NCBI GenBank assembly: GCA_903862655.1
Contig: CAIOZA010000020.1
Coordinates: 1-64,000 of the forward strand
Length of the DNA stretch: 64,000 nucleotides
Direction: 5' to 3'
Source of the DNA: an uncultured Ignavibacteria bacterium
GTDB taxonomy: Bacteria > Bacteroidota > Ignavibacteria > Kapaibacteriales > UBA2268
Within the stretch, counting starts at the first letter, position 1. Each line of letters starts with the position of its first letter. Positions 1-64,000 of the stretch are shown here, piece by piece. A program made the position numbers and the translations under genes. Below the pieces are notes generated by a model. It was given only the letters and a program-made list of their open reading frames with translations, was not told the origin of the DNA and searched no databases.

Positions 1-2386
1 AATTATAATTATCTAAAACGATAACTGCTGTCATCAATTTAGTTAAACTCGCAATTGATAATTTTTCGTTGCTATTTTTTTCTATAATAACCTTATTTAT
101 GCTTTGTATCTTTAGGAAATACATGCCCGATTGCTGACCTGTGAGGTCGATTCTGATATTGTTGCTGTCATTAAGTGAAAGATGCTGAATCTCCTGTCCT
201 AGTGAATTTATGAGCTTTAATCGGCTATTCTCCGGCACTCCTTCCACATCGATGAAGTCATTAGCAGGATTCGGATAGATACTTATGTTTGAGATCAGAA
301 TATCACTAACATCTGTTTCATCATAAATTGTAAAGGCTGAATCACTTTGAACTGAAGGAGATTTGTTATCGTCATCAACTATTTTAATTTTATATTGAGT
401 TCCTGCCGGGGTTGTGCTTAAATCCCAGCTGATTTTTCCAAGTGTTGCATCGACATTAGTGAAAAGTTGGTTCCAAGTGGTGCCGTTATTGGAGCTGATC
501 AAGATAGAAACTCTTGCAACCAGGGCACTTTCCCATTTGATTTCATAGTTAGATCCCATTTTGATCTGCTCCCCGCCCTTGGGTTGAAGCAAAGCAATAT
601 AAGCCACAGGATCTTTTACAATAGAAAAATTAGCATTTGAAACATCACTTATAGCTGTGGGTGAAGACTCGGGTTTACTTGTTAACTTTACCAGGCATGT
701 ATTTGACACATGATCCGGAACTGATAAAGATATTGTCCCGAATGCTGCGTCAACATTGTCACGTATGAGTTCCCATGTAGCAGCATTATCATAAGAAATA
801 TCAACTCTGATGGATTGGATATTTTCGGAAGTCCAGTTAATATTTGCTGATTTACCGACTGACCATTTCTCTCCACCGTTGGGAGTGGATAGTACTAACT
901 TTGGAGTAGGAGGTGCATCGGTTCCTATCAAACCATCTTTTGTGTATTTTACAAGGAAAGCATCTACACCACCGGCAAATGGTGACAAATCAACACTTTC
1001 CTTGTCGGTATAAAATGTTGAGATATTATTGATATTACCAGTCGTAATAATATTTTTTGAATCATCGAAAGCAACATTATTAAAAGACAAACCAATTTGA
1101 GGTAATGAGTATGGGTATCCGACTCCGGCAGTCCAAAGCAAATCACAGTCTTGGTTGTACTTAGCCAGGAACCCATCCCAATTTTTTGATCCAATAGAAT
1201 TTATCACCTTCTTATGTTGTTTAAGATCAAGGCTAATACTCTTCGCAAATGTTCCAGTCAGAAGAAGATTGTTATCTGAATCCTTTGATAAAGATGTAAT
1301 AGTGTTCAAACTATCAGCGGCTGTGGAGTATGCCCAGATGTAGTTTCCGTCAACATCATACTTTGCAAGAAATATATCGGATTTGACCTTAGGAGTAAGA
1401 TTTGCTGTTCCGTTTGGATTGAAGTTACAAAGCCTAGTGAAAGTACCTGCTGCGATAATGTTATCCGATTCATCAATTACCAATTTATTAACAACAGATT
1501 GACCGATTGTTGTAAGTTTATAGCCATACATAAGAGTTCCAATGATATCATATTTTACAATGAAGCCATTGGTGGGACCCGATGAAGTGAGGGGGTACTC
1601 GTCAACACCAATTTCGAAGTCAACAGTCTGTTGAAACGATCCGGCTAATATCATGCTTAAGTCGGAATCAAGTGTAACGGCATAGGCTTTGTCATCGCCG
1701 GCACCACCTATTGAAAATCCATACTCGTAATCACCCAAATCATTATAGTTGGCGACAAATATGTCTGTTAAACCATTGCTGGTGAACATAGCATTAGTAT
1801 TTGGTGGAAGAGTAGGATCAAGATTAATAGTTTGATCGAAATATCCGGTAACAGAAATGCTACCAAGAATATCAACAAACATGGATGTAGGTATGTCGTC
1901 ACCTGCACCTCCAAATGCATCCACCCAGACGAGAATACCATCAGAATTGTATTTAGCAAGAAATGCATCGGATTTCCCCTTACTGATTTTCTGAGTTTTT
2001 GTAGATTTAGGATTAAAATTAACCGTACCTGTAAATGAGCCACAGAGAAAGATATCGCCTGCATCGTCGATTTTCAGATCGGTCGGCGTGTCATTTTGTA
2101 AACCTCCCAGATTGAATCCCCATATATATTTTCCATCTTTATCGTATTTTGCAACAAAAATATCGGTAGTAGTCGGACCTGTTGACGTGAAAGCAGCTTT
2201 TGCTGTACCGGGATCAAGATCAGTAGTTCCAATGAAACTCCCAGCCAAATAAATATATCCCTGATGGTCAACTGCCAGCAACTGACCTTGCTCTAAACCG
2301 GCATCACCAATGGCTTCAAAGAGTTTAGCACTTGCTGTGAATTGAATTGCAATAACGAATAAGACTAAGGTAAATAATCTAAACAT
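1..2386 (-). CDS. Secreted SBBP beta-propeller protein with T9SS sorting domain, reading on into a PBP/carboxypeptidase SxxK motif (partial)
   Basis: The frame is open from an ATG at 2386 to the window edge (795 codons, no stop; I checked every codon). Residues 1-19 form a signal peptide. Residues from about 25 to 480 are SBBP-type propeller repeats with recurring FVAKYDKDG and GSFTGTVNF-like motifs. Two Kre9/KNH-like Ig domains follow, each starting at a PNGGE or PKGGE motif. A T9SS type A sorting domain starts at YPNPAND (about 704) and reaches GMYFLKIQ, where such proteins normally end within some ten residues. Here the frame continues to KLSIASLTKLMTAVIVLD, which has the SxxK serine and lysine (Ser780, Lys783) and the flanking residues of S11-family D-Ala-D-Ala carboxypeptidases. 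The rest lies outside the window. It could be a true fusion, a deletion junction or an assembly chimera. Confidence 0.85.
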   Translation of the reverse strand, partial: MFRLFTLVLFVIAIQFTASAKLFEAIGDAGLEQGQLLAVDHQGYIYLAGSFIGTTDLDPGTAKAAFTSTGPTTTDIFVAKYDKDGKYIWGFNLGGLQNDTPTDLKIDDAGDIFLCGSFTGTVNFNPKSTKTQKISKGKSDAFLAKYNSDGILVWVDAFGGAGDDIPTSMFVDILGSISVTGYFDQTINLDPTLPPNTNAMFTSNGLTDIFVANYNDLGDYEYGFSIGGAGDDKAYAVTLDSDLSMILAGSFQQTVDFEIGVDEYPLTSSGPTNGFIVKYDIIGTLMYGYKLTTIGQSVVNKLVIDESDNIIAAGTFTRLCNFNPNGTANLTPKVKSDIFLAKYDVDGNYIWAYSTAADSLNTITSLSKDSDNNLLLTGTFAKSISLDLKQHKKVINSIGSKNWDGFLAKYNQDCDLLWTAGVGYPYSLPQIGLSFNNVAFDDSKNIITTGNINNISTFYTDKESVDLSPFAGGVDAFLVKYTKDGLIGTDAPPTPKLVLSTPNGGEKWSVGKSANINWTSENIQSIRVDISYDNAATWELIRDNVDAAFGTISLSVPDHVSNTCLVKLTSKPESSPTAISDVSNANFSIVKDPVAYIALLQPKGGEQIKMGSNYEIKWESALVARVSILISSNNGTTWNQLFTNVDATLGKISWDLSTTPAGTQYKIKIVDDDNKSPSVQSDSAFTIYDETDVSDILISNISIYPNPANDFIDVEGVPENSRLKLINSLGQEIQHLSLNDSNNIRIDLTGQQSGMYFLKIQSINKVIIEKNSNEKLSIASLTKLMTAVIVLDNYN

Positions 2387-2519
2387 ATTTCACCAGATAC
2401 GATTAATAAATAAAGGATATACAAAATTAATGGAATTTTGTTAATAAGGAGAAATTTTTTGAAACTATTAGTAAGAAAATTTCGTCAAACAATTCGATAA
2501 TAATTTAAAAGAATGGATT

Positions 2520-3572
2520 ATGTTCAGATTCGAAAATAGCATTTATCTTTATTTATTGGTATTAATTCCCGTAATATTTCTCCTTTGGCTATTGATGCGC
2601 CGATTGAGGAATAAGGCAATGCAACGCATTGGTGAGTCAAGTCTGATAAAGAGTTTACTCCCGGATTATTCAAGATACAAGAACTGGATTAAAATAGGAA
2701 TTGTTCTGCTGGCATTTGCGGCAGTAATTATTGGAACAGCAAATCCTCAGATCGGTACCAGACTCGAAGAATCTAAAAGAGAAGGAATTGATGTAATAAT
2801 TGCACTGGATATTTCAAACAGTATGCTTGCAGAAGACGTTAAACCAAGTCGGTTGGAATTCGCTAAGCAATCGATTAGTAAACTGGTGGACAGACTTCAG
2901 AATGACAGAATCGGGTTAATAGTTTTTGCAGGAGATGCATTCATACAATTACCACTGACAACGGACTTCTCCGCGGCAAAGCTGTTTTTGAGTGTGGTAG
3001 ATCCTGATTTGATTCAGGTACAGGGAACAGCAATAGGACAGGCTATAGATATTGCAGTTAAAAATTACAGCTTTGATGATAAAGTCAAAAAAGCACTGAT
3101 AATTATATCTGACGGTGAAAACCATGAGGATGATGCACTCGGGTCAGCACAGAAGGCTATGAAGGCAGGATTTGTTGTTAATACAATAGGGATAGGTTCA
3201 ACTCAGGGATCGCCAATACCTCTTTACAACAACAATCAGAGAACAGGATTCATGAAAGATAAGGATGGATCGCTTGTTACAACGAGAATGAATCCAGAAA
3301 TGCTAAGCCAGATTGCATCTGCAGGAAATGGATCTTTTCTGGCTGCAGGTAATACTGATCCGGATTTATCGAAATTAATAGATAAATTGGCAGGGATTGA
3401 CAAGAAAGAGTATAAGAGCAAGTTATTCACTGATTATGAGGACAGATTCCAGTATCTGTTTGGTTTGGCTCTTTTACTGATAATATTTGAACTAGTAATT
3501 TCTGAGAGAAATAACAAGTTGATGCAGATGTTAAACAAATTTGTAGAATCCAGGAGCTTGATATCCAAATGA
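2520..3572 (+). CDS. batB: BatB-like von Willebrand factor A membrane protein
   Basis: A 350-residue Bat (aerotolerance) family protein. Two N-terminal transmembrane segments (about 8-25 and 60-78) are followed by a periplasmic vWA domain with an intact MIDAS motif DISNS (Asp97) and the later threonine and aspartate positions (TTDFSAA, SDGENHED). A C-terminal transmembrane segment near 310-330 completes the usual BatA/BatB layout. Bat proteins are linked to oxidative-stress tolerance and envelope integrity in Bacteroidota and spirochaetes; the exact role is unsettled. The stop overlaps the batC start (ATGA), so translation is probably coupled. No second vWA gene (batA) and no MoxR ATPase lie next to it, which is unusual for a bat operon. 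Confidence 0.88.
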   Translation: MFRFENSIYLYLLVLIPVIFLLWLLMRRLRNKAMQRIGESSLIKSLLPDYSRYKNWIKIGIVLLAFAAVIIGTANPQIGTRLEESKREGIDVIIALDISNSMLAEDVKPSRLEFAKQSISKLVDRLQNDRIGLIVFAGDAFIQLPLTTDFSAAKLFLSVVDPDLIQVQGTAIGQAIDIAVKNYSFDDKVKKALIIISDGENHEDDALGSAQKAMKAGFVVNTIGIGSTQGSPIPLYNNNQRTGFMKDKDGSLVTTRMNPEMLSQIASAGNGSFLAAGNTDPDLSKLIDKLAGIDKKEYKSKLFTDYEDRFQYLFGLALLLIIFELVISERNNKLMQMLNKFVESRSLISK

Positions 3573-4330
3573 GAATAATAATTTTTATTATCGCTTTACT
3601 GATGCCATTTATGTTAAATTCACAAGATGTGAAGAAGCATATCAATTCAGGCAATAAACTGTACAAAGATAAGAAATATTCGGAAGCAGAAGTCGAATAC
3701 AGGAAAGCTCAGGAAGTTGATCCTAAGGAAACCAGAGCAGGCTATAACACAGCAAATTCTCTATATAAACAAAACAAATTTGATGAAGCAACCGATAAGT
3801 ATATAAATTCGATAACAACTTCGACTGATAAGTCAGTCCAGTCAAATGCATATTACAATTTAGGGAATACATACCTTCAGAAAAAGGAATACGAAAAGAG
3901 CATTGAAGCTTACAAAAATTCGTTAAAATTAGCTCCAAAGGATGATCAGGCTAAATACAATCTTGAATATGCAAGAAGAATGATGGTTCAACAACAGCAG
4001 CAGCAACAGCAGCAGCAACAACAGAACCAACAAAACAAGAATGATAAGAATAAGGATCAGAACAAGGATCAAAAGAAGCAGGACAGCAAAGACAATAAAG
4101 ACGATAAGAATAAAAAGGATGATCAGAATAAAGATCAGAACGATAAGGATAAGCAGGACAAGAATAAAGACCAACAGAAACAGCAGCAACCAAAAGATGA
4201 TAAGAAAATATCCAAGGATGAAGCTGAGAGAATACTAAATGCTTTAAAGAATGAAGAAAAGAAAGTACAGAAAGATTTAAAAAAGAAAGTGAAAGTAAAT
4301 GCTAACCAACAACCTGAAAAAAATTGGTAG
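3569..4330 (+). CDS. batC: BatC-like TPR protein with poly-Gln/Lys-Asp-rich tail
   Basis: A 253-residue exported TPR protein. Residues 1-19 are a signal peptide. About three tetratricopeptide repeats follow (roughly 20-135, with NLGNTYLQKKEYEKSIEAY typical). A run of 12 glutamines (141-152) leads into a long tail almost entirely of K, D, N and Q to about residue 225. BatC proteins in Bacteroidota commonly have a TPR unit and a low-complexity charged tail, so the layout supports the name. It starts inside the batB stop and overlaps the capA-like gene by 32 bases. The tail is repetitive enough to create several spurious open frames on both strands. Confidence 0.85.
   Translation: MRIIIFIIALLMPFMLNSQDVKKHINSGNKLYKDKKYSEAEVEYRKAQEVDPKETRAGYNTANSLYKQNKFDEATDKYINSITTSTDKSVQSNAYYNLGNTYLQKKEYEKSIEAYKNSLKLAPKDDQAKYNLEYARRMMVQQQQQQQQQQQQNQQNKNDKNKDQNKDQKKQDSKDNKDDKNKKDDQNKDQNDKDKQDKNKDQQKQQQPKDDKKISKDEAERILNALKNEEKKVQKDLKKKVKVNANQQPEKNW
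3989..4024 (+). repeat. CAA/CAG trinucleotide tract encoding Gln12
   Basis: Twelve glutamine codons in mixed CAA/CAG order, followed by AAG/GAT/AAC-rich triplets up to about 4200. The interrupted codon pattern should limit replication slippage. It lies at the junction between the TPR domain and the charged tail of batC. Confidence 0.9.
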
Positions 4331-5348
4331 CATAATACTCCTGATTTTTCTGTCATATCCAAGTACTAGCCAATCTCAGATACATATCAAAGCAGTCGGG
4401 GATATAATGCCCGGCTCTTACACACCTAAAAGGATTATACCCTCAGACAGTGGTAAAATCTTTATAGATTCAATCGGTAGTTATCTCAAGGGAGCTGATA
4501 TCCTAATTGGCAACCTTGAAGGACCGTTTGTCAATGCATCCATGAAACCCACAAAGTGCTCTGATTCTTCGATAAAAGCAGGCGTGTGTTATGATTTCGG
4601 TATTCCGGATTATCTTGCATTAACAATAAAAAAGCTGGGTTTTGATGTTTTGAGTCTGGACAACAATCACTGTAGAGATTATGGTAAGATAGGATATTTA
4701 TTTTCTCAGAAGCTGTTGGATTGTTATCAGATAAGGACATTGCCACAAAGAGAAGTTCTGGAACTGAATTTCCATTCCCGAAGGATTGCACTACTTTCGT
4801 TTGGATTTGAACCAGAAAGTCGTAATATTTCGGATATAGAAGTAGTTGGAGAGGAAATCAGAAGTCTAAAGCAAAAGTATGATTTAATCTTTGTCTATTT
4901 CCACGGTGGGGCAGAGGGTAGAAGAGCGGCCGAGGTACATGATAAGAAGGAGATATTCCTAGGTGAAGACAGAGGCAATGTTGTAGCTTTTGCTCATAAC
5001 GCTATAGATGCCGGTGCTGATCTTGTATTGGGTAGCGGACCTCATGTGCTAAGGGGTATGGAGATATATAAGGATAGACTAATAGCATATTCGCTGGGAA
5101 ATTTTCTTACATACGGGAATTTCAATTTATCAGGAGAAACAGCAATAACATGCATTCTTGATCTGGAGCTTGACAGGTTTGGAAAGTTTAATGTTGGGAA
5201 AATTATACCGGTAAAGCAGAAGAAACCTGGAATACCATTTTATGACAATACACACACAGCGATAAAAGTATTACAGAAACTATCTTCAAAAATATCATCT
5301 ACTATAACGATTGACGATTCAGGAAATATAAAAAAAACCGGCAAATAG
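4299..5348 (+). CDS. CapA-family (PGA_cap) metallophosphatase-like exported protein
   Basis: 349 residues with an N-terminal signal sequence (about 1-27). The calcineurin-like CapA fold is shown by AVGDIMPGS, then DILIGNLEGP, DNNHCRDYG, YFHGGAEGR, GADLVLGSGPHVL and AYSLGNFL. These carry the aspartate, asparagine and histidine metal ligands expected of the family. CapA proteins take part in poly-gamma-glutamate or capsule anchoring, but many homologues have no known substrate, and no capB/capC genes are nearby. The start lies 32 bases inside batC, so it is probably co-transcribed with batB and batC; this is not a usual Bat partner. The gene ends in the loop of a strong terminator. Confidence 0.82.
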   Translation: MLTNNLKKIGSIILLIFLSYPSTSQSQIHIKAVGDIMPGSYTPKRIIPSDSGKIFIDSIGSYLKGADILIGNLEGPFVNASMKPTKCSDSSIKAGVCYDFGIPDYLALTIKKLGFDVLSLDNNHCRDYGKIGYLFSQKLLDCYQIRTLPQREVLELNFHSRRIALLSFGFEPESRNISDIEVVGEEIRSLKQKYDLIFVYFHGGAEGRRAAEVHDKKEIFLGEDRGNVVAFAHNAIDAGADLVLGSGPHVLRGMEIYKDRLIAYSLGNFLTYGNFNLSGETAITCILDLELDRFGKFNVGKIIPVKQKKPGIPFYDNTHTAIKVLQKLSSKISSTITIDDSGNIKKTGK

Positions 5349-5363
5349 GATTCACCGGTTTTT
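5333..5363. terminator. Bidirectional intrinsic terminator
   Basis: AAAAACCGG pairs with CCGGTTTTT around a 13-base loop that contains the capA-like stop codon. A and T runs on either side let it serve both the plus-strand bat/capA unit and the minus-strand cytochrome unit ending at 5389. Confidence 0.85.
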
Positions 5364-5388
5364 ATTTATCTATTCTTCTATTCTATCT

Positions 5389-8220
5389 CTAGATAATAAG
5401 CATTGCATAAATAATCCAAGCCACAAGTATCAGTCCAAATGTTAATGCAAAGAATCCGAATACTTTTAAGAGCTTGAGCATTTTTGGAGAAAACTCAGTT
5501 GTTGTGTAATTATCAATCTTACCTGATTCGACTAATCTTCTGTATTCATCCGGTCTGTCGAACTTCAATTCTTCCATTGTCATCTGTCCTGAGAAAATAA
5601 CAGTATCCATTGGAAACTTCTCTGGTCGGAAGTGAGTATTGAAGAAATGCACAGTAAAGATAAATCCAGCGGCTAGCAGAGCTTCATCACTGTGAATAAT
5701 TGTAGCAATGTTTATAAACGAGCCAGGGAAAATATTAGTCAACAACTCTGGGAACCAAAGGGTTAAACCTGTTCCACCGATGACAAAAATACCCCAGAAA
5801 ACAGCGAAGTAATCGAATTTTTCCCAATATGTCCACCTACCATAATTAGGGCGTTCACCTTTACCAATAAACCATTTGATGGAGGCTTTCATATCCTCTA
5901 AGTCCTTGAGGTTAGGAACAAGAGAATCCGGACCTAATAACATATTTTTCCATGTTTTAAATTCAGAATTTTTCTTTCTAAATAAATCAACAATGTGAAT
6001 AATAAAGATGGTGAACAATACAGTTGCCGCATACCTGTGGAGTGTGCCTGCATTCTCAACACCTCCAAGGAGACCGGCACCAATATTAGCCCAGATTGTA
6101 TATGAGAATTTAAGTACCATACCGGTCGCAGCAAGAGTAAGGAAGCTGCAAATCATAGTAAAGTGAATCAATCTGCTCAATCCAGAGAATCGTTCATACA
6201 TTTTAGATTTATCGTGACCAGATCCGGCATGAAGTTCCTTCATCTTCTTTCTCAGCTTGAATGAACGAGGAAACCAAAGAAGTGTATGCAGAAACGATAC
6301 CGAGAAAGTTCCTAAAAGCAATAAAGTCATACCCCAGAATGTATAAAACAAGAAAGGATATTTCTTTGGATCCTTATGAGTAGCATGAGACAAGTATTTG
6401 GTGAATCCTTTTGTCGCATTAGCATGACACTTCTGACATGTTTTAACGATATTACTTCTGCTTAGTGCTGAGTTTGGATTGTCAATAGGTAGAATCATGT
6501 GTGATCCGTGACAATCATTGCATTTTGCCGATTTATAAGAACCAAGCCAAGAAACTTTACCATGATAAGTTTCGAAATAAGTTTTTGCTATTTCGAGATG
6601 GCATTTGCCACAAGTACTTAATATTTCATGGCGGAAGTTCCATTGATCAGTTCTTTTAATTGTATGAGCAGAATGGCAGTCGCTACAGACAGGAAGTTTC
6701 TTATCTGTTTTGGTTACAGAAGGAGAGTGAACACTTTTGTTGAAAACATCTTCAATACCAAAGTGACACTTTCCGCAAGTACCGGCAATATTTGCAGGAT
6801 TAATACTTGACTGTGGATTATCTTTGGGCAGCCCTTTATGAGGAGTATGACAATCGGCGCAAGTTGCAGTGACAGTAAGACCACTCTTGACAAGTCCTCT
6901 GCCATGAATACTCTCATCATAATTGCTGGTAATGGAATGTTGAGTGCCTTTATACCTGAGTGCTGCTTTTTTCCCTTCCTGATGGCAGGTAGAACAGAGT
7001 TTCGGTATATTCATTGAGAATACTTTTGATCTTTTATCGCTTTTATTTAAGATAAAATGAGTGCCATGGCAATCTTTACATCTCGGTGCATCAGGATCGT
7101 TCCTTGCAACAAGTTTACCATGAGTACCCATCACAAAGTCGTTGCCAACAGCAGTATGACAAGAAGCACATTCAACTTTTGATGTAATCAGTGTCTCGCA
7201 TGCTCTTGTCTTTGACTCGGGATTAACTCCTAAATGGCATTGAGTACATGTTAATTTAGAGTGTGTTGAATTTAGAATTTCTCCATGATCAACAAACATA
7301 TTTCTACCGTCGGCAGACGTACCAATATTTTTTTTCTCATGACAGTTTTTGCAAGAAACATCAGATAGGTTCTGTTCATAGAATACTTTTCTTACTTTAT
7401 GTGGCTGATGGCAGTCAATACAAGCTGGAAGGACCTTTGCTTCTTTTTCCCAAAGTTCGCCCTTTATTATCTTTTTGTGAACAAATTCAATACCAGCATG
7501 GCATTTGGTACAAGTTGCAGCGATATTCTTTCTGGAAATGGATGACCTGGGATCTGTATGAGGCAAAATCCTATGAGGCGTATGACAAGAAGCGCATGTA
7601 GCACTAACTGTCAAACCTTTTTTAATTAGACCTTCACCGTGGATACTTTCCTGGTAATTTTCATAAATATGGCTTTGAGGAATGTTCCTTTGCATCTGAA
7701 CGGGTGAACCTTCTCTATGGCATCCACCACAGAGCTTAGGTATGTTCAGAGGATAAACTGTTGACTGCTTGTCTGATCTGGGTAGAATTTCGTGACTACC
7801 ATGGCATGTCTGACAAGTAGGAGCCAGTGGATCTCCTTTAGCTTTAGCTTTGCCATGAAGGCATTCGTTATATAATGCTTGTTCATCTTTATGGCAACTT
7901 CCACATTGATACTTTGGTTTGCCTTCTACATGAGGGAAGCTTCCTGGGTCGAATCCCACGTGGCATTGAACGCATTTCATACCGGCATGGATTGATTTGT
8001 TCAGCTTTTTGGCATTAACGAATAAGGACACAGTCTTCTTGCCACGTTGTGTAGTTAAAGTTTTATCCTCGTGACACCCAAGACATTCGTCATTTTCCTG
8101 AGCAAAAAGCTTAACAGGTAGTTTAGTTGCAAAAATACCAACAAAAACAGCAAATATCAACAAAATCAAACTGAATTTGAGCTTTTGATGGACTTGTAGA
8201 TAGTGAGAAAATTTTTTCAT
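5389..8220 (-). CDS. 19-heme cytochrome c / membrane cytochrome b fusion
   Basis: 943 residues. An N-terminal signal/anchor (about 14-40) leads to a periplasmic domain with 19 CXXCH heme-c sites between residues 46 and 599. The C-terminal third (about 625-943) is a cytochrome b-like membrane domain with at least six hydrophobic segments and conserved histidines (LIHF, LHRYAATVLF, IIHIVDLF, IIHSDEALL, VHFFNTHF). The domain order suggests quinone-linked electron transfer between the membrane and a periplasmic heme wire; direction is not shown. Hemes 2-9 and 10-17 look like two copies of one 8-heme unit, with a partial third copy at 18-19. The first three heme motifs resemble the N terminus of the 13-heme protein at 10516-12045. 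It is the last gene of a probable three-gene unit. Confidence 0.88.
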   Translation of the reverse strand: MKKFSHYLQVHQKLKFSLILLIFAVFVGIFATKLPVKLFAQENDECLGCHEDKTLTTQRGKKTVSLFVNAKKLNKSIHAGMKCVQCHVGFDPGSFPHVEGKPKYQCGSCHKDEQALYNECLHGKAKAKGDPLAPTCQTCHGSHEILPRSDKQSTVYPLNIPKLCGGCHREGSPVQMQRNIPQSHIYENYQESIHGEGLIKKGLTVSATCASCHTPHRILPHTDPRSSISRKNIAATCTKCHAGIEFVHKKIIKGELWEKEAKVLPACIDCHQPHKVRKVFYEQNLSDVSCKNCHEKKNIGTSADGRNMFVDHGEILNSTHSKLTCTQCHLGVNPESKTRACETLITSKVECASCHTAVGNDFVMGTHGKLVARNDPDAPRCKDCHGTHFILNKSDKRSKVFSMNIPKLCSTCHQEGKKAALRYKGTQHSITSNYDESIHGRGLVKSGLTVTATCADCHTPHKGLPKDNPQSSINPANIAGTCGKCHFGIEDVFNKSVHSPSVTKTDKKLPVCSDCHSAHTIKRTDQWNFRHEILSTCGKCHLEIAKTYFETYHGKVSWLGSYKSAKCNDCHGSHMILPIDNPNSALSRSNIVKTCQKCHANATKGFTKYLSHATHKDPKKYPFLFYTFWGMTLLLLGTFSVSFLHTLLWFPRSFKLRKKMKELHAGSGHDKSKMYERFSGLSRLIHFTMICSFLTLAATGMVLKFSYTIWANIGAGLLGGVENAGTLHRYAATVLFTIFIIHIVDLFRKKNSEFKTWKNMLLGPDSLVPNLKDLEDMKASIKWFIGKGERPNYGRWTYWEKFDYFAVFWGIFVIGGTGLTLWFPELLTNIFPGSFINIATIIHSDEALLAAGFIFTVHFFNTHFRPEKFPMDTVIFSGQMTMEELKFDRPDEYRRLVESGKIDNYTTTEFSPKMLKLLKVFGFFALTFGLILVAWIIYAMLII

Positions 8221-8253
8221 ATAAGGTACTTCTAAGTTTAACTAAAATTAATA

Positions 8254-10467
8254 TTACTTACTATTACTAGTGGAAACTATTTTTCCTTTTGGTTTTGGAG
8301 TAGCTCCATGACATTGTACGCAGTTCTTTGTGTCTGCTATTTTGTCAACACCACCTGGATGAACGAATTCTAAACCACTGGATGATTCCTGCGCAGATCC
8401 AAATGGTGTTTTCTGGTATGTAATCAAATGGCATATATTGCAATCTTGTGAGATAACTTTGCCATCATTGCTCACATGTTTGCCGTCGTGACAACGGTAA
8501 CATCCGGGGCTTTGCATGTGACCGATATTACTTTGGAAATCCTTCCAGTTAACATTCATGTTTGGAAAGTAATTTCTTAGGTAGATTTTGTTTAACTGAC
8601 TTATTGTTCTATTTATGGCATCTTTCTTTGAAATAGCAATTTCAGGATAATTCGTTTTATAGAAATTCCATATGTAACTCTTGATATCGTCGTATGAGGT
8701 TTCGCGTGAACGTACAAAATTATCCAGAGTCTGAACTCCAATGCTCTTGATATAGGGTAGAGTTCTGTCTATCATGTTTGCTGCTATGTATTTATTGATA
8801 GTGCTGTTTGGTTGACTGAAAATATGTGATTGTCTGTTATGGCAATCGATACAGTCCATTCTTCTCATATTGGCTGGCTTTAATAAATCGGTCGAAAATT
8901 TAACTGAAGTATCCTTATAAACCACTTCTTTTCCTGTTATTGTAGATCTCGATTTAACCCAAGGAATAATATTTCTTTTATCATCAAGTGGTAAATATGT
9001 AATTTCGTTTGCTAAATTCATACTCCAGTGAATCCCTGAATTATTCCCAAATTCAGGACTGCCGCCACCTACTTTAATAAGTAAGCTATGCTTGTATTCA
9101 GAGTTATTTTCATCGTTAGTAAAAATATCATAATCTTTTTTTGTTTCGCTATAAAAATGTTTGGGCAAATGACACTGTTCGCAAGTATTTTGATTTGGTC
9201 TCAAGTTTTGGATCGGTGTTGTAATCGGTCTGTTATATTTATTGAACATAACAGAATAAATCTGATAAATACCAGAGATTTTAGCCTTTTCTTTCCAATC
9301 TGCTTCAGGATTAATATGGCATTTGACGCAACCAACTCTGGAATGCGGTGAATCAAGATATGCTGTATATTCAGGTTCCATTACCTCATGGCATACTTTG
9401 CCGCAGAAAGCATCTGAATCGGTATATTCGTATGCTTTGAATGTACCAAATACAGATAGTGCAACAATGATGATTGTACCTAAAGTGAATACAATAGTCG
9501 CTATCTGATGTTTGGGATTGTTCAGATCAATTACAGGCAATCGTTTTGTTGTGTCTGCCATTTGCAGTAATCTTCTATTTTCTTTTATTGCTCCTAAAGC
9601 TATTAGTAGCAATCCGAATATCAGGAAAGTAGGCGTTACAACAAACGTTATAATTCCTAAATAGGGGCTGTTTTCTCCGATAAAAAATTCAAGAATAATG
9701 AGGAATACAACTAATATGAAGCTGATTATGGTTATTAATGCACCTGATAGGGTAGCTGGATTGTAGAAAATTATAGGGAAAAACTTACTTCTTTTTTTCG
9801 TCTTATCTCCGGGAGCGATTGGAACACCTGTTGGTTGGGTATTGTGTTCTTCTTCATGCTCTAAGTGCCAACCAGTTATCATTGACTTGAATAATTCTCC
9901 GACAGTTGAGCCTGTTGTTGCAAGATAGAGATGACCAACTAAAAACAAACTAAGAAAGAATCCAACAACAGAATGGAATAAAGCCATGGGCCAAACACCA
10001 CCCATGCCAAATATTTGATTTGGTGCCGTTTCCGGAAACATGAGTAACCAACCTGAAATTACAATGGCAGGCATAAGCAAGAACATTACTCCCAGATAGG
10101 CAACCTGCTGCATCGGGTTGAATTTATTCTCTTTTGAAGTGTTGAATGGATGTGGCTCATTAATGAAAATACCTAACAGATAATATCTAGCCTGCAACAA
10201 CATTCTTTTAACGAATCCTTTGATTTTAGGAATGTAGTGCTTAATATTTCCGGTAAGTAAGCTCAGAACAAAGAATAAAGCATAGTTGAAGGAAAGAAAT
10301 ATACCGGAAATGTTATGGGAAACCATTGCCCATCTAAAGTTAATAAAAGCAGAATTGGGATCGGAAAAGTGCAAACTTAAGCCTGATACGATAAGAACAA
10401 TGAATAGCAGTGCATTTAACCAGTGCCAGAATCTTAACCATATTGGATATAAATATATCTTTTTCAT
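8254..10467 (-). CDS. FdhI-like cytochrome b fused to NapC/NirT-like heptaheme cytochrome c
   Basis: 737 residues. The N-terminal 220 residues resemble cytochrome b561/formate dehydrogenase gamma subunits: WLRFWHWLNALLF at the start, a histidine in each of several helices, and a closing FHSVVGFFL...VGHLYLA segment. Two further helices follow (about 235-300). A NapC/NirT-type anchor (about 330-350) then leads into a heme domain with one CX3CH site (FCGKVCHEVMEPEY) and six CXXCH sites. NapC/NirT proteins oxidise menaquinol and pass electrons to periplasmic partners, so this is a likely quinol-linked electron entry or exit module. Gaps of 33 and 48 bases to its neighbours suggest one operon. Which substrate it serves cannot be read from the sequence. 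Confidence 0.85.
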   Translation of the reverse strand: MKKIYLYPIWLRFWHWLNALLFIVLIVSGLSLHFSDPNSAFINFRWAMVSHNISGIFLSFNYALFFVLSLLTGNIKHYIPKIKGFVKRMLLQARYYLLGIFINEPHPFNTSKENKFNPMQQVAYLGVMFLLMPAIVISGWLLMFPETAPNQIFGMGGVWPMALFHSVVGFFLSLFLVGHLYLATTGSTVGELFKSMITGWHLEHEEEHNTQPTGVPIAPGDKTKKRSKFFPIIFYNPATLSGALITIISFILVVFLIILEFFIGENSPYLGIITFVVTPTFLIFGLLLIALGAIKENRRLLQMADTTKRLPVIDLNNPKHQIATIVFTLGTIIIVALSVFGTFKAYEYTDSDAFCGKVCHEVMEPEYTAYLDSPHSRVGCVKCHINPEADWKEKAKISGIYQIYSVMFNKYNRPITTPIQNLRPNQNTCEQCHLPKHFYSETKKDYDIFTNDENNSEYKHSLLIKVGGGSPEFGNNSGIHWSMNLANEITYLPLDDKRNIIPWVKSRSTITGKEVVYKDTSVKFSTDLLKPANMRRMDCIDCHNRQSHIFSQPNSTINKYIAANMIDRTLPYIKSIGVQTLDNFVRSRETSYDDIKSYIWNFYKTNYPEIAISKKDAINRTISQLNKIYLRNYFPNMNVNWKDFQSNIGHMQSPGCYRCHDGKHVSNDGKVISQDCNICHLITYQKTPFGSAQESSSGLEFVHPGGVDKIADTKNCVQCHGATPKPKGKIVSTSNSK

Positions 10468-10515
10468 AATGTTTCTTTAAATGTTAAAAAATGAATTAAT
10501 CCTAACCATCATAAT

Positions 10516-12045
10516 CTAATCTTTTTCATTCTCACGAGCATCACCAATGTCTTCATGCTTTTTCTCTACTTTTAGAGCTCCTTTTCGGAAATACCAGCGG
10601 AGAAGCCCATGCAGACCTAATCCAGCCACAGTAAGACCAAGGAGCGAGAAACTAAGAATATCAAGATAGATATTTCTGGTTGTACCAACAACATAAGCAT
10701 CGCTGAGAACTGTACCATTGATAAATCCAAGTTTTTCACGGGATTTCTCTTTCTCATGCTTGTAGAGAACTGACATCAGAATTGAATTCTTGGAATGGCA
10801 TTCCTCGCATTTTTTGATGGTTTTATCAGGTGGTAATATGTTGTGTGATAATTTTGGAGGATCATATGATGAATGGCAATCAACACATCTAACAGTTTCC
10901 CAATGTGCTCCTTTGTTTGGTAACCAATCATGAGCTTTGGAAACAGTGAGGATGTTGTACTTCTTCATCATGGCTTCATTAGTGTGGCATTCAACGCAAT
11001 AGAGCATTTTGTTGGTTACCATAGTATTGAAGCTCATCTGATTATCTGTTATGATTTTCTGGTCAACTTTTGCCTGAGGTCTGATCGCATGTTCACCATG
11101 GCAGTAAGTGCATCCAGGTGAATCAGGATTCCCTTTTTTAAGTGTAATACCATGAATGCTAGTTGAATATTCCATAGCTATTGAAATATGACATTTTCCG
11201 CATACTTCAGGGATTCTAAGTCTGTTAACGGATGATTTTGGGTCGGAAGCTTTTTTCAAATCATGGCTACCGTGACAATCTACGCAAATTGCAGCATTTT
11301 TACCCTTTCTGATTGCCATTCCATGAACGCTTTTATCATAATCTATCAGCGAGCGAGAGAAACTGTTCTGAGCATTTTTAATGTGACAGCTTGCGCAGAG
11401 CTTTTCTTGATTTAGTTTAAGTTCGACTTTCTTGAATTTTGTATTGCCGGGTGTAATAGGATATCGGTGGCAATATATGCAGGTCGGTGCATTGGGATCA
11501 TTTTTTTTCAATTCAATTGAATGCTGAGAAACCATGTGAAGATCTTTTTCAAGCTTGTGGCAATTGCCACAATATTGAGTCGAATTGAAATAGCTTGTTT
11601 TAGAGTTTGGATTTTTGGGTGATGTGACATCATGATAGCCATGGCAACCTTTGCAATTTCCATTTGGAGATCCATTGGTAAGATTTTTTTTCATCTGAGG
11701 ATGAAATTTGTGTTTTTCAAATGCATCGGTATGGCAATTCATGCAGTTAACTGGTTGAATTTTATCCATGTGAGGTACATTATCCGGATCAAATCCTTTG
11801 TGGCAATCCTGGCATTTTAAGCTTCCATGAACTGAGCGAGGTAAAGTGAAACTCTTGACATTAAGGGAAACTTCCTTCCTACCTCTTGTCATGGTAATTG
11901 TCGGGTCATCGTGACAACCTAAGCAAGCTGAATTATCAGCTGTTTTCTTTTGAGCATTTATTTCTGTCATTGAAGTGAAAAGGACTATAGACAAAAATAC
12001 TGCGAATAAGCTAAAGGTGCTTTGTTTAATAAGGTACTTGTTCAT
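10516..12045 (-). CDS. Membrane-anchored 13-heme cytochrome c
   Basis: 509 residues. A signal peptide (about 1-31, ending INAQ) precedes 13 CXXCH motifs, and a single C-terminal transmembrane segment (about 465-485) is followed by a short charged cytoplasmic tail. Heme spacing and linkers such as CHGSHDLKKASDPKSSVNR match the neighbouring 943-residue protein, so the two share ancestry. With the b-type fusions downstream it probably forms part of a membrane-bound quinone-linked multiheme complex. It is the first gene of the unit transcribed toward 5389. A terminator at 12157-12179 separates it from the small cytochrome gene upstream. Confidence 0.87.
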   Translation of the reverse strand: MNKYLIKQSTFSLFAVFLSIVLFTSMTEINAQKKTADNSACLGCHDDPTITMTRGRKEVSLNVKSFTLPRSVHGSLKCQDCHKGFDPDNVPHMDKIQPVNCMNCHTDAFEKHKFHPQMKKNLTNGSPNGNCKGCHGYHDVTSPKNPNSKTSYFNSTQYCGNCHKLEKDLHMVSQHSIELKKNDPNAPTCIYCHRYPITPGNTKFKKVELKLNQEKLCASCHIKNAQNSFSRSLIDYDKSVHGMAIRKGKNAAICVDCHGSHDLKKASDPKSSVNRLRIPEVCGKCHISIAMEYSTSIHGITLKKGNPDSPGCTYCHGEHAIRPQAKVDQKIITDNQMSFNTMVTNKMLYCVECHTNEAMMKKYNILTVSKAHDWLPNKGAHWETVRCVDCHSSYDPPKLSHNILPPDKTIKKCEECHSKNSILMSVLYKHEKEKSREKLGFINGTVLSDAYVVGTTRNIYLDILSFSLLGLTVAGLGLHGLLRWYFRKGALKVEKKHEDIGDARENEKD

Positions 12046-12156
12046 AATACAGCCAAATATATTTTAAATATCAAAATCTAATTAAAGAGTGAAAAAACGA
12101 TTAGATAAAATGGCATTAATCGGTTACAATTTACCAAAAATTTCAGACAAAAAAAA

Positions 12157-12179
12157 AGCGTTGGATTAATTCCAACGCT
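12157..12179 (-). terminator. Intrinsic terminator after the first small cytochrome c gene
   Basis: A perfect 9-bp stem (AGCGTTGGA with TCCAACGCT) with a 5-base loop, followed on the minus strand by eight T residues. It lies between the monoheme cytochrome gene and the three-gene multiheme unit. Confidence 0.85.
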
Positions 12180-12210
12180 AATTTTCGGCAATTTGCCAGA
12201 AAAAATTAAT

Positions 12211-12567
12211 TTATTTTTTTTCAACTTTCAAACTAGCAAGCCAAGATGTAAGAGCTGTGAGTTCATCATCAGTTCCTTTGAAAGCCATACCGTGTTTTTT
12301 TCCTTCATGTTCGACTTCTTTTTTCAAGTATTTTGTAAAGAATGCTGCATCGGCAGTTGAGCCAATGTTTGACAAATCTGGTGCTTTGGAATTGGGATTT
12401 GTTTTTGCAATTCCTGCTCCATCAACACTGTGGCATGCCATACATTTCTTGTCTTGAAATAATAGTTTTGCATCGATTGGCTTTGCATCTTCTGCATAAA
12501 TCGAAATGACAGAAACTGCAAAAATAATAGCTATTAATGCTATTGCCGAATTTCTAAAGTTTTTCAT
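12211..12567 (-). CDS. Class I-like monoheme cytochrome c (Met-ligated)
   Basis: 118 residues. A signal peptide (1-25) precedes a single heme site, Cys42-Met-Ala-Cys45-His46, followed by KAPDLSNIG and a C-terminal helix. The sixth heme ligand is probably Met94 in KKHGMAFKG, the usual position in small periplasmic cytochromes of this type. It should be a soluble periplasmic electron shuttle between membrane complexes. The gene has its own terminator downstream and another upstream, so it is probably a separate transcript. It is clearly paralogous to the next gene (12761-13099). Confidence 0.9.
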   Translation of the reverse strand: MKNFRNSAIALIAIIFAVSVISIYAEDAKPIDAKLLFQDKKCMACHSVDGAGIAKTNPNSKAPDLSNIGSTADAAFFTKYLKKEVEHEGKKHGMAFKGTDDELTALTSWLASLKVEKK

Positions 12568-12686
12568 AAAAAAATCTCCAAAATTAAATTAATGAAATGT
12601 TAACTAACTAAATGCGAAAATTATTTCAATTTTAAGATATACTCTGATGCAAAATACGACTTTATTATGAAATTTTTATGAAAGAA

Positions 12687-12718
12687 AAATGCGTCAGATA
12701 ATAAAATCTGACGCATTT
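12687..12718 (-). terminator. Intrinsic terminator after the second small cytochrome c gene
   Basis: A perfect 13-bp stem (AAATGCGTCAGAT with ATCTGACGCATTT) with a 6-base loop, in the gap between the two small cytochrome genes. It is positioned to end the minus-strand unit that starts at the outer-membrane barrel gene. The T run after the stem is short. Confidence 0.75.
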
Positions 12719-12760
12719 ATAATTTGATATTTGTAACCAATATGTGGTTGTATTAACTAA

Positions 12761-13099
12761 TTATTTCAAACCAGCTAACCAAGCAACCATTGCCTTGAAT
12801 TCATCGTCGGTACCTTTGAATGCTACACCGTGTTTTTTACCATCGATATCTGCTTCTTTTTTCAGATATTTTGTTAAAAAATCTGATGTTCTTACTTTAC
12901 CAACAAGTGATAGATCTGCTGCTTTCGAATTAGCATTTGTTTTTGTGATACTGAGTGCATCGATGCTATGGCATGAGTTGCACTTTTTTTCGACAAACAT
13001 TTTAGCTACATCAATTTTGGGTGCATCTGCTGACCAGGTAATACCTGTGAAGCCGACAAATAAAGCGGCGATTAAGATTAATGACATTAAATATTTCAT
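12761..13099 (-). CDS. Monoheme cytochrome c paralogue lacking the axial methionine
   Basis: 112 residues with a signal peptide (1-24) and one heme site, Cys40-Asn-Ser-Cys43-His44. It aligns along its whole length with the 118-residue neighbour, and the shared block KKHG(M/V)AFKGTDDE makes paralogy certain. Where the neighbour has Met94 this protein has Val92, and PDLS has become ADLS. Heme attachment should be normal, but the iron is probably five-coordinate or bound by another side chain, which would change redox potential or permit ligand binding. It follows the Rieske gene by 50 bases and probably belongs to that transcript. Confidence 0.88.
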   Translation of the reverse strand: MKYLMSLILIAALFVGFTGITWSADAPKIDVAKMFVEKKCNSCHSIDALSITKTNANSKAADLSLVGKVRTSDFLTKYLKKEADIDGKKHGVAFKGTDDEFKAMVAWLAGLK

Positions 13100-13149
13100 A
13101 AAAAACCCTTTTAGAAAAAATAATAAAAAATAATAATTAATATTAAACC

Positions 13150-13656
13150 TTATGGCTTAATTTCAAGTGTATTAGGTGCAATAAAAGTATAAACATAAGA
13201 TTTCAACGGTGCGCTTGTCACACCTTTGCCGTCCACTACAGCACCCGGAGTGTCAAGATTTAATGAAAATACAGCTGCATGTCGTGGACAATGAGTATTA
13301 CCATCGGCATCAGCAACAGGATTGAGTTCTCTGTCTGACTGATGTGAGCAGGCAGACTGAACTACGATAAATTTATTATCAGCAAATCTTCGGACAATAA
13401 ATGTTAACACTTTAGTAGTGTCATCACTTTGAGAGGCTGAAACAGTTGCTATTCCACCCTCGGCAGCTAATGCTGAATATTTGCTAAGGTCAACAATGTA
13501 CTTAGCACCAGGTTTGGGCAGTGGAGTCAGGATTGTTTCATCTTTACAGCCAACGATCAAAGAAGAAAGAGCTGAGACCGATGCACCTGCTCCAATCAAA
13601 AATCCTGCTTTTTTGAGAAAATCTCTTCTTTGTTCTGAATATTTATTTTCGTGCAT
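13150..13656 (-). CDS. Rieske iron-sulfur lipoprotein (Tat signal)
   Basis: 168 residues from the ATG at 13656, chosen over one 13 codons upstream because AAGGA precedes it and because it places a Tat motif (RRDFLKK, Arg10-Arg11) at the N terminus. A lipobox LIVGC gives a lipidated Cys37. The Rieske ligands are Cys103-Ser-His105 and Cys123-Pro-Arg-His126. The extra disulfide cysteines of bc1/b6f Rieske proteins (CTHLGC and CPCHG) are absent, so the cluster resembles those of ferredoxin-type or arsenite-oxidase-like Rieske proteins. It probably carries electrons at the membrane surface between quinol-linked cytochrome b and cytochromes c. No bc1-type cytochrome b gene is adjacent. Gaps to neighbours are 29 and 50 bases. 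Confidence 0.85.
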   Translation of the reverse strand: MHENKYSEQRRDFLKKAGFLIGAGASVSALSSLIVGCKDETILTPLPKPGAKYIVDLSKYSALAAEGGIATVSASQSDDTTKVLTFIVRRFADNKFIVVQSACSHQSDRELNPVADADGNTHCPRHAAVFSLNLDTPGAVVDGKGVTSAPLKSYVYTFIAPNTLEIKP

Positions 13657-13685
13657 TTTTATTTTCCTTAAAATAATGTTTGTTC

Positions 13686-14930
13686 TTAATACCAAACGTG
13701 GACTTGGAATGCAAATTGTGAATGATATCCCGGAGTAATTTCTTTGTCAACAACACGGTATTCCGGTAATAAATCGATATAAGGCAATAGGTAAATATGT
13801 GCTCCGAGAACAAATTGATTTACCATCAGAGGCTGTGTGTTCTGTCCACTGCGTGAGTTTTGTCTTTCGATTCTAGCGAATGGAAGAAAATTATCAGTGA
13901 CCTGATAAGTTAACTCACCGAGCCATGAAAATGTGTTTTGATAGACAGCATTATCAGCAATGTTATCAGGATTAGTAATATCAGATGGATGAAACTGTGC
14001 TTTTTGAGTATTAGTAAATTCTACTAAAAGGCAAACTTTGTCCGGCATACCTATAGCAAATTGTACGTTTCCGATTTTATAATCCCCATTAAGAAACATA
14101 GTACCGGTTGCGTATCCAACTAATCCATGTCCAAGTTCCGGACTGACAAAAATTCTTCCGGCGAGAGACATAGAATCTTTTAAATTGAGTACTTTTGCCG
14201 AATTTGTGCTTTTGAATGCTCCACCAGAAACAGACAACCATGAAAGGGCTTCATAATCAACCTGAGCTCCCCATTCTGCATAATCATCGGGAACAACAGG
14301 AGCCTGACGATAAAAAGTATGACCAAGAATTGTGTGATCATCCCATTTAAGAGCCATAGTCGGCTGAAAGAAACCGGCTCTTAATGTTGGAAGACCATCA
14401 CCGGGCTTAATATATGCACTGAATGCATAAGCACTTTGTCCCGGATATCTTTTGGTTGTTTCGAGTTCGTAAGCGAGATTATACTGACCTTCTAAGGTTA
14501 AAAACGAAAAAGGTTTAATAACAAGATAAGGTGTCAGTTGCATTATCATATTGTCATAAGCAGTATTACCTTTCTGGGTATAACCATAGGGATACTGAGA
14601 TGAACCAATCGAATCTGTAGTACTGGGAGCTGGCCATTTAGCCCACTGATAACGGGCATCAATTCCGAAAAGAATGGCATCGCTTGCCCATGAGTTGGTG
14701 GATAACTGATCGAAAGCACTGCTCAATCCTATTGAAGAAGTAGGAATAAGAGAAATATCTTTTCTTGCCATCCAGCCGCCGCCGTTGCGAACTCCACCGC
14801 CCTGAATGTTTTCATGGCAGTTAGAGCATTTGGTGCCGAAGGACTGCAATATTGAATACTGTGGTCTGGAAGTAGCATAGAAGACGATTACTACCAGTGA
14901 TATAAATGTAATGATTAGAATCTTTTTCAT
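13686..14930 (-). CDS. Outer-membrane beta-barrel protein with N-terminal c-type heme
   Basis: 414 residues from the ATG at 14930, preferred over one 15 codons upstream because GAGG precedes it and a signal peptide begins there. After the signal peptide (about 1-20) comes a single heme motif, Cys35-Ser-Asn-Cys38-His39, then a glycine-rich linker and about 360 residues of alternating polar/aromatic strands typical of a porin-like barrel, ending in VWY with the terminal aromatic residue used for outer-membrane insertion. A barrel carrying its own heme suggests a pore through which electrons pass to an external partner, perhaps the hexaheme lipoprotein encoded upstream. It is distinct from MtrB-type barrels, which lack heme. 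The exact family is not recognised. Confidence 0.8.
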   Translation of the reverse strand: MKKILIITFISLVVIVFYATSRPQYSILQSFGTKCSNCHENIQGGGVRNGGGWMARKDISLIPTSSIGLSSAFDQLSTNSWASDAILFGIDARYQWAKWPAPSTTDSIGSSQYPYGYTQKGNTAYDNMIMQLTPYLVIKPFSFLTLEGQYNLAYELETTKRYPGQSAYAFSAYIKPGDGLPTLRAGFFQPTMALKWDDHTILGHTFYRQAPVVPDDYAEWGAQVDYEALSWLSVSGGAFKSTNSAKVLNLKDSMSLAGRIFVSPELGHGLVGYATGTMFLNGDYKIGNVQFAIGMPDKVCLLVEFTNTQKAQFHPSDITNPDNIADNAVYQNTFSWLGELTYQVTDNFLPFARIERQNSRSGQNTQPLMVNQFVLGAHIYLLPYIDLLPEYRVVDKEITPGYHSQFAFQVHVWY

Positions 14931-15001
14931 GAAATCCTCAAAAAAATCATCGTTGTTAATTCTACAAAGATGCAAATCTAAAATTTAATAGTTGATAATA
15001 A

Positions 15002-15037
15002 AAAGGCTCCAACAAGATAGTCCTGGTGAAGCCTTTA
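15002..15037 (-). terminator. Probable intrinsic terminator after the hexaheme lipoprotein gene
   Basis: AAAGGCT pairs with AGCCTTT, with a further CCA/TGG pairing separated by a 3-base bulge. On the minus strand TTTTTAT follows. It separates the lipoprotein gene from the barrel gene. Confidence 0.65.
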
Positions 15038-15061
15038 TATCTTATTAAAGAAATAAGTGTC

Positions 15062-16180
15062 TTATTGCAATTTAAGAAGCATTTGTTTTAGTGCTGCATA
15101 AACCATTTTAGGATTATGAATACCTCTACTCTTGTCTTTAATTATAATAATATAATTAAGTAAAATTTTTGATTCTTCAGTTTTTAGTTTCAATGGTTTT
15201 GCTGTTGATGCTTTAGCTATATCATGAACATAAACACCATTTGATATTGAAGTGTCTAACCAACCTTTAGCAGCTAGTTTTTGTCTAACTGATGTCAAAT
15301 CAGTGTACATATCAGTTACAGCTTTTTTACCATCAACATCCCAGCCAGTTGCTACAGATGAATGACATTTTGCTGATAAACATCCTGCTGAGCCTTGTGC
15401 TGTTCTTGTTTCAGTTTCTGGGTTATAAGCTGCAGTGTTGAATGTATGACCACCAACTAAAAGACCTAATGGGCTTCTCATGTGGCACTGGAAGCAAGCA
15501 TCGTCGATGTTACCGTGACCTGTACCTGCACTTGAAGGAAGAGCTGAACCATCTAGAGAGGAAAGACTCTGACCAACAAGCATGTTTGACTGACCACCAT
15601 AATGTGGTCCCCAACGGTTTGATGTAATTGAAATTGAATCTGTTGTTGGTAATGCTGGGCTAAGAACTCTTGCCTGGTGGCATCTTGCGCAAAGATTTGC
15701 ATTTTTCAAATCAACATTTGTTTTGTGTCCACCATATCTGAAAGTGAAAGGAGCAACAGATGTGAATTTCCAATCTGTGCTGTCATAAGCTTTGTGGATA
15801 GTGTGGCATGTTCTGCAATTGATTGTTGAAGGATTAGCAAAACTAGCGGAAACTGTTGTGTCAGCTCCGGTAACTGCTGTTTCTAAGTAGCCTTCAGAAG
15901 TATGGCATGCTGCGCAACCGCTTCTGTTTGCGTCCATGAATGCTTCGCCTTCGCCGTGTAATGAAAGAGCATATTCATTTGCTCTTGATACTAATTTTGA
16001 ACCTGAATTGTGACATGCGCCACAAGTAGCATTACCATCTTTGCCATCTTTTCCTGTTGTGCCGGCTGCGCCGTCTTTACCTGCAGGACCTTCGCAAGAC
16101 ATAATAAAAGTTGCAAATAACAGAATAGCTGCTAATGCTAAGGATTGTAATTTGAATGTGCTTTTCACTAAGAACCTCAT
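15062..16180 (-). CDS. Surface lipoprotein hexaheme cytochrome c with collagen-like stalk
   Basis: 372 residues. A type II signal peptide ends in FIMSC, so the mature protein is lipidated at about Cys29. Next comes a collagen-like Gly-X-Y stretch (GPAGKDGAAGTTGKDGKDG) and a domain with five CXXCH motifs (CGACH, CAACH, CRTCH, CARCH, CFQCH) plus one CX4CH (CLSAKCH), for up to six hemes. The C-terminal 90 residues have no further hemes. Lipidation, the extended stalk and the adjacent heme-bearing barrel point to an outer-membrane surface cytochrome that meets an external donor or acceptor. It is the first gene of the island in transcription order and has its own terminator. Confidence 0.85.
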   Translation of the reverse strand: MRFLVKSTFKLQSLALAAILLFATFIMSCEGPAGKDGAAGTTGKDGKDGNATCGACHNSGSKLVSRANEYALSLHGEGEAFMDANRSGCAACHTSEGYLETAVTGADTTVSASFANPSTINCRTCHTIHKAYDSTDWKFTSVAPFTFRYGGHKTNVDLKNANLCARCHQARVLSPALPTTDSISITSNRWGPHYGGQSNMLVGQSLSSLDGSALPSSAGTGHGNIDDACFQCHMRSPLGLLVGGHTFNTAAYNPETETRTAQGSAGCLSAKCHSSVATGWDVDGKKAVTDMYTDLTSVRQKLAAKGWLDTSISNGVYVHDIAKASTAKPLKLKTEESKILLNYIIIIKDKSRGIHNPKMVYAALKQMLLKLQ

Positions 16181-16483
16181 AAATTGTTAAAACAAGTGAC
16201 CATTAAAAAAAATAAATTCCTAAATAATGTATTATTACACTTGTGATGAACTTCCGTTCAATTTCGTAATACTTTCGGTATCCAAAATAAGACAATTTTA
16301 AAATATATCAAATTGAATATCGTAAAAACTTTTAAACAAATGCTCATAATCACTCAAAAATGGCAAAAAAATATATTTTGTAATCGCGTGTGTTGCTAAA
16401 AATTGAAATTTCAATTCAATAATACAATAAAAGTAATAATTGTCAGTGAATACCATTGTTCAGAAATTGCCAATGGAGCTTAT
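16181..16483. promoter_or_regulatory. Divergent intergenic region between the cytochrome island and batD
   Basis: 303 bases, strongly AT-rich, with no coding potential I trust. It must hold the promoters of the leftward hexaheme gene and the rightward batD/batE pair. A perfect 16-base palindrome lies at 16401-16416. I found no convincing FNR, CRP or Fur box, and Bacteroidota-style promoter motifs cannot be assigned with confidence by eye. Confidence 0.5.
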
Positions 16484-18274
16484 GTGAAGATTGAGTTAAT
16501 AATAGTTGCCCTATTTTTTAGTATTTCATTAAATGCGCAGGTGAAGTTTACAGCAACTGCACAGCCTGCAACCTGTCAGGTGGGTGAAACAATACAAGTA
16601 CAGTTTACATTGTCGGGAACAAACGGAGGTGATTTTAAGGCTCCCAGTTTCAAGGGATTTACTGTAGTTCAGGGACCGATGAGACAGCAAATGCAGATCA
16701 ATTCACAGATCAGCTTCTCTTTCATTTATGTGATCAAAGCCGATATTGAAGGCAAATTCACAATAGATCCTGCGTATATCACTGTTGGCGGCAAGAGAAC
16801 AGCATCAAACACTATTCCTATTACTGTATCAAAAAGTGCCGCAAAAACTCAGCAGAAAGCCGATGATGCAACTTTAGGAAAGCAAGCAGAAGAAGTCATC
16901 CGCAAGAATTTATTTATCCGGGTGAGTGTAAGCAAACAACAGGTATATCAGGGAGAAGCACTGGTAGCTGTTTATAAACTTTATGTAAATCCCCAATTGG
17001 CTTTAAATTTATCACCGGCTAAGATGCCTTCATTTAATGGATTCTGGTCGCAGGACATTGAAAACAAGGAGGTACGATATAATTTGGAGGTTGTAGATGG
17101 AGTTAATTTCAAGGTAGCTGAAATTAAAAGAGTAGTTCTATTGCCTCAACAAACCGGGACACTTAATGTGGATCCTATTGAGATAGAAGCAACAGTGAGG
17201 CTTCAGGTTCAGCAGCAGAAAAAGCAGAGAAGTATGTTCGATGATTTCTTTGATGATAATAGGAATTATAAGGACTTTCCTTATACCGTAAAGTCAAAAA
17301 GCACAACTGTTAATGTAAAACCCTTGCCATCAAATGCACCTCAGGAGTTTAAGGGAGCTGTTGGCAACCTCAACATGAAAGCATGGCTCGATAAAACAAC
17401 TGCACGCACTGGTGATGCCATTACATTGAAAGTACAGGTATCGGGTGAAGGTAATTTAAAACTACTTGAACCAATACCGCTTAACCTGCCACCTGATATA
17501 GAGGTCTATGAGCCTAAAACGAATGATAATATACAAATAACATCATCAGGAATGACAGGCAGTAGAACTTTTGAATATTATCTGATACCCAGAAATGCAG
17601 GTGAATTCAGGATCGATCCTGTGAAGATGGCGTATTTCGATTTAAGTAAGAAACAATATGTAATTCTTCAGTCTCAGGAATTTAATCTGAAGGTAGAAAA
17701 GGGTTCAGGAGGAACGCCGTCGGTAGTTGCTGGAGTTAAAAAAGAGGACTTCCAATTGATAGGAAAGGATATTCTTTTTATTAAAACAGGCACTCCATCC
17801 TTTAATAGTTCAGGGAAAACACTTTTATCATTAATATATTATGTAATATATTTAATGCCTGGATTCCTGTTTATCATATTCTTTATATACCGAAAGAAAC
17901 GTGAAGAACTATATAACAATCAGGATATGCTTAAAAACCGAAAGGCACATTCAACTGCCAGAAAAAGATTGGTTAATGCCAAGAAGATAATGGACAAAGG
18001 AGATGAAGTATTGTTCAATCAGGAGATTTCGCGGGTTTTGTGGGGATACACAAGTGATAAACTATCGATTCCTATAGCTGAACTAACAAAGAATAAAGCT
18101 ATAGAAAATCTGAACAAGAGGAATGTAAATTCAGAGGTTATAGATAATCTGATTGCAACTATCGAGTATAGTGAAATGGCAAGATTTGCAAGGGAATCGG
18201 AAAAAATGCCTTTAAAAGATGTTTATAGCCAGGCAGAAACAGTGATAATTGACTTAGAGGGGGTTTTAAAATGA
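16484..18274 (+). CDS. batD: BatD-like oxygen-tolerance protein
   Basis: 596 residues from a GTG at 16484. I prefer this start because GGAG lies five bases upstream and it gives a clean signal peptide (VKIELIIVALFFSISLNAQ); the longer ATG frame from 16403 adds 27 unlikely residues. The large periplasmic part has repeated Ig-like beta domains (TCQVGETIQVQF, KQQVYQGEALVAVYKLYV, TARTGDAITLKVQVSGEGN), then one transmembrane segment and a cytoplasmic helical tail. This is the BatD arrangement. The stop overlaps the batE start by four bases. BatD and BatE normally follow BatA-C directly; here the heme island lies between. Confidence 0.85.
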   Translation: MKIELIIVALFFSISLNAQVKFTATAQPATCQVGETIQVQFTLSGTNGGDFKAPSFKGFTVVQGPMRQQMQINSQISFSFIYVIKADIEGKFTIDPAYITVGGKRTASNTIPITVSKSAAKTQQKADDATLGKQAEEVIRKNLFIRVSVSKQQVYQGEALVAVYKLYVNPQLALNLSPAKMPSFNGFWSQDIENKEVRYNLEVVDGVNFKVAEIKRVVLLPQQTGTLNVDPIEIEATVRLQVQQQKKQRSMFDDFFDDNRNYKDFPYTVKSKSTTVNVKPLPSNAPQEFKGAVGNLNMKAWLDKTTARTGDAITLKVQVSGEGNLKLLEPIPLNLPPDIEVYEPKTNDNIQITSSGMTGSRTFEYYLIPRNAGEFRIDPVKMAYFDLSKKQYVILQSQEFNLKVEKGSGGTPSVVAGVKKEDFQLIGKDILFIKTGTPSFNSSGKTLLSLIYYVIYLMPGFLFIIFFIYRKKREELYNNQDMLKNRKAHSTARKRLVNAKKIMDKGDEVLFNQEISRVLWGYTSDKLSIPIAELTKNKAIENLNKRNVNSEVIDNLIATIEYSEMARFARESEKMPLKDVYSQAETVIIDLEGVLK

Positions 18275-19029
18275 AGAACTTAGTAAAAATCATCATAATA
18301 ATTGGATTTTCATTTTCTTTGTTCTCACAGAATGATCCACAGCAATTGTTTTCTCAGGCCAATACATATTATCAGAATAAAGAGTATACAAAAGCCATAG
18401 AGCTTTATGACCGATCAATTAAAGAGAATAATATTTCATCGGAAATATACTTCAATCTTGGTAATTCGCACTATAGATTAAGACATGTACCCGAATCAGT
18501 ATATAATTTTGAGTTAGCCAAAAAACTTAATCCGGATGATGAAGAAATAGATTATAATTTAAGAATCGCAAACCTAAGAGTGATAGATAAATTTGATCAA
18601 ATGCCTAGATTTTTCCTTGCGGAATGGTATTCCACAATAATTGAAATATTCTCATCGAACAGATGGGCATTGATTTCATTAATATGTTTTTGGGGTACGT
18701 TTATTTGTCTTGCCGGATTTCTTATTATCTGGAAGGTAACGATAAAAAAAATTCTATTTGCCTTTGCAATATTTGTGTTTATTTTTAGTATCGCAACATT
18801 AATATTCTCTTTCAACCGGTTATCTATTGAGAATAGCCATGATGAAGCCATAATTTTCTCACAAACAGTTTATGCAAAAAGTTCTCCGGATAAAGCAAGT
18901 ACGGATTTATTTATATTGCATGAAGGTACAAAGATAAAAATTACTGATCAATTGGGAGACTGGGTCAAGATTAAACTGGCGAATGGAACTGTTGGTTGGA
19001 TGCCAAAGGCTTCGATGAAGGTAATTTGA
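18271..19029 (+). CDS. batE: BatE-like TPR and SH3 domain membrane protein
   Basis: 252 residues: a signal peptide (1-20), two or three TPR units (about 21-95), two transmembrane helices (about 128-150 and 155-175), and a C-terminal bacterial SH3 domain (about 195-252) ending VGWMPKASM. TPR, two helices and SH3 is the recognised BatE layout. It is translationally coupled to batD through an ATGA overlap. Its 3' end overlaps the convergent CHAD gene by 59 bases, so both transcripts share antisense sequence there. Confidence 0.85.
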   Translation: MKNLVKIIIIIGFSFSLFSQNDPQQLFSQANTYYQNKEYTKAIELYDRSIKENNISSEIYFNLGNSHYRLRHVPESVYNFELAKKLNPDDEEIDYNLRIANLRVIDKFDQMPRFFLAEWYSTIIEIFSSNRWALISLICFWGTFICLAGFLIIWKVTIKKILFAFAIFVFIFSIATLIFSFNRLSIENSHDEAIIFSQTVYAKSSPDKASTDLFILHEGTKIKITDQLGDWVKIKLANGTVGWMPKASMKVI

Positions 19030-19870
19030 ATTGAACCTGTTCAATAATGTGAATTTTGGTCATCAATGAACTGACCATTCTTTTTCTACGGGAAAGAATG
19101 ATAGTAATAAAAGGGCTATAGATTATGGCAGAAGTTTCGTCGATTGATTTTAAATAAGTATCTATCAACTCAAATTGAACATTGTTGTCTTGAATAGCAC
19201 CTAATATATCCTGAATTTTCTTCATTTTTCTCATTGTCTTGTTGTTAATCTCAGAATATGGTTTCATTACCTCAAGGGTATATCTGTATTTTTTAAATGC
19301 CAACCGAAGAAAATGAATTGTATCGATAACCTCTGGGATGATTTGTTTGCTCTTTTCGAGCATAAGGTTAAATGATTCATGAGTTTTCTGGTAGAAAGCT
19401 TGAATATCGAATTGCTCTTGTCTGAGCTTATTCTTTAACTCAATTCTAATGAATAAAACAAGCCCCACAATTGTATTGATGTAGGAATCAGTAAGCTGAT
19501 GTTTGATGTCGTCGATCAGAGATTCTTCTTTTAATTTAAGATAATGGAAATAATTTGTTAAGTAAGGAGCTGATTCAAGATTCTGTTCGATGGCTAGCAT
19601 CTGAACCTGAACATCCCTTAATGGATTGAGAGCTTTTAGAATCTTTTTCAATTCTTTGAATACCGATTTAGTATAACGATCAGAATAAACATTGTAAATG
19701 AGATTTGTAAAAGCCATCAGGCGACGCATACTAACACGCAAGTCATGAACATTTGTTTCGGAGAGACTTGAACGGCAATCGAGGAACTTTTGTTCGAAAA
19801 CCTCTGAATAATTTTTAAGATTGTCCAATAAATAGATATTAAAACGGGTATTTAATCTTTTTGTTCTCAT
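18971..19870 (-). CDS. CHAD domain-containing protein
   Basis: 299 residues, all helical in character and without a signal peptide. The CHAD signature is visible: an N-terminal VHDLRVSMRRLMAF segment, LNPLRDVQVQ, then a histidine- and arginine-containing helix LRLAFKKYRYTLE and a final DNNVQFE. CHAD domains bind inorganic polyphosphate through conserved basic residues. No polyphosphate kinase or CYTH triphosphatase is nearby, so the partner is unknown. The start overlaps the stop of the upstream lipoprotein gene by one base (TAATG), indicating coupling. Confidence 0.85.
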   Translation of the reverse strand: MRTKRLNTRFNIYLLDNLKNYSEVFEQKFLDCRSSLSETNVHDLRVSMRRLMAFTNLIYNVYSDRYTKSVFKELKKILKALNPLRDVQVQMLAIEQNLESAPYLTNYFHYLKLKEESLIDDIKHQLTDSYINTIVGLVLFIRIELKNKLRQEQFDIQAFYQKTHESFNLMLEKSKQIIPEVIDTIHFLRLAFKKYRYTLEVMKPYSEINNKTMRKMKKIQDILGAIQDNNVQFELIDTYLKSIDETSAIIYSPFITIILSRRKRMVSSLMTKIHIIEQVQFKLPSSKPLASNQQFHSPV

Positions 19871-21561
19871 TAATTTATTTTTATGGAAAAATTTTCAACA
19901 GACCATCTGGGTTTTATTATTATCTCAGTTGGGTTCACAAGAAAATATTCACTATGTCTGAATGGAAATGGGTTGCCGTAGTCATATTTTGAATCACCAT
20001 TGGCATCCTTTATTACTGAAATTTTATAGGCACCTGGAGGAAGATTCTTGATTTCCCATTTTAATGAATCACCGCAGACAGTGAAGAACATATCCTTTGA
20101 ACTGGTTGAGTTCAGATAGACAATGTATTTCCCTGTATACTGGTTGCTGTCGATGACTCGACCAGATATTGTACCATAATTTCTGTCATCTATAGTTTTG
20201 AAATTTATTTTGATTGATGAATCGCGAATCAAAGTTTTACTAAGGCTATAGAGATTATCGGATTTAATTTTTATTTCAAACCAATTATCCGGCTCGAGTG
20301 GATCAGGTGAAATTCTAAGAACATTATCCTGAATAATTGATAATTTAAAAGGAATTGCTTTCTTAGACTGAGAGTTTTTCAGGCTAATCAAGGTATTGAT
20401 GTTAGATGTGTCTATTCCCAAATTAAAGATGAAATCAATAAATGTACGGGTAGGAATAAACTGAGCACTATCCTTAATTGTTGATCGGATTAAAAAGAAT
20501 TTAGAAGAGTCGATTTCACTTGAAGCATAGAAATAAGCTTTAGATGCTGTATCTGAAATTCTAGTTCCGGAAGAGTCTTTTATACAAAAAATAGAATCAG
20601 TCTTAATTGATAATAACCATTTCTTGCTTGTGTCTATAGTGGAAGCAAGCATGATGTCGATTTTATTCCCGTAGCGAGTATTAATAAAAGCTGAGATAAT
20701 ATCAATATTAATGGTTTTTAAGCTATCCGTTAATAGAAATGAATTTTTAGAAATTGAGTTAGTATCAAGAGGTTTACTGAATTCAGCGACAAGGAATTTA
20801 TTTGTCAGAGATTCAACTGAATAGAGTTGAGGTTGGGTTTTGTCGATTGGAGGGCCGATTCTGAGTCGGATATATGGAATTGAATCATTTTGAAGAACAA
20901 CGTCATTTTCTGTAGCTCCAAAATTATCGATACCTTCATCAAATACTCCATTTTTTTCTTTATCGCGTATTGCAAAAATTCTATAGGTATCTTTTTTCAA
21001 GGCATTAATTTCGAACTTACCGGATGAACCAACCTGTACTCTGTAGTCTGGCTTAGTGTGTCTGACATCTAATGTGTCTGCTTTGAGACTGTCTAGTTTG
21101 TAAGCAAAGATAAATGCGCCTTCCGGCTTAGAGTCAAAAACAAAACCACTTATTTTCCCACTATCAATTTTATCGCCAGTAGAAAAAATTAAATTATACG
21201 ACTGAGTTGGTTTATTCCCTTTTAGATCAGTATAATCTGTTCCGAAAGAAATTGAATATGTTGTGTTGGGCGAAAGATTTTTTTTAAATTCTAGTTCGAG
21301 TTCTTTTCCGCTCCAATTGTAATTTACTTCAGTTTCTGGAGAAATATATAAATTCTCTATGACCTGAGATTTGTTCATATATTTGTTAAAAAGAAATGTA
21401 ATACTCTGTTCTTTAAAATTGAGTGTTGCATTTTTAAGTGAGATTTCATTAATTGATGGCGGTGTTTTATCGGGTGGACCGCCAGATGGAGGCACCTGAA
21501 TAGCACAGGAAATCAATCCAAAAAGCAATAAGAAATAAATATATGTTTTTGTTTTACACAT
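19870..21561 (-). CDS. Ig-like (Big_5) domain lipoprotein
   Basis: 563 residues from the ATG at 21561, ten codons inside the longest frame, because this gives a lipoprotein signal ending GLISC (Cys18 or so). After a proline-rich segment (PPSGGPPDKTPP) comes a bacterial Ig-like domain of the Big_5 type (about 35-130, with NLYISPETEVNYNW and LSPNTTYSISFG). Carboxypeptidase-regulatory-like beta domains follow (SGFVFDSKPEGAFIFAY, RIFAIRDKEKNGVFDEG, and a C-terminal copy ISVIKDANGDSKYDYG). Such lipoproteins are widespread in Bacteroidota, with no known biochemical role. It is coupled to the CHAD gene. Confidence 0.8.
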   Translation of the reverse strand: MCKTKTYIYFLLLFGLISCAIQVPPSGGPPDKTPPSINEISLKNATLNFKEQSITFLFNKYMNKSQVIENLYISPETEVNYNWSGKELELEFKKNLSPNTTYSISFGTDYTDLKGNKPTQSYNLIFSTGDKIDSGKISGFVFDSKPEGAFIFAYKLDSLKADTLDVRHTKPDYRVQVGSSGKFEINALKKDTYRIFAIRDKEKNGVFDEGIDNFGATENDVVLQNDSIPYIRLRIGPPIDKTQPQLYSVESLTNKFLVAEFSKPLDTNSISKNSFLLTDSLKTINIDIISAFINTRYGNKIDIMLASTIDTSKKWLLSIKTDSIFCIKDSSGTRISDTASKAYFYASSEIDSSKFFLIRSTIKDSAQFIPTRTFIDFIFNLGIDTSNINTLISLKNSQSKKAIPFKLSIIQDNVLRISPDPLEPDNWFEIKIKSDNLYSLSKTLIRDSSIKINFKTIDDRNYGTISGRVIDSNQYTGKYIVYLNSTSSKDMFFTVCGDSLKWEIKNLPPGAYKISVIKDANGDSKYDYGNPFPFRHSEYFLVNPTEIIIKPRWSVENFSIKIN

Positions 21562-21638
21562 AAGTTTGCATAATTTTAATACTGTTAACAATTACAAATC
21601 TAACAGTTTCGGGGCAATCACACAAACAAAGGATAAAT

Positions 21639-22532
21639 ATGTTGAAGAGGCTGAATATAATCTGGCTAGAAATTCAGATAAAGTGGGATCCAATATTGAA
21701 ATTTTTTGACAAAGTGGATGAACACCATCTTTACTTAATATCAGCTGGTATAGCCTTTAACATTCTACTTTATCTGATACCACTTATACTAGTTGCAGTT
21801 TATATAATTGATCTTATCTTTGGTGCAGATTTAATTACAGGATCGATCGTTGAAGCCTTGAGCAATGTGTTGCCTCCAAATAGCACTACAACAGAACTAC
21901 TTAAAGGGACGATAGAGGAAGTCAATACAATTTTGAAATCAAGTACAATATTGGGTGGCGTTGGTATAGTAACATTATTGTGGCTTTCTTCTACGCTCTT
22001 GAGTTCTATGAGATCAGGACTAAACAGGATATTTGAGATTAAAACCCCCAAAATATTCTTTTTATACAAGATAAAGGACATTGGATTAATTATACTTATT
22101 ATGTTTTTAGTTCTCATTTCATCCTATTTTGTCCCGATGTTCTCCATAATCCGTTCATACCTCAGTTCAAATATTCAGCCTCCTTACGACTGGTTTTTCT
22201 CCCAGGTTTTTCTTACTTCACTGACTTTGATCTCTTCATTTATTATGTTTTTTCTAGTGTACAAATTTTTGCCAAATGGTAAGATACCAAATTTTATAGT
22301 TATGCTAAGTACAATCATGAGTGTCGTTGCTATAGAACTCTCGCGAAGATTCTTTGGCTGGTACGTCAGTGGTTTCGGAAATTATGGAAAATTCTACGGA
22401 ACATACGCAGTGCTAGTGTCGGTAGCAATGTGGGTTTATTATTTAACATTAATTATGCTTTTTTCTGCAGAATTATCTGTATTTATCAATGCGAAAAGAA
22501 ACACTAATAATCCAAAGGCTTATCAAAATTAG
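21639..22532 (+). CDS. YihY/BrkB family membrane protein
   Basis: 297 residues with six hydrophobic segments, starting at about 35. Family motifs are HHLYLISAGIAFNILLYLIPL near the N terminus and the C-terminal YGTYAVLVSVAMWVYYLTLIMLFSAEL block. Members are inner-membrane proteins once named ribonuclease BN in error; their transport or lipid-related role is unresolved. The 3' end overlaps the convergent exonuclease gene by 29 bases. Confidence 0.88.
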   Translation: MLKRLNIIWLEIQIKWDPILKFFDKVDEHHLYLISAGIAFNILLYLIPLILVAVYIIDLIFGADLITGSIVEALSNVLPPNSTTTELLKGTIEEVNTILKSSTILGGVGIVTLLWLSSTLLSSMRSGLNRIFEIKTPKIFFLYKIKDIGLIILIMFLVLISSYFVPMFSIIRSYLSSNIQPPYDWFFSQVFLTSLTLISSFIMFFLVYKFLPNGKIPNFIVMLSTIMSVVAIELSRRFFGWYVSGFGNYGKFYGTYAVLVSVAMWVYYLTLIMLFSAELSVFINAKRNTNNPKAYQN

Positions 22533-23259
22533 TTAATCTATCGTACCAAACCTTATAAAGATCCCATGTGGCAGTAACATCCCTAAGGCAATAATCAGCA
22601 ATTTCTTTGATTTTTCCTTCAAGATAAAAATCTTTTACCTTGGATCCATCAATTCCACCTGATTTTGGAGATACCAGACCAAATGCACGTGTATAAAAGT
22701 CGAAATTAAATCTTTTTGTTGCACCATAGGAACCGGGGCTGTAGAATGTGAGTTCATCTATCAGATCAGTATGATGATCGTAGTTAAACTTGGTGCCCTG
22801 CATTAGGTTTCTTGTCGGTTTAATCCCTAGTAGGGCAGAACGGAGCATAAGAAAAGGAGCATCGAAGTTTCTACCGTTAAATGATATCAGATGAATATTC
22901 GGGTTTTCTTTCAACCTCAGCCAAAATTGCTCAAGTAAAGTTTTTTCATTCGAAAAGTAACATTCATCACCAGTTGACAGTGTGTCTTTGATGCGTTCAC
23001 CATCAGCCAACTTATCATCCATTGCATAGGCACCGCGTTTCAGAACAGTAAATGTATCATCGGCTTTTTTTTCACTTATTTGCATTCCTATGACGATAGC
23101 CTGAGCAGTGAGAGGTGAAAGTGCCATTTCTGAAATTTTCTTTTCTTCATCTTCAGGTGTTTTAGCATACCTAGTGATAAATTCTCTTTGTGATTCAGAG
23201 AAGGTATCCAAGTTAAGAGATATTGTTTCAATGTCAAAAGTGAGATATCTTTTAGTCAT
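22504..23259 (-). CDS. 3'-5' exonuclease of the PolB-exonuclease-like family
   Basis: 251 residues forming a DEDD-type RNase H-like nuclease. ExoI is FDIETISL (Asp8, Glu10), ExoII is SFNGRNFDAPFL and ExoIII is YCLRDVTATWDLY. This matches the stand-alone predicted 3'-5' exonucleases related to the proofreading domain of family B polymerases. It has no polymerase domain. A role in DNA or RNA end processing is likely, but the substrate is unknown. Confidence 0.85.
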   Translation of the reverse strand: MTKRYLTFDIETISLNLDTFSESQREFITRYAKTPEDEEKKISEMALSPLTAQAIVIGMQISEKKADDTFTVLKRGAYAMDDKLADGERIKDTLSTGDECYFSNEKTLLEQFWLRLKENPNIHLISFNGRNFDAPFLMLRSALLGIKPTRNLMQGTKFNYDHHTDLIDELTFYSPGSYGATKRFNFDFYTRAFGLVSPKSGGIDGSKVKDFYLEGKIKEIADYCLRDVTATWDLYKVWYDRLTNFDKPLDY

Positions 23260-23412
23260 TATATTTAAATTTTTAAATTGAATATTATAATTTATGTTAA
23301 TTTACGTCATCAGCTATTGAGAAAAAAGAAAATAAGAAATTATTTTTTGTAATTTTCTTTTTATCAAAATTAAAAATAAACATTATACTTGAAACTTTTA
23401 AATGAGATTTGC

Positions 23413-24186
23413 ATGATTTTTGAAAAAAATTCCCAAAAAATTAAATTAGTTCTTTTATCCTTTTTTGCCATCTCAATTTCGATTTTGTCTGGATGTAAAA
23501 GTGCTGACGTTAAACAGGAACAAACAGCTGAAACGCTTTTCAATAAAGGAGTGGAGTATTTTAAGGATAAGGATTGGATTGAAGCAGATAAAACGTTTCA
23601 AGTCATAAAGCTTCAATATCCGGCAAGTCAATACGCTGATGATGCACAATATTACATGGCTGAGGTAAATTATGGAAGAGGAGAGTATATCCTAGCTTCA
23701 TTCAACTATAATCTATTGAGAAGAACATACCCAACAAGTGAATTTGTTAAGATCAGTCTATATAAATCAGGACTTTGTTATAATGAATTATCACCAAATT
23801 ACGACAGAGATCAGGAGTATACATCTAAAGCAATTGAAACATTTCAGGATTTCCAGAGACTTTATCCACAAGACACCCTTTATAAACAGGCAGGTTTATA
23901 TATAGATGAACTTAGAAATAAATTAGCCGAAAGGGAATATACGACAGCTGAACTTTATATGAAATTATTTAGTCCAAGATCTGCGATTGTTTATCTTGAT
24001 GTTCTGATTAATGATTATACTGACACTAAATATTATGAATTGGCTTATTACAAGAAAATATCTATTCTGATAGACTCCAAAAAAACCGATGAAGCAAAGA
24101 GTATTATCGGGCAATACAAAAAGGCATTTGCAAAGGGTGAGTATATGGATCAGATAATCACTATGGAAAAGCAGATTTCTCAGTAA
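23413..24186 (+). CDS. bamD: Outer-membrane assembly lipoprotein BamD
   Basis: 257 residues from the ATG at 23413; a TTG-started frame eight codons longer is less likely. A lipoprotein signal ends in ISILSGC. Five TPR-like repeats follow, with the YfiO/BamD pattern ETLFNKGVEYFKDKDWIEA, LQYPASQYADDAQYYMAE and RRTYPTSEFVKISLYKSG. BamD helps BamA fold beta-barrel proteins into the outer membrane, which fits the barrels and T9SS proteins in this window. A terminator follows. Confidence 0.9.
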   Translation: MIFEKNSQKIKLVLLSFFAISISILSGCKSADVKQEQTAETLFNKGVEYFKDKDWIEADKTFQVIKLQYPASQYADDAQYYMAEVNYGRGEYILASFNYNLLRRTYPTSEFVKISLYKSGLCYNELSPNYDRDQEYTSKAIETFQDFQRLYPQDTLYKQAGLYIDELRNKLAEREYTTAELYMKLFSPRSAIVYLDVLINDYTDTKYYELAYYKKISILIDSKKTDEAKSIIGQYKKAFAKGEYMDQIITMEKQISQ

Positions 24187-24208
24187 GTTATATTTATTGT
24201 TTTTCATC

Positions 24209-24244
24209 AAATAGGCTGTCCCAAATTAATGTGACAGCCTATTT
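24209..24244. terminator. Bidirectional intrinsic terminator
   Basis: A perfect 12-bp stem (AAATAGGCTGTC with GACAGCCTATTT) with a 12-base loop. It ends bamD on the plus strand (TTTTGTTTTT follows) and probably the tatD/barrel gene on the minus strand. Confidence 0.85.
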
Positions 24245-24278
24245 TGTTTTTGATATAAATTTGGACATTCTTGAAGAT

Positions 24279-25727
24279 CTAGAAGTGATATGTTTTCAAG
24301 AAATCAGGATAGAAAGTAAAACCAAATCTTGGCATAGAATAATAGCTGGTAGATTCTACAGTAGTAGCTTCATTATCGCTTGGGTTCCAGTATGCTGGTC
24401 CTGATACTTTTGTAGGAGCCCAGTTAATTCTCCACTCCAGATAAGGGGTAAATAATCCGACGTTCTTCACAGGGATATTGACTCTAAGTCCTAATCCGAA
24501 ATTAAACCCATTTGAATTCTGAGGTTTTTCAACCAGAGGTCTACCTTTATTTAAAGTGTTTGCATACATTGAAAAACCTGCTGTTGCATAAAAATTTACC
24601 TTTGCATAAGGGTTAGCCGTCCATATTGAAGAAATTTCGAATATCTGGTAGATATGCGGACCCTCCAAATCTTTTGATTTAGTAATAATTTTATCGTTTT
24701 TTGCATGAGTATAAACAGCCTCTAACATCAAAAAATCGAAAAGACTATAATTGATAGCTACTCCATAGAAGAAAATACCTTCGTACGATACCTCTTTTTC
24801 AAGGTTTTGATTGTTCGTTGTATTGTAAATTGTTTGAACGATAGTATGTGTACCAATAACAGCACCCAAACCAAAAGCCTTTTCGAATTGATAAACTTTT
24901 GGTTGAATAGTATCGGAACTATTTGATTGTGAAAAAAGAGAAAATAATGGTATTAGCAAAAGTAAAATAGTCAGTTTGAATAGTCTTTTAGCATTCGCAG
25001 TTGTCATCTTTATAACCTCATTTATTTGTATTGATTTTATTTCAGAAATCTTTTGAGCAACATAGTTGACGTATGAAGGCTCGTTTCGTTTTCCACGAAG
25101 TGGCACTGGAGTCATATAGGGAGAATCTGTTTCCAGTAATATCCTCTCTAGTGGCGTGATTTCAACGATTTCAGTAAGTGTGCTTTTTTTGAATGTAATG
25201 TTCCCAGTGAATGACACATGGAAATCCAAATCAATGGCTTCGTTTAACATGTTTCTATCTCCGGAGAAGCAATGCAGAACACCTTTCAAGTTTCCATCCT
25301 GTTCATTTTTCAAAATAGCTAAAAGATCACTGTCAGAATCACGGTTGTGAACAATCACCGGTTTATTCAGAGTTTTAGCTAATTTTAACTGGGATGAAAA
25401 TGCTTCTTTTTGAATGTCTCTTGGAGCAAAATCGTAATAATAATCCAGACCAATCTCACCAATAGCAACAACCTTTGGATTAATAGCATTCTTTTCAATG
25501 ATTTCAAGATTCTCCTTGGTTACCTGCTGAGCATAGTGAGGATGAATTCCCATCGCACAAAAAATGTTGTCAAATCGATCAGTTAAAGCTAAAATATTTT
25601 CGAAATCTTTAGGCTCAATACCAGGAATAATGATTGATTCTATACCTGTTTCAAATGCTCTCTTTATGACCAGATCACGGTCTTCATCAAAGGCAGATGT
25701 GTCAATATGAGCATGAGTATCTATCAT
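24279..25727 (-). CDS. TatD-family nuclease fused in frame to an exported outer-membrane beta-barrel
   Basis: 482 residues in one uninterrupted frame. Residues 1-252 are a complete TatD metal-dependent hydrolase: THAHID (His4, His6), GEIGLDYYYD, VIVHNRDSDS, LHCFSG, LLETDSPY and the family-ending TTANAKRLFKL. The stop expected here is missing. Residues 253-270 (TILLLLIPLFSLFSQ) have the form of a signal peptide, and the remainder is beta-rich and ends in KTYHF with a terminal Phe, as outer-membrane barrels do. An in-frame ATG at 25007 (residue 241), with GAGG eight bases upstream, would start a normal barrel precursor MTTANAKRLFKL... . Either one fusion protein is made or two products come from one frame. 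The start overlaps the bcp stop by one base. Confidence 0.85.
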   Translation of the reverse strand: MIDTHAHIDTSAFDEDRDLVIKRAFETGIESIIIPGIEPKDFENILALTDRFDNIFCAMGIHPHYAQQVTKENLEIIEKNAINPKVVAIGEIGLDYYYDFAPRDIQKEAFSSQLKLAKTLNKPVIVHNRDSDSDLLAILKNEQDGNLKGVLHCFSGDRNMLNEAIDLDFHVSFTGNITFKKSTLTEIVEITPLERILLETDSPYMTPVPLRGKRNEPSYVNYVAQKISEIKSIQINEVIKMTTANAKRLFKLTILLLLIPLFSLFSQSNSSDTIQPKVYQFEKAFGLGAVIGTHTIVQTIYNTTNNQNLEKEVSYEGIFFYGVAINYSLFDFLMLEAVYTHAKNDKIITKSKDLEGPHIYQIFEISSIWTANPYAKVNFYATAGFSMYANTLNKGRPLVEKPQNSNGFNFGLGLRVNIPVKNVGLFTPYLEWRINWAPTKVSGPAYWNPSDNEATTVESTSYYSMPRFGFTFYPDFLKTYHF

Positions 25728-26197
25728 TATTTCTGAAGCACTTTCAAAGTTTCAATAATTTGATCGACATGTCCCTTAACCTTCACATTTGAAATCACTT
25801 CAGCGATTTCACCTTTTGGGCTGATAATATAAGTTGTTCTAATAACTCCAAGATATTTTTTCCCATACATTGATTTTTCACCCATTACATCATATAAATT
25901 ACAAATTGCTTTATCAGGATCTGCAATCAATGAGAAATTTAGACTTTGTTTGGTTTTGAATCCCGCATGAGATTTTGCAGAATCAGGGCTTACCCCTAAT
26001 ACTACAGCTCCAACTGATGTAATTCTTTCCATGTTATCACGGAAATCACAGGCTTCCTGAGTACAGCCGGGTGTATTGTCTTTGGGATAAAAGTAAAGAA
26101 CAATCCATTTTTCTGAGAAATCGTTAAGTGAAATCTTGAGGCCTTCATCGGTTTCTGCTATGAATACCGGTGCTAATGATGATTTATTTAATGCCAT
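25727..26197 (-). CDS. bcp: Thiol peroxidase Bcp (peroxiredoxin Q)
   Basis: 156 residues, the normal length for the family. The active-site block is YPKDNTPGCTQEACDFRD, with peroxidatic Cys45 and resolving Cys50, which identifies an atypical two-cysteine Bcp enzyme. It reduces hydrogen peroxide and alkyl hydroperoxides with thioredoxin. It shares one base with tatD (TAATG-type junction), so both are probably translated from one message. Confidence 0.93.
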   Translation of the reverse strand: MALNKSSLAPVFIAETDEGLKISLNDFSEKWIVLYFYPKDNTPGCTQEACDFRDNMERITSVGAVVLGVSPDSAKSHAGFKTKQSLNFSLIADPDKAICNLYDVMGEKSMYGKKYLGVIRTTYIISPKGEIAEVISNVKVKGHVDQIIETLKVLQK

Positions 26198-26222
26198 GAT
26201 TTTTATCCATATTAAAAAGTGA

Positions 26223-27923
26223 TTAACGAGGTGAAACCTTTGCCCCGAATAAATTTACAATTGTTTTTTCAAGTGGATTCAGCTCACTTGAACCTGAATT
26301 TGAATTTAGTGAAGAATCTGTATTTGCATCTTTTGCTAAAGATGAACCAGTATCGTTTTGTAAAATTTTAATTGAGATTTTATGACCAAAAAATACTTCG
26401 AGATAATGTAGAATATTCTTTTTATTATTGGTAATATTCTCAAAAATAATTTGACCTGAAGCATTTAGAACAACTTCCTGATTAAGAAAAACAGGAGTGC
26501 AGTAAGATTGAGTTAAGTATTGCAATCCAAATTCAGCTTTTGCAAATTTATTGAGAAATTCCTGCCAACTATTTTCGAGGTTGGCTTTGTCGGATTTTTG
26601 ATTAGTCAAATCAACATTCATAGGTTGTTTTTGAACTTTTGCTTCCTCAGTCTTCTCTACCTTTAATGAACTGTCAACAATTTTTGGAGATTGAGACAGT
26701 TTAGACGATGAAACAGTAAAAGATGAATTCCTATCTTTTGCCACAGAGTTTGAGTTATTTTGAGACAATCCCTTGCCTGATTTCAATTCAGTTAATAACT
26801 CACTAATTTCGATTGCATTATCAATAGAAGCAAGATTCAACAAGCAAAGTTCGAACTTAACTTTTGGTTGTGACGTGAATCTAAGAGCCTGTTCTGTTGA
26901 AGAAATCAAATTTAGAATTCTCATCAGATCTGGTTTTGAATAATAATCTGAGAATTTTTTATATTTTTCTATAAAGCTATCAGGTGCATCAATCAAATCG
27001 AGTTTATTGGTTACCTTTACAGTTAAAAGATTTCTGTAATGCTCCAATAATCCACCTAAACACTCCTGGAGATCATAACCTTTGTTCGAAATATCTTTTG
27101 CAACCAAAAGCATCTCTTCAAAATTCTTATCAATACCAGCCTGACTGATACGGAAGAAAAAGTCAGTATCAATTAGATGTAATGCATCAACCATTTCGGA
27201 ATAAATCACATTTTTCCCGGAAAATGCAACGACCTGGTCGAAAATACTTTGCGAATCTCTCATGGAACCATCGGCCTTACGGGCTATTGTTATCAGAGAC
27301 TCATTGTCAATTTCAATTTCTTCTTTTTCTGCAATGTAAGTTAAATGAGAGATGATCTTATCCATTTCCATACGACGGAATTCGTGCCTCTGACAACGGC
27401 TTAGAATTGTAGCAGGAACTTTGTGCTGTTCAGTAGTAGCAAATACAAATAACAAATGAGGAGGAGGCTCTTCCAGAGTTTTTAGGAGCGCATTGAAAGC
27501 TGAGGTAGAAAGCATGTGAACCTCATCGATGATGTACATTTTGTATCTGCTCGAAGAAGGCGGATACTTTGAGTTTTCTCTCAACTTACGAATATCATCC
27601 ACACTATTGTTGGATGCACCATCTATTTCAATTACGTCCATGGATTTGCTGTCAAGGATAGAAAGACAGGAAGAACACTGATTACATGGTTCAGAATCAA
27701 TCAGATTCTCACAATTCAAGGCTCTTGCAAGGATTCTGGCAGTTGTGGTTTTACCAACACCACGAGGACCAGAGAATAATAAGGCATGGTGCATGCGATT
27801 TGTTCGTAAAGCATTCTGCATAGTCTTTGTAATATGCTCCTGGCCGACCACATCCTTAAACAATAATGGACGCCATTTTCTTGCAGTTACAATAAAATTG
27901 ATTTGATTGTTATCTTTACTCAT
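26223..27923 (-). CDS. dnaX: DNA polymerase III subunit gamma/tau
   Basis: 566 residues. The AAA+ clamp-loader module shows Walker A GPRGVGKTT (52-60), a four-cysteine zinc site (Cys71, 80, 83, 86), Walker B MYIIDEVHML and sensor motif ILSRCQRHEF. Domain III continues to about 370. A Ser/Asn-rich linker (about 375-440) leads to a C-terminal segment of the tau type. The protein loads the sliding clamp and organises the replisome. I see no obvious frameshift signal for a separate gamma product. Confidence 0.95.
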   Translation of the reverse strand: MSKDNNQINFIVTARKWRPLLFKDVVGQEHITKTMQNALRTNRMHHALLFSGPRGVGKTTTARILARALNCENLIDSEPCNQCSSCLSILDSKSMDVIEIDGASNNSVDDIRKLRENSKYPPSSSRYKMYIIDEVHMLSTSAFNALLKTLEEPPPHLLFVFATTEQHKVPATILSRCQRHEFRRMEMDKIISHLTYIAEKEEIEIDNESLITIARKADGSMRDSQSIFDQVVAFSGKNVIYSEMVDALHLIDTDFFFRISQAGIDKNFEEMLLVAKDISNKGYDLQECLGGLLEHYRNLLTVKVTNKLDLIDAPDSFIEKYKKFSDYYSKPDLMRILNLISSTEQALRFTSQPKVKFELCLLNLASIDNAIEISELLTELKSGKGLSQNNSNSVAKDRNSSFTVSSSKLSQSPKIVDSSLKVEKTEEAKVQKQPMNVDLTNQKSDKANLENSWQEFLNKFAKAEFGLQYLTQSYCTPVFLNQEVVLNASGQIIFENITNNKKNILHYLEVFFGHKISIKILQNDTGSSLAKDANTDSSLNSNSGSSELNPLEKTIVNLFGAKVSPR

Positions 27924-28030
27924 AATTTAATTTTATTTAAATTTGAAATTACTTAAACATCAAAAACGGTTATAAAATAAAAAATTTTATAATTTTGAAT
28001 TTACAATTTGGCAATATTTAACAGAAAATT

Positions 28031-30898
28031 ATGAACAATTTACTAAAATTATTTATCAGCACCACAATATTGATTGCATTATCGGTGGGAACGACTTTAT
28101 CCAAAGCACATCAGATATTATCCTCTGAAAAAAAAATCGGAAGAATAAGTAAGGTTTGGTCTAATGAAATAATTATTAGAGTAAAATCAAATGCGAATAA
28201 TTTGAATAATATCAACAGAATATTGAATACATATAATACATCAATTGTCAGCGTATATCTTACTCCAGATGAATCTATTTCACGACAACCAGCAAATTTT
28301 TTAATGAAAAGAAATTTGGATCAAGTAAAAATTAGCGCAATTCTACTTGCAGAAGAACCTTTGCTCAGAACCTATCATCTTGAATATTCAGGGAATGAGA
28401 CTCCTGAAGCTTTTTGTAAGAGAATATTATCTTTAGAAAAAACCGTAGAAATAGCCGAACCTGTTGGAGTTGATGAAATGCTGACACAATCGATTCCTAA
28501 TGATCCCTTGGTTGGACAGCAGAGTCTTTTATCGTTAATAAGTGCCTTTGATGCGTGGGGGATTTATCAGGGTGATACGAATGTTGTGATTGGGATTAGC
28601 GATGGTGGAATTTACCAACAACATCCCGATTTATTACCTAATATCGCTCCAAACTGGAAGGAAATACCAGATGATGGAATTGATAATGATAATAATGGTT
28701 ATATCGATGATTATATTGGTTATAATATGGCATATCTCGATGATGGCACAAAACCAGGTGAAACAGTTCATGGCAGTGATCATGGTACTGCAGTAGCCAG
28801 TATAGCCGGAGCAGCGACTAACAACTCTAAGGGTATGGCGGGAGTTGGTTATAAGAGCAGAATTTTCCCTATAAAAACAGCAGTCATGAATGATAATTTT
28901 ATAAAGTATGGATATCAATCTATTCTTTATGCAGCTAAGAGAGGTTTTAAGGTACTAAATTGCAGCTGGGGTCAGCCGAAAGCTTTTTCTCAAATTGATC
29001 AATCTGTTATAAATTATGCTATAGCTAATGATGTGGCTATTGTTGCAGCTGGCGGTAATGGGGAAAATAGTTTGACACCTTATTTTCCAGCTGGCTATTT
29101 TGGTGTTTTATCAGTTGGTGAAACTGATTTAACGGATAGAGTTACAGGATCTTCAACAATGGGTGCAGAGATTGATATAATGGCTCCCGGAGAAAACTCC
29201 TATACAGCCAAGAATAATGGAAGTTACGCAATAGAAACTTCAGGTGGGACTAGTTTTGCATCACCTGTTATAGCAGGAGTACTTGCTCTTGTTAGAGGTA
29301 GATATCCGAATTTAACGGCATTGCAGGCTCAGGAATTTACACGTCAATCTGTAGATGATATCACCGCTCAAAATTATCAATGGACTACCATGGTGAGAGG
29401 TAGAGTCAATGCCTTAAAAGCAATGACAATTGATCCTATGTCAATACCTGCGATAAAACCAATAAAATTAAATTTTTATAACCAATCTCTAGTGAAGATT
29501 GACAGATTAATCACCAATGAAGAAACTTACCTCGATATTGCAGCTTTCAATTATCTTGGAGTAGCTAAAAATTTAAAGTTTACTCTCTCAATGGCGTATG
29601 ATTTCAATCAATCAATTCAAATTCTTGATTCTATCGTTACAGTTGATAATATTAGTGCAAATTTATCTTTTAATATTTCGAAGTTCAAACTGAAGCTTCT
29701 TCAGGATGAAAAAATGAAGGTGATTTTAAGGGTTGATATGACTGGTGAAAATGGATACCATGACTTTTTTATGGTTCCGTTTATTCCCACTTCAGAGGTT
29801 ACTACTTTTTCAAATGGGATATTGACTTTTTCAGCTGGGGATAGGGGGCATATAGGTTTTGTTGGATCTGGAGAGACTCAACAGGGTGTTGGAATTTTGT
29901 ATAATGATATTGGGAGTCTTATTTACAAGGGAGGGTTGATTGCAACAGCCAATAATAATCTTTCAGTCAGTGCAAATTTCAGTCAGATGTATGAGGGTTG
30001 TGATTTCCAAACAGTAAAGACTTTTGCTGAACCGGACAAATTTACAGGAATATTTAATGATGATGGTGCTTCCCAATTTGAAAAGATCGGACTTTCGGTT
30101 AAGCAGACATTTCTTCTGGCTTCTAAAAACAACATTGCAAAATCGACATTAATAATTAAAAATATTTCTGGAAAAATCTTAACTGATGTGGCTTTGGGCT
30201 ATTATTTTGATTGGGATATACCACCTAATTCAGATAAGAATACTGTGTCTGCATTTCCTGAAGCGATTCCTGAATCATTCAAAGCTGTAGCCGCCGCGGC
30301 TGAAGTGGCTCAATATTCTGGCTCTGAAACTGCTCCGGTTTGTGGTTGTGTTGCTATAAATAATGATGATAATTTGAGAGCACAAGCGGCCGGAATGGAT
30401 TACACTACAACCAAATCATTTTCTAAAGACAATCAGATAGCGTCACTTAGCTCAGGTTCAAACATCCAATATAATAAAGTTGGTGATATAAATATGATTG
30501 TGGGGATGAGGTTCCCAGGTAATACTGCTCCAAATGCGGAACTGACATTCAATTTCTTTTTTGGCTGTGCTAATTCGAAGTCGGAACTGGCGTCTGCTTT
30601 TCAGAATGCACTTTTGGGACTCGATGTTGGGGAAGAAAAGGAAGACCATTCGATTAAAGTTGAAGTTTATCCAAATCCATCAAAGGATTATCTTAGCCTA
30701 AAGTTTTCAAATATTGATCCTGTTGGATTTGAATTATCTATTTTAGATGTACTGGGTAATAAAGTCGTCTCTGTTATTTCACCATTTTCGACAGCGAATA
30801 ATAGTCTTGTAAATATCGGGAGTTTATCCGAAGGGTTGTATTTTGTCAGGTTGAATTCAGGTGGTAAATCAGCATTTACGAGATTTATTAAATACTAA
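28031..30898 (+). CDS. Secreted subtilisin-family serine protease with T9SS sorting domain
   Basis: 955 residues. A signal peptide (about 1-25) and a propeptide (about 30-150) precede an S8 protease domain with catalytic Asp191 (ISDGG), His251 (DHGTAVAS) and Ser408 (GGTSFASPV). An Asp/Asn-rich loop (DDGIDNDNNGYIDD) probably binds calcium. About 400 residues of beta domains follow. The C-terminal T9SS type A domain begins at VEVYPNPSKDYLSL and ends GLYFVRLNSGGKSAFTRFIKY. It should be exported by Sec and T9SS and then anchored or released at the surface. A terminator follows. Confidence 0.92.
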   Translation: MNNLLKLFISTTILIALSVGTTLSKAHQILSSEKKIGRISKVWSNEIIIRVKSNANNLNNINRILNTYNTSIVSVYLTPDESISRQPANFLMKRNLDQVKISAILLAEEPLLRTYHLEYSGNETPEAFCKRILSLEKTVEIAEPVGVDEMLTQSIPNDPLVGQQSLLSLISAFDAWGIYQGDTNVVIGISDGGIYQQHPDLLPNIAPNWKEIPDDGIDNDNNGYIDDYIGYNMAYLDDGTKPGETVHGSDHGTAVASIAGAATNNSKGMAGVGYKSRIFPIKTAVMNDNFIKYGYQSILYAAKRGFKVLNCSWGQPKAFSQIDQSVINYAIANDVAIVAAGGNGENSLTPYFPAGYFGVLSVGETDLTDRVTGSSTMGAEIDIMAPGENSYTAKNNGSYAIETSGGTSFASPVIAGVLALVRGRYPNLTALQAQEFTRQSVDDITAQNYQWTTMVRGRVNALKAMTIDPMSIPAIKPIKLNFYNQSLVKIDRLITNEETYLDIAAFNYLGVAKNLKFTLSMAYDFNQSIQILDSIVTVDNISANLSFNISKFKLKLLQDEKMKVILRVDMTGENGYHDFFMVPFIPTSEVTTFSNGILTFSAGDRGHIGFVGSGETQQGVGILYNDIGSLIYKGGLIATANNNLSVSANFSQMYEGCDFQTVKTFAEPDKFTGIFNDDGASQFEKIGLSVKQTFLLASKNNIAKSTLIIKNISGKILTDVALGYYFDWDIPPNSDKNTVSAFPEAIPESFKAVAAAAEVAQYSGSETAPVCGCVAINNDDNLRAQAAGMDYTTTKSFSKDNQIASLSSGSNIQYNKVGDINMIVGMRFPGNTAPNAELTFNFFFGCANSKSELASAFQNALLGLDVGEEKEDHSIKVEVYPNPSKDYLSLKFSNIDPVGFELSILDVLGNKVVSVISPFSTANNSLVNIGSLSEGLYFVRLNSGGKSAFTRFIKY

Positions 30899-30981
30899 AT
30901 CAAAATTGTCATACTGATTTGGTAGAGTTAAAAAACCTATCACTTGATTCAATAAAATTTGAATTAATGGGTTAAAAGAAG

Positions 30982-31015
30982 AAAGACCGCACTTCATTAT
31001 TGAAATGTGGTCTTT
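30982..31015. terminator. Bidirectional intrinsic terminator
   Basis: A 15-bp stem with one mismatch and one G-T pair (AAAGACCGCACTTCA with TGAAATGTGGTCTTT) and a TTAT loop. It serves both the protease gene and the convergent FecR-like gene. Confidence 0.85.
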
Positions 31016-31039
31016 TTATAAATAAATATTCTTGTTGAG

Positions 31040-31981
31040 TTATAACGAACTATTCATTCTCTTTAAGAATCTCTTATAAATGTCTTTGTACTCGCTTACC
31101 TCAGGATTTGCTTCGGATGCTTCCTTGTAAAATTTGTTTGCATCTTCATAGAGATTATTCATTTCATAGTAATTACCAATAACAATTTTGTTCAATGCTG
31201 AAGTGTCATCTCCCAATTCTTTTTTTAATTCTGCAACATCGGATGTAATTTTATCAATTTGTGAATTAGACAGAACCGAAAAAGTGCAATCTGGTGATTT
31301 AACATTTGCATCATTCGACAAGACGACGTGCCAGAAATAGAAAGTATCCCTTTCGAGTTTAAGAGTATTTGCATCGAGGTTTACGTTAGTGTTTTTTACT
31401 TCTGATGAATAGATTTCACGGTCAAATCTGTCTCTTATGAAGATTTTATATGATTTAGCCTTTGGAACTTCTTTCCAGGAAAGAGTAACATTATTTGATT
31501 TAAGGCAAATCTTACGTGGAGAATTAAGTTCAATTGCAGCATTTGCTGGATCTGCTGACATTTTATCCATACTACGTTCCACGGCACCAGTAGTTTCCAT
31601 CCCTTCACGATAGTCGGATTGACTTTTTGTGTCATTTAGCTGGTTTACAATATAATTACCTAATTTCTGAGCAACACTGCTTTTGGAAGTATTTGTTTTT
31701 AATGCAAGCTGTTCGGTAGTAAATTCACCGCTTTGCTTGAGTTCAACAGTCTTACCGGATTTATGAACTAAGCCTAAATAGCTGTTGTTGCCAATTTTGA
31801 TTTTATCATTGGCTTGAATTTTTGCTCCTGTATTTAGTTTAGCCCAGGATTTTGATGACTTAGCGAAAATCTGAACATCGCCTTTTGAAGCCATAACATT
31901 GAACTGATAATCTGCAGAGATTAAGAGAGCAGAGCTGAGGCATAAGGCAAATAAAGCTAGTAGTAAAGTTTTGATTCTCAT
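31040..31981 (-). CDS. FecR-like exported protein
   Basis: 313 residues with a signal peptide (1-23). Residues 25-100 match a FecR-type beta domain (GDVQIFAKSSKSWAKLNTGAKIQANDKIKIGNNSYLGLV). A central beta domain and a C-terminal helical, TPR-like tail (NKIVIGNYYEMNNLYEDANKFYKEA) follow. There is no sigma/anti-sigma partner here, so it is not a classical FecR iron regulator. Its start overlaps the stop of the upstream CHASE2 gene by four bases, which ties it to the CHASE2 pair. Confidence 0.78.
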   Translation of the reverse strand: MRIKTLLLALFALCLSSALLISADYQFNVMASKGDVQIFAKSSKSWAKLNTGAKIQANDKIKIGNNSYLGLVHKSGKTVELKQSGEFTTEQLALKTNTSKSSVAQKLGNYIVNQLNDTKSQSDYREGMETTGAVERSMDKMSADPANAAIELNSPRKICLKSNNVTLSWKEVPKAKSYKIFIRDRFDREIYSSEVKNTNVNLDANTLKLERDTFYFWHVVLSNDANVKSPDCTFSVLSNSQIDKITSDVAELKKELGDDTSALNKIVIGNYYEMNNLYEDANKFYKEASEANPEVSEYKDIYKRFLKRMNSSL

Positions 31982-33177
31982 TTCGAACCTCTTCTGAATA
32001 TTTTGGAATAAAATTTTCTAACAAATGGTAATAATGAATCCTTATAAGCTTCAAATATAATAATCGTCATCGCAACAGTAAATAAAACCGGAGTCAGATT
32101 AATATGAATGAAGGTTTTATTATACAAATTAATCGTCAATATTAGTATACCTATTGACTCTATTAAGAATGTTATATTGCTTATAACCTCATACCACATC
32201 GGGAAACGTTCTGATATCCAGAAGAACAAAATGAAATTGATGTAGGTAATAAAAAAAGCTATTATATAAACAATCCACTCTGGAATTTGATAGTAGTATT
32301 TTTCTTGTGTTATCATTGTGAGTATATTAGCGTGAATTTCTGTTTCATACATATCAGGGAATCCTCTTCCCTGAGAATTCTCACTTATAGGAGTGTAGTA
32401 CATATCTTCAAGGTAATTAAATTTTTCCATAAAAAGTAATTTACCAATTAAAACGATTTTGCCATTAAAAAAATCCGGATCAAACTCATCCTTCATTAAT
32501 TCTCTGAAATCGATATTACAGTACTTATTAAAATGACCATGATAATAAATAATTTCTTCGTCATGATCTCTGCTGAACAAATAATCAACTTTGGATTTGT
32601 CAAAAATTTCTGCAATTTTCACTGTAAAAGCCTTTTCCTTAACACCCATAATACTTGTCTTTGGATGGAAAGTACGAAGCGTATTGATTGTCTTATCTTT
32701 TCCGAAAAATAAATTCCTATAACCAGTTTTAGAATATTTGGATATAGGAAACATCCCCCGGTTAATCGATTCATGTTCTCCATATTTTGGATTAAAACTT
32801 GATAGAGTACTTGCAAAAACAATATTCTTAAATCGTTTAATAATGTCAGTCAAGAGACTATCTTCTTTGATATTATTGGAGGATACAACAGTTTTGTTGA
32901 CACCTATAACTTTTGGCTTGAAAAGAATAATTTTATCAAGAGCTTTGATTAGATTAGAGTTTGATTGTTCATCTAAATTTACTATAACAATATTGGGGTC
33001 GGCAAGTATTTGACTGTCCTCACGAGATACAGTAATGCCTAAATCAGTTACATCGAAATCAGAGAGAGTCTGTCGAAAGGAGAAGAAATAATCATTGCTA
33101 AAAATCAATGGCATTATGAATAATAGTGCCAAAATGAAAACAGGTCCAAATAATATTTCTGTTTTACGAATTATCAT
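31978..33177 (-). CDS. CHASE2 domain membrane protein without output domain (second copy)
   Basis: 399 residues from the ATG at 33177; the frame extends 13 codons upstream into the preceding gene. An N-terminal transmembrane segment (about 8-28) is followed by a periplasmic CHASE2 domain (to about 290) with typical DPNIVIVNLDEQSN, FKPKVIGVN and FNGKIVLIGKLL blocks. Three transmembrane helices follow (about 290-385). CHASE2 is normally the sensor part of cyclases, kinases or GGDEF proteins; this protein ends after the membrane helices with only a short tail. It must signal through a partner or do something else. The best candidate partner is the coupled FecR-like protein. Confidence 0.82.
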   Translation of the reverse strand: MIIRKTEILFGPVFILALLFIMPLIFSNDYFFSFRQTLSDFDVTDLGITVSREDSQILADPNIVIVNLDEQSNSNLIKALDKIILFKPKVIGVNKTVVSSNNIKEDSLLTDIIKRFKNIVFASTLSSFNPKYGEHESINRGMFPISKYSKTGYRNLFFGKDKTINTLRTFHPKTSIMGVKEKAFTVKIAEIFDKSKVDYLFSRDHDEEIIYYHGHFNKYCNIDFRELMKDEFDPDFFNGKIVLIGKLLFMEKFNYLEDMYYTPISENSQGRGFPDMYETEIHANILTMITQEKYYYQIPEWIVYIIAFFITYINFILFFWISERFPMWYEVISNITFLIESIGILILTINLYNKTFIHINLTPVLFTVAMTIIIFEAYKDSLLPFVRKFYSKIFRRGSK

Positions 33178-34426
33178 TCGAGATTCTCTTTTTTTCTTGG
33201 TTAGAATCAATATCATTCTTTGAATTTTTCAGGCGCTTATTCTTGATGCGAGATATAAAATTTAATGTAAGTGGTTTTATAGAATCATGATAACCTTCGT
33301 ATACAGGGACAATAAGTACTATACCCCACAGCATGTAGCTGGTGCCAATATAGTAGTTAAACTTATTAAACATAAATATTAGGAAAGCGAATACTACTAA
33401 TAAAAGTCCTAATGTTGAAATAATACTCAATGGTTCGTATAAGTCAAACCGTTTTACTCTGAGATAATGAAGTGAGATAATAATTATTGATAATAAAATA
33501 ATTTCCAGGACTTTTGTTATTCTTTCTGGCATTTTATCAAAATAACTCTCATTTAAAATCATAGAAATAACATTAGCATGAACAATTAATCCATACATAT
33601 CTGGGAAACTCTTACCAAGAAAAAGTCGATTTAATGGGGTGTAAAAGTTATCTTCAGAGACGAGGGTTTTGATGTCCGGTCCAAGAAAACCCATTAAAAC
33701 AATTTTACCCTTAATGAAATGTAAACTGTCTTGTCTATTGAAGATATCATTTACATCGAGAACTGTGTACTTGTCAATATTTCGAGCAAAATCAACAATT
33801 TCATTTTTATTATCTCTATTGATACATTTTTTTGCCTTAACAGAATCGAATATCATAGCAATCTGAATAGGGAAGAAGAGCTTGATGACTCCATTTACCG
33901 GTTCTTTAGGTGGAATATTTCTAACTGTCATAAACTCTTTCTTGTCCATCGTAAAATTAGCATATCCTCCAACTGCGAATTGGGCAAAGTCAGGATGGGA
34001 AGTAATGACAGAATCGAATATCTTTTTTTCATTATTATATACAATTTTTTCTGCAATAACTAAATGTTTTACTTTCGAAAATGCTGTAATCAGGGGTATA
34101 TCCAGGCTATCTGATTTTCTATTCTTGAAAAAACTATCTATACCGATAACTTTTGGTTCGTAAGAATTAATTATTTCGAGTTCGCGTGCTATCCCAGATC
34201 GATTAAGAGTGCCTATGTTCACTATAACAATGTTAGTATCTTTTTGAATTTTGTGTTGATCTCTTAGACTAGAAAAAACCATGTCTGTCAGGTTGAAATT
34301 ATCCATTGAATTCTGGATTGGATTCATGAAATCAAGATTGAAATATTGGGGAAAAAACTCAATGATAATAACTACCACAATTACTGGGATAAAATGTTCA
34401 ATCTGGGTTTTGAGTTTTTTTAACAT
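33164..34426 (-). CDS. CHASE2 domain membrane protein without output domain (first copy)
   Basis: 420 residues from the ATG at 34426; the first eight codons of the longest frame overlap xthA and are not needed. The layout matches the next gene: one N-terminal helix, a CHASE2 domain (DTNIVIVNIGTLNRS, YEPKVIGIDSFF, IKGKIVLMGFLG), three C-terminal helices and a charged tail of about 45 residues without an output domain. The two are diverged tandem duplicates. The stop overlaps the downstream start by 14 bases. Confidence 0.82.
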   Translation of the reverse strand: MLKKLKTQIEHFIPVIVVVIIIEFFPQYFNLDFMNPIQNSMDNFNLTDMVFSSLRDQHKIQKDTNIVIVNIGTLNRSGIARELEIINSYEPKVIGIDSFFKNRKSDSLDIPLITAFSKVKHLVIAEKIVYNNEKKIFDSVITSHPDFAQFAVGGYANFTMDKKEFMTVRNIPPKEPVNGVIKLFFPIQIAMIFDSVKAKKCINRDNKNEIVDFARNIDKYTVLDVNDIFNRQDSLHFIKGKIVLMGFLGPDIKTLVSEDNFYTPLNRLFLGKSFPDMYGLIVHANVISMILNESYFDKMPERITKVLEIILLSIIIISLHYLRVKRFDLYEPLSIISTLGLLLVVFAFLIFMFNKFNYYIGTSYMLWGIVLIVPVYEGYHDSIKPLTLNFISRIKNKRLKNSKNDIDSNQEKKRISNDNS

Positions 34427-34430
34427 AAGA

Positions 34431-35228
34431 TTATAAATCAAGTTCAGCAATAACCGGGCAATGGTCTGATCCTAGCTGATCGGGATGATGATAAGCACTT
34501 TTCAATGATTTTTTAAGATCGGAAGTTATAAAGTGATAATCAATTCTCCAGCCAACATTGTTTTCTCTGGCTCTTCCACGTTGTGTCCACCAGGTATAAT
34601 GACCATTATCTTCATGGAATTCTCTGAAAGTATCGACAAATCCATTCTCAACCATCCAATCTAGTTTAACACGTTCGATAGGCATAAATCCTGATGTTCC
34701 AATGTTCTCAGCAGGGCGGGCAAGGTCAATTGGATTATGAGCAGTGTTGTAGTCACCGGATATTATATAAGGCCGTTTGTTCTTAGAGATATAATCAAAC
34801 AAATAGTCATAGAAATCAAGCTTATAGTCTAAACGGTCATTATCTGCATAACCTTTGGGAAAGTAAATTCCGAAGACAGAGAAATCCTTATAATGAGCCA
34901 GAAGAATTCTGCCTTCATCGTCGAATTTGTTGTTACCAAGGTTGTAAATCACTTCCTGTGGTCGTTCTTTGGTAATGATCGCCACACCACTGTATCCTTT
35001 TTTTGTGCGGCAAGTGTTGAAGAACGAATGATAACCTTCGGGTTGGCGTAAAGATTCGTCTATCTGATCTACATCAGCCTTGATCTCTTGCAGGCAGATA
35101 ATATCAGGTTGCTCCTGTTCAATATATTTAAACAGTTTGTTATCTTTTGTGACGACATCGAATCTTCTGCTTGGATTCTGTCCAGTTACTGAGCGATAAC
35201 CATTTATATTCCAGCTAATAATTTTCAT
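34431..35228 (-). CDS. xthA: Exodeoxyribonuclease III
   Basis: 265 residues, normal for the family. The motifs are SWNINGYRS, ICLQEIKAD, GVAIITKERP, SGDYNTAHNPIDLARP, WRIDYHFITSD and LGSDHCPVIAEL, which carry the catalytic Glu, Asp, Asn and His residues. It acts as an apurinic/apyrimidinic endonuclease and 3'-5' exonuclease in base excision repair. It ends four bases before the CHASE2 start. Confidence 0.94.
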   Translation of the reverse strand: MKIISWNINGYRSVTGQNPSRRFDVVTKDNKLFKYIEQEQPDIICLQEIKADVDQIDESLRQPEGYHSFFNTCRTKKGYSGVAIITKERPQEVIYNLGNNKFDDEGRILLAHYKDFSVFGIYFPKGYADNDRLDYKLDFYDYLFDYISKNKRPYIISGDYNTAHNPIDLARPAENIGTSGFMPIERVKLDWMVENGFVDTFREFHEDNGHYTWWTQRGRARENNVGWRIDYHFITSDLKKSLKSAYHHPDQLGSDHCPVIAELDL

Positions 35229-35310
35229 AAGAGAATCTTTAAATTGAAATTCATTAAATATTTGCCAAATTTAACAAAATTAGTATTTATAATCAACTAA
35301 TTATTGGTGT

Positions 35311-36678
35311 TTAAAATACTGCTTCGTAACGATGTAGAGACAGTGGTATAACAATTTTGGTTTGTGGTAAAATGTCACTGACAGCTTTATATAGATTTTC
35401 AATAGATTCATACGAGCCATGTGTGATAAATAGCTTACTTGGTTTGGTTTCGGTAATGTAGTTAATAATCTCATCACGGCTGGCGTGTGATGAGAACCTG
35501 AATTTTTCAACTGAACAGATTCTCCTTGTTATTTTAGTGCCAAATATGAACTCAATTTCGGGTTCCGAGGCAGCCAGAGAGTAGGAAGGAGAATCTTCAT
35601 CAAGGAATCCGACAAATGCAATACCAAAATGTTTATTTCTAATCCATTTTTTTGCCAAATTGAAAGACAGAGTTCCTTCAACCATCATTCCACTGGGTAC
35701 TATAACGATTGAGGATTCATGGAAATATTTCCCTGTTAAAGCCTCATCATATTTAATGATTTCAACTGGAATGTCGGTGAATTCAAAGCCTGGTTTAACT
35801 CTTCTGGTTGTGTAGTTGTAAATATCGTACAATCTATTAATCTTTTGGCCCAGACCAGCAGTATAGATAGTTAGATTAGGAATTTTACACGAAATTTTAA
35901 GGTTATTAATAATGTTCAATATTTCCTGATATTTTCCCAAGGAGAAAACCGGAATTAAAATTGAACCATTCGAATTTATAATAGAATTTATGTATTTAGC
36001 TAGTCTTTTAGATTCAGTAGAAAAATCAGGCAGATTTTCTACTGATGCATTTGTTGCTTCGATAATCAGAGTATCAATATGCCTCTTCGGGAAAGCGGCA
36101 CCTTTAATAACGGTTTGATCTGAAAATTTAACATCCGAAGTGTAAAAAATGACCTTTCCATCAGCAATAATCTCGGTTCCGGCCGATCCAAGAATATGTC
36201 CTGAATCATAGAACTGAAAGGAAATTGGATATTTACCTGTTTTGCTTGTGAATTCAAATGGAAAATTATATTTGCGTCCAGTTATTAACTTATCAATAAA
36301 CTCCAAATTTTCTGGTTTGAACAACGATAATAAATCTTCGGGGAAATCATGAACCAGTGACCTCTTTAGGACTTTGGCAGTATCTCTCAAAATTATTGAA
36401 GATAAGTCACAAGTCGGTTCTGTTGTAAAAACCTGAAGATGACCGAATAGTTTAATCAGATAGGGAAGAGAACCCAAGTGGTCGTTGTGGGCATGTGATA
36501 CCAATAATAGATCAACGGGATCATCTTTCAGAATTTCATATTTTGGGAAAATTGAAGCATCTTTCTTTTTGGGATGCATGCCGGAATCGAGGATAATGCC
36601 AGCACCATCAAGATATAGATAGATTGAATTGGCACCAATTGTATCATTTTCAGCAAAAAATGTTATTTCTTTTGACAT
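35311..36678 (-). CDS. Metallo-beta-lactamase/beta-CASP hydrolase (RNase-like)
   Basis: 455 residues. The MBL metal motif is SHAHNDHLGSLPYL, with further ligands in DSGHILGSAGTEI and YTSDVKFSD. The beta-CASP part has IEATNAS, ILIPVFSLGKYQEIL and the closing FRFSSHASRDEIINYI and LFITHGSYE. This resembles CPSF73/YSH1-like exonucleases found in bacteria, which are thought to process RNA. The N-terminal KH domain of archaeal forms is absent. It ends close to pdxH (8-base gap), suggesting co-transcription. Confidence 0.85.
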   Translation of the reverse strand: MSKEITFFAENDTIGANSIYLYLDGAGIILDSGMHPKKKDASIFPKYEILKDDPVDLLLVSHAHNDHLGSLPYLIKLFGHLQVFTTEPTCDLSSIILRDTAKVLKRSLVHDFPEDLLSLFKPENLEFIDKLITGRKYNFPFEFTSKTGKYPISFQFYDSGHILGSAGTEIIADGKVIFYTSDVKFSDQTVIKGAAFPKRHIDTLIIEATNASVENLPDFSTESKRLAKYINSIINSNGSILIPVFSLGKYQEILNIINNLKISCKIPNLTIYTAGLGQKINRLYDIYNYTTRRVKPGFEFTDIPVEIIKYDEALTGKYFHESSIVIVPSGMMVEGTLSFNLAKKWIRNKHFGIAFVGFLDEDSPSYSLAASEPEIEFIFGTKITRRICSVEKFRFSSHASRDEIINYITETKPSKLFITHGSYESIENLYKAVSDILPQTKIVIPLSLHRYEAVF

Positions 36679-36686
36679 CTGGTTTA

Positions 36687-37331
36687 TTAAGGATAAAGAC
36701 GTTGCTTAATCCAACTGTCATGTTGCTTAGAATAAGTAATTCTATCATGAAGACGGCTCTTCCTTCCCTGCCAGAATTCGAAATATTCTGGGACTAACCT
36801 ATAGCCACCCCAGAAAGGAGGCAGTGGAACATCACCGGGATATTTTGCCATCAATTTGACAACTGATCTCATGAGTGAAAATCGACTCTTAAGAACAGTA
36901 CTTTGTTTGGATGCCCAAGCACCTAATCTGCTTTCATGAGGTCGAGTTTTGAAGTATTCTTCAGATTCTTCAATGCTAACTTTTTCGATTTTACCTTCAA
37001 TACGAACCTGACGTTCTAATTTATCCCAATAGAACAGCAAGCTAGCTTGGGGATTTTCTAGTATTTCTTGCCCTTTGCGGCTTTCGTAATTAGTAAAGAA
37101 AACGAATCCATTGTTGTCAACTTTTTTTATGAGTACAACTCTTATTGATGGTTTGCCTGATATTGTACTAGTCGCTACTGTCATAGCATTTGGTTCAATT
37201 AGCCCACTTTCGGTAGCTTGTTCGAACCATACTTCAAATTGCCTGAAAGGGTTATCATCTGCAGTCGTTTCATCAAATTTTCCATTCAGGTAGTCTCTTC
37301 TAAGATCAAATAAGCTATCGATAACAGACAT
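36687..37331 (-). CDS. pdxH: Pyridoxamine 5'-phosphate oxidase
   Basis: 214 residues, normal length. The family motifs are visible: MTVATSTISGKPSIRVVLIKK near residue 45, FFTNYESRKGQEI, FYWDKLERQVRIEG, RPHESRLGAWASKQS and the C-terminal FWQGRKSRLHDR. The enzyme uses FMN to oxidise pyridoxamine or pyridoxine phosphate to pyridoxal 5'-phosphate. Confidence 0.95.
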   Translation of the reverse strand: MSVIDSLFDLRRDYLNGKFDETTADDNPFRQFEVWFEQATESGLIEPNAMTVATSTISGKPSIRVVLIKKVDNNGFVFFTNYESRKGQEILENPQASLLFYWDKLERQVRIEGKIEKVSIEESEEYFKTRPHESRLGAWASKQSTVLKSRFSLMRSVVKLMAKYPGDVPLPPFWGGYRLVPEYFEFWQGRKSRLHDRITYSKQHDSWIKQRLYP

Positions 37332-37358
37332 TAATATCCCTGATTAAGTTAAAAAAAT

Positions 37359-37386
37359 GGAGTTGCCGATTAATATTGACAACCCC
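37359..37386 (-). terminator. Probable terminator after the CAP-domain gene
   Basis: GGAGTTG pairs with CAACCCC with one mismatch. On the minus strand the stem is followed by ATTTTTTT. It sits between the CAP-domain gene and pdxH. Confidence 0.65.
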
Positions 37387-37410
37387 AAAATGGAATAATT
37401 GTAATTTAAA

Positions 37411-39201
37411 TTATCTGATGATCTGTATTTTTTTTAGAATTTCTTTTGAATCATCGATAAATCTTATGAAATAACTTCCTGAAGTGAAAGCTGACAGATT
37501 AAGTGTGAGAATTTGCTCTCCGCTATTCAATAAAGAATATGTTTCTATAAGTTGTCCGGATTCATTAAGAATCTGAAGTTTAGACATACTTCCGGAAGAA
37601 TTGATTTTACATAAAACAATATCCTGAGCTGGATTAGGATATATACTCAGAATTTGTGTTGTTTCATTCAAAATATCAACCGATGTCATATCGAGTGTCA
37701 TGAACGATCTTGGATCGGAAAACTCACCATATCCAATAGTATTCTTTCCTCTGACGTGCCAGAAATATTTTGTGTCATACTGTAACGAATTCTTAGGAAC
37801 AGTAAATGAATTTTTTGTGATGTACTCTTGGTTTACAACAAGATTTAATTGACCGAATTTATCATTTTCAGAAATTTGAACATGATAAGACGTTGCTCCA
37901 GTAATGGCGTCCCATTTTAAATCAGGAGTGATTGAAACGCTAGTCTGAAGATCCGTAGGTTCTTCCAGAATTGGTTTCTGGGGAGCCATAGCTTTGGTTG
38001 TAAAAGAGCGAATTCCAGACCATGAACCTGTTCCATAATTATTTTTTCCGGCTACCCTCCAGTAAATTAAAGTACTTTCTGGAAGAAGAGTAGCTGTGAA
38101 ATTTGTTGTAGAAATATCGCCCTGTTCATCTATCATATTAGTAAATGTATTATCTCTGGCAAATTGAATGGTATAAGAATCGGCATTGGAAGCCGGATTC
38201 CAAGTGAAATTCTGATTTACGTCAATATTTTTAGTAGCATCAGCAGGCACTAATAAAGTTGGGGTAGCTGGCATCTGACCACTCTGATCAGTGATTTTAA
38301 ACCAATAGGTATAATCTTTTTTTGTACCGTTTAGATCAACATTCTTTATTGAAACAGTATATTTTACTTCTTTCTGAACTGACGGAATTTTCCATTTTAA
38401 TATGTTTGGAATTCCTGCACCGTCATTATCACTGAAGACTCCTGAAGTTGGAACAATTTGATTCTGCTCATCTTTTATTTCGATTGTTGCTGTGGAATAA
38501 CTGACTTTTTGGTTATTCCAATAATTGCTCTTATCGAACACAGCAGTAAAGCTAAAGTACCAAGATTTATTTTCTTTAGTGAAAACCATATTTGTAGGAT
38601 AGTTTTGATAAGGATAAGCAACAAAATCGTTCTGCCAGTCTGAAATGTTTTGCTTTTCATCATCAATAACGTAAATTGACATGCCTGTTACACTGAACTG
38701 TGGATTTTGCACAGAAGCCCCATCTACTCTACCAATGGCGATGAACTTTAGGAAAGGATCTATGAGCCATCTTCTGTGACCGCATACATCAACATTTTCG
38801 TCAATAATCCAACTGGAGATGCTGGATTCGGTTGTGGGCCAAGTGGAGCCATAGAACCATCCAATATGAAGATTCGAATTCCCAGATCCGGTAGATCCAT
38901 CGGCAGTGTAACATTTCCAGGTAGTAGGAGGTGTATGGCTTAATTGCTCATTAGCTGCTGACAAAAGAGCAGATTTTTGAACAAATATATCTTTTGTGTA
39001 ATTGTATGTTACAGGTTTCAATCCATGAATGGCTCGAACTTGATTGACAAGATTAAGAACTTTCTGCTTTTCTGCTTCTTTCAGTGTTCCTTCTTTGCAA
39101 TTAGTTATGTCTGGCATAATATCGTAAAACTGAGCCTGAGCCATGATATTAAATGATAAACAAATTAGACCAAGTAGAATAATTGATATTTTTAATTTCA
39201 T
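37411..39201 (-). CDS. Secreted CAP-domain protein with Fn3 domains and T9SS sorting domain
   Basis: 596 residues. A signal peptide (1-21) precedes a CAP/SCP-like domain (about 45-210) with LVNQVRAIHGLKPV, HTPPTTWKCY, NLHIGW and CGHRRWLIDP. A beta-rich segment and two fibronectin type III-like domains follow (ATPTLLVPADATKNID, APQKPILEEPTDLQTSV, each with a tyrosine-containing YTIQFARD or YHVQISEND strand). The T9SS domain begins at LSIYPNPAQDIVLC and ends GSYFIRFIDDSKEILKKIQIIR. CAP proteins bind lipids or act as proteases in a few cases; bacterial roles are mostly unknown. It is followed by its own terminator. Confidence 0.85.
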   Translation of the reverse strand: MKLKISIILLGLICLSFNIMAQAQFYDIMPDITNCKEGTLKEAEKQKVLNLVNQVRAIHGLKPVTYNYTKDIFVQKSALLSAANEQLSHTPPTTWKCYTADGSTGSGNSNLHIGWFYGSTWPTTESSISSWIIDENVDVCGHRRWLIDPFLKFIAIGRVDGASVQNPQFSVTGMSIYVIDDEKQNISDWQNDFVAYPYQNYPTNMVFTKENKSWYFSFTAVFDKSNYWNNQKVSYSTATIEIKDEQNQIVPTSGVFSDNDGAGIPNILKWKIPSVQKEVKYTVSIKNVDLNGTKKDYTYWFKITDQSGQMPATPTLLVPADATKNIDVNQNFTWNPASNADSYTIQFARDNTFTNMIDEQGDISTTNFTATLLPESTLIYWRVAGKNNYGTGSWSGIRSFTTKAMAPQKPILEEPTDLQTSVSITPDLKWDAITGATSYHVQISENDKFGQLNLVVNQEYITKNSFTVPKNSLQYDTKYFWHVRGKNTIGYGEFSDPRSFMTLDMTSVDILNETTQILSIYPNPAQDIVLCKINSSGSMSKLQILNESGQLIETYSLLNSGEQILTLNLSAFTSGSYFIRFIDDSKEILKKIQIIR

Positions 39202-39240
39202 AAAATCTTCTTATTAAAATTATGGAAAATACATATTTCA

Positions 39241-39263
39241 AAGGCAGGTTTGAAGCCTGCCTT
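39241..39263 (-). terminator. Hairpin after gcvH, possible terminator
   Basis: A perfect 8-bp GC-rich stem (AAGGCAGG with CCTGCCTT) with a 7-base loop. The T run after it on the minus strand is short (TTTG), so termination is only probable. Confidence 0.55.
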
Positions 39264-39273
39264 GTGATTGATT

Positions 39274-39654
39274 TTAGTGTCCAATGATTTGCGTATAGGC
39301 TTTCACATCGAGCAGATCATCTAACTCTGCCGGATTGTATATTTCAATTTTTATCATCCAACCAGCACCGTAAGGATCTGAGTTAACAACTGCTGGATCA
39401 TCATTTAGGGCTGAGTTAATTTCTAAGACTTTGCCACTTACAGGAGCAAATATATCTGAGACAGTTTTGACTGCTTCAATAGTACCAAAGCTTTCGCCTT
39501 TTGTAATTGAAGTGACACTATCGGATATATCAACGTAAACAACATCGCCCAATTCGCTTTGGGCATGTTCGGTTACGCCTATTGTTCCAATGTTGCCGTT
39601 TACTGAAACCCACTCGTGATCTTCTGTGTACTTTAAATTTTCTGGAAAATTCAT
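39274..39654 (-). CDS. gcvH: Glycine cleavage system H protein
   Basis: 126 residues, normal length. KYTEDHEWVSVNG at the start, GVTEHAQSELGDVVYVD, and the lipoylation block TIEAVKTVSDIFAPVSG with Lys63 identify it. The H protein carries the lipoyl arm between the P, T and L proteins. None of those genes is nearby, so it is encoded alone. GAGGAT precedes the start. Confidence 0.96.
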   Translation of the reverse strand: MNFPENLKYTEDHEWVSVNGNIGTIGVTEHAQSELGDVVYVDISDSVTSITKGESFGTIEAVKTVSDIFAPVSGKVLEINSALNDDPAVVNSDPYGAGWMIKIEIYNPAELDDLLDVKAYTQIIGH

Positions 39655-39921
39655 TTTATCCTCAATGTTAAAACTAAATAATCAAATAAATAAGGAATTA
39701 GAATGTAAAATTATAGAAGAATTTCGATTTATCAAAATAATAACCAAGAAATTTATTGGATTATGAGTTAAATTATTTCTTGATTTTATGTTGCATAAAG
39801 GTTAATTATTAAAAGAATTAGAGAAAGAACGAAATATTAATTTTTCCACCAATTTTTTCTTGTGTACTACGTTAAATTAAAAGTAAATTTGAAACTATTG
39901 ATAGAATGATTGAGATCGACT
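39655..39921. other. Divergent intergenic region, gcvH / flavoprotein
   Basis: 267 AT-rich bases that must hold the gcvH and flavoprotein promoters. I see no riboswitch-like structure, inverted repeat or credible small gene. Confidence 0.5.
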
Positions 39922-40623
39922 ATGAGTATAAATGTACTAGCTTTTAATTGTTTTAAAAAAGACACAAACGGAGCCACCGGACTGTTGCTTAATACCTTTA
40001 TCGAAGGGATGAGAGAAGCCGGTGCTGAAGTAGAGGTCGTTTGCACTGAGAATTTAATTATCGAAAAGTGTAATGCATGCACAGAGGATCCTGCTTTTGT
40101 ATCGGAAGGGAATTGTAGAATTGTTGATGACATGAAGGAAATTTACCCGTTGCTAAAAAAGTCCGACATTTGGATATTTGCTACACCAAATCAACCTTAT
40201 GCTATCAATAAAAATCTTATTAGACTGTTAGATAGACTGGAACCTCTATTCGATCCGTGTATTACTTTTACAAATGGAACATCATCAGCGCATAAAAACT
40301 GTAATGGTAAGGTTGTTCTTTTGTCAGCGAGTGATGAGTGGGATATAACAGCATTTGATAACCTGATAGAACATTTTGATTCAACAAGTTTGCTTTTTGG
40401 AAGAGAATTTGTTGGTTCTGTTCTTAGATCACATGCTTGGGCTATGAATACACAGGTGCTCAATAACAGAGAAACAGAAAATATAATAAATTCTGTGAAA
40501 ATTGCCGGGAAAGAATTAATTCAGCTAGGAAAGTTTAATCCATTAACACTGGAAAAAGTGAATCAGGAATTAGTCTCGCAGCAATCGATTCTGAATCAAT
40601 TGAATAATATTGCAGCCTCTTAA
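39922..40623 (+). CDS. Flavodoxin-fold NADPH-dependent FMN reductase / iron-sulfur flavoprotein-like
   Basis: 233 residues from the ATG at 39922; a TTG-started frame four codons longer is less likely. The N terminus (INVLAFNCFKKDTNGATGLLL) is a flavodoxin-like FMN phosphate-binding loop. A cysteine cluster (KCNACTEDPAF...GNCRIVDDM) resembles the compact cysteine motif of archaeal and bacterial iron-sulfur flavoproteins, but with one cysteine fewer than the usual four visible. It probably reduces FMN or a quinone-like acceptor. It ends seven bases from the convergent ymdB gene. Confidence 0.78.
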   Translation: MSINVLAFNCFKKDTNGATGLLLNTFIEGMREAGAEVEVVCTENLIIEKCNACTEDPAFVSEGNCRIVDDMKEIYPLLKKSDIWIFATPNQPYAINKNLIRLLDRLEPLFDPCITFTNGTSSAHKNCNGKVVLLSASDEWDITAFDNLIEHFDSTSLLFGREFVGSVLRSHAWAMNTQVLNNRETENIINSVKIAGKELIQLGKFNPLTLEKVNQELVSQQSILNQLNNIAAS

Positions 40624-40630
40624 ATTAAGC

Positions 40631-41440
40631 TTAGTTATATCTTTTGAGAGGTTGGGGCAACATAAAAGGCTCTATTATTAATGTCTTTCCAGTAGCTACA
40701 TCTACTTTAGTGTAAACTCCACAAATCCGATTATCCCCATCACCCATTTCGAATTTAAATGGGGTTTGAAGCAAAAATCTTTTGATTGCAATATCCTTTC
40801 TTAATCCTAATACAGAATTGTAGGGACCTGTCATGCCAACATCTGTGATATAGCCTGTACCTTGAGGAAGAATCCATGCATCGGCTGTTTGAACATGAGT
40901 ATGAGTACCAAAAATTGCAGAGACCTTACCATCAAGATACCAGGAAAAAGCAATTTTTTCGGCAGTAGCGTCGGCATGGAAATCGACGTAAATAATATTA
41001 GTTCTTTCTTTGATAATATTTAAGGCAAAATCTGCTGATCTGAATGGGCAGTCGATTGCCTGCATATATGTTCTTCCCTGAAGATTGAGAACCGCAATTT
41101 CAGGACCATCTTCGATCTGATAAAATGTAAAGCCTAGTCCGGGATTACCATGAGGATAGTTAAGAGGTCTAAGTACTTTTTGATTCTGAGCGAGTATTTG
41201 TCTGCCTTTCCAATTGTCCCATACATGATTACCTGTTGTGATAATGTCAACGCCCTGAACTGTTAGCTGTGAAGCTTCATCCTCTGTAATGCCCTTCCCA
41301 TCAGCAGCATTTTCTCCATTAGCAATTATTAAATCAGGTTGATATTTCTCTATTAATCCCGGCATGTGGGTTTGTACAGCTTTTAAGCCTGGTTTGCCTA
41401 CAACATCTCCGATAAAAATGGTATTTATTACTTCTTTCAT
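40631..41440 (-). CDS. ymdB: YmdB-family metallophosphoesterase (TIGR00282)
   Basis: 269 residues. The motifs IFIGDVVGKPGL, IIANGENAADGKG, ITTGNHVWDN, VDFHADATAEK, IFGTHTHVQTAD and YITDVGMTGP are those of the YmdB family, a 2',3'-cyclic-nucleotide phosphodiesterase in Bacillus. They supply the Asp, Asn, Glu and His metal ligands. The physiological substrate here is unknown. Confidence 0.9.
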   Translation of the reverse strand: MKEVINTIFIGDVVGKPGLKAVQTHMPGLIEKYQPDLIIANGENAADGKGITEDEASQLTVQGVDIITTGNHVWDNWKGRQILAQNQKVLRPLNYPHGNPGLGFTFYQIEDGPEIAVLNLQGRTYMQAIDCPFRSADFALNIIKERTNIIYVDFHADATAEKIAFSWYLDGKVSAIFGTHTHVQTADAWILPQGTGYITDVGMTGPYNSVLGLRKDIAIKRFLLQTPFKFEMGDGDNRICGVYTKVDVATGKTLIIEPFMLPQPLKRYN

Positions 41441-41542
41441 TTTTCTGTCTTTTTATTAATTGTATTTAAGCAAGTTAATAAAAATTGGCTTCAATCGTAA
41501 ATGATTTTATATAATTTGTAACAATGAATTGTTTTTTATCGA

Positions 41543-42091
41543 ATGAAGATATATACCAAAACAGGTGATGACGGTTCAACCGGCTTAAATGGCGGTAAGC
41601 GTGTACAGAAAAGTGATCTAAGAGTAAGTGTTTATGGCACAATTGATGAATTGAATTCTGTTTTGGGAATTGTTGTGGCATTTGATGTGCCGGAGCCGAT
41701 TAAGGAATCACTAGTAAAATTAAATTCGATGCTGTTTATTGCGGGGTCTGACATAGCAACGCCTATGGATAACAAAATAAATATTGAGAGAATAAATGCG
41801 GAAAATATTTTATGGCTAGAAATTCTTATAGATGATTATACTTCAAAACTTCCAGAATTGAAGCATTTCATTCTGCCGGGTGGAAGTCAGCAATCTGCAT
41901 TTCTTCATTTAGCCCGAACGGTTTGCAGAAGAGCTGAGAGACTAGCTGTTGAACTTGCTCAGACTGAAGACATAGGTGAATTTATTATTAAATACTTAAA
42001 CAGGCTATCTGATTATTTATTTACTGCATCAAGATATGCAAATTTTCTTTCCGGCAAACCAGACGTGGAATGGAAACCTGAAAAAAAATAA
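41543..42091 (+). CDS. PduO-type cob(I)alamin adenosyltransferase
   Basis: 182 residues. The ATP-binding N terminus KIYTKTGDDGSTGLNGGKR and VYGTIDELNS, then FILPGGSQQSAFLHLARTVCRRAER and LNRLSDYLFTASRYAN, are family hallmarks. It converts cob(I)alamin to adenosylcobalamin, so the cell probably takes up or makes B12. No cobalamin riboswitch is visible upstream. It stops two bases from the convergent MFS gene. Confidence 0.93.
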   Translation: MKIYTKTGDDGSTGLNGGKRVQKSDLRVSVYGTIDELNSVLGIVVAFDVPEPIKESLVKLNSMLFIAGSDIATPMDNKINIERINAENILWLEILIDDYTSKLPELKHFILPGGSQQSAFLHLARTVCRRAERLAVELAQTEDIGEFIIKYLNRLSDYLFTASRYANFLSGKPDVEWKPEKK

Positions 42092-42093
42092 AC

Positions 42094-43263
42094 TTATCTC
42101 TCTGCTCTTACAAATCCAATAAAGTAAATTACTATAAGTATTGACAAAGCACCTGATATGAAAAAGGGAGTTGTTGGTGAAATATATTGCCACATCAAAC
42201 CGGCAGACACACTTGATATCAGAGTGCCAACACTCTGAAAGCTATTATAAAATCCAATCGCTGTTCCCGTTTCATCCTTCTTAGCTATGTTCGATATCCA
42301 GGCTTTCGATATGCCTTCAGTAGCTGCGGCATAAAGCCCATAAAGGAAAAATAATAAAAGAAATTGTTCAATTGAAGATGCAAATCCGAATCCAAGATAA
42401 ACTAAAGTGAAGCATACCAAGCCAAGAATGAATGTCATTTTTAAGCCGATTTTATCACCTAGATATCCGATCGGGGTTGCTGCTAATGCATAAATAAGAT
42501 TATAGAAAATATATGCACCAATTACCCATGTGTCTGCAAAACCTTTATTTTTTAGCATTAGGAGCAGAAATATATCTGAGCTGTTCACCAATACAAAAAT
42601 CAAAAGACCAATCACAAGCCTTTTGTAATTTCCAGTTGATGTTTTCCAATATCCCAGGAAAGAGAAGAAACCTATAGAAATATTCTTGCTCTCGTGATAG
42701 ACTGGATTATCCTTAAGAATGAAAGTTAGTGAAACACCTACAATTGCAGGAATAAATGCAATATAGAATAGATGGATGTAATTCCCCGGGAAGAACAATA
42801 AGTACAGCAATGCTAGGGCGGGACCAATTGCAGCACCTAATGTATCAGCAGCACGATGAAGTCCGAAAACTTTACCTTTATTTTCGGGAGATGATTCTGC
42901 AGAAAGAATGGCATCTCTGGCTGATGTGCGTATTCCTTTGCCTAAACGGTCAACTGTTCTGGAAAATAGAACCCATAGAGGATGAGCAATGAGAGCCATT
43001 GCAGGTTTTGCTAATGAACTTAGACCATATCCAAGTCTCACGAAGAGAACACGCTTGCCGGTGAGATCGGATAATTTGCCAAAATAACCTTTGCTGAATC
43101 CAGCTGTAGCTTCTGCAATACCCTCGAGAATGCCGATCCAAATCACTGAAAAGCCTATGCTTTTAAGAAACATTGGCATCACTGGATAGAGCATTTCACT
43201 GGAGATATCAGTGAACATGCTAACTAATGATAACAGAATGATAGTTTTTGTGAATACTTTCAT
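42094..43263 (-). CDS. MFS transporter
   Basis: 389 residues with about 12 hydrophobic segments. The loop motif GYFGKLSDLTGKRVLFVRLGY (a variant of the MFS GXLaDrxGrk motif) lies between helices 2 and 3, and a second copy YLGDKIGLKM lies in the C-terminal half. The N terminus MFTDISSEMLYPVMPMFLKSIG resembles a group of uncharacterised drug-efflux-like transporters. The substrate cannot be inferred. Confidence 0.88.
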   Translation of the reverse strand: MKVFTKTIILLSLVSMFTDISSEMLYPVMPMFLKSIGFSVIWIGILEGIAEATAGFSKGYFGKLSDLTGKRVLFVRLGYGLSSLAKPAMALIAHPLWVLFSRTVDRLGKGIRTSARDAILSAESSPENKGKVFGLHRAADTLGAAIGPALALLYLLFFPGNYIHLFYIAFIPAIVGVSLTFILKDNPVYHESKNISIGFFSFLGYWKTSTGNYKRLVIGLLIFVLVNSSDIFLLLMLKNKGFADTWVIGAYIFYNLIYALAATPIGYLGDKIGLKMTFILGLVCFTLVYLGFGFASSIEQFLLLFFLYGLYAAATEGISKAWISNIAKKDETGTAIGFYNSFQSVGTLISSVSAGLMWQYISPTTPFFISGALSILIVIYFIGFVRAER

Positions 43264-43357
43264 TTTATATTATTGCTGAATTTTTCTTTATAAATGTTTT
43301 TCATAATTTGCAAAATAATAGAAATGATCTATATGGAAAAATTAATTTGGAGTTAAG

Positions 43358-43918
43358 ATGATCAGACCGGATTGGGACCAACTATATATAACGATGTGCT
43401 ATCTTGTCGGCATGCGAAGCAAAGACGACATGACTCATGTGGGATCAGTCATTGTTGATTCTGATAATGTGCTTGTTGCTACTGGTTACAACTCATTACC
43501 GCGTGGAATAGGCGTCGACAGAGAATCTAAAAGACTTTCGCGTGAAGGTGGAGAGAAGTACTTCTGGGTAGAGCATGCTGAAAGAAATGCAATCTATAAT
43601 GCCGCGAGAAGAGGAACTGTGCTTAAGGGTTGTAAAATTTATGTTCCCTGGCTACCTTGTTGTGATTGTGCCAGAGGCATAATTCAGAGCGGAATAGCCG
43701 AAGTTTTGATTCATCAGAACGGACAGGATTTCTATGATGAAAATACTAACGGGAAGTGGGTTGATTCTTACAAACGCACTCAGGATATGTTCCTTGAATC
43801 AGGTGTGAGACTGAAATTCATTACTTGCGATATAGTGGTGCCGGAAATTTATATGAATGGAATGAACCACGATGCTTTGGTTTTTTTAAATAATAAAAAA
43901 GATCAGCCAAAGGATTAA
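43358..43918 (+). CDS. Deoxycytidylate deaminase-family protein
   Basis: 186 residues. Zinc ligands are His73 in HAERNA (with catalytic Glu75) and Cys101 and Cys104 in PWLPCCDC. The N-terminal IDSDNVLVATGYNSLPRGI-like region and RESKR segment fit dCMP deaminases, which supply dUMP for thymidylate synthesis. Substrate choice within the CDA fold is not certain. The next gene follows after five bases. Confidence 0.87.
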   Translation: MIRPDWDQLYITMCYLVGMRSKDDMTHVGSVIVDSDNVLVATGYNSLPRGIGVDRESKRLSREGGEKYFWVEHAERNAIYNAARRGTVLKGCKIYVPWLPCCDCARGIIQSGIAEVLIHQNGQDFYDENTNGKWVDSYKRTQDMFLESGVRLKFITCDIVVPEIYMNGMNHDALVFLNNKKDQPKD

Positions 43919-43923
43919 CAATA

Positions 43924-44370
43924 ATGATAATTGACAACCAAGAGTATTTAGAAAAATATTTATCTTTGAACCAATACTTTAAAGAGCTTATTGATTATTT
44001 GATACATACTGATTTGACAAAGCTTTCCGCCGGAACTTATAAGATTTGCGGTGATGATTTATATCTAATAATTTCGGAAAGTTTTCCGGATACTTTGCCC
44101 TTAATCATCACTGAAGCCCATAGGAAATATATCGATTGTCAGATAGCTGTTGTAGGAGAATTCAAATTAGGTTGGAAGGCACTTAAGGATTGTAAAAAAA
44201 TTAAGACAGAGTATTCAGAAGAAAAGGAAGCAGCATTTTTCGAAGATGAACCTGAAATAATTGTTGAAATGAAGCCAGGAATGTTTGCATTGCTATTCCC
44301 TCAAGATGTGCATACAGTCTATCCTAATAATGAATATTTAAAACGAGCAATATTTAAGATATTAGTATGA
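43924..44370 (+). CDS. YhcH/YjgK/YiaL family protein
   Basis: 148 residues, normal for the family. TKLSAGTYKICGDDLYLIISE near the start, then FESHRKYIDCQ-like EAHRKYIDCQIAVVGE and the C-terminal FALLFPQDVHTVY are diagnostic, with histidines expected to bind metal in a cupin-like fold. Some members act on sialic or other sugars (anomerase activity), but no sugar catabolic genes are here. The stop overlaps the next start (ATGA). Confidence 0.85.
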   Translation: MIIDNQEYLEKYLSLNQYFKELIDYLIHTDLTKLSAGTYKICGDDLYLIISESFPDTLPLIITEAHRKYIDCQIAVVGEFKLGWKALKDCKKIKTEYSEEKEAAFFEDEPEIIVEMKPGMFALLFPQDVHTVYPNNEYLKRAIFKILV

Positions 44371-44849
44371 AGAGGATATTAAACAGTAAAATAGTAAGGA
44401 AGTATCATTATCTCATTGAGATTCTACTTTGGATAATTATTATGATTCCTTTGAATCTATTTCAAAATGGTAAAATATTCGACAATTCTAATTGGTATTC
44501 TTGGGTATTAGTCTATGCTGGCTGCATATTTATCGTCATTGCTTTAAAACTCTGTCTAAGATGTTTTTACATCGGAAAAGTTGTTAAGAAATTCAAAAGG
44601 CTTACCATTTGTGAGAGAGGGATTTATAACGGAGCATTCTCGATACTTTGGGATCAGATTGCTTGTTATAAGTGGGATAATGATATTGGACAGCATCAGT
44701 ATGGAATGACGTTTCATCTTACTGACGACTTTGATGGACTTATTAAGCTGGATGACGGATTCTTTGAGCTGAGACATTATGTCAAGAGGGAAGATAAGGA
44801 TCAGATAAGAGAAGCACTGAACGTAAAGATAAAGGAAATTGGAAATTAA
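44367..44849 (+). CDS. Two-helix membrane protein of unknown function
   Basis: 160 residues, family not recognised. Two transmembrane segments (about 15-35 and 45-66) are followed by a cytoplasmic-type domain starting LTICERGIYNGAFSILWDQIACYKWD, a PH-like beta pattern also seen in small membrane proteins with DUF5673-like domains. It is coupled to the YhcH-family gene by an ATGA overlap, and its transcript ends at the terminator immediately after it. Confidence 0.7.
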   Translation: MKRILNSKIVRKYHYLIEILLWIIIMIPLNLFQNGKIFDNSNWYSWVLVYAGCIFIVIALKLCLRCFYIGKVVKKFKRLTICERGIYNGAFSILWDQIACYKWDNDIGQHQYGMTFHLTDDFDGLIKLDDGFFELRHYVKREDKDQIREALNVKIKEIGN

Positions 44850-44850
44850 A

Positions 44851-44880
44851 AAAAAACCGCAAGAAAAATTGCGGTTTTTT
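44851..44880. terminator. Bidirectional intrinsic terminator
   Basis: A perfect 12-bp stem (AAAAAACCGCAA with TTGCGGTTTTTT) with a 6-base loop, between two converging genes; A and T runs flank both sides. It ends the dCMP deaminase unit and secA. Confidence 0.9.
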
Positions 44881-44895
44881 TATTTAATAACGATT

Positions 44896-47800
44896 CTAAC
44901 CAACTGTAACTTTGCCATGGCACTGTTTGTACTTCTTGCCACTACCACAGGGACAAGGATCATTACGTCCTATAGTTGGCTCTGTTTTGCGGAAAGTTTT
45001 TATATGTCCAACTTCACCCTGCTCCTCTCCCTGAGGCTGTTGGCCACCACCAGTAAGATAAGAAGGAATCTGAGAAGAATGAGTAAACTGCATAGATGAT
45101 AAATTACTTGCTGTACTTCTCATTCTGGGCAGAGAGTCTCTGCTTGGTGTCTGCTTTTCGACGACTTGCGGAAAATACTTGAATGAAAACAAAACAGATT
45201 CTTTGTTGATTTCATGGATTAGGCCAACAAACATCTTAAATGCTTCGCCTTTGTATTCGAGCAATGGATCTTTCTGACCATAAGAACGAAGATGAATGCC
45301 TTCCTTCATGTCATCCATTTCCCGCAAATGTTCGCGCCATTTGTCGTCAATTGTTTGAAGTACAGCAACACGTTCGAGATATGTCATAAATTCTGTACCG
45401 AGCATTTCTTCTTTTCGTTTGTAGAAGTCTTCTGCGGCAGTCATAATTCTATCAATAACTTCCTGTTCTTTTAATTTTTCAAACTCCTCTGAGGTAATTT
45501 GAGGCTCACATAGCAAGATAGCTCTGCATGAATTTTTGAGTCCTTTAAGATCGAGATCTTTGTAGAATTCCTCGTACCATTCAGCAGCCATATCTTCAAT
45601 ATATCCGAATAATTCGCCCTTCAATCTTTCGCCTTGCAGAGCGTGCCTTCTTCGGCTGTAGATAACTTCTCTTTGCTGATTCATGGTGTTGTCATATTCT
45701 AGCAGTCTTTTACGTATACCGAAGTTATTTTCTTCGACTTTTTTCTGAGCACGTCCAACATTTTTAGTTATCCAAGAGTGCTGTATTGGTTCTCCCTCGG
45801 GAATCTTTAATGTTTTCATTACACCGGCCATTCGTTCGCCACCGAAGAGTCTCATCAGGTCATCTTCTAGTGAAATAAAGAACTGGGATGATCCAGGATC
45901 GCCTTGACGACCAGCTCTACCGCGCAACTGCCTGTCGATGCGACGAGCATCGTGGCGTTCGGAACCAATGATGGCAAGGCCACCATTTTTCTTAACTTCG
46001 TGGTCAAGCTTGATGTCAGTTCCACGACCAGCCATGTTAGTAGCGATAGTGACAGTACCTTTTTTACCGGCGTTCTGAACGATTTCTGCTTCACGTGCAT
46101 GGTGCTTGGCATTAAGGACATTATGATTGATTTTTTTTCTCTGAAGCATTTTGCTTAATAGCTCAGAAACTTCAACAGAGGTTGTTCCAACCAGAACAGC
46201 TCTACCATTTTTGACTTCTGTTTCTATATCATCAGCGATTGCATTATATTTTTCTCTTTTGGTTTTGAAGATGAAATCCTCTCGGTCATCTCTTGTAAGA
46301 TCACGGTTTGTAGGAATAACAATAACTTCAAGATTATATATTTTTTCAAATTCACCAGCTTCTGTTTCTGCAGTACCTGTCATGCCTGCGAGCTTTTTGT
46401 AAAGTCTGAAATAGTTCTGAAGAGTCACTGTAGCGAGAGTCTGAGTGTCACGTTCAACTGTAACATGTTCCTTTGCTTCGATAGCCTGATGAAGACCTTC
46501 GGAGTAACGTCTGCCATCTAAAATACGACCTGTGAACTCATCGACAATCATTACTTTGCCATCCTGAATAACGTATTCGACATCAATCTCATACAATGAA
46601 TAGGCTCTGAGAAGCTGAGTGATAGTGTGAATTCTATCACTTCTTTCAGAATAGACCCTGTTGAAGTTGTCAATTTTAAGCTGTTTGTCAGATGCAGACA
46701 GTGATGAATCCATCTCGAGCTGGCTCATCTCAGAAGCAATATCGGGAATAATAAACATATCAGGATCTTCCTGAGCAGAGCATAGAACCAGGATACCCTT
46801 TTCAGTAATGTCAATTTGATGATTCTTTTCGTCGATAGTGTAATATAATCCTTCATCAACTTCTGACATTCTCTTTCCTTGTTCACGAAGGAAGAAAAGT
46901 TCAGTATCTTTCATAAGCTTCATATTATCAGGTTCCTGAAGAAGTTTCGCCAAACGTTTGTGTTTGGGTAGTCCTTTGAAAGCACGAAACAGAGCTAAAC
47001 CACCAAGTTCTTTTTCTTCTTTATTTTGTGATTCAAAGTTTTTGGAATTCTCTAATAGAATTTGGTTTACCAACTTATTCTGGGCTTCTACTAGTCTTTT
47101 GACTCTTGGGTTCATTTCGTCAAATTTTTGATCGGAAGCCTGACCTACCGCACCAGAAATAATCAATGGTGTTCTGGCTTCATCAATTAATACAGAGTCA
47201 ACTTCATCGACAATTGAGTACCAATGTTCTCTCTGAACCATTTGATCCAAAGAATTGACCATGTTGTCGCGTAGATAATCAAAGCCAAACTCATTATTGG
47301 TGCCATAAGTAATGTCAGAATCATAAAGAGCTTTTCTGACATCATTATCCATATTGGATTGAATGGAACCTACTGTGACACCAAGGTAATCGTATACAGG
47401 CATCATCCACTCTGCATCACGTTTGGCAAGATAATCATTTACAGTAACAAGGTGAGTGCCCTTACCAGCCAGAGCATTCAAATAAAGAGGGAGAGTCGCA
47501 ACCAGAGTCTTACCTTCACCAGTAGCCATTTCTGAAATCTTACCTTGATGCAGAACAATACCACCCATTAGTTGAACATCGTAGGGAATCATGTCCCAAA
47601 CACCCATTTGTCCGGAATACTCATATCTATACTGAGCTTCAGCCATTCTTCTGCAGGCTTGTTTAACAACCGCGAAAGCTTGAGGTAATATATCATCTAA
47701 AGTCTCGTTAATAGTTTGAAATAATTCATTTTCAAGATTTTTCAATCTGTCATGAATTTCTTGAATTTGGTCAGTATCGAGATCTTCATTAATTAATTTT

Positions 47801-48006
47801 TCTTGAAGTTCTTTCTTTTCATCTTCTAAATCTTTGGAATTATCTTTAATAATTGAACGGAATTCATTGGTTTTTGCTCGGATATCTTCATCGGATAATG
47901 ATTGAAATTCCTCATAGAACCTATTAATTTCATCAACTATCGGTTGCAGAACTTTAACATCTTTCTGCTGTTTTGTTCCGAAAATCGCTTTTAATATTCC
48001 TAACAT
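44896..48006 (-). CDS. secA: Preprotein translocase ATPase SecA
   Basis: 1036 residues. Walker A is GEGKT (163-167, in [14 protein letters not shown]). The DEAD-like box [22 protein letters not shown], the preprotein cross-linking domain, the helicase-2 motif [13 protein letters not shown] and [26 protein letters not shown] are all intact. The C terminus carries a zinc-binding SEC-C motif ([18 protein letters not shown]). SecA is longer than in E. coli, with an insertion of about 50 residues after residue 50 and another near 300, as in other Bacteroidota. It feeds the Sec pathway used by the exported proteins in this window. Confidence 0.97.
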
Positions 48007-48223
48007 TCTTTTACCATCGCCTTATATTTATAAAATCATTTTCACTATTTGAATTTTCAACTTTTCATAGACGCACATTAAAATTTTGTATTTAAATTTC
48101 AAATAATAAAAAATTAATGAATTATTATTAGATTGCTATTTAATTTTAAATTATTAATCAAATTTATTTGTATTTATACGTTAATATTAGTTTTGATTTT
48201 CTATCATTTAGAAATGTATTATT

Positions 48224-49123
48224 ATGAAAGTATTGCCAGAAGAACTGAATTTTCTTGCCATTGAGGAAGAATTTTCTAATCTTAATAATTCCCAGATAGC
48301 CATTGTGTCGGCACCATACGAGCATTCGGTATCTTATGGAGCTGGAACTCGCAATGGTCCCGATGAAATAATTAAAGCCAGTGCTTTTGTTGAATTTTAT
48401 GATGATGAATTCAATAGAGAGTTGTGTTTTGAAAAGGGAATAACTACACTTGAGCCTATAGATTTCATGGGACAGTCTGATCAATATGCGTTGAATAAGA
48501 TAGAGGAGCAGATTGAATATCTCTTCAAGTTGAATAAATTTATTGTCACATTAGGTGGTGAGCATACAATTTCTATCGCTCCAATCACCGCACATTTTAA
48601 AAGATATCCTGATATGACAATATTGCATTTCGATGCTCATTCAGATCTTAGGGATACTTATGCTGATTCTAAATACTCACATGCATCATTTATGGCAAGG
48701 GTAGCCGAATTCTTCCCAAATGACAGGATTACACAAGTGGGGATAAGAGCTCAGTGTATTGAGGAAGCTGAGTTTATAAAGGCTAATGGAATTAAAACAT
48801 TTTATTCATCTTCAATTCGGAGAGGATTACACGGAGAGAATTGGCAGAAATCAGTTGTTGACACATTAGGAGATAAGATCTATATTACTTTTGATATTGA
48901 TTATTTTGACCCTGCAATTGTGCCATCAACTGGAACACCTGAGCCTGATGGATTTTTGTATAGTGAAACCCTTGATATTTTCAGAGAAATCAATAAAGCA
49001 GGCAAGCAAATCATTGGGTTAGATGTTGTGGAGTTGGCACCAATGCCGGGTCTGCACCACCCCAATTTAACTACAGCAAGATTGATATATAAAATACTAA
49101 ATTTTTCATTTTTTAATAAATAG
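48224..49123 (+). CDS. speB: Agmatinase / ureohydrolase
   Basis: 299 residues of the arginase-agmatinase-formiminoglutamase family. The manganese ligands are in LGGEHTISIAP, HFDAHSDLRDTY and YITFDIDYFDPA. VSYGAGTRNGPDEII and the C-terminal GLDVVELAP fit agmatinase better than arginase, but substrate is not certain. Agmatinase makes putrescine and urea. It is followed ten bases later by dapD. Confidence 0.88.
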   Translation: MKVLPEELNFLAIEEEFSNLNNSQIAIVSAPYEHSVSYGAGTRNGPDEIIKASAFVEFYDDEFNRELCFEKGITTLEPIDFMGQSDQYALNKIEEQIEYLFKLNKFIVTLGGEHTISIAPITAHFKRYPDMTILHFDAHSDLRDTYADSKYSHASFMARVAEFFPNDRITQVGIRAQCIEEAEFIKANGIKTFYSSSIRRGLHGENWQKSVVDTLGDKIYITFDIDYFDPAIVPSTGTPEPDGFLYSETLDIFREINKAGKQIIGLDVVELAPMPGLHHPNLTTARLIYKILNFSFFNK

Positions 49124-49132
49124 TTGGCAGAA

Positions 49133-49969
49133 ATGGCATTAGAACAAAAGATAAATGACATCATCAATAATGAATCTCCATTTAGCGAGTCAGAATTAAG
49201 TACAATTTTTACGGAATTATTAGATAAACTAAACAGGGGCGAAATCAGGTCAGCAGAGCCGGATGGCTCGGGTGGATGGAAAGTAAATAAATGGATTAAA
49301 CAGGGTATCTTGATGCTTTTCAGGCATGGGAAAACTCAACCAATGGCTTTTCATGAAGGCTTTTCTTTTTTTGACAAACACACCCTCGGTGTACATCCCT
49401 TCTCTATTGAAGATGAGGTAAGAATAGTTCCAGGAGGTTCTTCAATCCGTAATGGCTGCTATGTTGCAAAAGGGGTTATTTGCATGCCTCCGATGTATAT
49501 AAATATCGGTTCCTATGTGGATTCAGGAACCATGATTGATTCACATGCATTGGTAGGAACTTGTGCTCAGGTCGGAAAACGTGTGCATGTTAGTGCCGCA
49601 GCCCAGATTGGAGGAGTACTTGAACCCGCCGGATCAAGACCGGTTATTATTGAAGATGATGTGCTTGTTGGTGGAAACTGTGGAATTTATGAAGGAACAC
49701 TCGTAAGGAAAAGAGCTGTTCTTGCTTCGGGAGTTGTACTTACAGGCTCGACTAGAGTTTATGATTTGGTGAATAATCAAATCATAAGATCTTCTAATGA
49801 AAATCCATTGGAGATACCAGAAGGAGCTGTTTTAGTTAACGGTTCAAGAGCAATAGATACCCCTTGGGCTAAGGAACAGGGTTTGTCGCTGTCAAGTCCA
49901 ATGATTATTAAATACCGAGATGAAAAAACTGATGCAAAGACTGCATTGGAAGAAGCACTGAGGTCATAA
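49133..49969 (+). CDS. dapD: Tetrahydrodipicolinate N-succinyltransferase
   Basis: 278 residues from the ATG at 49133; a TTG-started frame three codons longer is possible. The C-terminal two thirds is a left-handed parallel beta helix of hexapeptide repeats (VLVGGNCGIYEG, KRAVLASGVVLTGSTRVYD), and the family blocks VRIVPGGSSIRNG and SYVDSGTMIDSHALVG are intact. It makes N-succinyl-2-amino-6-oxopimelate for lysine and diaminopimelate synthesis. It overlaps the next start by one base (TAATG). Confidence 0.93.
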   Translation: MALEQKINDIINNESPFSESELSTIFTELLDKLNRGEIRSAEPDGSGGWKVNKWIKQGILMLFRHGKTQPMAFHEGFSFFDKHTLGVHPFSIEDEVRIVPGGSSIRNGCYVAKGVICMPPMYINIGSYVDSGTMIDSHALVGTCAQVGKRVHVSAAAQIGGVLEPAGSRPVIIEDDVLVGGNCGIYEGTLVRKRAVLASGVVLTGSTRVYDLVNNQIIRSSNENPLEIPEGAVLVNGSRAIDTPWAKEQGLSLSSPMIIKYRDEKTDAKTALEEALRS

Positions 49970-50178
49970 TGGAAAAAATTCCATCAAATAATGATTTAAA
50001 CAAAAAAGTAAAAATGGCATTGCTAATGGTTGCCGGTTTGAATATTCTAACTGCAATTACTTTTTTTATAGCATATAATTCTTCAAATGAAAAATGGTTC
50101 CTGATAGGATCTTTGGTAAATGTTGGAGCATCGATAGCTATTCTAATACTAGCAACATTTTTTATAAAAGTCAAATAG
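49969..50178 (+). CDS. Small two-helix membrane protein, unknown function
   Basis: 69 residues. A short polar N terminus (about 1-13) is followed by two hydrophobic segments (about 16-36 and 42-66) and a terminal FIKVK. There is no family I recognise. The TAATG overlap with dapD and the 8-base gap to the next gene favour a real, coupled gene rather than chance. Confidence 0.65.
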   Translation: MEKIPSNNDLNKKVKMALLMVAGLNILTAITFFIAYNSSNEKWFLIGSLVNVGASIAILILATFFIKVK

Positions 50179-50186
50179 GGATTTTA

Positions 50187-51419
50187 ATGAATGAAACACG
50201 CTTACCTGAAGTCAGGGAAAATATTAAGGTTGAAAAATATGACGAGGATGGAAAGGAATATATAGTTCTTTATGACGACCAATGTTATGCACAGCAGCCA
50301 CTCAGTTTTCATTTGGATTTTATACCATTTCTGCAGCTGCTTAACAGCAATTTTACATTCGAAAGTCTGGAATCAAAATTTAATGAGCAGTTCGGCACTG
50401 ATGCTGAACAAATTATGAATTCCTTTAAGAATTTTGTTCAGATTCTAGACAATGCCGGCTATCTCAATACACCAAGGTTTCAATGGATAAAAAATGATAT
50501 TGATAATTATATAAATTCCGATATAAGGCCTGCAATGTGTGCCGGATCATCTTATTCCGATGATAAGGCTGAGTTATCTAAGGAATTAGATGAGATTTTA
50601 AATTCATTCGATTCTTCTGAAGTCAAAACAGGAGCTGAAATGATAATCGTTCCTCATATTGACTTTCGAATAGGTGAAGCTGCGCATAAGACTTATGCTG
50701 CAGGTTATCATACTTTAAAGGACAGCGAACCTGATGTGATTGTAATATTCGGTACTTCTCATACCGGATCAAGTAAAAGATTTATTCTTACGGAAAAGCA
50801 TTTTGAAACACCCCTTGGTTTGGTTCAAACAGATGGTGAAATAATTAAGAAGATGAGAAATCTTCTGACTGATTCCGATGAAGTTATTATTGATGATTTA
50901 TGTCATCGCTATGAACATTCTATAGAGATTCAAGTTGTTTTGGCTCAGCATTATTTCAAGAATAAAACATTCAAAATTTTGCCTATACTTGTAAATTCTT
51001 TCATTTCAGATCTTCAAATGGGTTCTTTACCTAATGAAGATGAAGGATTCAACCGTTTTCTGGAAGTATTAAAAGGAATAATTCTGGGGACAGGCAAGAA
51101 AGCAATATTTATCGCAAGTGTTGATCTGGCACATGTGGGCAAGAAGTTCGGAGATGACTATGATGCGAAATTAATGTTAAACGATCTGAAGAATGAGGAC
51201 CAAAGATTGATTCATTATCTTGCAATGAGTGATCCTGATTCATTTTTTAATACTATTTCACAAGCAAAGGATAAATATAAAATATGCGGTCTGGCACCAA
51301 TTTATTCGATGTTGAAATATCAAACACCCAAAGAATGCCGATTCCTTCACTATGATCAATGGTATGAAGAAGAAACGGAGTCTGCGGTTAGTTTTGCGAG
51401 CTTAGCATATTACAACTAA
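50187..51419 (+). CDS. PqqD-like domain fused to MEMO1 (AmmeMemoRadiSam system protein B)
   Basis: 410 residues from the ATG at 50187, preceded by AGGG; the longest frame starts 31 codons earlier inside the two-helix gene and is unlikely. Residues from about 20 to 105 resemble a PqqD-type winged helix (YIVLYDDQCYAQQPLSFHLD, then FTFESLESKFNEQFG and FVQILDNAGYLNTPRF). Residues from about 145 to 410 are a MEMO domain: IIVPHIDFRIG, IFGTSHTGSS, HRYEHSIEIQVV, ASVDLAHVGKKFG. MEMO proteins are linked to AMMECR1 and a radical SAM enzyme in the AmmeMemoRadiSam system; neither partner gene is nearby. The function is not established. Confidence 0.85.
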   Translation: MNETRLPEVRENIKVEKYDEDGKEYIVLYDDQCYAQQPLSFHLDFIPFLQLLNSNFTFESLESKFNEQFGTDAEQIMNSFKNFVQILDNAGYLNTPRFQWIKNDIDNYINSDIRPAMCAGSSYSDDKAELSKELDEILNSFDSSEVKTGAEMIIVPHIDFRIGEAAHKTYAAGYHTLKDSEPDVIVIFGTSHTGSSKRFILTEKHFETPLGLVQTDGEIIKKMRNLLTDSDEVIIDDLCHRYEHSIEIQVVLAQHYFKNKTFKILPILVNSFISDLQMGSLPNEDEGFNRFLEVLKGIILGTGKKAIFIASVDLAHVGKKFGDDYDAKLMLNDLKNEDQRLIHYLAMSDPDSFFNTISQAKDKYKICGLAPIYSMLKYQTPKECRFLHYDQWYEEETESAVSFASLAYYN

Positions 51420-51495
51420 GCATTGAAAATTAATATTTAATTGAATCTATCGTTATAAGTAAAAAAATTTTGTTTAAATAATAGTACAGATATTT

Positions 51496-53433
51496 ATGAA
51501 AATTACATTTCCAAATGGTGATGTCCGGGAATTCCCAAATGGTATAACTGGTATGGAGATTACTAAATCCATCTCTGAGAGATTAGCAAAAGAAGCTTTG
51601 GGAATCTTTGTTAATGGAGAAAAAAAAGACCTTTCACTGCCGATTCAGGATGATGCATCAATCGAAATTGTTACATTTGACGATACAAGAGGAAAAGAAA
51701 TATTCTGGCACTCATCAGCACATTTAATGGCTGAAGCAGTTCAGAGTATTTATCCAGGAACAAAATTCGGAGTTGGCCCAGCAATTGAAAATGGTTTTTA
51801 TTATGATATTGACATTCCCGGAGGCAAAAAATTATCGATAGACGATCTTCCTCAAATCGAAAAGAAGATGATGGAGCTTGCAAATGCAAGTTTAGAATAT
51901 CATAGAACAGATGTTACATGGGATGAAGCAATCGAACATTGGAAGAAAATCGGAGATGAGTATAAAATTGAATTGCTTGAAGGATTAAAAGGACAGGAAA
52001 TATCATTCTATCAGCAAGGGAATTTTATAGATCTTTGCCGCGGTTCACATGTTCCCAATACAAGCCATATTAAATTTGTAAAACTGTTATCTGTTGCCGG
52101 TGCTTACTGGCGTGGTGACTCCACCCGATCTATGATGACAAGAATCTATGGAATTACTTTTCCCAAGAAAAAGATGCTTGATGATTATCTGACTATGCTT
52201 GAAGAAGCAAAGAAACGTGACCATAGAAAATTAGGTAAAGAGCTTGAGTTGTTCATGATAACACCTGCAATTGGTGGTGGTTTGCCTGTATGGCTTCCCA
52301 AAGGGACTACTGTAAGAAGAAAGCTTGAGTCTTTTTTGCGTGATGAACTGATAAAGCGTGGTTATGTTGAGGTAATAACTCCTCACATAGGTAATCTTAA
52401 TTTATATAAAACATCCGGACATTATCCATATTATGCAGAATCTCAGTTTGCACCAATTAAGGTAGATGATGAGGAGTATTTGCTAAAACCTATGAATTGT
52501 CCTCATCATCATCAAATCTATTCATTCAAGCCAAGATCATATAGGGATCTACCGGTGAGACTTGCAGAATTTGGTACAGTATATCGTTATGAGCAGTCTG
52601 GTGAATTGAGTGGTCTGTCCAGAGTCAGAGGCTTTACACAGGATGACGCGCATATCTATTGTATGCACGAGCAATTGAAGGATGAGCTTATCAATGCAGT
52701 AGATTTGACACAACTGGTATTTACAACGTTTGGAATGGAAGTAACTACCCGTTTATCATTCCGCGATAAAACAAATACAGAGAAATATGCAGGAGATTCG
52801 GACACTTGGGATAAAGCAGAAAAAGAAATCAAGGAAGTCGCAGATCAGATGGGTTTGAAATATGAAATTGGAATCGGAGAAGCCTCATTTTATGGACCGA
52901 AAATTGATTTTATTGTTAAAGATGCCATAGGAAGAAAATGGCAGTTAGGAACAGTTCAGGTTGATTATGTAATGCCCGAAAGATTTGGGCTTGAATATAC
53001 AGGTGCTGACAATCAGCCTCACAGACCGGTAATCATTCATCGTGCTCCATTTGGTTCGATGGAAAGATTTTTATCAATATTAATTGAACATTTTGCTGGT
53101 AATTTCCCATTCTGGCTTGCTCCTGTTCAGTTGAATATACTTCCTATCGGTGGAAATCAGAATGAGTTTGCTTATAATCTTAAAAAATCTTTTGATGATT
53201 TAGGATTCAGAACTGAAATTGATGTTAGAAATGAGAAAATAAATCGTAAAATTGCAGAATCTGAAACGCAGAAGGTTCCTTATGCAATCATTATCGGTCA
53301 AAAGGAAATGGATGAAAATTTAATTTCTTTAAGAGAGCATGGAAAGGGGAATATAGGAAACTTCAGTATTGATGATGCTACAGCTCTTTTCTTGAAGTTG
53401 AATCAACCTGGCGGAGAAAAGGAAAACATCTAG
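51496..53433 (+). CDS. thrS: Threonyl-tRNA synthetase
   Basis: 645 residues, normal length. The N-terminal TGS domain (1-60) and the editing domain with HSSAHLMAEAVQ (His-rich zinc-like motif) and DLCRGSHVPNT precede the class II catalytic core: MNCPHHHQIY (zinc cysteine), RVRGFTQDDAHIYC, and motif 3 in HRAPFGSMERFLSILIEH. The C-terminal anticodon-binding domain starts near 545. It is convergent with the glycosyltransferase gene and overlaps it by four bases. Confidence 0.97.
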   Translation: MKITFPNGDVREFPNGITGMEITKSISERLAKEALGIFVNGEKKDLSLPIQDDASIEIVTFDDTRGKEIFWHSSAHLMAEAVQSIYPGTKFGVGPAIENGFYYDIDIPGGKKLSIDDLPQIEKKMMELANASLEYHRTDVTWDEAIEHWKKIGDEYKIELLEGLKGQEISFYQQGNFIDLCRGSHVPNTSHIKFVKLLSVAGAYWRGDSTRSMMTRIYGITFPKKKMLDDYLTMLEEAKKRDHRKLGKELELFMITPAIGGGLPVWLPKGTTVRRKLESFLRDELIKRGYVEVITPHIGNLNLYKTSGHYPYYAESQFAPIKVDDEEYLLKPMNCPHHHQIYSFKPRSYRDLPVRLAEFGTVYRYEQSGELSGLSRVRGFTQDDAHIYCMHEQLKDELINAVDLTQLVFTTFGMEVTTRLSFRDKTNTEKYAGDSDTWDKAEKEIKEVADQMGLKYEIGIGEASFYGPKIDFIVKDAIGRKWQLGTVQVDYVMPERFGLEYTGADNQPHRPVIIHRAPFGSMERFLSILIEHFAGNFPFWLAPVQLNILPIGGNQNEFAYNLKKSFDDLGFRTEIDVRNEKINRKIAESETQKVPYAIIIGQKEMDENLISLREHGKGNIGNFSIDDATALFLKLNQPGGEKENI

Positions 53434-54548
53434 TGCTTCTTATTAAATACCTGACCTTTCCATTCTACATTCGGTTTTAAAAGTAAGAATGGAATGATAA
53501 GTTCTGCAAATGAAAGAAATATAATAGAAACAGGAATCCATTGGTGAAGCTCATGCTTTCGGAGCTTCACCAGGGAACTGCCAATCAGAAGATAATCCCA
53601 GAGAATTCTATTAGCAAATACACACAAAAGAAGAATGTAATTCATATCAATAACAGATAGAATAATTCCTATCCATAATGCTGCACTTGTGACGACAAAA
53701 ACAGTAGCTCTCCATCCAAGTGCTAATCCGCCAATTGCCCATCTGTGATGCTGTTTGAAGTACTCGCCTAAAGAAACACATGGATAAGTGTCAACATCAG
53801 ATTCAGGATGGGTAAGGTATCTGATTTTTTTTTCAGATGCATTCATTGCCTGAAGTAAAGCTAAATCTTCAGTTACAGAGAAATCAATTCCTGAATATCC
53901 GCCAAGAGCATCAAAGTCTTTTTTTCGAAATGACAAATTGTTGCCATAACAACCGAGAGGTTGATTCAGTCCAACACCTGCACTTGCCATTGTGTGCATA
54001 TATACCCACTCAACAGCCTGAATTCTGTCAAAGATTTTATTACCGATAACATTTGTGAATGAAGCTACCAAGGCAACATCCTGGTCGGCAAATTCATTTA
54101 CGATTGTTCTGATCCATTCAGGACCTACAATGCAGTCAGCATCAGTCATAAGTATTATTGCACCTTTAGCATTGTTAATGCCATATTGCAAAGCACCAGG
54201 CTTCCCCTTTAAGCCTTGAATCTTATTTGTTTCATTGATTACTACTACACAAAGATTTTCGATTGTCAAATTAAGTTTATTTAATATTTCAAGTGTTTGA
54301 TCTGTACTTCTGTCGTCAACAGCGATGATCTCGTATTTATCTTTTGGGTATGAATTCAGAGCAAGAGATTCGATGCATTTTAATATATTCTTTTCTTCGT
54401 TCCTTGCCGGAACTACGATTGATACGAATGGAAAGTAGCCTGTTGGATGAACAGAAGATTTATTTCTTTCTTTAATCGCACCAATAATAAAAATTATTCC
54501 CCGAATGGAATAGATAACAAGTGTAATAAGAATTAAATTAAATATCAC
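53430..54548 (-). CDS. Membrane glycosyltransferase, family 2
   Basis: 372 residues. One N-terminal helix, then a GT-A domain: FVSIVVPARNEEKNI, AVDDRSTDQT, ILMTDADC (DxD) and the acceptor-site motif QHHRWAIGG (similar to QXXRW). Three or four C-terminal helices follow (about 265-355). This is the pattern of processive or lipid-linked transferases that build envelope polysaccharides or glycolipids. The sugar and acceptor are unknown. Confidence 0.88.
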   Translation of the reverse strand: MIFNLILITLVIYSIRGIIFIIGAIKERNKSSVHPTGYFPFVSIVVPARNEEKNILKCIESLALNSYPKDKYEIIAVDDRSTDQTLEILNKLNLTIENLCVVVINETNKIQGLKGKPGALQYGINNAKGAIILMTDADCIVGPEWIRTIVNEFADQDVALVASFTNVIGNKIFDRIQAVEWVYMHTMASAGVGLNQPLGCYGNNLSFRKKDFDALGGYSGIDFSVTEDLALLQAMNASEKKIRYLTHPESDVDTYPCVSLGEYFKQHHRWAIGGLALGWRATVFVVTSAALWIGIILSVIDMNYILLLCVFANRILWDYLLIGSSLVKLRKHELHQWIPVSIIFLSFAELIIPFLLLKPNVEWKGQVFNKKH

Positions 54549-54676
54549 AGTAATTCATAAATCGATTAATAATTTGAGTTGTTTCACGAATGTTGGGCTT
54601 TAAAATTGTTAATTCTCTTTTTGTAGTATTAAACATTTGCTGATTCTTTTCGTTATAGTATCAAAACAGGACATAA

Positions 54677-56026
54677 ATGAAAAAAAACATAGATTTAATT
54701 AACGGTAAGATAGATTCAACTCTAAGAAGATTTGCTTTGCCATTGGTAGCAAGTTTTGTCATCCAGAATGTTTACACATGGGTTGATATGTATTATGTGA
54801 GTCGAATCAGCTCGACAGCAATAGCTGCAATCAAAGTTTCAGAGCAGATGATTTTTATGGTGCTTTCTATTGTAGGTGGAGTGGCGATTGGATCTGGAAT
54901 TATAATAGCACGAAGACTTGGAGAAGGAGAAAAAGAGAAAGCGAATCATGCAGCAAATCAATCAACAGTATTTATGGCTATTGTGTCTTTGATGGTTGCT
55001 GTTTTCTTTTACTTTATTACACCAGTTTTAACTTCATTATTTCATTTACATTCTGATGTCTCCGAACTTATCTTGAATTATAACAGAGCTGTTTGTTTCG
55101 GGATTCCTGCAACTTTTCTTGTTTTTCATTTAAATTCTATTGTTAGGGCAACAGGTAATTCGATTTTTCCAATGTTTGTGCTAATAACTTCAAATATTCT
55201 TAATGCAATAATTGCTCCTTTCTTTGTGTTTGGAATAGGACCTTTTCCTAAATTGGGAATGCAGGGAGCCGGAATAGCAACCGCAATCGCTCAGAATTTA
55301 GGTTTATTAATTGCAATCTGGGGTATTTATAAAAATTATGTCAACCTAGAATTTAAACTTCGAAATTTTAAATTCGATTTTGATGTGATTTGGAATATTT
55401 TCAGACTGGGGGTTCCAGCCACATTGCAGTTTATTGCTGTAAGTGTTAATAGGATGCTTATTATTTCAATTGCCAACTCATTTGGTGTCGTTGTACTAAC
55501 GACATATATGTTTGGTGTAGGTGTTGATCTATTTGTATTCATGTCCATATTCGCGATTGGAGCTTCTATCGAAATTATTACTGGCCAAAATATAGGAGCC
55601 AATCGCCTTGATAGAGTAATGCTGTTTCATAAGTCAGCCGTCAAACAATTGAGTTTGTTGTTGCTGATTTTAGCAGTTGTTGTCTACTTCTTTGGAGAAA
55701 ATTTCGCAAGAATTTTTACGAGTGAGCCACAGTTGATAATGGAGATAAAACACTATCTCAGGATAGCAACTTTTGCATATATACCGTTTTCAGTAGGAAT
55801 AGTGACAATAAGAGTAATTAGTGGTGCAGGAGATTATTTTAGGAGTTTTGTTCTGGTTGCCATCGTCTTTTTTGGTGTTCAGTTGCCTTTGGCATATATT
55901 TTGTCTCATTTCACAGGGTTGAAGCATTATGGAATCTGGTATGCAATTTTGATTTCTCAGATTTCATTCGCAGTGATCTCATATATTAGTTTGAGGAATG
56001 GTAAATGGCTGAAAGCCAAAGTGTAA
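54677..56026 (+). CDS. MATE family efflux transporter
   Basis: 449 residues with 12 hydrophobic segments in two similar halves (RRFALPLVASFVIQNVYTW at the start and FRLGVPATLQFIAVSVNRM in the middle), as in the multidrug and toxic compound extrusion family. AGIATAIAQNLG and the second-half GASIEIITGQNIGANR are family-like. Transport is driven by sodium or proton gradients. The substrate is unknown. Confidence 0.92.
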   Translation: MKKNIDLINGKIDSTLRRFALPLVASFVIQNVYTWVDMYYVSRISSTAIAAIKVSEQMIFMVLSIVGGVAIGSGIIIARRLGEGEKEKANHAANQSTVFMAIVSLMVAVFFYFITPVLTSLFHLHSDVSELILNYNRAVCFGIPATFLVFHLNSIVRATGNSIFPMFVLITSNILNAIIAPFFVFGIGPFPKLGMQGAGIATAIAQNLGLLIAIWGIYKNYVNLEFKLRNFKFDFDVIWNIFRLGVPATLQFIAVSVNRMLIISIANSFGVVVLTTYMFGVGVDLFVFMSIFAIGASIEIITGQNIGANRLDRVMLFHKSAVKQLSLLLLILAVVVYFFGENFARIFTSEPQLIMEIKHYLRIATFAYIPFSVGIVTIRVISGAGDYFRSFVLVAIVFFGVQLPLAYILSHFTGLKHYGIWYAILISQISFAVISYISLRNGKWLKAKV

Positions 56027-56144
56027 TTTTTTTTAGTAAAAACAGTTAATTTTATTTATTTTTATCTTTTTAAATTTCCTTTATAATATTTCAATCTTAT
56101 ATGCTGAAATCATCAATCTTAGAATTAAACAATACAATAGGCTT

Positions 56145-57410
56145 ATGAGAAAAACATTTTACTTGATTATATTATTTTTTATATCTTACAATAACCTTCT
56201 CTTTTCAGAGTGGACTGATATTTCTACGCCAAAAATTAAGGAAAATCTATATTCATCCTCTTTTATAACGATAGATAAAGGTTATGTCGTCGGATGGGGA
56301 TCGAGTGGCGGAGTGATTCTTTATACTTCAGATGGAGGATCGAATTGGGACGATCAAACTATCCCGGGTATATATCCTTTCACAGTCAATTATGTAAATG
56401 AAGATTTGGTATTTGTGGGTGGATTTGCTTCGAATTGCAATTGCGGAACAATTTTATACAAGAATATTGCTGGAAGTAACTGGAAGGAAATTCTTTTTGA
56501 TGATGTTGAACACCCGTTCAACTTTTCAATTATGGACATCGAATCTCCGGGCAATGGCTCACATTACGCGTCAGGGTATAATGGTTCAATCTATAAAACA
56601 GATAATTCTGCGTCAGATTGGAAGAAGATGAAAGCACCATCAGACCTAATACTTAAATCATTAACCATCGTTAATGATACGTTGGCGTTTTGCCTGGGCG
56701 GTAAGGATCTATATAATATGACTGTCATTTATAAGTCAACTAATAATGCTAACAGCTTCGACACTCTTAGAGATTTTAAAAATGATTTTGTGAATATATC
56801 ATCTATCTATCCATTATCTTCAAACGAACTTCTTCTTTTTGGTGATAGAATTGGAAAAAGAATAATTTTGAAATCTGATTCTAGCAATAAGATGTGGAAT
56901 GAAATTTATTCAGACCCCGTTATTGGTTCTGTCATGGCCGGATATATGAACTCGTATCAAAGTGGTATAGCTGTTTGCGACGATGGAACTGTCCTGCGAA
57001 CAAATGATTCAGCATTAACCTGGCAGGAAGAATCAAAAATTGACAACGTTGAGCTAATGCATTTCTTCCCTATTGCTGATTCAGCAATACCTACTGGATA
57101 TGCGGTCGGGATAAATGGAAAAATTTTAAAATATCAATCTCCCGCTAAAGTGGAACAATTTTATTCTTCTAATGCCATAAAAGTTATATGTTCTGGTGAA
57201 ACATTTTTTATTACAATTCCGAATAACGAAATGATTTCTGATCCGCAGATAAATTTTTATGATTTACTTGGTAGAAATATAAATATCGACTTTTTGTATG
57301 AAAATCACACTTTTATGATCAACTCTAAAAATCTAAAAAGTAAAAATGTGTATTTTTTGCGATTTTCGGGGTTTTCAAAACCCTATTTTTCTCGGCTTGT
57401 AACTAATTGA
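56145..57410 (+). CDS. Secreted Ycf48-like beta-propeller protein
   Basis: 421 residues. A signal peptide (1-21) is followed by repeated BNR/Ycf48-like units: KGYVVGWGSSGGVILYTSDG with SNWDD, GTILYKNIAGSNWKEI, GSIYKTDNSASDWKK and GTVLRTNDSALTWQEE. The C-terminal 80 residues (NFYDLLGRNINIDF, VYFLRFSGFSKPYFSRLVTN) look like a shortened T9SS type A domain without the YPNP start. It is probably exported to the surface. No function is known for such proteins in this group. Confidence 0.8.
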   Translation: MRKTFYLIILFFISYNNLLFSEWTDISTPKIKENLYSSSFITIDKGYVVGWGSSGGVILYTSDGGSNWDDQTIPGIYPFTVNYVNEDLVFVGGFASNCNCGTILYKNIAGSNWKEILFDDVEHPFNFSIMDIESPGNGSHYASGYNGSIYKTDNSASDWKKMKAPSDLILKSLTIVNDTLAFCLGGKDLYNMTVIYKSTNNANSFDTLRDFKNDFVNISSIYPLSSNELLLFGDRIGKRIILKSDSSNKMWNEIYSDPVIGSVMAGYMNSYQSGIAVCDDGTVLRTNDSALTWQEESKIDNVELMHFFPIADSAIPTGYAVGINGKILKYQSPAKVEQFYSSNAIKVICSGETFFITIPNNEMISDPQINFYDLLGRNINIDFLYENHTFMINSKNLKSKNVYFLRFSGFSKPYFSRLVTN

Positions 57411-57429
57411 TATTAATATTAGTTACAAG
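57396..57429. repeat. 12-bp inverted repeat spanning a stop codon
   Basis: CTTGTAACTAAT and ATTAGTTACAAG, perfect, around a 10-base loop that contains the TGA stop of the Ycf48-like gene. No T run follows, so it is not a clear intrinsic terminator. Confidence 0.7.
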
Positions 57430-57683
57430 GATGTTGAAAACTATTTTCAAAATTTTTGAGACGTTTTCCGATTTCCTGTGTCATATATAATAGGAAAGTG
57501 CAAAAATTAAAAAACTTTTTCTTTTTTTGTTCTTTGAAAATCTGAAGAAAATATCTTTAATGAAAAAAAAATTCTGCTACTTTAATTCATAAAGAATTAA
57601 TTTATTTTGTATAGATTAAAAGTATTTATTATTTTGTTAGTTAGCTATTTCGACTTTTTTTAATTGTTTTGTCAGGTTTAACA
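57411..57683. other. Intergenic region before the SDR-like gene
   Basis: 273 bases, very AT-rich with long A and T tracts. Apart from the right arm of the inverted repeat at 57396-57429, I see no gene or known RNA element. It must contain the promoter of the downstream gene. Confidence 0.5.
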
Positions 57684-59375
57684 ATGCAGATTAAAGGTTC
57701 AAGAGTATTGGTATTGGGAGGCTGGGGGCTTGTTGGGGCAGCTATTTGCCACGAGTTAATGAAGCATTCACCTTCACGGATTTATGTGACATCTCTCAAA
57801 AAACATGAAGCAGAGGAAGCGGTTCAGCAGTTTAGAAACGAATATAAGCAAGCTGACCCGGAAATTTTTCAACCATTATGGGGTAATATTTTTACAAGAA
57901 ATAACTGGAAAGATAAGTTCTGGGGCGAGGTTCTCAATAATGAGGAATCAAGGAAGGGAGTTATTTCGGATATCTATGATAATTTATCTGATGATATTCT
58001 TTCAAACTCTGCTCTTTATAATTTTGTTGAAGAATCAAAACCGGATTTAGTTATTGATTGCATTAATACAGCTACTGCCATTGCATACCAGGATATTTAC
58101 AGTACTGTAAACACAGTAAGAAGAGAGATATCTCAGGATAATGTGACAGCTATTGCTGTTGAAAAAATGATGGCAAGTGATTATATTCCGCAATTAATTC
58201 GCCACGTTCAGATTCTTTATAAATCATTGCTTGACAATAAGGTCACAATGTATCTGAAAATTGGTACTAGTGGAACAGGTGGAATGGGTTTGAATATCCC
58301 ATATACACACAGTGAGGAAAGACCATCGAGAGTCTTATTGGCTAAATCAGCTGTTGCAGGGGCGCAAACATTACTTCTACTGCTGATGGCACGTACTCCG
58401 GATGGACCTCTTGTAAAAGAGATTAAGCCTACTGCTGCTATTGCATGGAAAAAGATTGCTTATGGTAAGATTTTACGTAAAGGAAATCCAATTCCATTGG
58501 TAGATATGACAGTTGAAAATGCAAAGGAAATCAGCGGTACATTTAAGTTCAATGATTCTGATGGTGTGACAGATTTAGGAAAAGATTTTGAATCTGTGTT
58601 TATTGATACTGGCGAGAACGGAATTTTTTCAAGAGGTGAGTTTCAGGCAATAAGTGCCCTAGGTCAAATGGAGGTCGTAACGCCTGAAGAAATTGCAACT
58701 TATGCAGTTCATGAGATTACTGGTGGTAACACTGGAAGGGATGTTATCAATGCACTTGATGCATCTACTCTAGGCCCTACATACCGTGGAGGTTGGCTGA
58801 ATAATGTAGCTCTTGAAAAAATTAAAAAAATTGAAAAAGAACATGATGTTCATAGTGTTGCTTTTGAATTATTGGGACCACCGAGACTTTCTAAGTTACT
58901 TTATGAAGCTGATCTGCTAAGAAGAGTTGCTGGGTCTTATAAAGCAGTTATGGAATTAAAACCCGCAGATTTAGCAGTAAAATGTGAAGAAATAATTCGG
59001 AATGATTCAGATTTGAGAGCACAGATGCTATCAATTGGATTAGTGATACTCTTAGCTGACGGTAAGAAATATGTTCGAGGTAAAGATGTGAAAATTCCTG
59101 TGAATCTTGGGGATAATGAATTACCAGTTAATCAAGAGAACATAGACATTTGGTGCAATGAGGGCTGGGTGGACTTAAGAGCCGAGAATTTCAAATCATG
59201 GCAGGTGAGGATTAAGAATATTATGGATCAAGCTTATGCTATACCTGCAGATGATACAAGCTCCAGATATACATATACACTTGATTATTGGGACAACTTT
59301 GATTCAATAGATGAAGGAAAGTTAATTGGATGGATATTCGAATATGAAGATCATGGCTGGAGATTCAAACGTTAA
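57684..59375 (+). CDS. Long SDR/Rossmann-fold oxidoreductase-like protein
   Basis: 563 residues from the ATG at 57684, preceded by AGGTTT; a TTG-started frame five codons longer is less likely. The N terminus RVLVLGGWGLVGAAICHEL is a dinucleotide-binding GxxGxxG-type motif. A short-chain dehydrogenase-like domain extends to about 270 (PDLVIDCINTATAIAYQDI, MYLKIGTSGTGGMGLNIPY). The C-terminal 290 residues are unusual for SDRs and not recognised. No partner genes are adjacent and no substrate can be inferred. Confidence 0.75.
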   Translation: MQIKGSRVLVLGGWGLVGAAICHELMKHSPSRIYVTSLKKHEAEEAVQQFRNEYKQADPEIFQPLWGNIFTRNNWKDKFWGEVLNNEESRKGVISDIYDNLSDDILSNSALYNFVEESKPDLVIDCINTATAIAYQDIYSTVNTVRREISQDNVTAIAVEKMMASDYIPQLIRHVQILYKSLLDNKVTMYLKIGTSGTGGMGLNIPYTHSEERPSRVLLAKSAVAGAQTLLLLLMARTPDGPLVKEIKPTAAIAWKKIAYGKILRKGNPIPLVDMTVENAKEISGTFKFNDSDGVTDLGKDFESVFIDTGENGIFSRGEFQAISALGQMEVVTPEEIATYAVHEITGGNTGRDVINALDASTLGPTYRGGWLNNVALEKIKKIEKEHDVHSVAFELLGPPRLSKLLYEADLLRRVAGSYKAVMELKPADLAVKCEEIIRNDSDLRAQMLSIGLVILLADGKKYVRGKDVKIPVNLGDNELPVNQENIDIWCNEGWVDLRAENFKSWQVRIKNIMDQAYAIPADDTSSRYTYTLDYWDNFDSIDEGKLIGWIFEYEDHGWRFKR

Positions 59376-59493
59376 AGATAATAATTCAGAAATATTAAGA
59401 TATTTATTTATTAAATGACAATATATTTTAAAATAAGATTTTTTTTAATTAACCTTTAATTAATTATTTGTGTTACACACACAGGGAGTTTTT

Positions 59494-62400
59494 ATGAAAA
59501 AGCTATTACTACTCTTTGTCATGCTTGGTGTTATGCTTGCCGGACTGCAGGCTATTGCCAATGATGACAAGACTGGTGAAGATCAATTGCTTCGCAAAAG
59601 TTTATTGCTCGAGCCATCAGTTTATGAAGGAACAAGTTTCCCGTATCCATTTTCGGAAATCGGTAATCCTGTAACTTCACCTGCAATATCAACGGGATAT
59701 TATTTCGTTGATACAGATGAGGATGTACCGGATTATTGGAGACCGGTTCCTAAGATACTTGATACACTTGTCGACGTCGGTTTATGGCGTCGTATTTTAC
59801 CAGGACCACGTCTGCAGCCATCTACATTTTGGTCAGATCCATTAACTGGTAGAGACGGTCTTAGATTTTTCCGTAATCCCGGATTACCAGTTCCAGCAGG
59901 AGATTTCTTCAATGGAGCTACAGATTCGACAGATGATGCTATCGCAGGACCAATGCCAATTGGATTTAATTTCTATTTCAATGGCTTGAAATTCGATTCA
60001 TTCTATGTGTCAACAAATGGTTTGATTGCTCTTACTAATGACAGATATTTCTATGATGGAAATTCTCCAAAACAAAAAATTATTCCTGCCAGTGCAACAA
60101 ATGCATATAACTCCATGTCAATGGATTGGTTTGCAACTCAGGAAAGCAGAAACAACCATTCATCAAATGGTTTGACTGACGCATTAGCTGATGACTTCGG
60201 TTATCGTTACTCTGTTTGCGGTGGTGATCCTATGAATTCTCTCGGTGGTATCCGTACTCGTGGTGGAGCTCTTGATCAGAGTGTTTTCACAACTTATAAG
60301 AGTGCTCTTATCGCTCCATTCTTCGGTGATCTTCACTTGTCACAGTACAATACATTACTCAATGCTCCTGAAGATTGGGGTAAAGTATTCTTTAAACGTT
60401 CTAACAATGCAGATACGCTTGTTATATATTTTATTAACATAGCTCCACTCAGATCTATGAGTACTCCCGCAGGGACATATACAGCTCTAAAGGATTTGAG
60501 ACCAGGCGATCAAAACTATGTTGCAGCGAGTGCACAGGTAGTTCTGAGCAAACGTGATTCTTCTGTAACAATCGTTTACGAAAGATTTGACGGAAATGCA
60601 ACTGTTGGTAATCAAGGTGTACCTGCAACAACAGTATTCCGTTATAATACAACTTGCGGTGTATCAGGCTTTGCCCGCCACGTCAATTATGGTATCGCAG
60701 GCGGTCCTGTATCACCATGGGCAGCTGAATACTCCCAGACTTCACATTATTACAAGCAATATCCATCTCCTAAAGAACAATATCCTCATAATTATGAGGG
60801 AATTAAATTCAAACAGTGGAAAAACACTGTAAGAGTTGTCGATATTTCTTATCGTGTTAGAAAAGTAGATCCAAATGCGGACTTGGACTTTACAGTAGTA
60901 GTTCCAACTACTTCTGCAAATGACTATGAAATGTTAGCCGGTGAAGAAAGAATTGGTGCCATTCAACCGGTTGCTATTCTTCAGAACTTGACTAATAATA
61001 TTCAGGGGCCAACTGGCGTCAACTATCAGAAACAGCAACTGAATTTCCGTGCCAGATTCAGAATTACAAACGAAGCTTCTGGAAGAATTGTATATAATCG
61101 TTTAGTGCCAATCGATTCAACATGTATGGCATTACCAGATGCTCAAACTGCAGAGTGCTCAGGTGATTCTTATGTTAAAGTAAGATACTCATCCGTAACA
61201 AAATCAAGTGGAAACTATACAGCCACACCTGCTACGTTCCCTGGCACAAATAAATATAATGGAGTTCCACCTTATGGATTCGTTCAGGTGTATTTCCCAC
61301 CTTTTGAGCCAAATGAATATGTTAATAATCATATTGGTCGTTTGAAGGCTTATATCATTGCTGATCCAACAGATCCAAAGACAAATGAATCACTTAGTGA
61401 TGGCTGGCCGTTTGATGATACAACCAGCGTTAGAATATTTGTTATGAAGAGATTAGAAGATTTTAATGATGATGTTACTTCATATCATACAGTGAACAGA
61501 GCAGTCATGCCCTCAACATTGAAATGGGTAAATATTGATGCTGAAGTTGCTTCTGGTGACGACGTATCTAAATATCCATTGCCTCCAAGAGGAGATTATT
61601 CACCTACAAACAACTATGATTTTACATTCAAAGAACCAGATTACACACGTGACTCAAGACAATCACCAGTAATCAAAATGAATAGAAAAACCTTAGAAAA
61701 TCAGGAACCTGCAAAATCACCAGGTGGTGACCAGTTGCGTTCATTCCCAATTGATCTTCGCGGTAGATTTGGTGCAGTTTTAACATTGTCAATCCAAAGA
61801 ACAGTTAAAAGAGATGATTGGGCAAGAGGATTTGGCGATCAGGAACTTGTTGGTCCAGAACCTCGTTCAGTTGTTAATGGTGATGTATTTACCCAATGGA
61901 CTCAGTATGGAGGATCAGCTGCTAACCTCGAAGACCAAATATGTGTAGAATTTGCATCACCAAGCCCAGACGGTCTAAGAAATATTACTAATATTGCTGA
62001 CAACCTTTGGAGAATTCACCCAAGAAGAAAAGGTGCAAGTCCTATAACTAATATGGCTGCTTACACTCTATTTGGTGCTGGTGGTTATATGACAGGTTTC
62101 TTGGAAACAGATCCTGACTCAGCTTTAGCACAACCAGTTTACGGTACCTTAGGCGGATTACGTCCATCACTTTTTGATGATGGTGTTGACTATGAATTCA
62201 AGAAAGTATTTATTTCAATCCCTGATACAATCATAAAATCACATGATGAAGGTGCTAAGAACTTCAGATTCAGATTGAATGTACAGGCTAGAAACAATAA
62301 GAAATGTATTCCATGTATTCCTGATGATGATGATCCGTTCTTTATCGATAACGTGAAGATTCTCTTCCCATCAGAAATTACTGATATTGAAATGTCACTC

Positions 62401-64000
62401 GTTAAAGCTGAATGGCCTTATACTATAGCTCCTGCTTCACAGGCTATCAAAGTGCCAATCAGAGTGAAGTTCACTAACAATACATACGTAGCTGCTCCAC
62501 CATTCTTGATTAGAGTAAGAATATATAGAAAAGGCGAAAATAGACCGGTTTATTGCCGCCTTGAGCCCCTTCCATTTATGTCAGGTAAGGAAGAAGTTAC
62601 TTATGCAATGCCTAATTGGGATGCTAGAAAAAATGGTCCCGGTGAATACAGATTAGTAGCTAATGTTTTATTTGGTTCACCTCTCAATCCTGATCAGGAT
62701 CTAGAACCACTCAACGACACTACATATACTGACTTTACCTTAAGGTTTGGTGATGTATATGCTTATGATCCAGCAATTACACCAAGAAATGACGTTCCCG
62801 ATGGTGCATTCTCGAATGTCCCAGGAAGAGGTCTTAATTTATTTGGATTTGCTTATGGTGGTTCCGGTTCTATTTACGGTCCAGCAGGCGCATATTATGA
62901 TGAAAACTTCTATGGAGCCGGTTATATCGGTGGTAGTGGTTCTGGTCAGATAGCAATGAAATTCGTTCTTTATCAGCCAGATACCATCTATGGATATAAA
63001 GCATTCTTTGGCTTATTGAATCAGGCTTTTGATGATATTTCTCTTAATATCTACAGAGGTAATGAGCAACCAACAACCCAAGTTAATGGAGCTTTGGCTT
63101 ATAAGTTCCGTGGATATGATGACAAACGTTTTGACGGATTCTTTGATGAGTATGTTACATATTTATTAAAGAAACCAGTTGTTCTTGAAGCAGGAACATA
63201 TTGGATGGCAATCGGTCAAATGGGTGAAACAGGTCTTGAACTTGGTGCATCTAAATCCAGAATGGGTATGAGAACTACATCAATTTATATTCCACCTCCC
63301 ACTAACTATCCTAATTTAGTTGGTCAGTCTGGATATAACTTAGTAATTGAAAAAGATTTCAGAAAGAAAAATTCATCTGATAACTTACTCAACAATAACT
63401 TGTTCTGCTTGGAAAATACAAGAAATAGTGGTCAGTGGCAGCCTTTCATGCCTACTATGGGTAACCCTGCTTATGCTCACTTGCATCACTATGGAATGTC
63501 ACCAGCAGACAATACTACAGCAACATTAACACGTGGTGGTTGGATTCCTATGATTCGTCCATACTTTGGTGACAGATCTTCTGGTAACTCAAGTATATAT
63601 GAAGATTGTATTCCTATCCCAGTTGAACTAACAAACTTTGATGGTATGTCACGTCAAAAAGGTATCGAACTTTATTGGCAGACAGCAACTGAAGTTAACA
63701 ACGAAGGTTTCTATCTTGAAAAACTTAGCCCTAATTCAGAAGAATGGTTAAACATTGGATTCGTTAAGGGTCATGGTAATTCAAATTCAGTTAATAGCTA
63801 CAACTATCTTGATCAGAAGGTACAAGCAAATGCAGTATACCAGTACAGATTGAGACAAGTTGACAAAGACGGAACTCAATCATGCGAAACAATTTCAAAA
63901 GTTATTACTTTGAAATTTGAAGGCGAAGTTGAGTTGTCACTCGAGCAGAATATTCCTAACCCTGTACTAAACCATACAGCAGTTACATTTACAGTTCCAT
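59494..64000 (+). CDS. Very large secreted T9SS surface protein (partial, 3' end outside window)
   Basis: At least 1502 codons from an ATG at 59494 with AGGGAG nine bases upstream, open to the window edge. A signal peptide (about 1-22) is followed by about 1350 residues of beta-rich sequence with no family I recognise. Near the end comes PVELTNFDGMSRQKGIELYW, the module that precedes many T9SS sorting domains, then LEQNIPNPVLNHTAVTFTVP, the first part of a sorting domain; the rest is cut off. CGT arginine codons are more frequent here than in neighbouring genes, which may mean high expression. A cysteine pair (CIPCIPDDDD) lies near residue 945. It may be a structural surface or matrix protein. 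Confidence 0.85.
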   Translation, partial: MKKLLLLFVMLGVMLAGLQAIANDDKTGEDQLLRKSLLLEPSVYEGTSFPYPFSEIGNPVTSPAISTGYYFVDTDEDVPDYWRPVPKILDTLVDVGLWRRILPGPRLQPSTFWSDPLTGRDGLRFFRNPGLPVPAGDFFNGATDSTDDAIAGPMPIGFNFYFNGLKFDSFYVSTNGLIALTNDRYFYDGNSPKQKIIPASATNAYNSMSMDWFATQESRNNHSSNGLTDALADDFGYRYSVCGGDPMNSLGGIRTRGGALDQSVFTTYKSALIAPFFGDLHLSQYNTLLNAPEDWGKVFFKRSNNADTLVIYFINIAPLRSMSTPAGTYTALKDLRPGDQNYVAASAQVVLSKRDSSVTIVYERFDGNATVGNQGVPATTVFRYNTTCGVSGFARHVNYGIAGGPVSPWAAEYSQTSHYYKQYPSPKEQYPHNYEGIKFKQWKNTVRVVDISYRVRKVDPNADLDFTVVVPTTSANDYEMLAGEERIGAIQPVAILQNLTNNIQGPTGVNYQKQQLNFRARFRITNEASGRIVYNRLVPIDSTCMALPDAQTAECSGDSYVKVRYSSVTKSSGNYTATPATFPGTNKYNGVPPYGFVQVYFPPFEPNEYVNNHIGRLKAYIIADPTDPKTNESLSDGWPFDDTTSVRIFVMKRLEDFNDDVTSYHTVNRAVMPSTLKWVNIDAEVASGDDVSKYPLPPRGDYSPTNNYDFTFKEPDYTRDSRQSPVIKMNRKTLENQEPAKSPGGDQLRSFPIDLRGRFGAVLTLSIQRTVKRDDWARGFGDQELVGPEPRSVVNGDVFTQWTQYGGSAANLEDQICVEFASPSPDGLRNITNIADNLWRIHPRRKGASPITNMAAYTLFGAGGYMTGFLETDPDSALAQPVYGTLGGLRPSLFDDGVDYEFKKVFISIPDTIIKSHDEGAKNFRFRLNVQARNNKKCIPCIPDDDDPFFIDNVKILFPSEITDIEMSLVKAEWPYTIAPASQAIKVPIRVKFTNNTYVAAPPFLIRVRIYRKGENRPVYCRLEPLPFMSGKEEVTYAMPNWDARKNGPGEYRLVANVLFGSPLNPDQDLEPLNDTTYTDFTLRFGDVYAYDPAITPRNDVPDGAFSNVPGRGLNLFGFAYGGSGSIYGPAGAYYDENFYGAGYIGGSGSGQIAMKFVLYQPDTIYGYKAFFGLLNQAFDDISLNIYRGNEQPTTQVNGALAYKFRGYDDKRFDGFFDEYVTYLLKKPVVLEAGTYWMAIGQMGETGLELGASKSRMGMRTTSIYIPPPTNYPNLVGQSGYNLVIEKDFRKKNSSDNLLNNNLFCLENTRNSGQWQPFMPTMGNPAYAHLHHYGMSPADNTTATLTRGGWIPMIRPYFGDRSSGNSSIYEDCIPIPVELTNFDGMSRQKGIELYWQTATEVNNEGFYLEKLSPNSEEWLNIGFVKGHGNSNSVNSYNYLDQKVQANAVYQYRLRQVDKDGTQSCETISKVITLKFEGEVELSLEQNIPNPVLNHTAVTFTVP

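Follow-up and report, generated by a model that had tools for sequence, protein, structure and literature searches.

Locus Structure and Position on the Contig

The window, defined as the whole 64,000-nucleotide stretch of DNA that was analyzed, comprises bases 1–64000 of contig C20 (133,333 bp), which belongs to a draft genome of 4.07 Mb in 148 contigs (bin 98.35% complete, 1.4% contamination). At its left edge lies a minus-strand frame (2386..2) that encodes 795 amino acids and remains open, with no stop before window base 1. This base is also base 1 of the contig, and there is no sequence further left. Frame translation combined with Pfam and NCBIfam searches indicates that the frame encodes SBBP/delta-60-like propeller repeats, an Ig-like domain, a type IX secretion system (T9SS) sorting domain, and a putatively foreign tip with which it runs off the contig end. 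The propeller-type repeats were recovered as weak, single-repeat matches to SBBP and delta-60 (Pfam and NCBIfam), and a LipL53-type profile scored 90.6 bits on the 795-aa protein, under its cut-off of 400. The Ig-like domain, Kre9_KNH (PF10342), occupies aa 601–686 (329..586, minus strand), with a whole-protein score of 36.3 bits against a cut-off of 24.6.

Two other genes in this part of the window were noted. A 943-aa protein (5389–8220, minus strand) contains in a single chain many c-type heme motifs, of the cytochrome c7/c3 families, and at its C-terminus a membrane domain resembling that of cytochrome b561. A TPR-like protein (3569–4330, plus strand) that adjoins a BatA-type VWA gene features a run of ~12 glutamines and a long low-complexity stretch rich in Lys, Asp, Gln, and Asn.

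Overlapping Sorting-Domain and Peptidase Matches

The sorting domain was identified by Por_Secre_tail at aa 703–770 (profile positions 1–72 of 75; 77..280, minus strand) with 43.9 bits against a Pfam cut-off of 27, and TIGR04183 scored 37.1 bits on the 795-aa protein against a cut-off of 23. The protein thus carries a sorting domain over the curated cut-off, as is characteristic of T9SS type A cargo (PF18962). Peptidase_S11 (PF00768) was matched at aa 762–793 (profile positions 21–52 of 239) with 28.6 bits (Pfam cut-off, 27.6), and the final 32 residues alone scored 34.4 bits (E 2e-8). Because the match is over the Pfam cut-off and the last 32 residues reach this E-value, the S11 resemblance of the tail is very unlikely to be due to chance. 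A profile built from 60 S11 proteins encoded on viral contigs yielded 36.4 bits at aa 761–793. The motif SLTK lies inside the over-cut-off match and provides the SxxK motif in its expected context. The SxN and KTG motifs, and with them a complete catalytic domain, are missing from a match in which the contig stops at profile position 52 of 239.

The first-pass annotation of this DNA had described a frame from position 2386 that is open to position 1 and in which a T9SS sorting domain runs into an S11 block, and both translation and Pfam confirm this description. It had also placed the join at a short similarity, correctly so: the two Pfam matches have aa 762–770 in common (SINKVIIEK; 9 residues, window bases 103–77). 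This segment (77..103, minus strand) is the likely join zone, given the overlapping domain matches, and is compatible with the final strand of the sorting domain as well as with what precedes the SxxK motif in S11 proteins. Beyond it, the putatively foreign tip (1..103, minus strand; 76–103 bases, depending on the position of the join) comprises the S11 N-terminal block with SLTK, corresponding to profile positions of about 20–52 of 239. Since the window begins at the contig end, the S11-like part is confined to the final ~76–106 bases of C20. The GC content of the tip is 0.23–0.25 when compared to 0.39 in the remainder of the frame; values as low were found in 0.9% of 76-base segments within the same frame and in 8% across the whole window, and with a stretch so short the difference is suggestive only.

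Distribution of S11 Homologs in the Genome and Its Relatives

At E-values up to 1, the S11 profile recovered from the bin the tip and four weak matches, and no remainder of an S11 gene. The four weak matches comprise two S13 D-Ala-D-Ala carboxypeptidases and two proteins of the beta-lactamase family, and no contig in the bin carries an S11 domain that is missing its N-terminal block. The organism has two S13 carboxypeptidases in place of an S11 enzyme. The missing S11 piece could reside on a small unbinned contig.

Of the family and order, 119 genomes were screened (the host included); 23 had a match to the S11 profile at an E-value of 0.001, and five matches were over the cut-off. These five comprised the tip itself and four short matches to the SxxK region in proteins of ~550–570 aa, which resemble S13 enzymes in size when set beside the two S13 proteins of this genome. 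A full-length S11 domain was detected in none of the searched genomes of the family, order, or class. Across the phylum, represented by 395 evenly drawn genomes, long S11 matches (E < 1e-30) were restricted to a distant family (f29). The tip peptide had no match among 30 S11 loci of this family at E-values up to 10, and these loci are therefore not close donors.

Termination of Sorting-Domain Proteins

At least 150 sorting-domain matches were identified in the genome (150 candidates were scored). To determine the distance between the domain and the stop codon, we sampled the 30 best matches and excluded the tip protein and one protein with an internal TAA. In all 28 of the others, the stop lies 1–8 residues past the match. 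Locus L093 of this genome (C59:12039-12236) has a sorting-domain match broken by an in-frame TAA and is possibly a decaying cargo gene. The nearest orthologs of the 795-aa protein, in genomes G018 and G033 (37% identity), have a stop directly after the corresponding C-terminal domain and are devoid of an S11-like tail. Because the 28 sampled domains and both orthologs stop at this point, the true stop of the frame should, as predicted from these sequences, fall a few codons past NKVIIEK, which is where the S11 block begins. The true end of the protein is hidden by the contig tip.

In Porphyromonas gingivalis, a C-terminal His-tag extension of the C-terminal domain (CTD) is tolerated, whereas replacement of the last residues is not (PMC11285876). 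The biological argument alone would thus not exclude an extension beyond the sorting domain.

Sequences Resembling the Contig Tip

Viral contigs, scanned with an alignment of a few S11 blocks, yielded at least 223 confirmed loci. Examination of 80 of these revealed 60 distinct proteins of 226–361 aa, all with K[TS]G downstream, and the two viral-contig proteins scanned for domains were both assigned to Peptidase_S11. Small S11 D,D-peptidase genes with SxxK and K[TS]G motifs (226–361 aa; loci L119–L198) are thus common on viral contigs, many of which are large (up to 354 kb). The consensus of the viral S11 proteins around the motif (gevieeknseevrsIASitKLMTamVvLd) is very close to the tip. Among the matches listed, the best was L119 (73% identity over 30 aa and 78% over 54 bases) and the closest relatives were on viral contigs, with bacterial PbpG-type enzymes similar too.

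When species genomes and viral contigs were searched for exact DNA matches to the tip, no donor emerged, and no sequence of near-identity either. A peptide search of species genomes returned 64 pattern matches, none of which was confirmed; the patterns lacked the conserved SxxK block, so the search was a weak one. The longest exact word shared by the tip and the fetched viral S11 loci was 14 bases, which is no better than controls, indicating that the donor is not among these loci. A literature search for a combination of T9SS and S11 found none.

Contig Ends and Assembly

Iterative de Bruijn assembly proceeds through increasing word lengths, and joins made at small words are carried up as the word length grows. 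We examined 41 contig ends of the bin and found two pairs that share exactly 141 terminal bases; the C20 tip has no terminal word in common with the rest of the bin. MEGAHIT leaves contig ends that share a word of the maximal length, and a word length of 141 has been used with this assembler (PMC10914622). We infer that MEGAHIT was probably the assembler of this genome. The tip, at fewer than 110 bases, is shorter than one 141-base assembly word. Contigs that are chimeric for two organisms have been described as infrequent but genuine (PMC7111523). At the right end of another contig of the genome (C71; locus L236), a TGCCTCC tandem repeat was identified, which is an ordinary cause of an assembly break.

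Origin of the Apparent Fusion

C20 carries at its tip sequence of foreign character that is unexplained by the lineage, and the apparent T9SS/S11 fusion is very probably a chimeric contig tip that resulted from assembly error rather than a new enzyme. The native gene would be an ordinary T9SS-type propeller protein with its true stop a few codons after NKVIIEK. A short stretch, shared or similar, would have linked it to the beginning of an S11 D,D-peptidase gene that belongs to another genome in the same sample, whether of a phage or of a different bacterium, with the contig ending within ~100 bases. Such a join may have been made during assembly through a small shared word, and a chimeric read could give the same result. 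Both genes would encode similar peptides there and in the same reading frame, so that the false join leaves the frame open. An open frame across a join is no proof of a real fusion, since joining at a stretch of similar peptide tends to keep the frame.

The first-pass annotation had offered three explanations, namely a surface-targeted peptidoglycan enzyme, a deletion between two genes, and an assembly error, and it is the last that we favor. A deletion between two of the organism's own genes is improbable: its genome offers no S11 gene from which the second half could have come.

An event in the cell is unlikely. In this reading, foreign DNA bearing an S11 gene, from a phage or elsewhere, would have been inserted or recombined at the end of the propeller gene, and the assembly would then have broken inside it. 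The frequency of small S11 genes on viral contigs and their resemblance to the tip are consistent with such an event, and a strain-variable insertion would break the contig too. However, the bin contains no matching phage or S11 contig, and there is no reason why an insertion should preserve the frame and hit a stretch suited to both families.

A real fusion, in which a complete S11 D,D-peptidase domain follows a buried sorting domain on a propeller protein, is very unlikely. The frame is open, both domain matches are significant, and, as in P. gingivalis, an extension of the CTD need not abolish export. Nevertheless, the bin holds no S11 remainder, the searched genomes of the family, order, and class have no full-length S11 domain, all 28 sampled sorting domains have at most 8 residues after them, and the supposed fusion sits where the contig runs out, within its last ~100 bases. 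This positional argument does most of the work against a fusion, and together with the absence of S11 from the bin and lineage and the terminal position of the sampled sorting domains it tells against the surface-targeted enzyme that had been proposed. Were the fusion true, the protein would be the first enzyme acting on peptidoglycan in which a T9SS signal is buried; nothing here supports such a fusion. In a more specific scenario, a T9SS-bearing bacterium would have captured an S11 gene, from a phage or some other source genome, and would now produce the D,D-peptidase on a propeller scaffold whose sorting domain is internal; this is highly improbable. That the tail is native sequence merely looking like an S11 block is hardly credible, even though the match spans just 32 residues, given its E-value of 2e-8, its 36.4 bits with the viral-contig profile, and orthologs without such a tail.

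More generally, a domain fusion that lies no further than about one assembly word from the end of a contig should be discounted.

Comparison With Known Systems

The C20 tip, read as the product of a chimeric join, resembles the joins described from short-read metagenome assemblies (PMC7111523), in which two organisms are combined in one contig and the phylogenetic profile differs on each side. It departs from these in that the foreign part of C20 comprises only the last ~80–100 bases. On the native side, the frame resembles T9SS type A proteins (Por_Secre_tail, PF18962 / TIGR04183) with propeller repeats, including a sorting domain over the cut-off, a YPNPAND start, and a GMYFLKI strand, but unlike these proteins it has no stop codon before the contig ends. 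On the other side, the tip shares with small PbpG/PBP7-type S11 D,D-peptidases, including those at viral loci L119 and L120, the segment [NE]-V-I-x-E-K-N-S-x-E followed by SIAS[LI]TKLMTA and VLD, whereas it covers only about 33 of 239 profile positions and is without the SxN and KTG motifs of those enzymes.
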